Shown here one piece after another: positions 1 through 46,321 of a stretch of 46,321 nucleotides of DNA. Made by a program: the position numbers and the translations under genes. The notes beneath the pieces were generated by a model, which worked only from the letters and a program-made list of their open reading frames with translations, was not told the origin of the DNA and did no database searches. How positions within the stretch are numbered: position 1 is the stretch's first letter; each line of letters starts with the position of its first letter. Source of the stretch: an uncultured Lentisphaerota bacterium (GTDB lineage: Bacteria > Verrucomicrobiota > Lentisphaeria > Oligosphaerales > CAITYL01); assembly GCA_903896595.1 (NCBI GenBank), contig CAITYL010000126.1, positions 1 to 46,321 on the forward strand, in the 5' to 3' direction.

Positions 1-129
1 CCGCAGGCCGCTCCAACGCAACAATCCACGATTGGTGCTTACAGGGGCGGCCTGCGGAATCCGCAAAACGGCACAAAAAGGTTTAACGGAGGGTTTGGGA
101 ACCGCCGTTCCTCCAAGAACGGGGTTCCC
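1..129 (+). repeat. Dispersed palindromic element, copy A
   Basis: Positions 1-10 and 48-57 form a perfect 10-bp inverted repeat (ccgcaggccg/cggcctgcgg). A conserved core follows at about 51-96: a near-palindrome tgcggaatccgca-like block, then gcacaaaaaggttt and cggagggttt. It ends in a hairpin with arms 97-110 and 117-129 around a 6-nt loop and one bulged base. The core and hairpin recur at 22265-22490 and 24476-24551, and a related hairpin lies at 33688-33723, so this is a member of a dispersed family. It lies upstream of purL. The left boundary is not defined because the window starts here. Confidence 0.7.
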
Positions 130-206
130 AATTGGCCTTTTGGGGAGCCCCGCTATAGTACAGCTTTTCGCCGTTTTGTTCACCCGCTTTGGGGATCGGC
201 CGTCAC

Positions 207-3176
207 ATGTATTACCGTTTGGAAATATCCGCCCGTCCGGAAGAAACCGATCCGCGCGGCGAGCACCTGTTGCATCAGGCCCGCGAATTCCTGCACGTTC
301 CGGTGGAGGCGGCGCGGACGCGCGACGTGTTTTCGCTGGAGGTGGACTGCACCCGGCCGCAGGCGGAGGCGATCTTGGCCGCCTTCACCAATCCGGTGAT
401 CCAGACCGGGGTGGTGGGCGAATCCCCCGTTGAGACCTTCCAGTTTGACTGGCTGGTGGTGGTCGGCTTCCGTCCCGGCGTGACCGACAACGTCGCCCGC
501 AGCGCCCGTTCGGCGGCGGCCGACATCCTCGGCCGGCCATTGCGCGAGGACGAGCAGATCTTCACCTCAGTGGAATACCTCTTGCAGGGCAAGGAGTTGG
601 ACCGTGACCGGGTGCTGCGCCTGGCCCGCGGCCTGCTGGCCAACGACCTGATCCAGAACGTCACCGTGCTCACCCGCGCCGAATGCGAGGCCGGCGGCAT
701 CCCGGCCAACCGCCCGGTGGTCAAGAACGACACGCCGCCGCAGATCCGCACCGTCAACTTGGAGGTGGCCGACAGCGAACTGCAGCGCATCAGCCGGGAC
801 GGCGTGCTGGCGCTGACCCTGGAGGAAATGAAGGCGATCCAGGCGCATTTCCGCGAACAGGCGCCGCGGCGCCGCCAGCTCGGCCTGCCCGAGTGTCCGA
901 CCGACGGCGAACTGGAAATCATCGCCCAAACCTGGTCCGAGCACTGCAAGCACAAAATCTTTGCCGCCCGCGTCACCTACACCGACGAGCAGGGGCGCGT
1001 CCAGGAAATCGACAACTGTTTCAAGACCTTCATCCAGGCCAGCACCAAGGCGATCAGCAAGCGTGTGGACTGGCTGGTCAGCGTGTTCAGCGACAACGCC
1101 GGTGTCATCCGCTTCAATGATACCATCGACCTGGTGTACAAAGTGGAGACACACAACAGCCCGACCGCCCTCGATCCCTACGGCGGCTCCATGACCGGCA
1201 TTGTCGGGGTCAACCGCGACCCGATGGGCACCGGCATGGGCGCGGAGCTGCTGCTGAATGTCTGGGGCTACTGCTTCGGCTCGCCGTTCACTGCGGCGGC
1301 GGACGTGCCGGCCGGCCTGTTCCATCCGCGCCGCCTGCGCGACCAGGTGCACAAGGGCGTCATTGACGGCGGCAACCAGAGCGGCATTCCCTACGCCTTG
1401 GGCTGGGAATATTACGATCCCCGCTATTTGGGTAAGCCGCTGGTCTATTGCGGCACCGTCGGCACCCTGCCCCGGCTGGTCGGCGGCGCGCCGTCGGCGG
1501 AAAAAAGCATCCTGCCCGGCGACCGCATCGTCATGGCCGGCGGCCGCATCGGCAAGGACGGCATTCACGGCGCCACCTTCTCCAGCGAGGAACTGCATTC
1601 CGGCTCGCCCTCGCAGGCGGTGCAGATCGGCGACCCGATCACCCAGAAAATCCTCGGCGACTTCCTGCGGGAGGCGCGCGACCTCAACCTGTACCGATTC
1701 ATCACCGACAACGGCGCCGGCGGCCTGTCCTCCAGCCTGGGCGAAATGGCCAGCCTGTGCGGCGGCGGCGACCTTGAGCTGGGCAACGCCCCGCTCAAGT
1801 ACGCCGGCTTGCAGCCGTGGGAAATCTTCCTTTCGGAAGCGCAGGAACGGATGAGCCTGGCGGTGCCGCCGGAGAAAATGGACGCCTTCCTGGCGCTGGC
1901 CAAGCGGCGCAATGTCGAGGCCACCGTGCTCGGCAACTTCACCGATTCGGGCTTCCTCCACGTCACCTACCGCGGCCAGGTGCTGGCCCACTTGAGCATG
2001 GAATTCCTGCACGACGGGCTGCCCCAGCTCCACTTGCAGGCCCGCTGGACGCCGCCGCGGCATGCCGAGCCCACGATCCCCGCGGACTTGGACTTGGGCG
2101 AGACGGTGGTCAAGCTGCTGGGCCGGCTCAACCTCTGCTCGCATGAGTTCAAGGCGCGCCAGTACGACCATGAGGTCAAGGGACTGAGCGTCATCAAGCC
2201 GTTTGTCGGCGCCAACCGCAACGTCCTCAGCGACGCCACCGTGTCCATGGTCGAGCCGCTCGGCCGCGACGGCGTCATCCTGGCCGGCGCCGTGGCGCCG
2301 CGCTATTCGGACATCGACACCTATCACATGATGACCTCGGTCATCGACACCGCCGTGCGCCGGGTGATTGCCGTCGGCGGCCAGCTCGGCCACATCGCCG
2401 GCCTGGACAACTTCTGCTGGCCCGACCCCGTCGCCGGCCCCAAGAATCCCGACGGCGAATACAAGATGGCCCAGTTGATCCGCGCCAACCAGGCCCTGTA
2501 CGACCTGACCACCGCCTATGACGTGCCGTGCATCTCCGGCAAGGACAGCATGAAGAACGACAGCACCCTGGGCGGGCGCAAGATCTCGATTCCGCCCACC
2601 GTGCTCTTCTCCACCATTGCCCGCATGCCGGACGTAAGCAAGGCCGTCACCCTCGACGCCAAGCGCTACGGGGATCTGGTCTACGTCATCGGCCTGACCC
2701 GGCGTGAGTTGGGCGGCAGCGAATTCTTCGCCCTGCTCGACGCCACCGGCAACGACGTGCCCAAGGTCGACCCCGTCGCCGCGCTGGCGCTCTACCGCGC
2801 CGTGGGGGCCGCCACCGCCGCCGGCCTCTGCCACTCGCTGCACACCCCGGCCCTGGGCGGCCTGGGCGTGGCGTTCGCCAAGATCGCCATCGGCGGCAAC
2901 CTGGGGCTGGACCTGGATCTACACAAGCTCCCCGCCGACCCCGGCCTGACCGCCGCGGAACGGCTGTTCTCGGAAAGCAACAGCCGCTTCGTCGCCACCA
3001 TTGCCGAGGAAAACCGCGACCGCTTCGAGGCGCTGCTGGCCGGACTGCCGGCCGCCTGCATCGGTCATGTCACGCTGCCGCGCAAGCTGGTGTTCCGCGA
3101 TGGCCGCCACATCGTCGCCACCGCCACCGTTGACGCCTGCCAGACCGCCTACACCCACACCTTGGATAATATCTGA
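207..3176 (+). CDS. purL: Phosphoribosylformylglycinamidine synthase, synthetase subunit (PurS-like N-terminus fused)
   Basis: This is the ATP-dependent subunit of FGAM synthase, which converts FGAR to FGAM in de novo purine synthesis in the cytoplasm. The protein is about 989 residues. The FGAR-AT signature SEHCKHK lies near residues 244-250 (His246), followed by VETHNSPTALDPYGG from residue 313 and a second AIRS-like half with GKDSMKND. It is about 250 residues longer than the Bacillus-type PurL. The N-terminal 200 residues resemble the PurS-like region of large PurL enzymes, so no separate purS is expected. It lacks the C-terminal glutaminase domain, which is supplied by purQ one base downstream. 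ATG 207 is chosen over TTG 189 because gggga lies about 11 bases before it and nothing like a ribosome site precedes the TTG. Confidence 0.95.
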   Translation: MYYRLEISARPEETDPRGEHLLHQAREFLHVPVEAARTRDVFSLEVDCTRPQAEAILAAFTNPVIQTGVVGESPVETFQFDWLVVVGFRPGVTDNVARSARSAAADILGRPLREDEQIFTSVEYLLQGKELDRDRVLRLARGLLANDLIQNVTVLTRAECEAGGIPANRPVVKNDTPPQIRTVNLEVADSELQRISRDGVLALTLEEMKAIQAHFREQAPRRRQLGLPECPTDGELEIIAQTWSEHCKHKIFAARVTYTDEQGRVQEIDNCFKTFIQASTKAISKRVDWLVSVFSDNAGVIRFNDTIDLVYKVETHNSPTALDPYGGSMTGIVGVNRDPMGTGMGAELLLNVWGYCFGSPFTAAADVPAGLFHPRRLRDQVHKGVIDGGNQSGIPYALGWEYYDPRYLGKPLVYCGTVGTLPRLVGGAPSAEKSILPGDRIVMAGGRIGKDGIHGATFSSEELHSGSPSQAVQIGDPITQKILGDFLREARDLNLYRFITDNGAGGLSSSLGEMASLCGGGDLELGNAPLKYAGLQPWEIFLSEAQERMSLAVPPEKMDAFLALAKRRNVEATVLGNFTDSGFLHVTYRGQVLAHLSMEFLHDGLPQLHLQARWTPPRHAEPTIPADLDLGETVVKLLGRLNLCSHEFKARQYDHEVKGLSVIKPFVGANRNVLSDATVSMVEPLGRDGVILAGAVAPRYSDIDTYHMMTSVIDTAVRRVIAVGGQLGHIAGLDNFCWPDPVAGPKNPDGEYKMAQLIRANQALYDLTTAYDVPCISGKDSMKNDSTLGGRKISIPPTVLFSTIARMPDVSKAVTLDAKRYGDLVYVIGLTRRELGGSEFFALLDATGNDVPKVDPVAALALYRAVGAATAAGLCHSLHTPALGGLGVAFAKIAIGGNLGLDLDLHKLPADPGLTAAERLFSESNSRFVATIAEENRDRFEALLAGLPAACIGHVTLPRKLVFRDGRHIVATATVDACQTAYTHTLDNI

Positions 3177-3177
3177 C

Positions 3178-3999
3178 ATGAGCGCTCTCCGCCAAGATGT
3201 CCGCGCCCTGGTGATCACCGGCTTCGGCTTGAACTGCGAGCGGGAAACCGCCGCCGCCTTCACCGCCGCCGGCGCCGGTGCCGACTGCGTCCACCTCAAC
3301 GACCTGCTGGACGGCCATGCCAGCCTGCGGGACTACCAGATCCTGGCTTTCATCGGCGGCTTCTCCTTCGGCGACCACATCGGCGCCGGGACGGTCTTTG
3401 CCAACCGCCTGCGCCACCGCCTGCGCGAGCCGCTGGCTGAGTTTGTCGCCGCCGGCCGGCTGGTCATCGGCATTTGCAACGGCTTCCAGACCATCACCCG
3501 GCTTGGCCTGGTGCCGGCCCTGGACGACAACTGGTTCCACCAGGAAGTCGCCCTGGCCCAAAACGCCCAGGGCCTGTTCCGCGACGACTGGATTCTGCTC
3601 AAGGCCAATCCCGCCTCCCGCTGCGTGTTCACCCAGGGCATCGACCTGCTGCCCCTGCCGATCCGCCACGGCGAAGGCCGTCTGGTGCCCGCCCCCGGCG
3701 TGCTGGACCGCCTGGAACAGGAAAACCTGATCTGTCTGCGCTATGCCGATCCCGAGACCGGCGAGCCGACCCAGGCCTTCCCGCACAACCCCAACGGTTC
3801 CGTCAACGCCATTGCCGGCATTTGCAGCCCCAATGGCCGCGTGTTCGGCCTGATGCCGCATCCCGAGGCGTACCTGTCCCCCTTCAACCATCCGCATTGG
3901 ACCCGCCAGCAGCTCAACGGCGTTCTTCCGGAAAAGGGGCTCGGCCAGCGCATCTTCGAGAACGCCGTCACCTTCGCCCGCACCGAGCTGGCCGGGTAA
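3178..3999 (+). CDS. purQ: Phosphoribosylformylglycinamidine synthase, glutaminase subunit PurQ
   Basis: A class I glutamine amidotransferase of 273 residues that supplies ammonia to PurL. The nucleophile elbow GICNGFQ places the catalytic Cys at residue 100, and MPHPEA gives His228 and Glu230, completing the triad. The N-terminal ALVITGFGLNCERETAAAF and GGFSFGDHIGAGT are typical of PurQ and of the C-terminal domain of large PurL. It is slightly longer than the small Bacillus PurQ (about 227 residues), resembling the glutaminase domain of long-form enzymes. Its ATG lies one base after the purL stop, so the pair is surely co-translated. A hairpin terminator follows about 160 bp downstream at 4149-4183. 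Confidence 0.96.
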   Translation: MSALRQDVRALVITGFGLNCERETAAAFTAAGAGADCVHLNDLLDGHASLRDYQILAFIGGFSFGDHIGAGTVFANRLRHRLREPLAEFVAAGRLVIGICNGFQTITRLGLVPALDDNWFHQEVALAQNAQGLFRDDWILLKANPASRCVFTQGIDLLPLPIRHGEGRLVPAPGVLDRLEQENLICLRYADPETGEPTQAFPHNPNGSVNAIAGICSPNGRVFGLMPHPEAYLSPFNHPHWTRQQLNGVLPEKGLGQRIFENAVTFARTELAG

Positions 4000-4148
4000 A
4001 CCGTAGATTGACGAATATTGAGTTCCGAATGCTGAAGGAAATGCCGTTGACTTACGGTTAGCTTCGACATTCTGCGGTTCACTATTCGGAAATCTGCGGT
4101 TCGTTCACTCTGGAGCCAGATAATGCGGCAACCAGAATCCGCCGGCAG

Positions 4149-4183
4149 CGTTTTGGAGTGCGGCAATTCCTTTGCCGCTTTTT
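4149..4183 (+). terminator. Rho-independent terminator-like hairpin, dispersed repeat (copy 1)
   Basis: The stem gcggcaa/ttgccgc (4160-4166 and 4172-4178) is followed by five T residues, the classical form of an intrinsic terminator, downstream of purLQ. The whole 35-bp unit, which begins cgttttggagtgcggcaat, recurs in inverted orientation at 21765-21799 with a single mismatch. It therefore looks like a mobile or duplicated 3'-end element and not a gene-specific terminator. Confidence 0.7.
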
Positions 4184-4261
4184 GATGTCCGATGGTGAGA
4201 AAAGGTTACCCGATTAACCGGCCGACAATGGGCATCACGGATGCCACGGCCGCATGATTAT

Positions 4262-4339
4262 CTCTCGCCAAGATCGCAAAGCTCGCCAAGATAAAACAAA
4301 AATGAATTTTCTCTGCGTTCTTTGCGCTCTTGGCGAGAG
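4262..4339. repeat. Long imperfect palindrome with 20-nt arms
   Basis: The arm ctctcgccaagatcgcaaag at 4262-4281 pairs with 4320-4339 at 19 of 20 positions, around a 38-nt AT-rich centre. The arms contain the words cgccaag and cgcaaag, and a related cttggcgagag word occurs again near 24448. It lies just upstream of dus, so a transcript through it would carry a long stem-loop in the leader. Whether it is regulatory or a mobile repeat cannot be told from one copy. Confidence 0.6.
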
Positions 4340-4380
4340 CAAGATAGCTAGACAAACCGTTCTAAAAAGTCCAGAGCAAC

Positions 4381-5364
4381 ATGAACGCCTCCGAGCAAGC
4401 CCCGCCGCCCGCGCTGATCTTGGCGCCGATCCGCGGCATTACCGACGCGGTTTACCGCCGCGTCTGGGCCGGCTGCTTCAGCGGCTTTGACCGGGCGGTC
4501 GCACCGTTCGTGCAAGTGCGGCAGGGACACGGGTTGCGCCCCGGCGAGTTGCGCCAGTTGTCCAGCGCCTACAACACGACCCTGAAGACCATTCCCCAGT
4601 TGCTGACCACCCATCCGCCCACCTTCACCGCCATCCTGCGCGAACTGCATGACCTGGGGCACACGGAAGTCAACTGGAACCTGGGCTGTCCGGCCCCCAT
4701 GGTGGCGGGGCGCGGCCGCGGCGCGGGCCTCCTGCCCCACCCCGACCGTATCGCGGCCATCCTGGACCAGGTGCTGCCCAGCAGCCCCGTCCGGCTTTCG
4801 GTCAAGATGCGCCTGGGCAACCAAAACGCGGACGAGTTCCCGGCGGTCATCGCGGTGCTCAACCGGTATCCCCTGTGCGAAGTGATCCTGCACGCGCGCA
4901 CCGCCGCCCAAATGTACGGCGGCGTGGTGGACCTGGCGCGCGCCGAACAGGCCGCCGCGCTCTGCCGCCACCCGTTCATTTACAACGGCGACATCGCCAC
5001 TCCCGGCGGCTTACATGAGCTGCGCCGCCGCTTCCCCGCCGCCGCCGGCTGGATGCTCGGCCGCGGCGCGCTGGCCAACCCATTCCTGCCGGCCCAGCTC
5101 AAAGGCACGCCGCTGCCGGACGCCGACACCCGCCGCCGGCAGTTGCGCCAGTTCCATGACCGGCTGCAAAACAGCTACGCCGCCTGGCTGTCCGGTCCCG
5201 GCCATTTGCAGGACAAACTATTGGAACAGTGGAGCTATCTGGCGCACGCCTTTGCCGAGCCCCGCCACCTCCTCACCCGCCTCCGCCACAGCCAGGATCT
5301 CGACGCCTATGCCGACACCGTGGCCTGGATCTTCGACCAGCCCCTGGCGTCTCAGTCAGGCTGA
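4381..5364 (+). CDS. dus: tRNA-dihydrouridine synthase
   Basis: A flavin-dependent enzyme that reduces uridine to dihydrouridine in the D-loop of tRNAs. It has 327 residues, normal for the family. The N-terminal LAPIRGITDAVYR matches the FMN-binding start of Dus TIM barrels. NLGCPAPMVAGRGRGAGLL carries the catalytic Cys103. LSVKMRLG, HARTAAQMYGG, NGDI and GRGALANPF are the usual substrate- and FMN-binding strands. The short chain and the LAPIRGI start resemble the DusC branch, but I would not assign the position of modification. The stop codon TGA lies inside a dispersed ggctgaag repeat (5361-5393). No strong ribosome site precedes ATG 4381. Confidence 0.92.
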   Translation: MNASEQAPPPALILAPIRGITDAVYRRVWAGCFSGFDRAVAPFVQVRQGHGLRPGELRQLSSAYNTTLKTIPQLLTTHPPTFTAILRELHDLGHTEVNWNLGCPAPMVAGRGRGAGLLPHPDRIAAILDQVLPSSPVRLSVKMRLGNQNADEFPAVIAVLNRYPLCEVILHARTAAQMYGGVVDLARAEQAAALCRHPFIYNGDIATPGGLHELRRRFPAAAGWMLGRGALANPFLPAQLKGTPLPDADTRRRQLRQFHDRLQNSYAAWLSGPGHLQDKLLEQWSYLAHAFAEPRHLLTRLRHSQDLDAYADTVAWIFDQPLASQSG

Positions 5365-5393
5365 AGCTGTTTAGGCTGTAGGCTGAAGGTAAT
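5361..5393 (+). repeat. Stop-codon-associated repeat, copy 1
   Basis: The sequence consists of units ctgaagctgtttagg and ctgtaggctgaaggtaat. The TGA stop of dus (5362-5364) is the first ctgaag of the repeat. The same type of repeat starts at the stop codon of the FAD-dehydrogenase gene on the other strand (44344-44398). Both end in ggtaat. Confidence 0.6.
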
Positions 5394-5412
5394 CTCGGTT
5401 AATTGGGTTTTC

Positions 5413-5598
5413 GCCCCAACGGGGCCGGGGAAAATAGCCCAGGGCAGCGCCCTGGGAAACTCCCCCCCCCCTTTTTTTTAGCCGCCCTGAAAGGGCAAGG
5501 GAATGGACATCTCCATTGCCCCTACAGGGCGCAAAACATCTTAATTCTCCAGCCCCAGGGCGTTGACCTGGGCTATTTTACTGCCGCCCCGTTGGGGC
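5413..5598. repeat. Large inverted repeat (about 186 bp)
   Basis: Three nested arm pairs are perfect: 5413-5425 with 5586-5598 (gccccaacggggc), 5431-5443 with 5567-5579 (aaaatagcccagg), and 5448-5456 with 5554-5562 (cgccctggg). A fourth inner pair is cgccctg 5483-5489 with cagggcg 5525-5531. The whole stretch can fold into one long cruciform. An ORF of 119 codons runs through it (5403-5762), but its sequence is only a by-product of the repeat. I regard it as a non-coding mobile or repetitive element. Confidence 0.7.
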
Positions 5599-5758
5599 TC
5601 AAAAACCGTAACGCCGTTAGACGTCCTGATTACGCTTTTTCTTCGTGTTCTTCCTGTTCTTCATGGTGGAAATTGGGATTAAGAACGGGATTTTTGGGCG
5701 GTTTCCTCCGCGCCTCCGCGGGAGCAAGGCGTTCCGCATTTATTTTTTTCGGCTGCTC
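5599..5758. other. Intergenic stretch before the LacI promoter
   Basis: No supported gene. The sequence contains low-complexity runs such as ttcttcgtgttcttcctgtt and cctccgcgcctccgcggga, as seen in other repeat-rich spacers of this window. Confidence 0.5.
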
Positions 5759-5806
5759 TTGACAAACCGGTAAAATGAGTTATAATTTTTTTCTGAACTA
5801 GTTCAG
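5759..5806 (+). promoter_or_regulatory. Sigma-70-type promoter with palindromic operator for the LacI gene
   Basis: A perfect -35 box TTGACA (5759-5764) and a perfect -10 box TATAAT (5781-5786) are separated by 16 bp. Seven bases after the -10 box lies the 14-bp perfect palindrome CTGAACTAGTTCAG (5793-5806), which would cover the transcription start. LacI-family proteins bind even palindromes with a central pyrimidine-purine step, so this is probably an autoregulatory operator. Only a half site (ctgaact, 6912-6918) was noticed downstream, before the PEP-CTERM gene. Confidence 0.7.
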
Positions 5807-5828
5807 ATTATGAACGCATGGTGAGCGA

Positions 5829-6845
5829 ATGAAGATGACCTTGCAAAGCATCGCGGACGCCTTGGGCCTGAGCAAGGTCACGGTCTCGGTGGTGTTGAAC
5901 GGACGGGCCGCCCAGTACGGCATCCGCCCGGCCACCGCCGCCAGGATCGTCGATTACTGCGCTCAGAACAAATACGCCATCAACGTCAATGCCCGGCGCA
6001 TCAACAGCAAGCTGATCCGCAATCTTGGCATGGTGGTCTTCGAGGGGGGTAAGGAAAAGTTCATCCCCATGGCGGACTATTATGAGTCCATGGTGGTCGG
6101 CGGCGCCGCCACCACCGCCAAGGCAAACGGCTTTTGCCTCTCCCTCATCATCAACCATCATGAGAAGGAGCTGGACGGCATCTTGGAACGCTTTTATGCC
6201 AAGGAAGTTGATGGTTTTATCCTGTCGGGTTTCCCCGTGGCCCCGTCCTGGCGGGAACGCTTTCTGCGTGAAAAAATCCCGGTGGTCGTGGTGGCGGGCG
6301 ATCCGACCCAGGGATTGCCCACGGTCAATATCGATAATTACGAGATGTCCCACGCGCTTACCACACATGTCATCGGGCACACCGAACGCCACCGCATCGG
6401 CTTCCTCGCCGGCGTTTCGCACTCCTATGTTGGCAACGAACGGCATCGCGGCTTCACGCAGGCCATGGCGGAACACGGGTTGACGCCCGTATTCGAGGTG
6501 AATGGCTGGTTTTCGGAAGACAAGGCGTACACGCAGGTCAAGCAATTCCTGGCGCGCCCCACGTTCACCTGCGACGCCATCGTGTGCGCCAATGATGCCA
6601 TGGCGATCGGCGCTCTGCGCGCCCTGCATGAGAAAGGGGTCAAGGTACCACAGAAAATCGCGGTGACCGGCGCTGATGACATTCCCGCATTGCACTATGT
6701 CTCCCCGGCCATCAGCACCTATTCGCTGTTGCCGCACGAGCAAGGCAGCCAGGCGTTCCTCCTGCTCCGGAATATCGCCGAAGGCAAAGCCTGCCAGCAG
6801 ACGGTCTGCGTCAAGTCGGAACTGAAACTGCGGCAGTCAGCATAA
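5829..6845 (+). CDS. LacI-family transcriptional regulator
   Basis: A 338-residue repressor-type protein. Residues 4-24, TLQSIADALGLSKVTVSVVLN, form the LacI helix-turn-helix, with the hinge helix region after it, followed by a periplasmic-binding-protein-like sugar-sensing domain (NLGMVVFEGG onward; DAIVCANDAMAIGALRALHEKG; VTGADDIPALHYVSPAISTY). It probably senses a sugar released by the neighbouring glycosidases and controls the cluster and itself through the palindrome at 5793-5806. GGTGAG lies just before ATG 5829; ATG 5835 is an alternative. The strong -10/-35 boxes support this as the start of the locus. The ligand cannot be predicted from the sequence. Confidence 0.93.
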   Translation: MKMTLQSIADALGLSKVTVSVVLNGRAAQYGIRPATAARIVDYCAQNKYAINVNARRINSKLIRNLGMVVFEGGKEKFIPMADYYESMVVGGAATTAKANGFCLSLIINHHEKELDGILERFYAKEVDGFILSGFPVAPSWRERFLREKIPVVVVAGDPTQGLPTVNIDNYEMSHALTTHVIGHTERHRIGFLAGVSHSYVGNERHRGFTQAMAEHGLTPVFEVNGWFSEDKAYTQVKQFLARPTFTCDAIVCANDAMAIGALRALHEKGVKVPQKIAVTGADDIPALHYVSPAISTYSLLPHEQGSQAFLLLRNIAEGKACQQTVCVKSELKLRQSA

Positions 6846-6968
6846 CCGGGCAGTACACTCCAAAGAAAGGAGGTTGGTTGACGACAAAAGACCGTGTTCC
6901 CGCGCCAAGGCCTGAACTCAAACTCCCTATCCGTTAAACGCATCGAAAAAGCACTAAGGAAAGCAACC

Positions 6969-7712
6969 ATGGACAAATTAGCGCAAAAACTACTGGTCTT
7001 CGTACTGATGTTGGGGGTAGTGGCCACGGCCGGCGCCAGCCCTATCACCCTTGACGGCAACTTTGCCGCGCAAACGAACGGCAGTGCTGTCGGATCGCCT
7101 TGGGACGGGAAGACAGGAGGCTTCGCCACGGGCTCAACCAACGCGCAAAGTCCCTTCACCAATCTCTATCCCAAAAACGCGATGGGAGTCACGCTTTCCA
7201 ATTATGCCCATGACTACATGGGGATAGGTTGTGTGCCGGTCACGACCGGCTTGCTGGGGTTCAACGTCGATTTCACCGTCTCATCTTTCGACTCAGGGAC
7301 GGTTAATTTCACTATCACAAAGGACTGGCGAGCGGATTTAGAAGCCGCATACATTTCGGTTTCCGCAGCCGGAGTATATGCGAAGAGTTCAGCTGGCAAC
7401 GGTGCCTCGCTCCTCACTCCGGAACTAGGCAAATGGTACAACGTGCAGCTCACACTGAATTTGGACACCAACCGCTATTACGGAACGATAACCCCGGATG
7501 GCGGCAGCAGCGTCGCCATTGACAGCCGAGATTTTGTTGCCTCCGGCCAAGGCATCAATAGCATCGTTACAGACAATGCAAATACGAATAGCCCGAGTTA
7601 CTCGGTGGACAACTTCGCGTTGACCATTCCCGAGCCGGCGGCCCTGAGCTTGCTGGTTCTGGGCGGAGTGTTACTGGCCCGGCGGCGGGACGGCACGGCG
7701 TCAGTAAGATAA
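6969..7712 (+). CDS. Secreted PEP-CTERM-type protein of unknown function
   Basis: A 247-residue exported protein. Residues 1-24 ([24 protein letters not shown]) are a signal peptide. The middle is rich in Gly, Ser, Thr and Asn and looks like a beta-sandwich (for example [26 protein letters not shown] and [21 protein letters not shown], as in concanavalin-like folds). The C-terminus [23 protein letters not shown] has the PEP motif, a hydrophobic stretch and an Arg cluster of the PEP-CTERM sorting signal. Such tails are processed by exosortases; none is in this window. AAGGA at 6956-6960 fits ATG 6969; the reading frame is open further upstream but without a ribosome site. It lies between the LacI gene and a prepilin-like gene. 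Confidence 0.75.
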
Positions 7713-7914
7713 CGCGGTTGCTCATGCGAATGCTGGGGCCGTCGGGAAGCACAGACGGTTCCAGCCTGAAGCATTCGTGAATTTGAACAGGAGAAATCCG
7801 GAGAGAACGGAGAAAAACGTCTCTGTGGCCTCTGCGGCCTCCTGCTCAAAATTCCCAATAGCTGACGGTGAAATTCTTAGAACTAGCCGTTTGACTGGCG
7901 AGAGGAAAATCCGC
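7713..7914. other. Intergenic region with a short inverted repeat
   Basis: The words ttgaacaggag (about 7782-7792) and ctcctgctcaa (about 7840-7850) are inverted copies at 10 of 11 positions, enclosing ggagaacggag- and tctctgtggcctctgcggcc-like sequence of a kind often seen in repeat-rich intergenic DNA. No gene is supported. Confidence 0.4.
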
Positions 7915-8739
7915 ATGCACACGTTGACCGACGCGATGAATCAGCTCAAGCGTGACTCGTTGAGGATTAGAAGATTTACGTTAATCGAACTCCTGGTCGT
8001 GATCGCGATCATCGCGATTCTGGCGTCAATGTTGCTGCCGGCGCTGGGGCAGGCGAAAAAGACGGCCCAGAAGCTTGTCTGCACCGGCAATCTCAAGCAG
8101 ATATGCACGGCCGCCCAGCTATATGTCGGCGACTTCAACGGCTGGTTGCCTAAGAGCGGGTGGTCTGCCCAATTCGTATTTCGTCTCAGAGACTACGCGC
8201 CCCCAGTTACGAATGCCGTAGTACAAGCCTGGCCAACCGGCACAGAGGATGCCACCGATGGTATTGTTAAGTTTCTCGGCACGGCTGGAGGAATATACAT
8301 CTGCCCTTCTATAACGCGGGCATCCGATTCTCCGTACTGGATTGGAGTTGAACAGCAATACTACTATTCCAGTTACAGCCCCACCATAAGATTTTCCGTG
8401 GATTCAAAGGAGAACGGATGCTGGATAGATCATCTGTCCGCCATTCATGATGGTGCTGGCGCCAATGAAACGCGCAAGATGGATTCCGTAAGGGACGGCA
8501 GTGTGATTATGGTGGATCACAACTACCGGGCGCCGGAAAATGATAAAAATGCCGTTGACCTAGCCCGGCCTGGATATTATGCGAATATTAGCATGTACGT
8601 TGACGGAGGATGGTACGGGGTGGGATGGGTACACCAGGGCAACCAGGCCGCCAATTTTCTCTTTAAGGACGGGCACGTGGCCTCATACCGTTTTACCGGA
8701 GGCGCGCTTTTCGACGACAATTATGTTCCAACACAATGA
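7915..8739 (+). CDS. Prepilin-like (type II pseudopilin-type) protein with H-x9-DG-type C-terminus
   Basis: A 274-residue protein. After a 20-residue basic leader, [32 protein letters not shown] is the class III prepilin signal and hydrophobic helix, with the conserved Glu five residues after the cleavage site. The tail [19 protein letters not shown] is the H-x9-DG motif seen in the DUF1559-like prepilin families that are expanded in Lentisphaerota and Planctomycetota. These proteins are common beside glycosidase genes in those phyla, but their role is not established. AGAGGA at 7901-7906 fits ATG 7915; the frame is open upstream to 7777 without a ribosome site. GC content is lower than in the flanking housekeeping genes. 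Confidence 0.88.
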
Positions 8740-8770
8740 TATCGCCAACTGCTTCCAGAAGAAAGGTAAC

Positions 8771-8830
8771 ATGAGCAGTTATTACTCTGATAATATGTTC
8801 CGTTACTTACACAACGATATATTTAAATGA
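8771..8830 (+). CDS. Possible 19-residue leader ORF
   Basis: ATG 8771 is preceded by AAAGG (8763-8767) and encodes MSSYYSDNMFRYLHNDIFK, ending at TGA 8828-8830. The stop directly abuts the AAGGAA ribosome site of the next gene (ATG 8841), an arrangement that would couple translation. The peptide is rich in Tyr and Asn. It may be a chance ORF in AT-rich leader DNA; only the ribosome site and spacing argue for it. Confidence 0.25.
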   Translation: MSSYYSDNMFRYLHNDIFK

Positions 8831-8840
8831 AGGAATCGAC

Positions 8841-11800
8841 ATGAATTATATAACAGCCATCCTATGTACCGCTTTGACGGCCATCATCTCCGTACAGGCC
8901 GGGGAGAATTTGGTTTTCAACTCCGGCTTCGAATTGGGCAATGCGGGATATTCCTGCACCAAGTATCTGCGTCCCGACACCAATCCCGAACTTAAATATG
9001 CGGGACCGGTCGCCGACAACGCAACCCGTGTCACGGGAAAGCTGTCGTTGCGCATTCCCAACCGCTTTTCCGAAGAAATGCAACTCTATTCACGTGAAGT
9101 TTGCCTTGTCCCTGGAAGGGAATACACCGCCTCCCTTTGGATGAAGAGCGATATCGAACACCTTGTTGTGAATGTCATCATGTTTTCAATCGCAAAGGGA
9201 AAATGGGATACGCCAAGAAGGGATTTCGAGGTTGGAAGGGAGTGGAAACGTTTCAGCTTCACTTTCACGGCCGCGCATGAATACTACTCCTTCCGTGTCG
9301 GCATGGGCGACCGAAACGGACTTCCGGCTTGCGACCTCTGGCTGGACAACTTGCAGATCAACAAGGGGCCATTGAGGGATTATGAGCCTTGCGCCGATAT
9401 CGAAGCCACGACAACGTCGCCAAATCTTGTACTTCTTGAGGACGGCAAACTTTCCTGCAATGTCGAACTTGTCAACAATTCCGCAAACGCGTCCTCGGCG
9501 AAAATGGCGTTGGATATCATAAATGACGGCAATGGCGAAAAATCCTTCTCAAAACTATTTGATTTCAATCTCAAGCCGGGAGAAAGAACATCGATTCCCT
9601 GCCAAATTCCGCTGAATGGTTATGGCGCATACCTGGCCCAGACAACCAGCATCGGGACGCAATCCTTCAATTCGCTGCCCGGCTATTTCGCGGTCATCGG
9701 AAACTATGAGCGGAAGAATATCGACCTTGACAAAACATTTTGCGTCGGGTTGAACAATGGTTCCGGCTATTTTATCGCCCACGACCGTAGCCTGACGGGA
9801 ACGTCAGGATATCTGGCGGTAGACCATGATGTCGATGCGCATTTCGCGTTGCTCGCGAAAATGGGTTGCCGCCTAATCCGCGATGGGGCATCAGGCTGCT
9901 CTGCGTTCTCATGGCGCATGTGCGAACCGAAGGAGGGCGAATTCAAATTCCAGATCGGCGACCGCTTGCTGGAGCTTTCCGAAAGACATGGAATGAAAGT
10001 CATGCCAATTCTTGGAGGATCGGACTTCATAAACCCTCCCAAAGAGCCCAATTTGCCTGAATGGCTGAAAAACAAAAGCAAAAAACAGGATCCCATCCCC
10101 GTCGATATCATTCAAACAGCCAAGGGAAATGTATATCTCCCCCCCCTTGAATTGTGGAGGAAGTTCATCAGGGAGACCGTAACCCATTGCAAGGGCAAGG
10201 TGTCCCATTATGAAATAATGAACGAGCCAAATTTGTTCCTTTCTCCAACGGAATACCTGGAGTATTTGAAGGCGGCAAACGAAGAAATACGGGGTGCCGA
10301 TCCTAAGGCGAAAACAGTGGGTTTCTGCGCGACGGGCGACTTGGGCGGCAATGTCGATAATTTTATGAATGGCTGCATAAAGCAAAAAGGCCTGCCTTAT
10401 GCGGACATCGTAAGCTTCCATCCTTATGACGCCAGGGACTTGAAAGCCATACTTCCAGCCGACAAGCAAATCGACGGCATCAAGGCGATGCTGAGCGAGA
10501 ACCAGGAAAACCGCCTTCCGCTTTGGAACACGGAGCTGTTTTTCCTGTTCAGCGGCCCTGAACATAACAGTTATGAGGCGGGCGTTTGCCAGCCTCAACA
10601 TATCGCCATGCGCTTTCTGACCGATCTCGGAGAAGGCTTGGGGCAGTCGTTACCCCTTCCACATCAACCTCTGTGGAAGCCGCTGCTAAACCCGCACACG
10701 GACGAGAATATATGCAACTCGCTTCCCTCTGCTAATTTCGTCGCCTACAACGCCCTGGCGCGACTTTTCGAGGGAGCAAAACCGTTAGACAAAATCCGCT
10801 GGGGCAATGACACCATCTGCTATGTCTATGAAAAAGACGGCAGGCCTCTGGCCGCCTTCTGGAATTATGGCGACACGAAGGAGCTGAAACTCAAGCTGGA
10901 GGCAAAATCATCTGACTTGCAACTCTTCGACCTCTTCGGCAATGAAATCTCCTTCCCGGAAGACGGCATCATAAAATTCGGGCCAGCCCCCTTCTATCTT
11001 ACAACGAAAGCGAAAGCGTGGTTCAACCTCTTGTCCAGCGAAATGTCGACAACCAACTTCGACGCGATGTTGAAGAACGGCCAGGTCGAAGCGGAGCTGC
11101 CGGTTGCGGTTGGGACTGGCGCAAGGTTTGTTCCGCAAAACGGCGGTTGGGCGCTTGTCGTGCCGTTCCGCAATTGCACCGGACGCGACTTGCCGGGGAA
11201 AATAGGCGTCCGCGGAGAGGGTCTTGTCGGGGCGGAAAGCGTCAGCTTCACCGTTCCGGCCAACGGGGAATTGGCAATCGCCGTTCCGGTCAAGCTAAAG
11301 ACGGAGACGCCTGGCCCGGTCTCCGCCAAATTTGCGCTCGACGGGAAAATATGGACCTTGCCATTGAAGATCAAGCCACCTGGCAAGCTTCTTCGACCTG
11401 GAGACTCGGCGCGGCTTGGCTCGTCCTCCATGAACGTGTCGTGCAACGACAAAACGCTTAAAATATCGTTTGCGGTGAACGACACCAGCCCGTCGGGATA
11501 CGTCGCCGGACGCGAGCCTTGGGAGCAGGACTGCATCGAACTTTTCATAGATGCAAATCCCGAATTCAACCAAGTGAAATACCCTGAGACCTACACCGAT
11601 AAGGTTGCACGCCTCTTTGTAATGCCATATGCGCCAGAGGGACAACGCATGGTCTTGAAACCGGGGGGATTGGATTTGAGCGGAGTGACGGTTGCCACCG
11701 CGACCCAAGCAGGAGGCTACACGGCGGAGGTGGAAATTCCGTTGGCTGCGCTCGGCGGCACAGGCATCGGCTTTGAGGCGCAAATAGATGACGCGGACAC

Positions 11801-11888
11801 CGTGAAACGCCAGTCCTCCGCAAACTGGAACTCCAATGGCGACGCCTATAAAAACAGATTGAGCTTTGGTTTCATAACGTTCAAATAG
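8841..11888 (+). CDS. Secreted multidomain glycoside hydrolase (clan GH-A-like) with carbohydrate-binding domains
   Basis: A 1015-residue exported enzyme, probably the initial polysaccharide-cutting enzyme of the locus. Residues 1-20 form a signal peptide (MNYITAILCTALTAIISVQA). Residues 22-175 (ENLVFNSGFELGNAGY ... LWLDNLQINKG) look like a CBM4/9-type sandwich. A TIM-barrel-like region spans about 300-620: MGCRLIRDG, EIMNEPNLF with candidate acid/base Glu462, and LWNTELFFLF with candidate nucleophile Glu565, spaced as in clan GH-A. The last 180 residues (NVSCNDKTLKISFAVNDTS ... WEQDCIELFIDANPEF) resemble a CBM9-type domain. I cannot fix the GH family number; GH39- or GH5-like is possible. 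AAGGAA precedes ATG 8841. The gene is clearly less GC-rich than the purine or glutamate synthase genes. Confidence 0.8.
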   Translation: MNYITAILCTALTAIISVQAGENLVFNSGFELGNAGYSCTKYLRPDTNPELKYAGPVADNATRVTGKLSLRIPNRFSEEMQLYSREVCLVPGREYTASLWMKSDIEHLVVNVIMFSIAKGKWDTPRRDFEVGREWKRFSFTFTAAHEYYSFRVGMGDRNGLPACDLWLDNLQINKGPLRDYEPCADIEATTTSPNLVLLEDGKLSCNVELVNNSANASSAKMALDIINDGNGEKSFSKLFDFNLKPGERTSIPCQIPLNGYGAYLAQTTSIGTQSFNSLPGYFAVIGNYERKNIDLDKTFCVGLNNGSGYFIAHDRSLTGTSGYLAVDHDVDAHFALLAKMGCRLIRDGASGCSAFSWRMCEPKEGEFKFQIGDRLLELSERHGMKVMPILGGSDFINPPKEPNLPEWLKNKSKKQDPIPVDIIQTAKGNVYLPPLELWRKFIRETVTHCKGKVSHYEIMNEPNLFLSPTEYLEYLKAANEEIRGADPKAKTVGFCATGDLGGNVDNFMNGCIKQKGLPYADIVSFHPYDARDLKAILPADKQIDGIKAMLSENQENRLPLWNTELFFLFSGPEHNSYEAGVCQPQHIAMRFLTDLGEGLGQSLPLPHQPLWKPLLNPHTDENICNSLPSANFVAYNALARLFEGAKPLDKIRWGNDTICYVYEKDGRPLAAFWNYGDTKELKLKLEAKSSDLQLFDLFGNEISFPEDGIIKFGPAPFYLTTKAKAWFNLLSSEMSTTNFDAMLKNGQVEAELPVAVGTGARFVPQNGGWALVVPFRNCTGRDLPGKIGVRGEGLVGAESVSFTVPANGELAIAVPVKLKTETPGPVSAKFALDGKIWTLPLKIKPPGKLLRPGDSARLGSSSMNVSCNDKTLKISFAVNDTSPSGYVAGREPWEQDCIELFIDANPEFNQVKYPETYTDKVARLFVMPYAPEGQRMVLKPGGLDLSGVTVATATQAGGYTAEVEIPLAALGGTGIGFEAQIDDADTVKRQSSANWNSNGDAYKNRLSFGFITFK

Positions 11889-11900
11889 GATGGAATTGAG

Positions 11901-12839
11901 ATGCGAAAACTCAGTTTAGTCTCCTTGCTCTCAATGTCAGCCGCGTTGAATTTGGCGGCCGCCTCTGTGTCTCTGAACGCCAACACCGAGTGGAAATCTG
12001 TCGACACTGAGGGCATTAAGACATACGCCATCGATTATGACGGAAAAGGCTGGCCAGGTTTTTTTCCCCAGGTGGATACCGGGCCTGGCGAATTTTATAA
12101 AGTTCGCTGGATGATGAAAAGCCAGCGGACAGGCGATGAACCGCAGACTCTTGCCATTGAGGGGAGCTTGGGCAAGGGGACGTTGAACTGCCCTGTCTCA
12201 AAAGAGTGGAACACCTATTCCGCCTATGTGTTTTCCGGCAATGGGGGGCCATTCAAATTCCGTATTTATCTCAATCCAGGATCAGCCGGGAAGGTTGAGG
12301 CGAAGAACGTTGAAGTTTCAAAAGTCTCCACGGAGGAACTAAGCGGGAATTTGTTGTCCGACGGCGATTTTGAACATTCAGCGGGAAGTCCGGTCGATTG
12401 GCTCAAGGACGGCAGGGTTAAAGGGTCGCCAATATCCATCGTCCGCTCGGAGGACTTCATCTCTGGCGAACGCAGCATGGCTGTCGAATTCAAGCCGCAG
12501 GATGGCAACGCAATTGGCATCCAATCTCCGCAACTGCCAGTCGAGCCGGGCAAAGTGTATGAATTCAACTTCTGGGCGAAGGCTGGACGGGAGTTCGTGA
12601 TAAATGTCGATACACAGGCTTGGCCGCCCTATGGGCATAAAGGCACGCATTTCTGGAAGCGTGACACCTTCAAGATCACGACGGAATGGAAGCAATATTC
12701 GTTGAAGGCATCCATTCCAAGCGATCTTGTCCAGTATCCAGATCTCGCCGCAAAGACCGTTTATATCGGCATTAGTGCGGCCGCGAAAGACCAGGAAGAA
12801 AAAGTTTTGTTCGATGACATGAGTTTCAAGCGATTATGA
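11901..12839 (+). CDS. Secreted carbohydrate-binding-like protein without a catalytic domain
   Basis: A 312-residue protein with signal peptide MRKLSLVSLLSMSAALNLAAA. Two beta-sandwich repeats follow. The first covers about residues 25-140 (FYKVRWMMKSQRTGDEPQ ... FKFRIYLNPGSAGKVEAKNVEV). The second covers 148-312 (NLLSDGDFEHSAGSPVDWLKDG ... PGKVYEFNFWAKAG ... VYIGISAAAKDQEEKVLFDDMSF), which has the NLLxDGDFE start and the FDDxSF end of CBM4/9-like domains. No catalytic acid pair is apparent. It starts 12 bases after the large glycosidase and is probably co-transcribed, acting as a surface or secreted glycan-binding partner. Function beyond sugar binding is not visible. Confidence 0.7.
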   Translation: MRKLSLVSLLSMSAALNLAAASVSLNANTEWKSVDTEGIKTYAIDYDGKGWPGFFPQVDTGPGEFYKVRWMMKSQRTGDEPQTLAIEGSLGKGTLNCPVSKEWNTYSAYVFSGNGGPFKFRIYLNPGSAGKVEAKNVEVSKVSTEELSGNLLSDGDFEHSAGSPVDWLKDGRVKGSPISIVRSEDFISGERSMAVEFKPQDGNAIGIQSPQLPVEPGKVYEFNFWAKAGREFVINVDTQAWPPYGHKGTHFWKRDTFKITTEWKQYSLKASIPSDLVQYPDLAAKTVYIGISAAAKDQEEKVLFDDMSFKRL

Positions 12840-12870
12840 AACACAGTTGAATTACAAGGACAACTAAGCG

Positions 12871-12984
12871 TTGAAAGTCGAGGATATGGTTCTGTTGGAC
12901 GGACATGTCGAATGGCATCCCGCCAAATGGTATCTCGTCGCCCCAACCGTTTGGTGCCATGATGAAAGCGTGTCTTTCCACTAA
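12871..12984 (+). pseudogene. Possible remnant of a prepilin-like gene (C-terminal tail)
   Basis: This short frame reads KVEDMVLLDGHVEWHPAKWYLVAP and stops at 12982. The segment VLLDGHVEWHP resembles the DGH-containing tail of H-x9-DG prepilin-like proteins (compare [11 protein letters not shown] in the gene at 7915-8739). No N-terminal prepilin helix is present upstream. It could be a deletion remnant left between the carbohydrate-binding protein and the SGNH gene. An AAGGA word at 12856-12860 precedes a TTG, so a tiny intact gene cannot be ruled out. Confidence 0.35.
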
Positions 12985-13066
12985 GATTTTACCCATGAGA
13001 TCGCGCATTGGGGTGGGATCTTAATTCTACCTAAAGCCTAACGCCGTATAACCACCGGAGTCAACA

Positions 13067-13840
13067 ATGGTAAATGGATTTTCGCACCCGCTCAACAAAG
13101 GATTGACCGCCGAGTTCGCAAAGGGAAATCCAGTCCTCGTGGCTGCGGGAAACGTGGAGATGGGACTTCGTTCCCAATTGGAACGGGTTAGCGACATCAG
13201 CGCATTTGTGCCCCGTGAACATGAGTTTCGCATCTACTTCATCGGGGATAGCATCACGCGTCATGGCACCAACCAAGATCTCCTCGAAAGATTGAAGTGG
13301 GATCATGAGTCCGGAATGGCCGCAAGCTCGGAAGACAAGGATTTCGTTCATCTGGTCGCTACCGGAATCTCAAAAGCCGTTGGCAAGAAAACCTGTATTT
13401 TCTTCGGCAATGGCGGCGATGCCGCCAACGCGATGAAAGGCATGGCCGATGCCAAAACCTACCAGCCGCATCTTGTCATTGTGCAGCTTGGCGAACATGT
13501 CCCCGCTGATGAAAACAGCCAAAAAACGTTTTCCGAGTATGAAACGCTCCTTGATGGCCTGATGGCCTTGCCATCCAAACCGATGATCATCTGCACGGGC
13601 TCATGGTCACCGCAAAAAGGCGTTTCATCCTATCAGGGGCACGAAAAGAGGGTCAATGGAATTCAAAAGGACATCTGCCGAGGGAAAGGCGTGGCTTTCG
13701 CTGACATTGAAAAGTATGCACTGGATCCATCCTGTAGCGGAACGGGCGGCAGCGACGGCGTCAAATGGCATCCCAATGACAACGGGCAGGCGGGCTATGC
13801 CAAAGAGATCTTGCAGCTCTTCGAGCGACGTGGCAAATAG
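13067..13840 (+). CDS. SGNH/GDSL-type hydrolase (putative carbohydrate esterase)
   Basis: A 257-residue protein likely to remove acetyl or other ester groups from a glycan. Block I is FIGDSITRHG with nucleophile Ser62. Block II Gly is in FFGNGGD (residues 112-118). Block V is SDGVKWHPND with Asp230 and His235. In the usual block III position the sequence is QLGEHVP (141-147), so the oxyanion Asn of GxND is replaced by Glu-His, which is unusual. There is no signal peptide. The first 45 residues (HPLNKGLTAEFAKGNPVLV) are not a normal part of the fold. GGAG at 13057-13060 supports ATG 13067. It is followed 19 bases later by the GH35 gene. Confidence 0.75.
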   Translation: MVNGFSHPLNKGLTAEFAKGNPVLVAAGNVEMGLRSQLERVSDISAFVPREHEFRIYFIGDSITRHGTNQDLLERLKWDHESGMAASSEDKDFVHLVATGISKAVGKKTCIFFGNGGDAANAMKGMADAKTYQPHLVIVQLGEHVPADENSQKTFSEYETLLDGLMALPSKPMIICTGSWSPQKGVSSYQGHEKRVNGIQKDICRGKGVAFADIEKYALDPSCSGTGGSDGVKWHPNDNGQAGYAKEILQLFERRGK

Positions 13841-13859
13841 AAGAAGAAAGCACAAACTT

Positions 13860-15989
13860 ATGCCAGCAGAAAATATTACTTCAAGAACGGTGACTTTTGA
13901 CGAACGCGCATTCCTCGTGGACGGCCAGCGCAAGCTCCTGGTCAGCGGTGAGATACATTATGCACGGTCTCCTAGGGAATTATGGCCTCTGCTTCTCGAC
14001 CATGCGAAGAAGCTTGGGCTGAATTGCATTGCATCGTATGTCTTCTGGAACTGGCACGAACCTGACCGGGACGTCTACGACTTCTCCGGCGACCGCGATC
14101 TCGGACATTTCCTCTTCCTCTGTGCGGAAAGGAATCTTGACGTGATTCTCCGCGCCGGCCCCTACTGCTGTGCCGAATGGAACTATGGCGGATATCCGCC
14201 TTACCTGCGTGATGAGCCGGAGATCGTGATCCGCACCTGGAATGAGCCGTATCTGCGCCGGGTCGAAAAATACTTTTCACACCTTGTGCCCGAGTTCCGC
14301 CCATACCTCGCCAGCCATGGCGGCCCCATCATTCTCGTCCAAGTGGAGAACGAATATGCAAATGTCGCAAAACGGTATGGTGCTGAAGGACAGCGCTATA
14401 TCGCATGGATGGGCGCTCTGGCGAAGAAACTCGGTGTCGATGTCCCGGTAATAATGTGCGAAGGCGGAGCTGAAGGTGCGGTTGAAACAGTGAACGGCTT
14501 TTCGATATGCCGGGAAGGAATGATTCAATTCCGCAAGGCGCATCCGGGAATGCCGATATTCTGGACGGAGCTGTGGCCTTCGTGGTACGACACCTGGGGG
14601 TTCCAGCGTCACTATCGCGATCCCCGCAACATAGCCAGCCATATCCTCTCTTTCATCGCAAATGGCGGAGCGGGTTTCAACTACTACATGTTCCACGGCG
14701 GCACGAACTTCGGCCGGACAAGCATGTACCTGCAGACAACCAGCTATGATTTCGGCGCGCTGCTCGACGCGCATGGACGCCCTACCCTCAAAGGCCTATA
14801 TCTTGCCAAGCTGCACACTCTTCTGACCAGGAATGCAGCGATCATCCTAGAGGGAAAATGCGAAGTTCGCACTGACGCCAGCGGGGATCTCACTGCGACA
14901 TGGCGGCACGCCGGCAAATCACTCACCGTAGTTTGCCAAAAATCGCCTTTCCAGGCCATGGTGAAAGATGAAAAAACATCCGTACTCTTTGATACTGAAA
15001 AAGTATATTCGGCGACGGTCGCATCTCATCGTCCGTCAACATGGAAAGAATTTACAACTCCCAAAGAGTGGCGGGCATGGACTGAACCTAGTCCAAGCGA
15101 AAGGACTGATGATGCAATCGCGTCGCCGGCGCCGCTTGAGCAGCTTTCTCTCACACATGACAACAGCGATTACTGCTGGTACAGCGCGGAAATTAAACTG
15201 GAAAAGAACGGTGATCACGTCCTGAAACTAAGCCATTGCGCCGACGTCATGTCGGTCTTCATCGACGGCAGACCGGTGGGAGTCTCACAACCTCCTTTCC
15301 TTGAAAACCGCGGACCAACTTCGACAACGGCGAACGTCAAGAGCGCAGAACCGCAAGTAAACCCCCTCGAGTCCGCAGTCGGACACTACAATCAGACATT
15401 CACCTTCCGTTCATTAAAGGGAGTTAAGCGTCTTGACATCCTGGCGTCGTCAATCGGAATGGTCAAAGGCGACTGGATGATTGGCGCGTCGATGAACACC
15501 GAATGCAAGGGCATCTGGGGAAAAACGGTGTGTGACGGATGTTCAATCAAAAACTGGGAGATGCGGCCTTTTCTTGCCGGAGAAAAATTAAAGCTTCCAA
15601 CTGCTATGGAATCAGTCGGATGGCGCAGTGCGTCGAAAGTCCGGAACCAGACCTGTACCTGGTATCGGTCAACCGTCATGATTTCAAAACGCATTTTGAA
15701 CTCCAACGCTGATTTCCGTCTTGACGCGAACGGACTGGGCAAAGGGATGCTATTCATCAACGGACATGCGCTTGGTCGGCACTGGCTGGTCGAGGGAAAA
15801 GGCTACGGGGCCGACGAACCATGGCAGAACATTGAAGTTGAAGGATTGTCTCTTGGTCCGACAGGAGAACCGACACAGAGGTTCTATCATGTTCCAAGGG
15901 CATGGCTCTCGGAAGTAAATGAGTTGGTGATTTTCGAGGAACGCCAGTGCGCTCCCGCAAACGTTCGTCTTGAAATTAGAAAGGCGTGA
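13860..15989 (+). CDS. Beta-galactosidase, glycoside hydrolase family 35
   Basis: A 709-residue enzyme that hydrolyses terminal beta-galactosyl residues. The catalytic barrel begins FLVDGQRKLLVSGEIHYARSPRELWPLLLDHAKKLGLNCI. PIILVQVENEY carries the acid/base Glu165, and IFWTELWPSW carries the nucleophile Glu237. GGTNFGRTS is another family hallmark. The C-terminal beta domains include KGMLFINGHALGRHW, the usual jelly-roll signature of the family. No signal peptide is evident, which suggests intracellular action on imported oligosaccharides. ATG 13860 is preferred; the frame is open to 13656 only because it overlaps the SGNH gene in another phase. Its end overlaps the next start by four bases (GTGA). 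Confidence 0.92.
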   Translation: MPAENITSRTVTFDERAFLVDGQRKLLVSGEIHYARSPRELWPLLLDHAKKLGLNCIASYVFWNWHEPDRDVYDFSGDRDLGHFLFLCAERNLDVILRAGPYCCAEWNYGGYPPYLRDEPEIVIRTWNEPYLRRVEKYFSHLVPEFRPYLASHGGPIILVQVENEYANVAKRYGAEGQRYIAWMGALAKKLGVDVPVIMCEGGAEGAVETVNGFSICREGMIQFRKAHPGMPIFWTELWPSWYDTWGFQRHYRDPRNIASHILSFIANGGAGFNYYMFHGGTNFGRTSMYLQTTSYDFGALLDAHGRPTLKGLYLAKLHTLLTRNAAIILEGKCEVRTDASGDLTATWRHAGKSLTVVCQKSPFQAMVKDEKTSVLFDTEKVYSATVASHRPSTWKEFTTPKEWRAWTEPSPSERTDDAIASPAPLEQLSLTHDNSDYCWYSAEIKLEKNGDHVLKLSHCADVMSVFIDGRPVGVSQPPFLENRGPTSTTANVKSAEPQVNPLESAVGHYNQTFTFRSLKGVKRLDILASSIGMVKGDWMIGASMNTECKGIWGKTVCDGCSIKNWEMRPFLAGEKLKLPTAMESVGWRSASKVRNQTCTWYRSTVMISKRILNSNADFRLDANGLGKGMLFINGHALGRHWLVEGKGYGADEPWQNIEVEGLSLGPTGEPTQRFYHVPRAWLSEVNELVIFEERQCAPANVRLEIRKA

Positions 15990-17674
15990 ACGTGCATTCA
16001 ACCACTCTTTCGCTGCCGCGTCTTGAAGCCCATTCGCAACTGGCGTTCCGCATCGGCCTGACGCGAAAGCGGACAGCGGCCTATCCCCTGGATTCGATGG
16101 ACTTCATCATGGTCGACCTGGAGCGGCCAGACCTCTGCACGCACCACTCCTTCTGGTGTACGGGCGACCTGTCCGGCCGGGTGCTGGAGTTCCTCTCGTG
16201 CGCCGCGCTGGTCGAAGGTGTCGTTGATGCCCGCCTTGAAACTCTTTTTAACCGAATCATCAGGCAACAGCGAGCCTCGGGCGCCATCGGCCGCTACGCG
16301 CCTGAGTATTCCCCCATGCCGCCTGAAGGCAACTGTTTTTCCACGACCTGTCGCCTGTTCTCAGGACTGCTCCGATACTATGAGTTCTCCGGCGACCAGC
16401 GCGCCGTGGACGCCGCCATCGGCATGGGTGAATTCACGCTTAAGAGAAAAGACGATTTATTGAGACACGTTGACCGGTTTGGCCTTGGGTCCTGGGGCTC
16501 CGAAGGCTTTGCCTTGCTCTATGGCGTCACCGGAGATTCGCGCTATCTCGAGTTTTGCGAAGCTCTGGCGGAGACCCCCAAAGTCGACCAGCTGACGGAG
16601 CCGACGCACTCGCATGGTTTTATGAGCACATTGAGAGGATTCCAGCTTGCGTCGCTCATCTCCGGCAAGATGAAACTGGAAGAGACAGCGGAACACTGGC
16701 GGCGCGTGATCATTGAGAAAAAATGGGAGATGCCTGACGGCAATATCGCGGAGAATTTTCCGCGGAGTTTCCGCAACGAAGGGTGCTCGATTGCCGACTG
16801 GTTGATGTTAAACCTCAACGCGGGGCTTCTCGGGCGAGAGGGGGCTTATGCCAAGGCGGAGAACATTCTTTGGAATGCGTTGTTCCACAATCAAATCATG
16901 AATGGCGCCTTCGGCCACCGAGAACTGAGTTCCGTGGGGTGCGGCTATATCAACGAAGCCGACGCGTGGTGGTGCTGTACGATGCACGCCGGCATGGCGA
17001 TGACCGAAGCCGCAAAACATGCGGTCATCATGAAAGACGGGGGGATTCAGATAAACCTGCTGCTGGCGGGGGATTATTTGCTTTCGACCGCGACCGCGGG
17101 GCGGGTGAAGGTCTCAATCCGGACCGCGTATCCGGCGACCGCCGGGGCGACGATCACGGTCGAATTTCAGGGAGCCGACGTTCCCGTGAAACTGCGAATC
17201 CCGTCTTGCATCGAGAATTCGCGGCTGACGGAGCGGCGGGACGGGCGGCTGATGCGAATCGAGCTCAAGGGCGAACTTAGGCATCGCATCGAAGAGACGG
17301 AGGGTGGCATGGCGATGGTAAAATTCGGGCCGCTGGTTCTGACGCCCAACCTCTACTTTTGGCGAGAAGGCGGCCGCGATTTCGGCGGCGTTTTGAAATG
17401 TCATCAGGTCCCAACCAACTATCTTCCACCGCTCATGCCGGCGGGGGTGCCGATCCTGCTTGAGGCGCGGGCGCACGAAGGTATCGCGCCCTCATTCAGT
17501 TTTTTCGAGGAAGGTCCGGACGCGCGTTGTTATGTCCCAGGCGCACCTGCCGATCTCCGACTTCAATTCGACCATGGGGAGGAAAAAATCGTCTATGCGC
17601 GGCCGCTATGCTCGACCTTATCCTCCTTCTCGCCCCACGATTCGCCCATCCTGTTTGGAACTCAGCGACGCTAA
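15986..17674 (+). CDS. Beta-L-arabinofuranosidase-like protein, glycoside hydrolase family 127 type (DUF1680)
   Basis: A 562-residue alpha/alpha-barrel enzyme. In GH127 a zinc-bound Cys acts as the nucleophile and is held by a Glu and further Cys residues. The matching residues are present: Glu265 and Cys267 in NEGCSIADWL, and Cys330-Cys331 in WWCCTMHAGMAM. The N-terminal half has the barrel-like phrases FWCTGDLSGRVLEFL and LFSGLLRYYEFSGD. Family members release beta-L-arabinofuranose or related sugars, and the exact linkage here is unknown. It starts with GTG overlapping the GH35 stop, so translation is coupled; GTG 15992 is an alternative. No signal peptide is seen. The GH2 gene starts two bases after it. 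Confidence 0.85.
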   Translation: MNVHSTTLSLPRLEAHSQLAFRIGLTRKRTAAYPLDSMDFIMVDLERPDLCTHHSFWCTGDLSGRVLEFLSCAALVEGVVDARLETLFNRIIRQQRASGAIGRYAPEYSPMPPEGNCFSTTCRLFSGLLRYYEFSGDQRAVDAAIGMGEFTLKRKDDLLRHVDRFGLGSWGSEGFALLYGVTGDSRYLEFCEALAETPKVDQLTEPTHSHGFMSTLRGFQLASLISGKMKLEETAEHWRRVIIEKKWEMPDGNIAENFPRSFRNEGCSIADWLMLNLNAGLLGREGAYAKAENILWNALFHNQIMNGAFGHRELSSVGCGYINEADAWWCCTMHAGMAMTEAAKHAVIMKDGGIQINLLLAGDYLLSTATAGRVKVSIRTAYPATAGATITVEFQGADVPVKLRIPSCIENSRLTERRDGRLMRIELKGELRHRIEETEGGMAMVKFGPLVLTPNLYFWREGGRDFGGVLKCHQVPTNYLPPLMPAGVPILLEARAHEGIAPSFSFFEEGPDARCYVPGAPADLRLQFDHGEEKIVYARPLCSTLSSFSPHDSPILFGTQRR

Positions 17675-17676
17675 CC

Positions 17677-20600
17677 ATGTCAACAACCGCCGTCAATACA
17701 CTATCCTTGAACGGGGAATGGCAGCTTGCCCGCTGTCCGCTGAAAAAAACGGCGGACTATGCAAAGCGGCCGCGCCAAGGCGCCATTGACGCCATCGTGC
17801 CGGGCGATGTTCATCTCGATTTGATGAAGACCGGTGAAATTTCCGACCCCCTGATACGGGATCAGGCGAAACATTGCGCCTGGATCGGCGAACGCGAATG
17901 GTGGTATTCCAAGACGTTCCGGGCGACGCTCCCGAAAGGAGCCAGGCACGAACTGGTGTTCGACGGTCTCTGCTACGTGGCGGACGTCTGGCTCAACGGA
18001 ACGCATGTGGCGCGTCATCTGACCATGCACCGTCCGCTGCGCGTGAACGTCACGAAGACCCTCAAGGCCGACGCTGAAAACCTCCTCGTCGTCCGCTTGC
18101 TGGCGTTCGACGCGGAGGCGCTCGAAACGCCCGTCATCTCCCGCGACGCGGAGTGGTCGGACGGCATCGCCGACAAGCGGCATTGCCTCAAACGCGCCGC
18201 CACGCACAAGGCGCTCTACTCGTTCGGCTGGGACTGGACGCAAGGGCTTTCCATCTGCGGCATCTGGCGCGACGTCCGCCTCGAATCGACGCCGGTCGCG
18301 CGGATTGAAAACGTCTTCGTCAGGGCTTCGCGCGACGGCGCCGTCAACGTCTCCTTTGAAACCGACTCAAACCTCCGCGGCATCCGCGCCGCCAAAGCGT
18401 CACTCGTGCTGCGCGAAAAAATCTCCAAAGCGGCCTGCGCCAACGTGGAAATGGAGTTGATCCTCGGCCCCGGCCATGAAGTCTACGCATTCGCGGCCAC
18501 ACTGGAGAAGCCCAAACTCTGGCAACCCGCCGGCCTGGGCGACGCCTTCCTCTACGAAGCCGAAATCGTGCTTTCCCTCAGTGACGGCGTCGCGGACAAA
18601 AGCCTTACGGTCTTCGGGGTCAGAAGCGTCGAGATCGTCGAGAGCCAAGTCAGCGAGACGCAAGGGACCTTCAAGTTCATCGTCAACGGGGAGCCGGTCT
18701 TCCTGAAGGGCGCGAACTGGATTCCGCCGGATATCATTCCCGCGCGAGCTACACCGGAAGTTTACCAGACCCTCATAAGACAAACCGTTGAATGTGGGAT
18801 GAATTACCTCCGCTTTTGGGGCGGGGGCATCTATGAGTCTAGCCTTTTTTACGAGCTTTGCGACGAGCTGGGAATCATGGTCTGGCAGGAGATGATGTTC
18901 AGTTGTCCGGAGTTCCCCGACTTCGATCCCGCCTACGTGGAGGAAAGCCGGAAGGAAGTCGCCTGGGCCGTCAAGGCCTACAGGAACCATCCCTCCGTCA
19001 TCGTCTGGTGCGGTTCCAACGAAACCGACACTCTCCACCTGGAGACCGGGAAGCTGGCGCGGCCAAACGGGAAATACTACGGCTACCGCATCTTGCACGA
19101 CGTCCTGCCTGGCGTCATCGGGCCACTCGACCCGACCCGCGCCTACCTCCCGTCCTGTCCGGCACTGGGCAAGTTCAGTCCTCCCGGAAATCCGCCGCGC
19201 GACTTCAGCTTCGGCACCTCCCACGGCAACTTCGCCCATGCCTTCGCCACGGACGCGGCGTTGGACAACGGCAAGATTCCAGCGTTCCTGAACGAATGCT
19301 ACGCCAACTCCCCCGACCCGGCATGCTCCATCAAGAAATATCTCGCCGAAGCCGACCTGAACGCTTGGGACAACCCGGTTTTCGACGCCCACAGCGTCAT
19401 GAACGTCCAATACAGCGGCGAGCGCGGCCTCTTCTCCGAGCAACTCTACTTCCACCATTCAAGCCGCTTTCCGGACCTCCCGATGGAAGAGACGTTCGCC
19501 GCCTTCCATGACAACCATTGCGAGCTGGTCAAACGCTACACCGAATTCCTGCGCCGTCACCAAGACCTGTGCGGAGGCGTCGCCTTCTGGATGCTGAACA
19601 GCGCCTACACCATGATGGACTGGTCCTTCGTGGACTACTATCTCGTGCCGAAGCCGGTCTTCTACGCGGCGAAACGAGCGAACGTCGTGATCCTACCCAT
19701 CGTTGCCGTTTACGAGGAGCGTCTCGACTTCCATGTCGCCAGCGACTCCCTGAAAGAAACGGGTGCTGAACTGGCCTGCGAAGTCCGCACGTTCAACGGC
19801 GAGACCATTGCCCGCCAGACAAAGCGAATAACCATCAAGCCGAACGTCTCGGAGCTGCACCTTTCCCTCGGCCGCAAGGAGCTGGGCGCTTTCGCGCCGG
19901 AAGACAGCTTCGCCCAAGCCGTCGTGAAACTCGATTCCGGCGAAACCATCCGCAACTACCGCTTCCTGACGAAGCTCCGGGAGTTGCGCCTGCCCGCCGC
20001 CAACGTGACGATAACGGCCGTCGCCGGAGAGCCGGGCGTCTTCGCGCTCTCCAGCAACGTCTTCGTCCGCAGACTGGAACTCCTGCCCAACGACGAACAT
20101 AACCGTCCTGACGACAACCACTTCGACCTCCTGCCGGGAGTCGAAAAGAGGGTCGTCTTCCTAAAGCCGCTGCCGTTGAAGTCCGTCACGCTGACCTGGC
20201 TCAACGACGCGTCACGCGACTGCGTCGTCACCGGCCTGGAGAAGGATGACATCGCCGGCACTTGGAACGTCACCGTCTTCAACGCCACGGCCGGAAAAAT
20301 AGCCGTTTCACCTGAGCTCAAAGGCGCGCCGGGCTGCGTCTTCAACGCGCCTGACCGCGTGGCGTTGGACGCCCACGCGTCCGCCACGATCCCCATTTCG
20401 GCTGGCGTGGACATCCTCACGATGGAGCCCGGGACGCTCGCCTTCCCCATCGATCTTAAAATCGGCTCCGCCCGCGTCCTCGACAGCCTGCTCGCCCCAC
20501 GTCCCTTCTCATTCAAGAGCGGCGTTCTTGAAGTCGCCAACCCATCGAGACAGGCGATCAAAGGCGGAACATTAAGCTTCCATTGCGAAACGTCCGACGG

Positions 20601-21381
20601 GAAGTCGCTGGTGCTTGACACTCCGCCGGTAGAGATTCCGGCCAAAGGCGTTTTCGTCCACGACTTCAAACTGCCGCCGAACTGCCTGCCGCACACCTAC
20701 GCGCTTTGGCGAGGCAAGAAAAAGCTCTGTTCGTTCTGGGGCGAACCAGCCCGCGGCGGCGACCAATGGAATTCCCTGCCCGTGCGTCCGTTCGATGGCA
20801 AGCCGATCAAGGCGTTCAAAACCAAAGGAAACACTCCGAACCTCCAAACGGAAGGCAACGGCTACTTCGTCGAGCCTGGAATGAGCGGCGAAAATCTCGC
20901 GTGGATTGACGAGAGGAACGGACGCTTCGCGTTCTTCCTGCACTACACCGCGAAGTCGCTCTTCTTCGACCTTTTCGTCTGGGACATGCCGTTTGCGCAG
21001 CGGTTCTTCGGAGAGCAAGTCTATCAGGACTCCGCCGCCGAACTGGTGCTGGGCGACCAGGACAACGCGACATACCACGACTATTCGATGGCCCTGACTC
21101 ACGTTGGCCCCGAGCTATTCATCCGCCGCGGCCACGACGGCTTCCGGCATGGTCTGGTAAAAGACGCGTCGCTGGAGATTTTTGACCAGCCGGAAAACGC
21201 GGCGACCTATTACCGCTGCCGTTTCGACCTGGCGAAGATCGGAATGCCCAACTTGTTCAAGCCGGGCGCCTTCAAGATGGCCCTGGTCGTTAGAGGCCAG
21301 GATCAAAAACGGATCGTTCTCTTCAACGGCGTGACTTGCGGCGCTGGGGTCGAGAACGCGGGCGTCGTCACATTAGCGTGA
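17677..21381 (+). CDS. Beta-mannosidase-like glycoside hydrolase family 2 with long C-terminal extension
   Basis: A 1234-residue enzyme. It begins LSLNGEWQLARC and has the sugar-binding sandwich (WIGEREWWYSKTF; CYVADVWLNGTHVARH; HKALYSFGWDWTQGL) typical of beta-mannosidases. The barrel has VFLKGANWIPPD, MNYLRFWGGGIYE and the acid/base Glu449 in WCGSNET. The nucleophile is Glu540 in FLNECYAN. Beta-mannosidases are normally about 820-900 residues. The extra 350 residues contain beta-sandwich modules and an end (NLQTEGNGYFVEPG ... DSAAELVLGDQDNATYHDY) that looks like a CBM9-type domain. ATG 17677 lies two bases after the GH127 stop. No signal peptide is present. It ends the co-oriented run. Confidence 0.88.
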   Translation: MSTTAVNTLSLNGEWQLARCPLKKTADYAKRPRQGAIDAIVPGDVHLDLMKTGEISDPLIRDQAKHCAWIGEREWWYSKTFRATLPKGARHELVFDGLCYVADVWLNGTHVARHLTMHRPLRVNVTKTLKADAENLLVVRLLAFDAEALETPVISRDAEWSDGIADKRHCLKRAATHKALYSFGWDWTQGLSICGIWRDVRLESTPVARIENVFVRASRDGAVNVSFETDSNLRGIRAAKASLVLREKISKAACANVEMELILGPGHEVYAFAATLEKPKLWQPAGLGDAFLYEAEIVLSLSDGVADKSLTVFGVRSVEIVESQVSETQGTFKFIVNGEPVFLKGANWIPPDIIPARATPEVYQTLIRQTVECGMNYLRFWGGGIYESSLFYELCDELGIMVWQEMMFSCPEFPDFDPAYVEESRKEVAWAVKAYRNHPSVIVWCGSNETDTLHLETGKLARPNGKYYGYRILHDVLPGVIGPLDPTRAYLPSCPALGKFSPPGNPPRDFSFGTSHGNFAHAFATDAALDNGKIPAFLNECYANSPDPACSIKKYLAEADLNAWDNPVFDAHSVMNVQYSGERGLFSEQLYFHHSSRFPDLPMEETFAAFHDNHCELVKRYTEFLRRHQDLCGGVAFWMLNSAYTMMDWSFVDYYLVPKPVFYAAKRANVVILPIVAVYEERLDFHVASDSLKETGAELACEVRTFNGETIARQTKRITIKPNVSELHLSLGRKELGAFAPEDSFAQAVVKLDSGETIRNYRFLTKLRELRLPAANVTITAVAGEPGVFALSSNVFVRRLELLPNDEHNRPDDNHFDLLPGVEKRVVFLKPLPLKSVTLTWLNDASRDCVVTGLEKDDIAGTWNVTVFNATAGKIAVSPELKGAPGCVFNAPDRVALDAHASATIPISAGVDILTMEPGTLAFPIDLKIGSARVLDSLLAPRPFSFKSGVLEVANPSRQAIKGGTLSFHCETSDGKSLVLDTPPVEIPAKGVFVHDFKLPPNCLPHTYALWRGKKKLCSFWGEPARGGDQWNSLPVRPFDGKPIKAFKTKGNTPNLQTEGNGYFVEPGMSGENLAWIDERNGRFAFFLHYTAKSLFFDLFVWDMPFAQRFFGEQVYQDSAAELVLGDQDNATYHDYSMALTHVGPELFIRRGHDGFRHGLVKDASLEIFDQPENAATYYRCRFDLAKIGMPNLFKPGAFKMALVVRGQDQKRIVLFNGVTCGAGVENAGVVTLA

Positions 21382-22028
21382 AAGGCGCCACGTTCATGAT
21401 GCGGATCTGGAAAAAGACGCGAGGGTGCGAAACCTTCTGGTGCGTTGCTCGTGCGGTCGCTTCGCTTACATGTTTCCCGGTTTTGGCATGAGGACTTGTC
21501 GGGCGACGAAGCGAGCCGGGTCGCTTCCTAGCGTTCAAGGCCAGCCAACGACTGGAAAAAATACGCTTTTGGGTTAGGGAGGGGGTCTGTATTTCAGTTG
21601 AACCCTTTATGAGGATAAATATTCCTGAAGGCGCATCAGCGAAGTGGGGGTGGCGCATTGAAGCGCATACTTCATTAATTCCCACCTCCCGACCCAATCC
21701 ATGAAATCAAAACTCCTATCAGTAGAGGTGTTTTCAAAAGTGATCTTGAAATAACGCCGAGATTAAAAAGCGGCAAAGGCATTGCCGCACTCCAAAACGA
21801 TGCCAAATTGATCGGGACTTTTGAAAACGGATCAGTAAAAAAACGTGTCACCTGGATACCGGCTCAATTTGACCGATGTATTTTACAGGCGAACCAAACT
21901 CAAAATCCCCAATACGGGTGATTGCAATTTTCTTTCGGACCGGATAGACTCACCATTAGTACGAGGAGCGAGACGCCGCGCCGAGCATTGAAACCAACGC
22001 GCCAACCAAGCACTCAAGGAGATGCGCC
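21382..22028. other. Long intergenic region after the GH cluster
   Basis: No gene is supported in these 647 bases. A short hairpin gaagcga/tcgcttc is at about 21508-21527. A 99-bp repeat-like unit (21730-21828) contains the dispersed 35-bp hairpin. A possible promoter for the downstream SAP gene has TTGCAA (21922-21927) and TAGACT (21945-21950) with 17 bp between them. The stretch 21382-21700 reads like decayed coding DNA but gives no recognisable product. Confidence 0.5.
21730..21828 (-). repeat. MITE-like unit carrying the 35-bp hairpin repeat (copy 2)
   Basis: The perfect 12-bp inverted repeats gttttcaaaagt (21730-21741) and acttttgaaaac (21817-21828) enclose the 35-bp unit at 21765-21799. 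The inner unit is the reverse complement of 4149-4183 with one mismatch, including the gcggcaa/ttgccgc stem and its T run on the minus strand. Copy 1 does not have these outer arms, so the mobile part may be only the inner 35 bp. Confidence 0.6.
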
Positions 22029-22235
22029 ATGGAAAAGCTCACCCTCAACACCATCCGGAAACAGGCCCGCTACTTGGGGGCAACGGTCGACAAGAACGCC
22101 ACAAAAACCGACCTGATCCGCGCCATTCAGGCGGCCGAAGGCAATTATTCGTGCTTTGCCACGCCCTTGGTCACGTCCTGCGGCCAGGAAAACTGCTGCT
22201 GGCGCGGTGACTGCCTCAAATCCGCCACCTGCTAA
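22029..22235 (+). CDS. Small SAP-like domain protein with Cys-rich tail
   Basis: A 68-residue protein. The first 36 residues, with LTLNTIRKQARYLGATVDKNATKTDLIRAIQ, form a SAP/Rho-N-like helix-turn-helix that usually binds nucleic acid. The tail has six Cys (42, 51, 56, 57, 62, 68) in the pattern CF-x8-C-x4-CCWRGDC, which could bind a metal. Similar EGN-x-x-CF and C-x-WR-x-x-C tails are known in small proteins of delta-proteobacterial type, with no defined role. AAGGAG at 22017-22022 gives a strong ribosome site for ATG 22029. It stands alone, followed by the MITE-like element. Confidence 0.75.
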   Translation: MEKLTLNTIRKQARYLGATVDKNATKTDLIRAIQAAEGNYSCFATPLVTSCGQENCCWRGDCLKSATC

Positions 22236-22264
22236 CGCCTTCATTCCCGCAGGTGCATGATAGT

Positions 22265-22490
22265 TTTGTCGGACGATGTTGGGAACCCCCTTTTAAGGAA
22301 AGGCGGTTCCCAAACCCTCCGTCAAACCTTTTTGTGCCTTTTGCGGATTCCGCAGGCAGCCCCCGCTGTCCCAAGCATGGCCTGCCGCACGAATGCTGCC
22401 TGCGGAATCCGCAAAAACGTACAAAAGTTTTGGGAAGGGGCTTGGGGAGCACCCTTTTCCAAAAGGGTGGCCCCAACATCATCCGACAAA
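22265..22490. repeat. MITE-like element with terminal inverted repeats (copy B, complete)
   Basis: The ends tttgtcggacgatgttggg (22265-22283) and the inverted copy at 22472-22490 match at all but one position. Inside lies a hairpin at 22281-22311, the conserved core at 22312-22360, and a perfect 19-bp inverted repeat (22342-22360 with 22395-22413, the word tgcggattccgcaggcagc). The second half carries its own hairpin (22442-22476). The element is therefore two head-to-head halves. No ORF or clear target duplication was found. Partial copies lie at 1-129, 24476-24560 and 33688-33723. Confidence 0.75.
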
Positions 22491-22499
22491 CCTGTCAAG

Positions 22500-22584
22500 C
22501 ACCCCTTGACTTCACCGAGTTGATAATACTAAAAAGAGTACTATTTTATATACTTATATTGGTATACAAGCGTGGTAACGGAGG
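22500..22584 (+). promoter_or_regulatory. AT-rich promoter/operator region of the toxin-antitoxin pair
   Basis: This short stretch is much more AT-rich than the surroundings (gataatactaaaaagagtac and tatatacttatattggtata). It has several -10-like words but no pair of boxes with correct spacing that I can defend. Type II antitoxins usually bind such regions to autoregulate. GGAGG at 22580-22584 is the ribosome site for ATG 22591. Confidence 0.4.
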
Positions 22585-22590
22585 CATAAT

Positions 22591-22848
22591 ATGAACACCC
22601 TGGCGGCACAAGAGATTAAACGGTGCGGCATTAGCGCGGTCGATGACCTGATCGACGATGGCCCCGTCCATGTCATCAAAAACAATCATCCCACCTACGT
22701 CGTCATGCGGGAAGCGGACTACGCCGGCCTGTTGTCGGAACTGGCCGCGAGCCGGCTGGCGGCATCGGTGGCAGACTTGGCGGCGGGACGCGTCCATCGT
22801 GGAACGGCGGACACGCTGATGAGGGAACTCGGGTTGGCGCAATCATGA
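22591..22848 (+). CDS. Type II antitoxin, Phd/YefM-like
   Basis: An 85-residue protein. The N-terminal half (EIKRCGISAVDDLIDDGPVHVIKNNHPTYVVMREADYAGLL) matches the Phd/YefM pattern of a short DNA-binding fold in which a strand reads V-x-x-N-x-x-P-x-x-V-x-x-x-x-x-Y. The C-terminal part (ASRLAASVADLAAGRVHRGTADTLMRELGL) would wrap the toxin. It overlaps the downstream toxin gene by four bases (ATGA), the usual coupling for such pairs. The strong GGAGG ribosome site supports the start. Confidence 0.8.
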   Translation: MNTLAAQEIKRCGISAVDDLIDDGPVHVIKNNHPTYVVMREADYAGLLSELAASRLAASVADLAAGRVHRGTADTLMRELGLAQS

Positions 22849-23135
22849 AAAAAACGGCCGTCTTCACCCTGGTTTGGACGGAGACATTTGCCCGGACGGC
22901 ACGGAAGTTTTTGGGCAAGCATCCCGGTTTGGCGTCGGAATTTCGCGTTGTGCTGGGACTCTTGGAGACCGATCCGCGGGCACCAAGGTTGCGGCTTCAT
23001 GCCTTGGCCGGCCAGCACAAAGGCAAATACGCCGTCAGTCTGACGTATGCGTATCGCATCATTTTGGTCTTGCACATCACGGAGCACGAAGTCGTCTTGC
23101 TCGATGTGGGCAGCCACGATGACGTGTACGGTTAA
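22845..23135 (+). CDS. RelE/ParE-superfamily toxin
   Basis: A 96-residue basic protein. The features of the RelE/ParE fold are present: TETFARTARKFLGKHPGLASEFRVVLGLLETDPRAPRLRLHALAGQHKGKYAVSLTYAYRIILVLHITEHEVVLLDVGSHDDVY. The pattern L-x-G-x-x-x-G-x-x-A-V-x-L-x-x-x-Y-R-I and the ending D-V-G-x-H-D-x-V-Y are typical of YafQ/mRNA-interferase-like and plasmid stabilisation toxins. Its start overlaps the antitoxin stop. The target (mRNA on ribosomes or gyrase) cannot be told from sequence alone. A hairpin lies downstream at 23193-23217. Confidence 0.82.
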   Translation: MKKTAVFTLVWTETFARTARKFLGKHPGLASEFRVVLGLLETDPRAPRLRLHALAGQHKGKYAVSLTYAYRIILVLHITEHEVVLLDVGSHDDVYG

Positions 23136-23192
23136 CCGTGGTACAAGCCTTCACCATGGCGGTGATCCTCACCGCATTCCACGGCCGCGGCA

Positions 23193-23217
23193 GTGTCAGC
23201 CGGACGAAAACTGACAC
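23193..23217. terminator. Hairpin between convergent genes
   Basis: The stem gtgtcag (23193-23199) pairs with ctgacac (23211-23217) around an 11-nt loop, between the ends of the toxin gene (plus) and the peptidase gene (minus). An AAAA run lies inside the loop and no T-run follows, so it is a weak candidate for a bidirectional terminator. Confidence 0.4.
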
Positions 23218-23232
23218 GGGCCGTTGGGATTT

Positions 23233-24213
23233 CTAGCCGCGCCCTGGCGACCGTCGTGATTTGCCCGCCATGACGGCGGCGAAAACGAGCAACCAAAGGG
23301 TCCCCGGTTCGGGCACCAAAATGGCGACGTTTGCCACATAGCCAACCGTCCCTTTGGTCATGTTGGTCGCAAACAGGTAGTCAATGTAGTTGGGCGTGTT
23401 GACGTTGTCGGTGACGGTGTGGTAGTAAGGGTTGCCGTCGGCTTCGATGAGCAGGGCGGCCGGGTAGCCGTTCGCCTCGAAGGACGCATGGTCGCTGTAG
23501 TCGAGTTGGCCGAGGACGGTGGTAGTCAGGCCGCCGTAGGTCTGCACGGCCTCGGCCAGCGCCAGCTTCACGGTGTCGGAGGTGGTGCGCCCGTAAATCT
23601 CGGCGGTGTTTTTTCCGGCGGTGTTGTAGGCGATCATGTCGAGCGAGATCATGCCGAGAATGGTGTCACCGCGCGCCTTGGCGGCACTGGCGTAAGCGGC
23701 ACTGCCAATGAGCCTCATCTCCTCGACGTCGAAGGCAATAAACGCCAGCGTGGCCTCGAAGTCGAATCCCGCCAGGACACGGGCGGCCTCCATGACGCCG
23801 GCGACACCGCTGGCATTGTCGTCGGCACCGGGACAGTTCACCGAATCGAAGTGTGCCCCGATGACGTAGATGTCATTGGGACGCACCGTGCCGGGCAGCA
23901 CGGCCACCACATTCTTGTAGGTGCTGCCGGAGTAGGTGAACGGGTCAAGGGTCGTCGTCAGCCCCAAGCCCGTAAAATGATTGACAATGTTGGTACGGGC
24001 GAGGTCGTGCTGGCCGCTCGTGTAATAGCGGCTGTCGCCGGCTTGGGTGTAGAGCGGATTGACGGTATCCCCGGGGTAGCCGAGATAGCTGCGGTAGCTG
24101 TCATAGCTGACGGCATTCACGACGTCTTGGACGTTCGCCGCCAGCACCCCAAACGCGCCAAACATCATCGTGACGCCGATGACGGAATGGAATTTTGATT
24201 TTAGGTTGAGCAT
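23233..24213 (-). CDS. Secreted M28-family metallopeptidase with PEP-CTERM-like tail
   Basis: A 326-residue protein. MLNLKSKFHSVIGVTMMFGAFGVLAAN is a signal peptide. The di-zinc aminopeptidase ligands of family M28 are all visible: His121 (GAHFDS), bridging Asp131 (GADDNASG), catalytic Glu164-Glu165 (FDVEEM), Asp192 (ISLDMI) and His265 (YYHTVTDN). The C-terminus VPEPGTLWLLVFAAVMAGKSRRS is a PEP-CTERM-type sorting signal, so the enzyme is probably anchored to the envelope or released by an exosortase. The start at 24213 is chosen because the signal peptide begins there; the frame is open to 24444 without a sensible N-terminus. The gene stands alone. Confidence 0.9.
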   Translation of the reverse strand: MLNLKSKFHSVIGVTMMFGAFGVLAANVQDVVNAVSYDSYRSYLGYPGDTVNPLYTQAGDSRYYTSGQHDLARTNIVNHFTGLGLTTTLDPFTYSGSTYKNVVAVLPGTVRPNDIYVIGAHFDSVNCPGADDNASGVAGVMEAARVLAGFDFEATLAFIAFDVEEMRLIGSAAYASAAKARGDTILGMISLDMIAYNTAGKNTAEIYGRTTSDTVKLALAEAVQTYGGLTTTVLGQLDYSDHASFEANGYPAALLIEADGNPYYHTVTDNVNTPNYIDYLFATNMTKGTVGYVANVAILVPEPGTLWLLVFAAVMAGKSRRSPGRG

Positions 24214-24475
24214 GGCGGTGTCCGTTTTCTGGCTTAAGGCGATGAGTCCCGCCCGATACCCGCGACTTACGATTACTTTAGCATGCAGGAATCCGGAAGG
24301 AAAACGCCTTGGCGGTGTGCTGTTCGGGACGGGACGACGCCTCCCGTTTGGGCGCGGTTGCCCTCCCTGGCTCCCCGTGGCGCGCGGACAGGCACGATTG
24401 CCTGTCTCACGTTTTGGCAATGCACGGTTGATTTCCCTTGGCACTCTTGGCGAGAGACTATTTCAGGGGAGCGGT
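24214..24475. other. Intergenic region upstream of the peptidase gene
   Basis: It contains a perfect hairpin gacaggca/tgcctgtc (24387-24394 and 24399-24406) with a 4-nt loop. The word cttggcgagag near 24448 is shared with the palindrome at 4262-4339. No gene is supported. Confidence 0.5.
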
Positions 24476-24560
24476 CTGCGAAATCCGCAAAAAGGCACAA
24501 ACAGGTTTGACGGAGGGTTTGGGAACCGCCTTTCCTCAAAAGGCGGTTCCCAACATCGTC
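24476..24560 (+). repeat. Dispersed palindromic element, copy C
   Basis: The same core as copy A (ctgcgaaatccgc, gcacaaacaggttt, cggagggttt) leads to a perfect 13-bp hairpin: gggaaccgccttt (24521-24533), loop cctca, and aaaggcggttccc (24539-24551). It continues caacatcgtc, which is part of the terminal repeat of copy B. It begins about 20 bases beyond the stop of gltD and could act as its terminator on the minus strand, although no T run follows the stem. Confidence 0.7.
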
Positions 24561-25970
24561 AATCCTGCCGCTCGTTGCCGTCAGGCGGCGCGGGGGGTGG
24601 CGGGTTTGGCCAGGGCGCGCAGGTAGCGGTCCATGCCGGCGGCGGCCTGGCGGCCATCCATCATGGCACGAACGACCAGTGAGGCGCCGCGGTTGAGGTC
24701 GCCGGCCAGGAACACGCCGGGCACGCTGCTCATCAGGTTGGCGTCGAGCACGGGGTCGTTGGCGGCGGTGGTCTGAATCCCGAACCCCTGCAAGACCTTG
24801 CCGTTGCCTTCCTTGGTGAAGCCCATGGCGAGCAGGACGAGGTCGGCGGGGATGTCATGAGTCGTGCCCGCCTTTTCCACGAAGTTCATCCGGCCGCTGG
24901 CGTCCTTTTTCCATTCCACTTCCACGGCGCGGACGGCATGGACGCGGCCATTTTTGCCAAGGAATTCCTTGGTCAGAATGTTCCAGCGGCGTTCGCCGCC
25001 TTCCTCATGCGATGAGGATGAGCGCAGCATGTAGGGCCACTGCGGCCACGGGGTCGAGGCGTCGCGCTCAACCGGGGGTTTGGGCATGATTTCCACCTGC
25101 TGGACCCCGACCGCGCCGTGGCGCAGGGCGGTGCCCAGGCAGTCGGCGCCGGTGTCGCCGCCACCGATGATCAGGACCCGGCGGCCGTCGGCGGTGATCG
25201 CCTCGGCTTCGGGAACGACTTCGCCGGCGCCGCGCTGGTTTTGCTGGATCAGGTAATCCATGGCGAAATGAATGCCGGCCAGCTCGCGGCCGGGAATGGG
25301 CAGGTCACGGGGAATGCGGGCGCCGCCGGCCAGCAGCACCGCATCGTAGGTGCGGCGCAAATAGCCGATGGAGACATCGTCGCCGACACGCACGCCGGTT
25401 TCAAAGCGAACGCCTTCGGCGCGCATCTGGTCCAGGCGCCGGTCGATCACCCACTTCTCCAGTTTGAAGTCGGGAATGCCGTAGCGCAGCACGCCGCCGA
25501 CATGGTCGTGGGCCTCATAAACCGTCACCTGATGGCCGGCACGGGCGAGCTGCTGGGCGGCGGCCAGGCCGGCCGGGCCGGAACCGACCACGGCGGCCTT
25601 GCGCCCGGAACGGACGGCGGCGGGCTGCGGCTGAATCCAGCCTTCGCGCCAGCCGCGTTCGACCAGGTGCAATTCGATCTGGCGAATGGTCACCGGCTGG
25701 TCGTTGGCGCCCAAGGTGCAGGCGGCCTCGCACAACGCCGGACAAATACGCCCGGTGATTTCCGGGAAGTTGTTGGTGCTGTGCAGCAGTTCCAACGCCT
25801 CGCGCCAGCGTTTGCGGTAGACCAGGTCGTTCCATTCGGGAATGAGATTGCGCAGCGGACAGCCGCTCATGTGGCAGAACGGCACGCCGCAATCCATGCA
25901 GCGCGCGCCCTGCTGTTCCAGGGCGGCCTCATCCAACGGTTGCTCGATCTCGCGCCAGTCCCGGAGCCGC

Positions 25971-30641
<4,671 letters not shown>

Positions 30642-31018
30642 AATAAAGCGCCACCTGTCAGACGGTCCGTTGCCGGCCCGCCGTTGCCACCGTGTTCTAG
30701 ACGCGTTGTACCATACCCGCAAACGTAACGGCGTTAAAGAAACTTGTATGCCAAATAGTAAAATTCAACCGCATGCCCCTAATATCCCGATGATTATAAA
30801 TTAACCGTGCATTTACCAAATAACAAAAACTTACATAAATGTAAATATTACTTTATTAATAACAAATTTGTTGGTAAACGGCTCACCTTGGCGAACTACC
30901 GGTTTGACTACTGGCCTCGCATCGGGAGTTGATAGGCGGCGGCATCAACCACAAAGCCCCTTTGCCCCCCCGTTCCACCCCCCGTGGTAAGCAGCCTCCC
31001 CCGCTCGCCACCCGGCAT
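30642..31018. promoter_or_regulatory. Leader and palindromic AT-rich region upstream of gltB
   Basis: The first 80 bases are GC-rich, then comes an AT-rich block at 30730-30890. It holds the palindromes ttacat-aa-atgtaa (30831-30844) and aacaaatttgtt (30861-30872) and the inverted words tttaccaa (30811-30818) and ttggtaaa (30871-30878). Such dyads suggest binding sites for a regulator of the minus-strand gltBD operon, perhaps nitrogen-responsive, but no known consensus is matched. The part 30890-31018 has no gene. Confidence 0.45.
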
Positions 31019-31051
31019 AATCAAGATTGGAGCCTGTCCCCAATCTTGATT
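31019..31051. repeat. REP-like hairpin upstream of the transposase-like gene
   Basis: The perfect 12-bp stem aatcaagattgg (31019-31030) and ccaatcttgatt (31040-31051) encloses agcctgtcc and ends in TTTTT. The core ggagcctgtcccc is the form of repeat commonly found next to REP-associated tyrosine transposase genes. A second, imperfect copy (gattagagcctgtcccc) is on the far side of the gene at 32146-32162. Confidence 0.65.
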
Positions 31052-31118
31052 TTTGCGGACAGCGCTTTGACTTTCTTTTATTTGTCATTATTTTGTTAGC
31101 ATAAATGAAGGACACGCC

Positions 31119-31814
31119 ATGCGCCTGCCACGACAACGGAACGACCACGAGGACACGCTCTACAAGATTTCCAACCAGCTGCTCGGCCGCGTGGGGGAGA
31201 ATGTGCTTGACCCGCCGGCCATGAGGCGATTACGGCTGATCGTCAGCCAACTCTGTCGGCTCTATGTCATCAAGGTGACGCTGCTGCAGGTCACCGCCGA
31301 CGGCTACGGCATGCTGGTGGCGGTGCCGGCGGCAACGCCTTCGCGGCAAACAGTGGAGGCCTGCTTTCGCACCCGCCATGGCAGCGCCGCCCCGCTGCCC
31401 GACTTCGACGATCCAGCGATCTTGCGCCGCTGGACAAAGCGGTTACGCGACGTCAGCGAGTTCGTCAAGGACATGCAGCAGCGCTTCACCGTCTGGCTGA
31501 ATCAGGTCAAAAACCAAGGCCAACGACATGGGTCAAGCTGGTGCGGCCGCTTCAAAAGCAGTATTGTCGGTTCGGCCCGACGAGTTTTCGCGGCCTTGAA
31601 CATCGGTGCCTGGATAGGTGCGCCGCGCTTTGACCTTACCCGCCAGTGGCAGGATCCGCGTGCGAACTCCGCATGGCGGCGCTTTTGGGATCGGCATGAC
31701 ATGTTGAGCGAGGTGCTGGAGACGATGGGGCAGCTCGGAGACGCCATGGTGGCGTCCATGCTGAGCGGTTCCGTTTCCCCATTGAAAAGCCCGTTTCGGC
31801 CACGAAGACACTAA
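31119..31814 (+). CDS. REP-associated tyrosine transposase (RAYT)-like protein, catalytic residues lost
   Basis: A 231-residue basic protein with the outline of a Y1/RAYT transposase: DTLYKISNQ at the N-terminus, LYVIKVTLLQVTADGYGMLVAVP where active members read M-x-N-H-x-H-x-L-x, and EFVKDMQQRFTVWLNQVKNQ ... GSSWCGRFKSSIV where active members have Tyr before Asn and W-E-G-R-F-K-S. Here the HxH pair is replaced by Asp61-Gly-Tyr-Gly64, and the expected catalytic Tyr position reads Trp126. The frame is nevertheless intact over 231 codons. The C-terminus (PRFDLTRQWQDPRANSAWRRFWDRHD) is unlike the usual end. It is flanked by REP-like sequences at 31019 and 32146. It may be domesticated or simply decaying. 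Confidence 0.7.
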   Translation: MRLPRQRNDHEDTLYKISNQLLGRVGENVLDPPAMRRLRLIVSQLCRLYVIKVTLLQVTADGYGMLVAVPAATPSRQTVEACFRTRHGSAAPLPDFDDPAILRRWTKRLRDVSEFVKDMQQRFTVWLNQVKNQGQRHGSSWCGRFKSSIVGSARRVFAALNIGAWIGAPRFDLTRQWQDPRANSAWRRFWDRHDMLSEVLETMGQLGDAMVASMLSGSVSPLKSPFRPRRH

Positions 31815-32360
31815 TCCGGCGAACAGGCGCGTCCATAGAGACACTTCGCCTTGTGGCATTGCCCCAAGGGTGACGGCGCATGCCGGGAACCGCCTTGCCC
31901 CACCCACCAACAGTGTGATGCACCCTGGGAAAACGCGGCCGCCATGGCCGGCGACAGCCCCACACGCTTGCGAACTTCGCATCAGTGCCGGTTGTCAGGC
32001 GTTGTTGCCGCCGGCGAACGGCGCCAGGACCGCCAGACTTCCACAGGGCTCGGATGACGGCAGGCGTTTTCGCCATTTCCACGGGAATCCGACCCAACGA
32101 TAGGCCTTCCGCGTCCACGCGCATGACCAGTGTGGCAAGAATTCAGATTAGAGCCTGTCCCCGAGCTGCTCCCCTATTATGATCAATGTTTTAGCCATGC
32201 CGGATTGGGGTGACCGAAGCATCCTGTCCGGATATCAATGTTTCAGGAATGACAGCGGCGCATTGATCGTGTAAATTGATGCGCTTTCCGGCCCCGCCGC
32301 CCGCAGGACCGCGAAACCGCCCCCCTTAAAACCATCACGTTGCGAATAAAGACCCTTTTC
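31815..32360. other. Intergenic region after the RAYT-like gene
   Basis: No gene is supported in these 546 bases. The only clear item is the REP-like remnant at 32146-32162. The stretch 31815-32145 is GC-rich and may be decayed downstream sequence of the transposon-like gene. Weak ORFs here on both strands have no recognisable product. Confidence 0.5.
32146..32162 (+). repeat. REP-like remnant downstream of the RAYT-like gene
   Basis: The word gattagagcctgtcccc matches the centre of the hairpin at 31019-31051 (gattggagcctgtcccc) except for one base. The right arm is lost, so this copy no longer folds. Confidence 0.55.
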
Positions 32361-33677
32361 ATGGATACCCTGCTTGCCCAACTCAATGCCCCCTTGCGAG
32401 CCAACCGTTTGGCGGCCTTGCACCAGATCGCCGCCGGCGGCCAAGCCAAGACCCTGCACGGCCCGGCCACGGTCGAGGTCAACAACCACGTCCACACCAT
32501 CTATTCCTTCAGTCCGTACGCGCCGGCCATGGCGGCCCTGCAGGCGGCCAAAGCCGGTCTGCAAGCCGTCGGCATCATGGACCACGATTCCGTTTCCGGT
32601 TGCGCTGAAATGCTAGTGGCCGGCAAGAGCCTGGAGATCGCCACCACCTGCGGATTTGAAGTGCGAGTCAACGCCACCGGCACCGCCCTTGAAGGCCGGA
32701 AGATCAACAATCCGGACTCGGTGAACATCCTGTACATGGCGGTGCATGGACTGCCGGCCACCCAGTTCGAGCGGGCCAAGACGTTTTTGGCGGGCATCTC
32801 CCGCAAGCGCAACCAGCGCAACCGCGCCCAAGTCGAACGGCTGAACGCACGGCTGACGGCGCTGGGGCTGCACCCGCTGGATTTCGACCGCGAGATCGCC
32901 GCCATTTCCTGCGCCTCCGAGGGCGGTTCCATTACCGAACGCCACATCCTCTGCGCCCTGGCCAAGCGCATTGCCGAAAGCAAGGGACGCGGCCAGCCGC
33001 TCATCGCCTTCCTGCGCGACCAGCTGGGGATGCAACTGCCGGCGAAATTGCAGGAATACCTGACGGACGAAACCAACCCGCATTTTCTCTATGACCTGCT
33101 CGGCGTGCTGAAAAGTTCGTTCCTGCCGGAGTTCTTCATCCAGCCCAGCGAGCAGGAATGCCCGCCGGTCGGCGAGGTCGTCAAACTGGCTCTGTCCATG
33201 CAGGCGATCCCCGCCTACGCCTATTTGGGCGATGTCACCGAATCGCCCACCGGCGACAAAAAAGCCGAAAAGTTTGAGGACGAGTACCTGGACCTGCTGA
33301 TCGGCGAACTCGGGCGCCTCGGGTTCCGGGCCGTCACCTACATGCCGCCCCGCAACACCCTGGCCCAGCTCGCCCGCGTTCAGCGCCTGTGCCAGCAGCA
33401 CAACCTGATGGAAATCAGCGGGGTCGACATCAACAGCTCCCGCCAGGCCTTCTCTTGCCCGATCCTGCTCAAGCCCGAGTTCGCGCACCTGGTGGAGGCG
33501 ACCTGGGCTCTGATCGCTCACGAGAAACTGGCGACGCTCAAGCCGGAGCACGGCCTCTTCCACCCGCACAACCCGCTGGCCGCCCAGCCACTCCCGGAAC
33601 GCCTGCGGACCTACGCCCGGATCGGCCGCCGGATCGACAACCGCGCCCCGGAACGCGTATCACTGGATCTGGCGTGA
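32361..33677 (+). CDS. PHP-domain metal-dependent phosphoesterase-like protein
   Basis: A 438-residue protein. The N-terminal PHP motifs are NNHVHTIYSFSPYAP (His43 and His45, the HxH pair) and GIMDHDSVSG (Asp74-His75-Asp76), which bind two or three metal ions in the PHP superfamily. A later EISGVDINSSRQAF and the C-terminal HPHNPLAA may supply further ligands. The middle (residues 120-320) is an insertion with several helices and is not a canonical PHP region. The length and insert are unlike histidinol phosphatase, so substrate and pathway are unknown. ATG 32361 is chosen over TTG 32340; neither has a strong ribosome site. A repeat hairpin follows at 33688-33723. Confidence 0.75.
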   Translation: MDTLLAQLNAPLRANRLAALHQIAAGGQAKTLHGPATVEVNNHVHTIYSFSPYAPAMAALQAAKAGLQAVGIMDHDSVSGCAEMLVAGKSLEIATTCGFEVRVNATGTALEGRKINNPDSVNILYMAVHGLPATQFERAKTFLAGISRKRNQRNRAQVERLNARLTALGLHPLDFDREIAAISCASEGGSITERHILCALAKRIAESKGRGQPLIAFLRDQLGMQLPAKLQEYLTDETNPHFLYDLLGVLKSSFLPEFFIQPSEQECPPVGEVVKLALSMQAIPAYAYLGDVTESPTGDKKAEKFEDEYLDLLIGELGRLGFRAVTYMPPRNTLAQLARVQRLCQQHNLMEISGVDINSSRQAFSCPILLKPEFAHLVEATWALIAHEKLATLKPEHGLFHPHNPLAAQPLPERLRTYARIGRRIDNRAPERVSLDLA

Positions 33678-33687
33678 TCATAATAAT

Positions 33688-33723
33688 GTTGGGAACCCCC
33701 TTTTTCAAAAGGGTGGCCCCAAC
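33688..33723. repeat. Dispersed palindromic element, copy D (hairpin only)
   Basis: The sequence gttgggaaccccc-ttttt-c-aaaagggtggccccaac folds into an imperfect stem and continues aaggtccgacaaaa, close to the end repeat ccgacaaa of copy B. It stands directly after the stop of the PHP gene and could serve as a terminator. Confidence 0.65.
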
Positions 33724-33835
33724 AAGGTCCGACAAAACCGTCATGAAGCCAAATCTTCCGGCCGGTTGCAATCATTCGCCCGCCGACTATCCTATGGACC
33801 GTATTTAGCCGTACCCCGGGGCATGCTCCCATCTT

Positions 33836-35026
33836 ATGGTTCAACCAGGCACAGAACAACCTGCCGACTGGGCGGTCGAGGCGATCGGCCTGACCAAGGT
33901 CTTTCGCGACTTTTGGGGTCGCGCCAAGGCCAAAGCGGTCAACGGCGTCGACCTGCGCATCCGTCGCGGCCAGGTGTTTGGCCTGCTGGGTCCCAACGGC
34001 TCCGGCAAGTCCACCACCGTTAAAATGTTGCTCGGCCTGCTGTATCCGACCCGCGGCAGCCTGACCGTACTCGGCGAAAGCCCGCGTAATGTGGAAGTTA
34101 AGCGGCGCATCGGTTACCTGCCGGAAGAAACCTACCTCTACCGGTATCTCACCGCCGCGGAAACGCTCGACTTCTTCGGCGCCCTGTTCGGCCTGACCGC
34201 CGCCGAACGGCAGCGCCGCACCCAGCAACTGTTGGCGATGGTCGGCCTGGAAACCGCGCGCAACCGGCCGGTTGGCGAGTTCTCCAAAGGCATGGCCCGC
34301 CGCATCGGCCTGGCCCAAGCCCTGATCAACGACCCCGACTTGGTCATCCTGGACGAACCCACCTCCGGGCTTGACCCGATCGGTTGCCGCGAAGTCAAAG
34401 ACTTGATCCGGCTCCTGGCCAGCCGCGGCAAGACCATCATTCTCTGCAGTCATCTGCTGGCGGATGTCGCGGATGTCTGCAATGAGGTGGTGGTGTTCTA
34501 CGGCGGCCGCATCCGGGCCCAAGGTCAGTTAAACGATCTGCTGGCGGTCAAAGACCGCACCCGCATTGAAGTGCCGTGCCTGGAGCCGGCCCTGCTGGCC
34601 CGCGTACTCGAGCTATTGAACCAGGCGGTCGGCTCCGGCCAGATCTCGGTGTCCCAACCCGCCATGGACTTGGAAGATTTCTTTCTGGAGGTGGTCCGTC
34701 AGGCCCGCGAAGCCAGTGTGGACACGTCCGGCGCCCGCGCCGGCGGTCCGGTGGCGGAATATCTGCGGACCGGCGGCGACACCGCCGGCCCGGCCGTGCT
34801 GGAACGCCTGGCGGCGCCGGCGCCCGCGCCGGTCGCCACGCCCCCGGTGCCAGCCGCCCCGATTCTCGCACCCGCCCATCCAGAAGCGCTGACGAGCGTC
34901 GCCGACACACACCCGGTCGCGCCTCAGCCAGCCGCCGGCGGCCGCCCCCCCCCAGCCGAGGCCGCCGCCCCCGCGGTGCGTCAGGCCGCCAATGACCGTC
35001 TCAAATCCATCCTCGACAAGGAGTGA
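33836..35026 (+). CDS. ABC transporter ATP-binding protein with long Pro/Ala-rich C-terminus
   Basis: A 396-residue ATPase. The Walker A motif GPNGSGKST holds Lys59. The signature FSKGM lies at 149-153, Walker B LVILDEP at 169-175 with catalytic Glu174, and the switch His206 is in CSHLL. It is most like ATPases of the ABC-2/gliding-type exporters (VEAIGLTKVFRD; LGLLYPTRGSLTVLGE; GYLPEETYLYRYLTAAETLDFFG). Residues 270-396 form a tail rich in Pro and Ala (APAPAPVATPPVPAAP). No permease gene is adjacent. It is followed nine bases later by a TPR membrane protein with which it is probably co-translated. The ribosome site of ATG 33836 is poor. Confidence 0.88.
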   Translation: MVQPGTEQPADWAVEAIGLTKVFRDFWGRAKAKAVNGVDLRIRRGQVFGLLGPNGSGKSTTVKMLLGLLYPTRGSLTVLGESPRNVEVKRRIGYLPEETYLYRYLTAAETLDFFGALFGLTAAERQRRTQQLLAMVGLETARNRPVGEFSKGMARRIGLAQALINDPDLVILDEPTSGLDPIGCREVKDLIRLLASRGKTIILCSHLLADVADVCNEVVVFYGGRIRAQGQLNDLLAVKDRTRIEVPCLEPALLARVLELLNQAVGSGQISVSQPAMDLEDFFLEVVRQAREASVDTSGARAGGPVAEYLRTGGDTAGPAVLERLAAPAPAPVATPPVPAAPILAPAHPEALTSVADTHPVAPQPAAGGRPPPAEAAAPAVRQAANDRLKSILDKE

Positions 35027-35034
35027 CCCACCCC

Positions 35035-35700
35035 ATGGCCCGCACCGAAAAACCGCATGAGCCCATCCACCACAACCCGAATGAGATGGACATCGCCGCC
35101 GAACAGTCACTCAATTTTTGGACACGCCGGATCCACCCGTACATCAAGCCCGCCATCTTCGCCCTGATCGCCCTGGTGATCGTCACGACGGTGTTGGCCG
35201 CCCTTCACAACCGGCGCCAGGCGCGTGAAGCGGATGCCTATGCCGCCCTGGACGCCGCCACCACCCCCGAGGCGTTCGCCAAAGTCGCCGCCGATTACGC
35301 CGGCACCCCGGCGGGCAGCGAGGCACTCCTAAGCTGGGGCCGCAGCCTGTTCGAAGCCGGCAAGTACGCCGACGCGGCGGCGCGTTACGGCGACTTCATC
35401 CGGCAACATCCTGACAGCAAGCGTCTGTTCCAAGCCCGGATCGGCGAGGCCTACGCGCTGGAAGCCGCCGGCAAGAAGGCCGAGGCGGAAAAAGCTTTCG
35501 CCGCAATGGGCTCCACCATGGACCCCCAATCACCCGACCTCGCCGTCGAAGCCCTGCTCGGCGCCGCCCGCAACGCCCAGGCCCAGAGCAAGACGGCCGA
35601 AGCCGAGAAATGGCTCAAACAAGCCCTGACCTGCGGCGGCTCGGAACCGTTCAAGGCCCGCGTCCTGACCGCCCTCGGCGCCCTGCCCCGCGCCAAGTAA
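35035..35700 (+). CDS. Single-pass membrane protein with TPR-like repeats (YfgM-like)
   Basis: A 221-residue protein. The N-terminus is charged, with a transmembrane segment at residues 38-58 (KPAIFALIALVIVTTVLAAL). The rest is predicted to lie outside the cytoplasm and carries TPR-like helix pairs (EALLSWGRSLFEAGKYADAAARYGDFIRQHPDSKRLFQARIGEAYALEAAGKKAEAEKAF and AQAQSKTAEAEKWLKQAL). This order, a short cytoplasmic tail, one membrane span and TPRs, is that of YfgM-type proteins associated with the Sec machinery, but the assignment is not certain. AAGGAG at 35018-35023 overlaps the ABC stop and supports ATG 35035, nine bases downstream of the ABC gene. Confidence 0.75.
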   Translation: MARTEKPHEPIHHNPNEMDIAAEQSLNFWTRRIHPYIKPAIFALIALVIVTTVLAALHNRRQAREADAYAALDAATTPEAFAKVAADYAGTPAGSEALLSWGRSLFEAGKYADAAARYGDFIRQHPDSKRLFQARIGEAYALEAAGKKAEAEKAFAAMGSTMDPQSPDLAVEALLGAARNAQAQSKTAEAEKWLKQALTCGGSEPFKARVLTALGALPRAK

Positions 35701-35712
35701 CGATGGGGGGGG

Positions 35713-35751
35713 CCTACACGGACCTACACGGACCTACACGGACTAACACAG
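35713..35751 (+). repeat. Short tandem repeat, three 10-bp units
   Basis: The unit cctacacgga occurs three times without change (35713-35722, 35723-35732 and 35733-35742) and is followed by a degenerate ctaacacag. The repeat lies in the 130-bp gap before the OleC-like gene. It is too short and too few for a CRISPR array. Confidence 0.65.
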
Positions 35752-35830
35752 ACTTCCCCCGGGGCGGCGGCCTTTCTTCTGTCTTTTCGTGTTTCCGTCC
35801 ATCATTTCCTTTCACGTTAAGGATTTGCGT

Positions 35831-37531
35831 TTGCCCCCCTCTCCCAACATCGCGGGCCTGCTGCCCGAACTGGCCGCCCGCCAGCCCGACAAGCCGGCGG
35901 TCAAGTGGTTGCGCGGCCAGGCCGGCGAGTTGGCCGGGGAACTGAGTTTTGCCGCGCTTGAAGGGCGCTGCCGCCAACTGGCCGGCACCCTGGCCGGCGC
36001 CGGCATCACCCGCGGCATGCGCGTTCTGGTGCTGGTCCGGCCCGGCCTGGATTTCGTGCCTCTGACGTTTGCCATCTTCCGCTTGGGCGCGGTGGCGGTC
36101 TTTCTCGACCCCGGCATGGGCCTGCGCCGGCTGGCCCGGGCCGCCGCCCAAGCCGCGCCCGAGGCCATGATCGGCGAGCCCATGGCCCACCTCTTCCGCC
36201 TGCTGATGCCGGGGGCCTTCCGCGGACTCCGCATCATCGTCACCCTGGGCCGCCCCTGGGGCTGGGGCGGCACCGCCATTGCGCCGTTGCGCCACACGCC
36301 GGCTCCGGGCGCCTTCGCGGCAGTCCCGGCAGTCCCAACGGCGGCAATGGCGCCAGACGAACCCGCCGCCATTCTCTTCACCTCAGGCAGCACCGGTCCG
36401 GCCAAGGGCGTGGTTTACACGCACGGTATTTTCACCACCCAGGTGCGGCTGCTCCGCCAGGTCTACGGCATCGGTGATACCGACACCGACCTGCCCTGCT
36501 TTCCCCTGTTCGGCCTCTTTTCCACCGCCATGGGCGCCACCGTGGTGGTGCCCGACATCGTCTTCTCACATCCGGCCAAGGTTGATCCGCGCCGCGTCAT
36601 CAACGCCATCAACCGGCATGGCGTCACCTTCTCGTTCGGCTCGCCAGCCCTGTGGCGGCGGGTCGGCGAAGCCTGCCGGGACTCTGGCAGCCGTCTGCCG
36701 GGACTGCGCCAGGTGTTCATGGCCGGGGCGCCGGTCTCGCCCGCCATTCATGCCCTGCTCTTGGAACACGCCCTGCCCCCTGGCGCCACGACCCACACCC
36801 CCTACGGCGCCACCGAGTCGCTGCCGGTGGCCACCTTCACCGGCGCCGAAGTCTTGGGCGAAACCGCCGCCCGCACCCGCGCCGGCGCCGGGATGTGCGT
36901 CGGCCGGCCGGTCCCGGAAGCCACCGTGCGCATCATCCGGCTCATTGATGCGCCGATCCCCGCCTGGGACGACACCCTGTGCCTGCCCCAGGGCGAAATC
37001 GGCGAGATCGTGGTCCGCGGCCCCATGGTCACTCCTGCCTATTTTAACCAGCCGGAACCGACCCGGGCGGCCAAAATCCCCGACCGTGACGGCGCCCTCT
37101 GGCATCGCATCGGCGACGCCGGCTACCTGGACGCCGCCGGCCGCCTGTGGTTCTGCGGCCGAAAAAACCATCGCGTGCGAACACCGCAGGGGACGCGGTT
37201 CTCCATTCCCTGCGAAGGCATTTTCAACCAGCATCCGGCGGTGGCCCGGACGGCGCTCATCGGCCGGCCCGGCCCGGATGGATTGTTCCAGCCCGCCTTG
37301 GCGGTCGAACCTCTGGCCGGCCAGTGGCCGCGCACCGCGGCGGCGCGGCACCGTTTCGCGGCGGCCCTGGGTGAGCTGGGCCGGCAGTCGCCCCTGACCC
37401 GCGACATCACCACCTTCTTCTTCGTGCGCGCCTTTCCCGTGGATGTCCGCCACAACGTCAAGATCGGCCGGGAAACCCTCGCCGCCTGGGCCGCCGCCCA
37501 CCCCCGCCAAGCCGTCATCACCGCCCCTTGA
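35831..37531 (+). CDS. oleC: AMP-dependent ligase of OleC type (beta-lactone synthetase-like)
   Basis: A 566-residue ANL-superfamily enzyme. It matches the OleC subgroup over its whole length: NIAGLLPELAARQPDKPAVKW at the start, then GAVAVFLDPGMGLRRLARAAAQAAPEAMIGEP, the P-loop LFTSGSTGPAKG (182-193), YTHGIFTTQVRLL, PYGATESLPVA (324-334), and the C-terminal FPVDVRHNVKIGRETLA. OleC converts beta-hydroxy acids to beta-lactones on the path to long-chain olefins, with OleA, OleB and OleD. Those partners are not in this window, so the pathway here is unproven. The start is TTG 35831 because AAGGA (35819-35823) lies seven bases before it. A methyltransferase-like gene follows. Confidence 0.85.
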   Translation: MPPSPNIAGLLPELAARQPDKPAVKWLRGQAGELAGELSFAALEGRCRQLAGTLAGAGITRGMRVLVLVRPGLDFVPLTFAIFRLGAVAVFLDPGMGLRRLARAAAQAAPEAMIGEPMAHLFRLLMPGAFRGLRIIVTLGRPWGWGGTAIAPLRHTPAPGAFAAVPAVPTAAMAPDEPAAILFTSGSTGPAKGVVYTHGIFTTQVRLLRQVYGIGDTDTDLPCFPLFGLFSTAMGATVVVPDIVFSHPAKVDPRRVINAINRHGVTFSFGSPALWRRVGEACRDSGSRLPGLRQVFMAGAPVSPAIHALLLEHALPPGATTHTPYGATESLPVATFTGAEVLGETAARTRAGAGMCVGRPVPEATVRIIRLIDAPIPAWDDTLCLPQGEIGEIVVRGPMVTPAYFNQPEPTRAAKIPDRDGALWHRIGDAGYLDAAGRLWFCGRKNHRVRTPQGTRFSIPCEGIFNQHPAVARTALIGRPGPDGLFQPALAVEPLAGQWPRTAAARHRFAAALGELGRQSPLTRDITTFFFVRAFPVDVRHNVKIGRETLAAWAAAHPRQAVITAP

Positions 37532-37689
37532 ATTTTTCAATTCGGGCTGGATCGCGATTCGCACGAGGCAGGTTGCGACATTAAGTTGCGCACCGTCGGC
37601 GTGTTCCCTTGGTTGTCCCTGCCCCCGGCCCGCCTCTGGAACCCAAGGTCAATCACCACCGTTACCGCATCTATTGGCAAAGGACTCTC

Positions 37690-38301
37690 ATGATCGGGAA
37701 AAATGCCGTCGCCAAATTGCGTATTGTCTTTACGGTCTTGTTCGGACTCATCATTGGCGCCAGCCTGATGATCACCGACAACCGCTGGCCGGACAACAAC
37801 CTGTTCTGCATGCTGTTCTGCATGTTGGGATATGTGCTGGTGGGGCTCGGCTCGCTGGGGCGGCTGTGGTGCATCCTGTACATCGGCGGCTACAAGTCCA
37901 GTTCGCTGATCACCGCCGGACCGTATTCCATCTGCCGCAACCCGTTGTATTTTTTCAGCCTGCTCGGCGCCCTCGGCGTCGGCCTGAGCACGGAAACCCT
38001 GACCCTGCCCGCCATCATTCTCGCGATGTTCGCCGCCTATTACCCGGCGGTCGTCCGGAATGAGCAGAATGTGCTGCGTGACCGGCATGGCGCGGAGTTT
38101 GACGCCTACTGCAAAATCACCCCGGCCTTTTTCCCGCGCTGGTCCCTGCTGCGCGAACCGGAGGAATGGACGGTGCATCCGCGCGTGTTCCGGCGGTGCG
38201 CATTCGACGCGCTGTGGTTCATCTGGCTGGTCGGCCTGGCCGAACTTGCCGAAGGCTTGCGCGACGCCGGCATCCTGCCCGTGCTGGCCAAGCTGTGGTA
38301 A
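37690..38301 (+). CDS. Isoprenylcysteine carboxyl methyltransferase (ICMT)-like membrane protein
   Basis: A 203-residue protein with about five hydrophobic segments (for example IVFTVLFGLIIGASLMI, NLFCMLFCMLGYVLVGLGSLG, YFFSLLGALGVGLS and TLPAIILAMFAAYYPAVV). The conserved block of this family is present: LITAGPYSICRNPLYFFSLLGALGVGL followed by EQNVLRDRHGAEFDAYCKITPAFFP, in which R-N-P-x-Y and the E-x-x-x-x-Y-G-x-x-x-x-x-Y motif bind S-adenosylmethionine. The substrate in bacteria is usually unknown. AAAGGA at 37679-37684 fits ATG 37690. It lies 158 bp after the OleC-like gene and may share its transcript. Confidence 0.8.
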   Translation: MIGKNAVAKLRIVFTVLFGLIIGASLMITDNRWPDNNLFCMLFCMLGYVLVGLGSLGRLWCILYIGGYKSSSLITAGPYSICRNPLYFFSLLGALGVGLSTETLTLPAIILAMFAAYYPAVVRNEQNVLRDRHGAEFDAYCKITPAFFPRWSLLREPEEWTVHPRVFRRCAFDALWFIWLVGLAELAEGLRDAGILPVLAKLW

Positions 38302-38333
38302 GCCTGAACGCCGGCTGCCCCAAAAGCCAGCGG

Positions 38334-39167
38334 TTATTCCTTGGCTTTGCCCAGCGGGTACGGCAGGGCGTCCTCGGGCGGCATCTCATTGAGAGCGGAC
38401 AGCAGGTCCCCGAAATGATAGAGGTCTCGCAGGTGGCCGTCCACCAGGGAAACCAGGAAAAGCTGGGATAAGATCCCCAGCCACAAGTCCTTGCGCGAGC
38501 AGGGATGAAACTTGGTGTTCTCGCTGAGGTGGGTGACGTGCCAGCCGGCGGTCGGATCGATCAGCAGGTGATGCCGGTCGAGCAGGCAGAAGCGGCCTTC
38601 GTGCAGGACAATGGACGACTCCCAACCGGCCTCCAGCCCCGCCTGGTGCGCCAAGGCGCAGAGGACGGCCGGGCTGCCGTAGCAGGTTTCGAGCACCCGC
38701 TCAATCAGGTACAGGTCGACGTCAAGGACGTCCTCCTCGGGCACGCAAAATTCCTGTTCGCGCATCAACGCCGCCGTCTTGGCCGCGGTGGCCCGGCGCA
38801 GGCCGAGGCGCGACACCATGACGTGCAGTTCGTCGTTGACCTTTTGCCGGTTGCACTGCGGATCATACAAGCTATTGATGGCCACCACCCCATCCCATAG
38901 ACTGATGCGTTCCTGGGACACGGCGTCCAGAAACTCCTGCCGTGCCCGCCGCCGCGAGAGAATGGTGCCGAGCTGATGGATGCGCTGGCGGAGTTTGGGA
39001 TCGTGCGCTTCCTGGAACTCGGCAATGGCGGACTCCGCCAGCCCGCGGTCCAGAAACTGCTCCATGGCCAGCGAGGCCACCTTATCGTCTTCATCCTGCA
39101 GCAGGGTCAGCAAGGCGGCCACCGGTTCTTTACCGGCCTCATTCACTAAATTCGTGTTGCCGCTCAT
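38334..39167 (-). CDS. SirB1/transglutaminase-like domain protein
   Basis: A 277-residue protein. Residues 14-85 are helical with HEAT-like character (EPVAALLTLLQDEDDKVASLAMEQFLDRGLAESAIAEF). Residues 145-215 (DVDLYLIERVLETCYGSPAVLCALAHQAGLEAGWES ... LLDRHHLLIDPTAGW) resemble the SirB1 family, whose members have the N-x-x-x-L-x-x-V-L-x-x-x-x-G-x-P-x-x-L layout and probably derive from transglutaminases. No full Cys-His-Asp triad could be confirmed. It overlaps the upstream lytic transglycosylase gene by 29 bases, so the two are translationally coupled. It is convergent with the methyltransferase gene, with a 32-bp gap. Confidence 0.6.
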   Translation of the reverse strand: MSGNTNLVNEAGKEPVAALLTLLQDEDDKVASLAMEQFLDRGLAESAIAEFQEAHDPKLRQRIHQLGTILSRRRARQEFLDAVSQERISLWDGVVAINSLYDPQCNRQKVNDELHVMVSRLGLRRATAAKTAALMREQEFCVPEEDVLDVDLYLIERVLETCYGSPAVLCALAHQAGLEAGWESSIVLHEGRFCLLDRHHLLIDPTAGWHVTHLSENTKFHPCSRKDLWLGILSQLFLVSLVDGHLRDLYHFGDLLSALNEMPPEDALPYPLGKAKE

Positions 39168-39747
39168 AAGACTTTGCGTACTCCAGTACGTTCTTAATAT
39201 ATCGGCGGGTTGAGGGAAAACGAACCCGGTCGTAAACCGTGCCGGCATCGTCCCTCCCCCATTTTCCGGCATTGGCGGGGCCGGCATTGTACTGGGCCAA
39301 AGCCATTTCGTCGCCGTCAGGTCGGCCCTGCCACCGGCGCTGGGCGACAGCCAGGTACCAACAGCCGATTTCCAAATTAAGCCGTGGATCATACGCCGCC
39401 CCGGGGCTTGGGCAGCGCCGGCCGGTCACCCGTTCCCAATCTTGAATGGCCCCGGGCATGACCTGCATCAGCCCAACCTCGCCGGAACGCCCCCGCATCC
39501 ACGGCCGAAACCGGCTTTCCTGGCGGACCAGCCCCTTAACCAGACAGGGGGACAGACGGTGGCGCTTGGACGCCTCACGAATCATGCCGTCATAGGCGTG
39601 GGAACGCCTTATTTCCTGCCGGTATAACCATCCCGCATAGGTCAAAGTCACCAACACGAGGAGAGCTGTTGGAAGGCCAAGCCAAAGACGCCATGACGTC
39701 GGGTGCCGGCCCGGTGACACGGGAGACAGTGGACTGAGTTGTATCAT
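39139..39747 (-). CDS. Membrane-anchored lytic transglycosylase (SLT domain)
   Basis: A 202-residue enzyme that cleaves peptidoglycan glycan strands. A membrane anchor lies at residues 20-41 (RLWLGLPTALLVLVTLTYAGW). The SLT-domain signatures are LVRQESRF with catalytic Glu77, SGEVGLMQVMP, LAQYNAGPANAGKW and TRRYIKNVLEY. The domain begins at about residue 52 and fills the rest, so it is one of the short, single-domain forms. AGGGGA lies nine bases before ATG 39747. Its end overlaps the SirB1-like gene by 29 bases. Confidence 0.9.
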   Translation of the reverse strand: MIQLSPLSPVSPGRHPTSWRLWLGLPTALLVLVTLTYAGWLYRQEIRRSHAYDGMIREASKRHRLSPCLVKGLVRQESRFRPWMRGRSGEVGLMQVMPGAIQDWERVTGRRCPSPGAAYDPRLNLEIGCWYLAVAQRRWQGRPDGDEMALAQYNAGPANAGKWGRDDAGTVYDRVRFPSTRRYIKNVLEYAKSYERQHEFSE

Positions 39748-39802
39748 GCCATCCCCTGGTCCTTAGCCTTCTCCATGCAATCTACCCTGCCAAGCTCATT
39801 CC

Positions 39803-40693
39803 TCAATCAGGCAACCACCACAGCCACGGCGCGGGGCCAAACGCAGCGCGGACGGCAGCGGCCACGACAACGGGCGTCCCCGGCCGGCAAATGGCGAACA
39901 AGGTGGGGCCGCTACCGCTGACCTGGGCGCCCAGCACCTCGGGCCGGCGGCGAAGAAACTCCAGCAACAGGTTCAGCAGCGGAAACTTATGGACCGCGGA
40001 ATATTCAAACGCATTGTATCCGGCGGCGGCCACCGCGGCGGCGGCCCCCACCGCCAAGGCTTGTAGCAAGGGCGCCACCGGCGGCGCCGGCGGTCGGGGT
40101 GTGCGTGCCAGCGCGCCATAGGCCCACGCCGTTGGCAGGGGAAAGCCCGGGTTCACCAGCAACAGGGGTAACGCGGCCGCACCGGCCGGCAGCGGCGTCA
40201 ACTGTTCCCCGATGCCGGTGGCGAGTGCCGGTTCCGGACGCAGAAAAAAGGGGACATCCGCCCCCAATCCCGCGGCCAGCCCCGCCAGTGTATCCGGGGC
40301 CAATGGCGTCCCGTACGCCGCGTTCAACAACAGGAGGGCGGCAGCGGCGTCCGAACTGCCCCCCCCCAACCCCGCCGCCACCGGAATGCGTTTGGTCAAC
40401 GTAAACCGCCAGGCCGGCGCCACGGCCGCCGCGCCGGCGAATGCCGCCGCCGCCCGGCACACCAAGTTGTCGGCCGTTTCCGGCACCCCCGCCGCCCCCC
40501 CTGTGCGAAGTTCGCACCCCGGACGGCCCAGAAGTTCCAGGGCTAATTCATCGGCCAGCCCGGCCACCGGCCAGAACACGGTCACCAAATTGTGATACCC
40601 GTCGGGCCGGCGGCCCGTCACCTCCAGATAGAGATTGACCTTGGCGGGGGCGGAACGGGTGATAGCACATGAAGGGCGGGGGAAATTATCCAT
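39803..40693 (-). CDS. ispE: 4-diphosphocytidyl-2-C-methyl-D-erythritol kinase
   Basis: A 296-residue GHMP kinase of the non-mevalonate isoprenoid pathway that phosphorylates CDP-methylerythritol. The N-terminal APAKVNLYLEVTGRRPDGYH is characteristic of IspE (active-site Lys18). The ATP-binding motif PVAAGLGGGSSDAAAAL spans 104-120. LGADVPFFL holds the conserved Asp, and VSGSGPTLFAI is the C-terminal GHMP motif. The sequence is very rich in Ala and Gly. No good ribosome site is visible before ATG 40693. It is the first gene of a minus-strand run, divergent from nadD. Confidence 0.95.
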   Translation of the reverse strand: MDNFPRPSCAITRSAPAKVNLYLEVTGRRPDGYHNLVTVFWPVAGLADELALELLGRPGCELRTGGAAGVPETADNLVCRAAAAFAGAAAVAPAWRFTLTKRIPVAAGLGGGSSDAAAALLLLNAAYGTPLAPDTLAGLAAGLGADVPFFLRPEPALATGIGEQLTPLPAGAAALPLLLVNPGFPLPTAWAYGALARTPRPPAPPVAPLLQALAVGAAAAVAAAGYNAFEYSAVHKFPLLNLLLEFLRRRPEVLGAQVSGSGPTLFAICRPGTPVVVAAAVRAAFGPAPWLWWLPD

Positions 40694-40978
40694 GGGATGT
40701 GGGGAACGTTCTTAACACATATCGGGTGTTCAGGGTTCAGGTGTCAGTATCAGGCAGTGAAATTCTTCGCGGATAGCTGAAACCTAAAATCCGAACACTG
40801 AACCCCAGGCATTGCCATGCTCTGATCAAGATTCTCGCGGCTTTCCGCTTTATCCGTTTGACGTAGTATATTGCTGCCAAACGCTCTTGCCCAACCAGGA
40901 ACCTGTAACCGCCCGCGGACGGATGCCGCGCCCCTTCCCAAGGCGTGCCCCCAGACCGGCGTTGCTCTTTAAATTATT
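40694..40978. other. Intergenic region between ispE and nadD
   Basis: A stretch with repeats of ttcag (tgttcagggttcaggtgtca near 40728) and a partial inverse (aacactgaacccc near 40793) forms a weak imperfect palindrome. No gene or clear promoter is recognised, although divergent promoters must lie here. Confidence 0.4.
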
Positions 40979-41755
40979 ATGGATTACGACCGTCCCGCCA
41001 ATGGCAACGCCCCGGCTGATCCCGAACGCCGGGCCTACATCCCCCGTAGTACGGGCGACCGGCCGGTCGCCCCTACGGATCCCGAACGCCTGCCGCCCCG
41101 GCCGCAACGCCAGCGCATGGCCGTGTTCGGCGGTTCGTTCAATCCCATCCACAACGGCCACCTCTTCCTGGCCGGCAACCTCCTGCGTGAAAATTTGGCC
41201 GATGAGGTGCTCTTCATCCCCGCCGGCCAGCAACCGCACAAGCCGGCTGATGCGCTGGCCCCGGCGGAACAGCGTTTGGCCATGCTCCACGCCGCCTTGG
41301 ATCCCTTCACCGCGTTCGGCATTTCCGACATCGAGATCCGGCGGGCTCCCGAGCCGGCCTACACGTTCGATACGATGGAAACCCTGCACATCGCGTTTCC
41401 CGAACACGACCTGATCTTCGTCATGGGGGCCGACTGCCTGGCCGAACTGCATACCTGGCACCGGGCCACCGAACTGGTGACCCACCAGGAATTTATCATC
41501 CATCCCCGCCCCGGTGTCGACCTCACCAGCCTGGCCACCCTGGTCGGCCACTTCGGCACCTTGGGCGGGCGCAAGTTGCGCGGCGCCATCCTGCGCGACC
41601 CGCCCCTGCTGCCGGTCTCCGCCTCCCAAATCCGCGACCTCTGCGCCCAAGGCAAATCCCTGGCCGGCTTGGTCCCCGAAGCCGTCATCGCCCTTATCCA
41701 GAAACAGGAACTTTATGGCCACCCGAAACCCCGTGAACGCCAGCACCGCCGCTGA
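40979..41755 (+). CDS. nadD: Nicotinate-nucleotide adenylyltransferase
   Basis: The enzyme adds AMP to nicotinate mononucleotide in NAD synthesis. The core starts MAVFGGSFNPIHNGHLFLA (Met47, ATG 41117), with the nucleotidyltransferase G-G-x-F-x-P-x-H-x-G-H motif, then VFVMG-like IFVMGADCLAELHTWH and the SASQIRDL (ISSTxIR-like) motif. Most homologues begin at this Met47, giving 212 residues. ATG 40979 adds a 46-residue proline- and arginine-rich extension encoded with GC-rich third positions. It contains an in-frame 60-bp palindromic insertion (41031-41090). Neither start has a ribosome site, so the true N-terminus is open. It overlaps rsfS by 41 bases. Confidence 0.88.
   Translation: MDYDRPANGNAPADPERRAYIPRSTGDRPVAPTDPERLPPRPQRQRMAVFGGSFNPIHNGHLFLAGNLLRENLADEVLFIPAGQQPHKPADALAPAEQRLAMLHAALDPFTAFGISDIEIRRAPEPAYTFDTMETLHIAFPEHDLIFVMGADCLAELHTWHRATELVTHQEFIIHPRPGVDLTSLATLVGHFGTLGGRKLRGAILRDPPLLPVSASQIRDLCAQGKSLAGLVPEAVIALIQKQELYGHPKPRERQHRR
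41018..41090. repeat. In-frame palindromic insertion flanked by 13-bp direct repeats
   Basis: The perfect 20-bp palindrome gggcgaccggccggtcgccc (41053-41072) is flanked by partly pairing ccgtag (41044-41049) and ctacgg (41073-41078). Direct repeats gatcccgaacgcc lie at 41018-41030 and 41078-41090. The distance between them is 60 bp, exactly 20 codons, so the inserted piece keeps the nadD reading frame open. Confidence 0.75.
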
Positions 41756-42125
41756 GACCCCGCCGCTCGACCCGCTTCGTGACCCCGAGACCGTCGCCCG
41801 GCGCGCCGCCGCCGTCTGCGAGGATGCCAAGGCGGAAACGATCCGCGTCTATGACGCCCGTGGACACTCGATCCTGGCCGACTTCTTTGTCATCTGTTCC
41901 GGCGCTTCGGATCCGCACCTGCGCGCCCTGTGCAACCAGGTGGACCAGGCGCTGACCAAGGCCGGGGTCCGTCTGTACAATATTTCCGGCACCCCGGAAA
42001 GTCACTGGATCATCCTCGATTTCGGCACCATCGTGGTCCACGTCCTCAACCCTGAGGCGCGGGAATTTTACCGCCTGGAATCACTGTGGCAGGAAATGCC
42101 GGTCATTTATGAGGGTGGCGCCTGA
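41715..42125 (+). CDS. rsfS: Ribosomal silencing factor RsfS
   Basis: A 136-residue protein that binds ribosomal protein L14 and blocks subunit joining when nutrients are scarce. The family motifs are clear: DARGHSILADFFVICSGASDPHLRAL and SHWIILDFGTIVVHVLNPEAREFYRLESLW. The N-terminal 35 residues are variable. The start ATG 41715 lies inside the end of nadD (41 bases overlap) and is preceded by AGGAA. The nadD-rsfS order is very common in bacteria, which supports both calls. Confidence 0.95.
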   Translation: MATRNPVNASTAAETPPLDPLRDPETVARRAAAVCEDAKAETIRVYDARGHSILADFFVICSGASDPHLRALCNQVDQALTKAGVRLYNISGTPESHWIILDFGTIVVHVLNPEAREFYRLESLWQEMPVIYEGGA

Positions 42126-42379
42126 CGCATTGCAATTCCCGCCCGCCACACCTATAGTAATAGAACCTTTTGCGAGACTGCGCCGGAATGGCGGAAGTAT
42201 CCAGAGTGTCGGGTATTCAGAAAAAACAACCGTCCTTCTGAAACCAGAGCACTGCCCCCCGCCCCGCCGCCCCTGTAACGTTCCCGCAACGAGCCTCATC
42301 AAGAAAATGCCTATTCACGCCTCCCTAATGACGGCGCCGGACCTAAATGGCGCGACCGGATTGGATTGTTGATTTCCTC
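42126..42379. other. Spacer between rsfS and the helicase gene
   Basis: No gene or clear promoter is recognised in these 254 bases. The ORF in frame with the helicase is open from 42347, but that extension has no ribosome site. Confidence 0.4.
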
Positions 42380-44083
42380 ATGATTCGCCGTTTCCTGCAC
42401 CTGATCAGCCGGCTCACCCGCAGCCATAAACCCTCCCCCACCGCCGCCCATCCCAAGCCCGGCCATCCCGCCACCCCTGCGGACCATCCCCGGCACCGCC
42501 GTCCGTTGCCCCATCTCGGTGGCGCCCAACCTGCGGAGTTCGCACCAGCCCGCGACGCCCTGAGCGGCGGCCGGCCGCCGCGCCGCACCGATGGCGGCGA
42601 CACCCCCCGGCCGCCACGCCACCGTTCGGCAACCGATGCCGGCGAACGCGGCAATGACTTTCGCCCGCGCCACCATGCCACCGATGACTTGACCGCCGGC
42701 CCCGGCCGCCGCGAAGAGGAACGGGACGGTTCCCGCCCCCGCTCGCGCGGCGGCCCCCGCACCCCCCCCAAAAGCTCCGGCCGTGAAGCCGGCGGCCAGC
42801 CCGCCACCCGGGCCGCGCTGCGCGATGCCGCCCCGTGGGACCCCGCCACCTTCGTGGTTCCCGTCGAAACCGGCAAAACGCGCTTTCAAGACCTGGATTT
42901 GGAACCCGTCCTGCTGCACGCCATCGCCGACCAAAACTTCCTCTATTGCACGCCGATCCAGGCCCAGGCACTGCCCATTGCCCTGGCGGGCCACGATTTG
43001 GCCGGCCGCGCCCAAACCGGCACCGGCAAAACCGCCGCCTTTCTGCTGGCCATGTTCAACCGTTTTCTGCGCCAGCCGTCACCGGCCAACCGCCCCGCCG
43101 GCACGCCCCGCGCCTTGGTCCTGGCCCCCACCCGCGAACTGGTGGTCCAGCTCGCCAAGGATGCCAACTCGCTGAGCACGCACACCTCCCTCTCGTGCCT
43201 GGCCGTGTTTGGCGGCCTCGGTTTTGACGAACAGCTTGCCAAGCTCGGCGGTAACGTCGACCTGGTCGCCGCCACCCCCGGACGCCTGATTGATTTTGTC
43301 CGCCGCGGCAACATTGATTTATCCATGGTCGAAGTGCTGGTGCTGGATGAGGCCGACCGCATGCTCGACATGGGCTTCATCCCCGACGTCCGCCGGATCA
43401 TCGCCCGCCTGCCCCACAAGGCGCACCGCCAAACCCTGCTGTTCAGCGCCACCCTGTCGCCGGAAATCCTGCGCCTGGCCGCCCAGTGGCAGAACAATCC
43501 GGCCACCGTGGAAATCGAGCCCGAATCCGTGGCCGCCGACACCGTCGAGCAAACGGTCTACTCCGTGGCCGCCCGCGAAAAGTGCGTGCTGCTGGCCAAC
43601 CTCTTGCAAAGCCCCGACTGGCACCGCGTCCTGGTCTTCGCCAACCGCCGGGATGCCTGCGAACGCCTGCACAGCTTTCTCACCAAGGCCGGCATTCAGG
43701 CCGGCCTGCTCACTGGTGACGTCGAACAGGGTAAACGCATGAAAATTCTCGAGGCCTTCCGCGAGGGACGTCTGCGCGTGGTCGTCGCCACCGACGTGGC
43801 TGGTCGCGGCATTCACATTGCCGACGTCTCCCACGTGGTCAACTATGACATTCCGCACGAGGTTGAAGACTACGTCCACCGCATCGGCCGCACCGGCCGC
43901 GCCGGCCATGCCGGCAAGGCGGTGACCTTCGCCTGCGAGCATGGTGCCTTTACCCTGCCCGACATCGAGAAGTTCATCGGCAAGACCCTCCCCTGCTGCC
44001 AGCCGGATGAACAGCTCCTGCGCTGGCCCCCCGCCGCCAAGCACGCGGCAGCCGCGCCGGTGGCCGCCGCCACCGTCCAGTAA
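42380..44083 (+). CDS. DEAD-box ATP-dependent RNA helicase (RhlE/RhlB-like)
   Basis: A 567-residue helicase. The first 155 residues are basic, low-complexity and rich in Arg, Pro, His and Gly (SHKPSPTAAHPKPGHPATP; GGRPPRRTDGG; GGPRTPPKSSGR). The core then has the Q motif (FQDLDLEPVLLHAIADQNFLYCTPIQAQALP), Walker A AQTGTGKT with Lys217, PTRELV, TPGRLIDF, DEAD at 323-326, SAT, VFANRRDACERLHSF, TDVAGRGIHI and HRIGRTGRAG. The disordered N-terminal arm is unusual in length and could bind RNA. The start is uncertain between ATG 42380 (MIRRFLHLI) and ATG 42347. Confidence 0.93.
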   Translation: MIRRFLHLISRLTRSHKPSPTAAHPKPGHPATPADHPRHRRPLPHLGGAQPAEFAPARDALSGGRPPRRTDGGDTPRPPRHRSATDAGERGNDFRPRHHATDDLTAGPGRREEERDGSRPRSRGGPRTPPKSSGREAGGQPATRAALRDAAPWDPATFVVPVETGKTRFQDLDLEPVLLHAIADQNFLYCTPIQAQALPIALAGHDLAGRAQTGTGKTAAFLLAMFNRFLRQPSPANRPAGTPRALVLAPTRELVVQLAKDANSLSTHTSLSCLAVFGGLGFDEQLAKLGGNVDLVAATPGRLIDFVRRGNIDLSMVEVLVLDEADRMLDMGFIPDVRRIIARLPHKAHRQTLLFSATLSPEILRLAAQWQNNPATVEIEPESVAADTVEQTVYSVAAREKCVLLANLLQSPDWHRVLVFANRRDACERLHSFLTKAGIQAGLLTGDVEQGKRMKILEAFREGRLRVVVATDVAGRGIHIADVSHVVNYDIPHEVEDYVHRIGRTGRAGHAGKAVTFACEHGAFTLPDIEKFIGKTLPCCQPDEQLLRWPPAAKHAAAAPVAAATVQ

Positions 44084-44343
44084 CCACCGGACGGCACCCG
44101 GGCGGCAGCAGCATCCGACCAGGCGAACCTGTCGGACGGGTCAGACGCGTCCGATAGTGTCCCCCGGGGGCTCTTGCCCCTCCCCTTTGACCGGCGGGGT
44201 GTTTGGGAACAGTTACCCTTTGACCCATCACTAACGTTCCGGGTTCGGAAACTCGCCGCTCCCACCAAATACCGCACCCCGCCGTCCCCACCGGAAATAG
44301 GTGGTTTTGCCAAAGGCTCACCGTCGTAGGGTGATATTTTAAT
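44084..44343. other. Intergenic region between convergent genes
   Basis: No gene is supported. A direct-repeat-like stretch (gtcggacgggtcagacgcgtccgat, about 44132-44156) is a small quasi-repeat of gtc-gga. The sequence next to it is low-complexity and GC-rich. The stop-associated repeat follows at 44344-44398. Confidence 0.45.
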
Positions 44344-44398
44344 TACCTAACAGCCTTCAGCCTAACAGTCTAACAGCCTATAGCCTAACAGCCTTCAG
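44344..44398 (-). repeat. Stop-codon-associated repeat, copy 2
   Basis: On the minus strand the sequence begins at the TGA stop of the FAD-dehydrogenase gene and reads ctgaaggctgttaggctat, then further units aggctgttagact and gttaggctgaaggctgttagg. It resembles the repeat that begins at the stop of dus (5361-5393), which has ctgaag, gctgtttaggctgtagg and ctgaagg. Both copies are built from variants of aggctg(t)(t)aggctgaagg. Confidence 0.6.
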
Positions 44399-45960
44399 CG
44401 GGCCGCCAGCCAGGCGCGAACGGTGCGCCAGCCGTCAAGCGCGCTGGTCAGGATGCCGCCGGCATAGCCGCTGCCCTCGCCCACGGGCAGCACCCCGGGC
44501 AGCGTCTCACTGTCGCCCGCCGGCGTCCGCAGCAGGCGCACGGGCGAACTGGTGGTGGTTTCAATGCCGAACAGTACGCCAGCCCCGATCCAGCCGGGAA
44601 CCTGGCGCTCCAGCAACCGCATCCCCTCGCGCAAGCGTTCCGTGATGGCCGCCGGCAACAGTCGGGCCAAATCGGTGGGAAGCAACGGCCGCCGGCTGGA
44701 GGTGGCGGGCAGGCTGGTGCTGGGATCGCCGCTGAGAAAATCCGCGGCGCGCTGGGCCGGCAGGATGAAACCGCCGCCGCCAAGGCGATAACAGTCGTTT
44801 TCCAACTCCTCGCGCCAGCGCAGCATGCCATCCGGGCCGGGCGCGATCTCCGCAGCCTTGATCGGGGTCACCAGGCCGGCATTGGTGAAAGCACCATCCC
44901 GGCGGCTGAACGACATGCCGTTGACACTGACGGTTTCCGGAACGGCCGAACAGGCCACCACCTCGCCACCGGGACAGCAGCAAAAACTGTAGACACTGCC
45001 GCCGCCGCGGAGCGCCACCGACAGATTGTAACCGGCATTGCCCAGCGCGGCCAGCACCGCGGGTTCCCGGCCGTAAAACCGGTGCGTGATGAACGGCGCC
45101 GGGTGTTCAATGCGGCAACCGATAGCCAGGTCTTTGGCCGCCCAGGCCAGGCCTTGGGCCGCCAGCAGACGATAGGTGTCAAAGGCCGAGTGCCCGATCG
45201 CCAGCACCAGGGGCCAGGCGCGGCCGCCGTCGGCACCATTGACGCGAAGTCCGCACCCGCCGCCGGGCAACGGTTGCACGCCCTCCAACCGGGCACCAAA
45301 CTCGAAGGTGGCCCCCAATGATTCCAGGCGCCGGCGCAGATTGGGAATAATCCGGGCCAAACCATCGGTGCCAAGGTGGGCGCGGGGATCAAACAGAATC
45401 TCCTCCGGCGCGCCGGCAGCACACAACTCGCGCAGAAGATGCATCAGTTCAGGCGACTGGGAACGGGTATAGAGCTTGCCATCGGAAAAGGCGCCGGCAC
45501 CGCCCTCGCCGAAATGCATATTGGAGTCGGGATCAAGGCGGCCCGCCTCCCAAAACGCCGCCACATCGGCCGCGCGGTCCGGAATGGTTTTGCCGCGTTC
45601 GAGAATGCGCGGCGGCAGGCCGGCCTCGGCCAAGGCCAGGGCGGCGAACAACCCCGCCGGTCCGGCCCCCACCACCACCGGCGCGGCCCCGGACAAAGCC
45701 ACCGTCACCGGCGCCGGTGCCACCGGTTCCGTCCACGGTTCAAGGCGGACGGAAGCCGGCGGCCGCCAGCCGTCGGGCAGTTCCACGCCCACCCGGCACA
45801 GAAACCAGGGGTGATGATGGTCACGGGCATCCAAGGATCGCCGCAACAGGCAGAGCCCCTGCACATCGCCCGCGCGAATCCTGAGATAGGTGGCCGCCGC
45901 CGCCCGCAGATTGCCACCGACCACCGGCAGCTTGAGTTCTGGAATGAGGTAACGTGTCAT
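44395..45960 (-). CDS. FAD-dependent dehydrogenase (COG2509-type)
   Basis: A 521-residue flavoprotein. The N-terminal 90 residues form a small alpha/beta domain (MTRYLIPELKLPVVGGN ... YLRIRAGDVQGLCLLRRSLDAR). The FAD motif VVVGAGPAGLFAALALAEAG is at about residues 94-113. DPDSNMHFGEGGAGAFSDGKLYTR, LAIGHSAFDTYRLL and the C-terminal GVLPVGEGSGYAGGILTSALDG are hallmarks of the COG2509 family of uncharacterised FAD enzymes. The YSFCCCPGGEVVACSA stretch has three adjacent Cys, as in homologues. The frame is open upstream to 46200, but MTRYLIPEL is the typical start. Reaction and partners are unknown. It ends inside a repeat (44344-44398). Confidence 0.88.
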   Translation of the reverse strand: MTRYLIPELKLPVVGGNLRAAAATYLRIRAGDVQGLCLLRRSLDARDHHHPWFLCRVGVELPDGWRPPASVRLEPWTEPVAPAPVTVALSGAAPVVVGAGPAGLFAALALAEAGLPPRILERGKTIPDRAADVAAFWEAGRLDPDSNMHFGEGGAGAFSDGKLYTRSQSPELMHLLRELCAAGAPEEILFDPRAHLGTDGLARIIPNLRRRLESLGATFEFGARLEGVQPLPGGGCGLRVNGADGGRAWPLVLAIGHSAFDTYRLLAAQGLAWAAKDLAIGCRIEHPAPFITHRFYGREPAVLAALGNAGYNLSVALRGGGSVYSFCCCPGGEVVACSAVPETVSVNGMSFSRRDGAFTNAGLVTPIKAAEIAPGPDGMLRWREELENDCYRLGGGGFILPAQRAADFLSGDPSTSLPATSSRRPLLPTDLARLLPAAITERLREGMRLLERQVPGWIGAGVLFGIETTTSSPVRLLRTPAGDSETLPGVLPVGEGSGYAGGILTSALDGWRTVRAWLAAR

Positions 45961-46167
45961 AGGCTGGGCAACATAGCGCGTGAAGACGCAAAGTGAGATA
46001 CGTCGTGATGGCGGTATTTCCCTTGGCGGATCGCTGCCCCGTATCCTGCGCAAGTGCAGGATGGCCGGGGGCCGGTGTCCCAGCATTGACGAATTAGCTG
46101 TTTGTCGCGCTGATTTGCGCTGGCAGCGGTGGGGTGTTCGATATTTTTTGTCGCGACGTATTTTTCT

Positions 46168-46197
46168 TTGACAAAAACTTAGTAATATATATATTAC
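46168..46197 (+). promoter_or_regulatory. Promoter with overlapping 16-bp palindrome for the partial gene
   Basis: TTGACA (46168-46173) and TATATT (46190-46195), with 16 bp between them, form a likely promoter. The perfect palindrome gtaatatatatattac (46182-46197) covers the -10 box, so it could be an operator. GGAGG (46205-46209) and ATG 46216 follow. Confidence 0.55.
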
Positions 46198-46215
46198 CAA
46201 GCTTGGAGGCTCAAA

Positions 46216-46321
46216 ATGACGATCAAGCAGGCATCACTGGGGACGCTCGCCAAGCGGCGGGACGCCCGACTCAAGAAACTCGCGCAACTCCAGCCGTTCA
46301 TCGCCGGTTCGTTGGCGAAGG
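46216..46321 (+). CDS. Partial small gene (DUF6788-like), truncated by the window end
   Basis: Only the first 35 codons are present. The translation begins MTIKQASLGTLAKRRDARLKKL and continues AQLQPFIAGSLAK, which resembles the start of the DUF6788 family of small proteins often encoded beside insertion-sequence transposases. A good GGAGG ribosome site and a promoter with a palindrome lie directly upstream. The Cys-rich C-terminal half of that family is outside the window, so the assignment rests on a short similarity. Confidence 0.5.
   Translation, partial: MTIKQASLGTLAKRRDARLKKLAQLQPFIAGSLAK

Follow-up and report, generated by a model that had tools for sequence, protein, structure and literature searches.

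Elements of the IS200/IS605 type carry hairpin-bearing ends that are oriented alike on one strand. TIR-associated tyrosine transposases (TIRYTs) constitute subclass 2.1 of TnpAREP (PMC3733652, PMC6006769), and the nucleophile of class 2 Y1 enzymes is the tyrosine of a Y---NP motif, which in E. coli TnpAREP is Y115, with N119 as a metal ligand (PMC6006769, PMC8266576). A survey of Y1 proteins set aside members without the core motifs (HUH, Tyr) as probably non-functional, and IS200 genes are described as tending to decay (PMC6006769). In polyoma- and papillomaviruses, the origin-binding domains have an HUH fold that lost every signature motif and came to bind DNA (PMC6668415). The window analysed here (46,321 nucleotides from an uncultured Lentisphaerota bacterium) contains an element which, on present sequence comparisons, is a multi-copy REP/TIR-like repeat whose gene apparently encodes a catalytically dead relative of the TIRYTs. 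In the open-licence literature, we found no description of a constrained, multi-copy, catalytically empty Y1 lineage.

The gene is an open frame of 231 codons (231 aa) at 31119–31814 on the forward strand, as the sequence-only reading had stated, and is preceded by a Shine-Dalgarno-like GAAGGA upstream of the ATG (31107–31112, +; purine-rich in other copies). In Pfam, the protein has only a trace of Y1_Tnp (14.8 bits, cut-off 23); PADLOC, PHROGs and NCBIfam each gave no match to it, and alignment A1, used as a profile against the PDB, likewise found nothing. The AlphaFold model (mean pLDDT 71, pTM 0.68) contains blocks of 80–94 over residues 31–130 and is poor after residue 161, the expected place of the Tyr helix. 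Foldseek gave a probability of 1.00 for its matches to 2a6o, 2xm3, 2vju and 4er8; IS608, ISDra2, IS200 and TnpAREP are the best structural matches, which implies that the DNA-binding scaffold of those proteins is kept, with the known chemistry removed. The structure prediction and TnpAREP comparison that had been suggested as a check thus indicate a Y1 fold, which the window protein is predicted to retain.

An alignment of 18 proteins, comprising seven members of an HUH-less clade and 11 HUH-intact relatives (from the same genome and the class), locates the changes in the active site. The DTLYKISNQ and WCGRFKS sequences, previously recognised as landmarks, are in register with those of the family. 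The HUH strand of the window protein reads DGYG, again as first proposed, with the two histidines replaced by Gly62 and Gly64 and with Tyr63 between them (codons 62–64; 31302–31310, +); the corresponding residues are GYQ or GYR in a second genome (G007, Lentisphaerae bacterium ADurb.BinA184). The position of the catalytic tyrosine is occupied by Ile162 (codon 162; 31602–31604, +) and by Gly or Ser in other clade members, and that of the metal-ligand Asn of Y---NP by Ile166 (codon 166; 31614–31616, +) and by Lys or Pro in other clade members (PMC6006769), such that the tyrosine with Asn/Gln four residues on is absent. There is no gap in the window-protein alignment between RFKS and these two residues, and the YVEMNP of an HUH-intact relative aligns with the YIYINP of 4er8 in a weak match (E 0.28) in which the motif is in register. 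All four positions (H, H, Y and Asn) are lost in 7/7 clade members and kept in 11/11 HUH-intact relatives. Three of the four are filled differently within the HUH-less clade, across which Y15, Y63, D95, D97 and D118 are invariant.

Two other candidates for the catalytic position were rejected. Trp126, to which the sequence-only reading had assigned it, is an invariant tryptophan in 18/18 aligned proteins, and the nucleophile is the tyrosine of Y---NP, the position of which is Ile162 by the 4er8 alignment and published work (PMC6006769, PMC8266576). The tyrosine of the WYN motif, our own initial guess, corresponds to Leu127 in the window protein and is replaced by Phe in several HUH-intact relatives (L044, L045, L046 and L062); this conserved tyrosine is therefore dispensable and not the nucleophile. 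By its sequence, the window gene is a member of the Y1/RAYT-like superfamily, in which the TIRYT type is its closest kin. The loss of known catalysis, which had already been proposed, goes further than was thought, including the metal-ligand Asn as well as H, H and Y.

The element can be compared with several described systems. Kinship with the TIRYTs lies in the sequence likeness of the window protein to HUH-intact relatives of TIRYT type, the inverted motifs of which match that type and its consensus GGGGWSAS; the window flanking motif CTGTCCCC, the complement of GGGGACAG, also fits this published TIR consensus. The window protein differs in its lost HUH, Tyr and Asn residues, in its length (231 aa versus about 320), and in the absence of the C-terminal HTH-like extension, and the motifs flanking its gene are direct, not inverted. 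In the non-coding tail inside the element (31815–32149, +), nothing recognisable is left of the C-terminal domain that the HUH-intact relatives have. RAYT/TnpAREP proteins with REP sequences (E. coli TnpAREP, 4er8) share the Y1 fold with the window protein, and the window gene is likewise flanked by palindromic repeats which also occur alone; however, the catalytic residues are missing, GTAG is absent at both feet of the hairpin, and the repeats are few (~20 in the genome). With the TnpA proteins of IS200/IS605 (IS608, ISDra2) the likeness extends to the fold and to hairpin-bearing ends in one orientation on one strand, but the window protein has neither HUH nor Y---Q, no adjoining tnpB was seen, and the chemistry of the known mechanism would not be possible. 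The viral origin-binding domains provide a precedent for the change of an HUH fold into a binding domain (PMC6668415), although they are located in replication helicases and have an unrelated history, whereas the window protein is stand-alone, bacterial and repeat-borne.

The repeat unit reaches beyond the two hairpins, extending over ~1.27 kb (~30930–32198) with outer limits that are not sharp; neither this extent nor the multi-copy nature of the gene figured in the sequence-only reading. Its left arm (30930–31018, +) is common to copies C224 and C294 and to the gene-less sites C112, C203 and C212, as revealed by blastn and alignment. The adjoining left hairpin is as first described: the palindrome AATCAAGATTGG-AGCCTGTCC-CCAATCTTGATT lies exactly at 31019–31051 (+), forms a perfect 12-bp stem with a 9-nt loop (AGCCTGTCC), has a folding z of −5.9, contains the core motif GGAGCCTGTCCCC at 31029–31041, and has no second occurrence in the window when up to 3 mismatches are tolerated (0 in shuffles). 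A promoter-like block, TTGACT-16-TATTTT (31067–31094, +), is nearly invariant in six copies. The right motif, AGAGCCTGTCCCC (32150–32162, +), is oriented as the left one and has one mismatch to GGAGCCTGTCCCC; its hairpin is degenerate and forms no stable structure (z = 0.22), so that its earlier description as a remnant is fair for the window copy, yet the motif is intact at the equivalent place in C224, C294 and C162. The right arm (32163–32198, +; approximate outer limit) is common to C224 and the gene-less site C212 by blastn and alignment. Genome-wide, the 13-mer GGAGCCTGTCCCC has 15 exact copies in 5.8 Mb (0 for the reversed control), and a 17-mer with ≤2 mismatches identifies ~20 credible sites, ten of which adjoin gene copies, the rest being solitary. 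The element sits between divergently oriented genes: on one side a gene (25971–30722, −) which, judged from its sequence, we take to be glutamate-synthase-like, and on the other a PHP-domain gene (32340–33677, +; its Pfam score falls slightly short of the cut-off) and an ABC transporter ATPase gene (33836–35026, +).

The genome of origin (G000; 404 contigs, 92% complete, 5.8 Mb) contains five full-length intact copies, C126 (the window), C224, C294, C377 and C162, the other four being 84–90% identical to the window protein, and one further, internally deleted copy (C104). By blastn, similarity between the copies begins and ends close to the motif sites, with unrelated outer flanks, that is, the copies are dispersed with common ends as in a mobile element. 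Beyond the motifs, arms of ~40–170 bp on the left and ~35–55 bp on the right are each common to subsets of copies. The gene-less sites C203 and C212, which are paralogous rather than orthologous to the occupied ones, consist of a left arm, one motif and a right arm, both arms matching C294 and C224, respectively; either recombination between the two direct motifs deleted the gene from them, or they are members of the repeat that have no gene. Between the two motifs of C33 there is no cargo, only host-type genes. Two tandem motif sites 33 bp apart, without a gene, were observed at G000:C403:3199-3248 (L106, L107). Elsewhere, at G000:C201:43097-43911 (L163, L166), two Y1_Tnp matches are separated by 488 bp; it seems that either a Y1 gene has been duplicated in tandem or the assembly has duplicated it.

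The substitution pattern points to purifying selection on the window protein rather than decay. Pairwise dN/dS (NG86) among the five copies is 0.16–0.41 at dS 0.19–0.29, alongside 0.14–0.19 for HUH-intact copies in the same genome and 0.19 between two HUH-less genes of G007, the latter at a dS of 1.5 that is near saturation. None of the five intact copies has a stop or a frameshift, and the 111 copy-private changes include 0 stops, for which the neutral chance is 0.7%. Copy-private omega is ~0.28 for the window, 0.31 for C224, 0.34 for C294, 0.66 for C377 and 0.83 for C162, with the caveat that some of these changes may predate insertion and that gene conversion between copies is possible. Pooled, the copy-private changes depart from neutrality at p ~1e-4, as do those of the window, C224 and C294, which keep both ends, at p 0.005–0.02 each. 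These three are the constrained copies; C162 and C377, which look relaxed, lack the tail or have it in shortened form. Such a pattern is that of a lineage replicating under constraint, with damaged copies gradually decaying.

A search of 198 genomes of the class found the HUH-less clade in two, the genome of origin and G007, an incomplete genome from another family of the same order. The two HUH-less genes of G007 share 41% and 35% identity with the window protein and have TGYQ and TGYR in place of HUH; the search of relatives that had been suggested as a check thus shows the catalytic loss in another family as well. In trees, the seven HUH-less proteins form one clade with support of 100/99, or 100/100 after exclusion of the HUH, WYN and Tyr regions. 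The simplest reading of these sequences would be one old loss before the two lineages separated; transfer of an HUH-less gene between them is possible. No further HUH-less members were found in a phylum sample, IMG/VR or plasmids, and a scan of genome contigs gave 0 matches with a single-sequence query and only the ADurb.BinA184 pair with an alignment query.

The HUH-less clade and its relatives also differ in the arrangement of their end motifs. In 42.7 kb of sequence flanking clade members and relatives, there are 54 occurrences of the core CCTGTCCC, compared with 5 of the reversed control. Among the HUH-intact relatives, 12/12 that have a motif within 300 bp upstream carry the nearest one reversed, and the downstream motifs are nearly all forward, giving terminal inverted repeats. 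At every copy of the HUH-less genes in the two genomes, the closest motif upstream points forward, giving direct motifs (Fisher p = 0.0045 for 3 clade lineages versus 9 others, the counts of independent lineages being an estimate). Elsewhere in the two genomes, Y1 genes have no flanking CCTGTCCC motif pairs. The flanks of the core differ within G000, being ATTCACCTGTCCC at HUH-intact relatives versus GGAGCCTGTCCCC at the HUH-less element; ATTCACCTGTCCC-like repeats flank the HUH-intact TIRYT-type genes L007, L008, L009 and L011, and at L011 as many as four follow one another every 23 bp. G007 contains 118 dispersed copies of GGGTCTGTCCC (for example at L128, L134 and L145; reversed control 0), often clustered, and in that incomplete genome no Y1 genes other than the HUH-less ones were seen with flanking GGGTCTGTCCC; no description of this repeat family was found in the literature. 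Bases adjoining the GGGTCTGTCCC sites in G007 pair no better than shuffled ones (p = 0.71). The extended hairpin was accordingly rejected as a general feature, since the G007 sites and the right site of the window copy are without it, and only the CTGTCCC core is shared.

The window protein probably works by binding DNA rather than by cutting it, and binding to its flanking hairpins is plausible. The reading that we favour over the others, at about even odds, is that it binds the CCTGTCCC ends without cutting while an HUH-intact TIRYT-type protein cuts in trans. The dead protein would bind CCTGTCCC-core DNA at the element ends, in single-stranded or cruciform form, and perform no chemistry; HUH-intact TIRYT-type proteins, which are present in both genomes and whose own ends share the CCTGTCCC core, would cut and join in trans. 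It would be kept if copies making it spread or persist better, the benefit possibly being the recruiting or synapsing of ends, autoregulation, or restraint of the active enzyme. In this scheme, binding, supply in trans, mobility itself and the role of the protein as helper, autoregulator or brake are all presumed, and the different core flank and inverted, not direct, motifs of the HUH-intact relatives in G000 argue against trans-mobilisation. A longer history is possible, although we advance it tentatively: an old lineage may have lost its transposase chemistry before reaching two families, flipped its motifs from inverted to direct, and come to aid its own spread as the non-catalytic partner of a trans-acting HUH enzyme.

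Were the protein mainly a dominant-negative regulator, occupying CCTGTCCC ends and limiting the active TIRYT-type enzymes in the cell, the coexistence in both genomes of HUH-intact relatives with a shared motif core would be explained, as would the retention of the fold core with removal of the catalytic residues and loss of the C-terminal domain; yet in G000 the two families have different sequences beside the core, and inhibition alone does not account for the spread of its own copies, and we consider this quite unlikely. The sequence-only reading had favoured domestication, here a host DNA-binding protein (nucleoid or regulatory) acting on dispersed GGAGCCTGTCCCC sites. Lost catalysis in a constrained frame, ~ten additional motif sites without a gene, and HUH folds turned into binding domains elsewhere (PMC6668415) are all compatible with that proposal, but the several copies and patchy occurrence of the gene make it less likely: five dispersed intact copies accompanied by decaying and gene-less ones, with the clade in 2/198 class genomes, are what a selfish or repeat element shows, and constraint is weaker on copy-private changes and in tail-truncated copies. 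Single-copy occurrence, vertical inheritance and a conserved neighbourhood, as looked for in a domesticated gene, were not found, and we judge host domestication unlikely.

The protein might instead be catalytic through a rebuilt active site of non-HUH type and still move its own element. This would fit the combination of copy multiplication and coding constraint, which is the pattern of a self-moving element, and such a site could draw on the clade-invariant Y15, Y63, D95, D97 and D118. We nonetheless think it improbable, given that H, H, Y and Asn are gone with three of the four positions variably filled in the clade, that no conserved new metal site was identified, and that the region of the Tyr-bearing helix is poorly predicted. 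Simple decay, with the frames still open by chance, merits hardly any weight; it agrees with the view that Y1 proteins without core motifs are probably non-functional and that IS200 genes tend to decay (PMC6006769), and with the internal deletion in C104, but is contradicted by dN/dS well below 1 among the copies and between the two G007 genes, by five copies free of stops and frameshifts at dS 0.19–0.29, and by the conserved promoter-like block. Broken orthologues or neutral drift, named beforehand as the outcomes that would reduce the gene to a decaying transposase, were thus not what we observed.

The binding-without-cutting reading bears on how Y1 proteins are classified and on how REP/TIR sequences spread. 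At least one Y1 lineage without HUH or Tyr appears to be under selection and to multiply, contrary to the treatment of such members in the survey (PMC6006769). The clade may therefore be a natural case of separated roles in REP/TIR systems, with presumed binding in the absence of cutting, and as such it addresses their mode of spread. As intact enzymes coexist with the HUH-less genes, trans-mobilisation would be directly testable.
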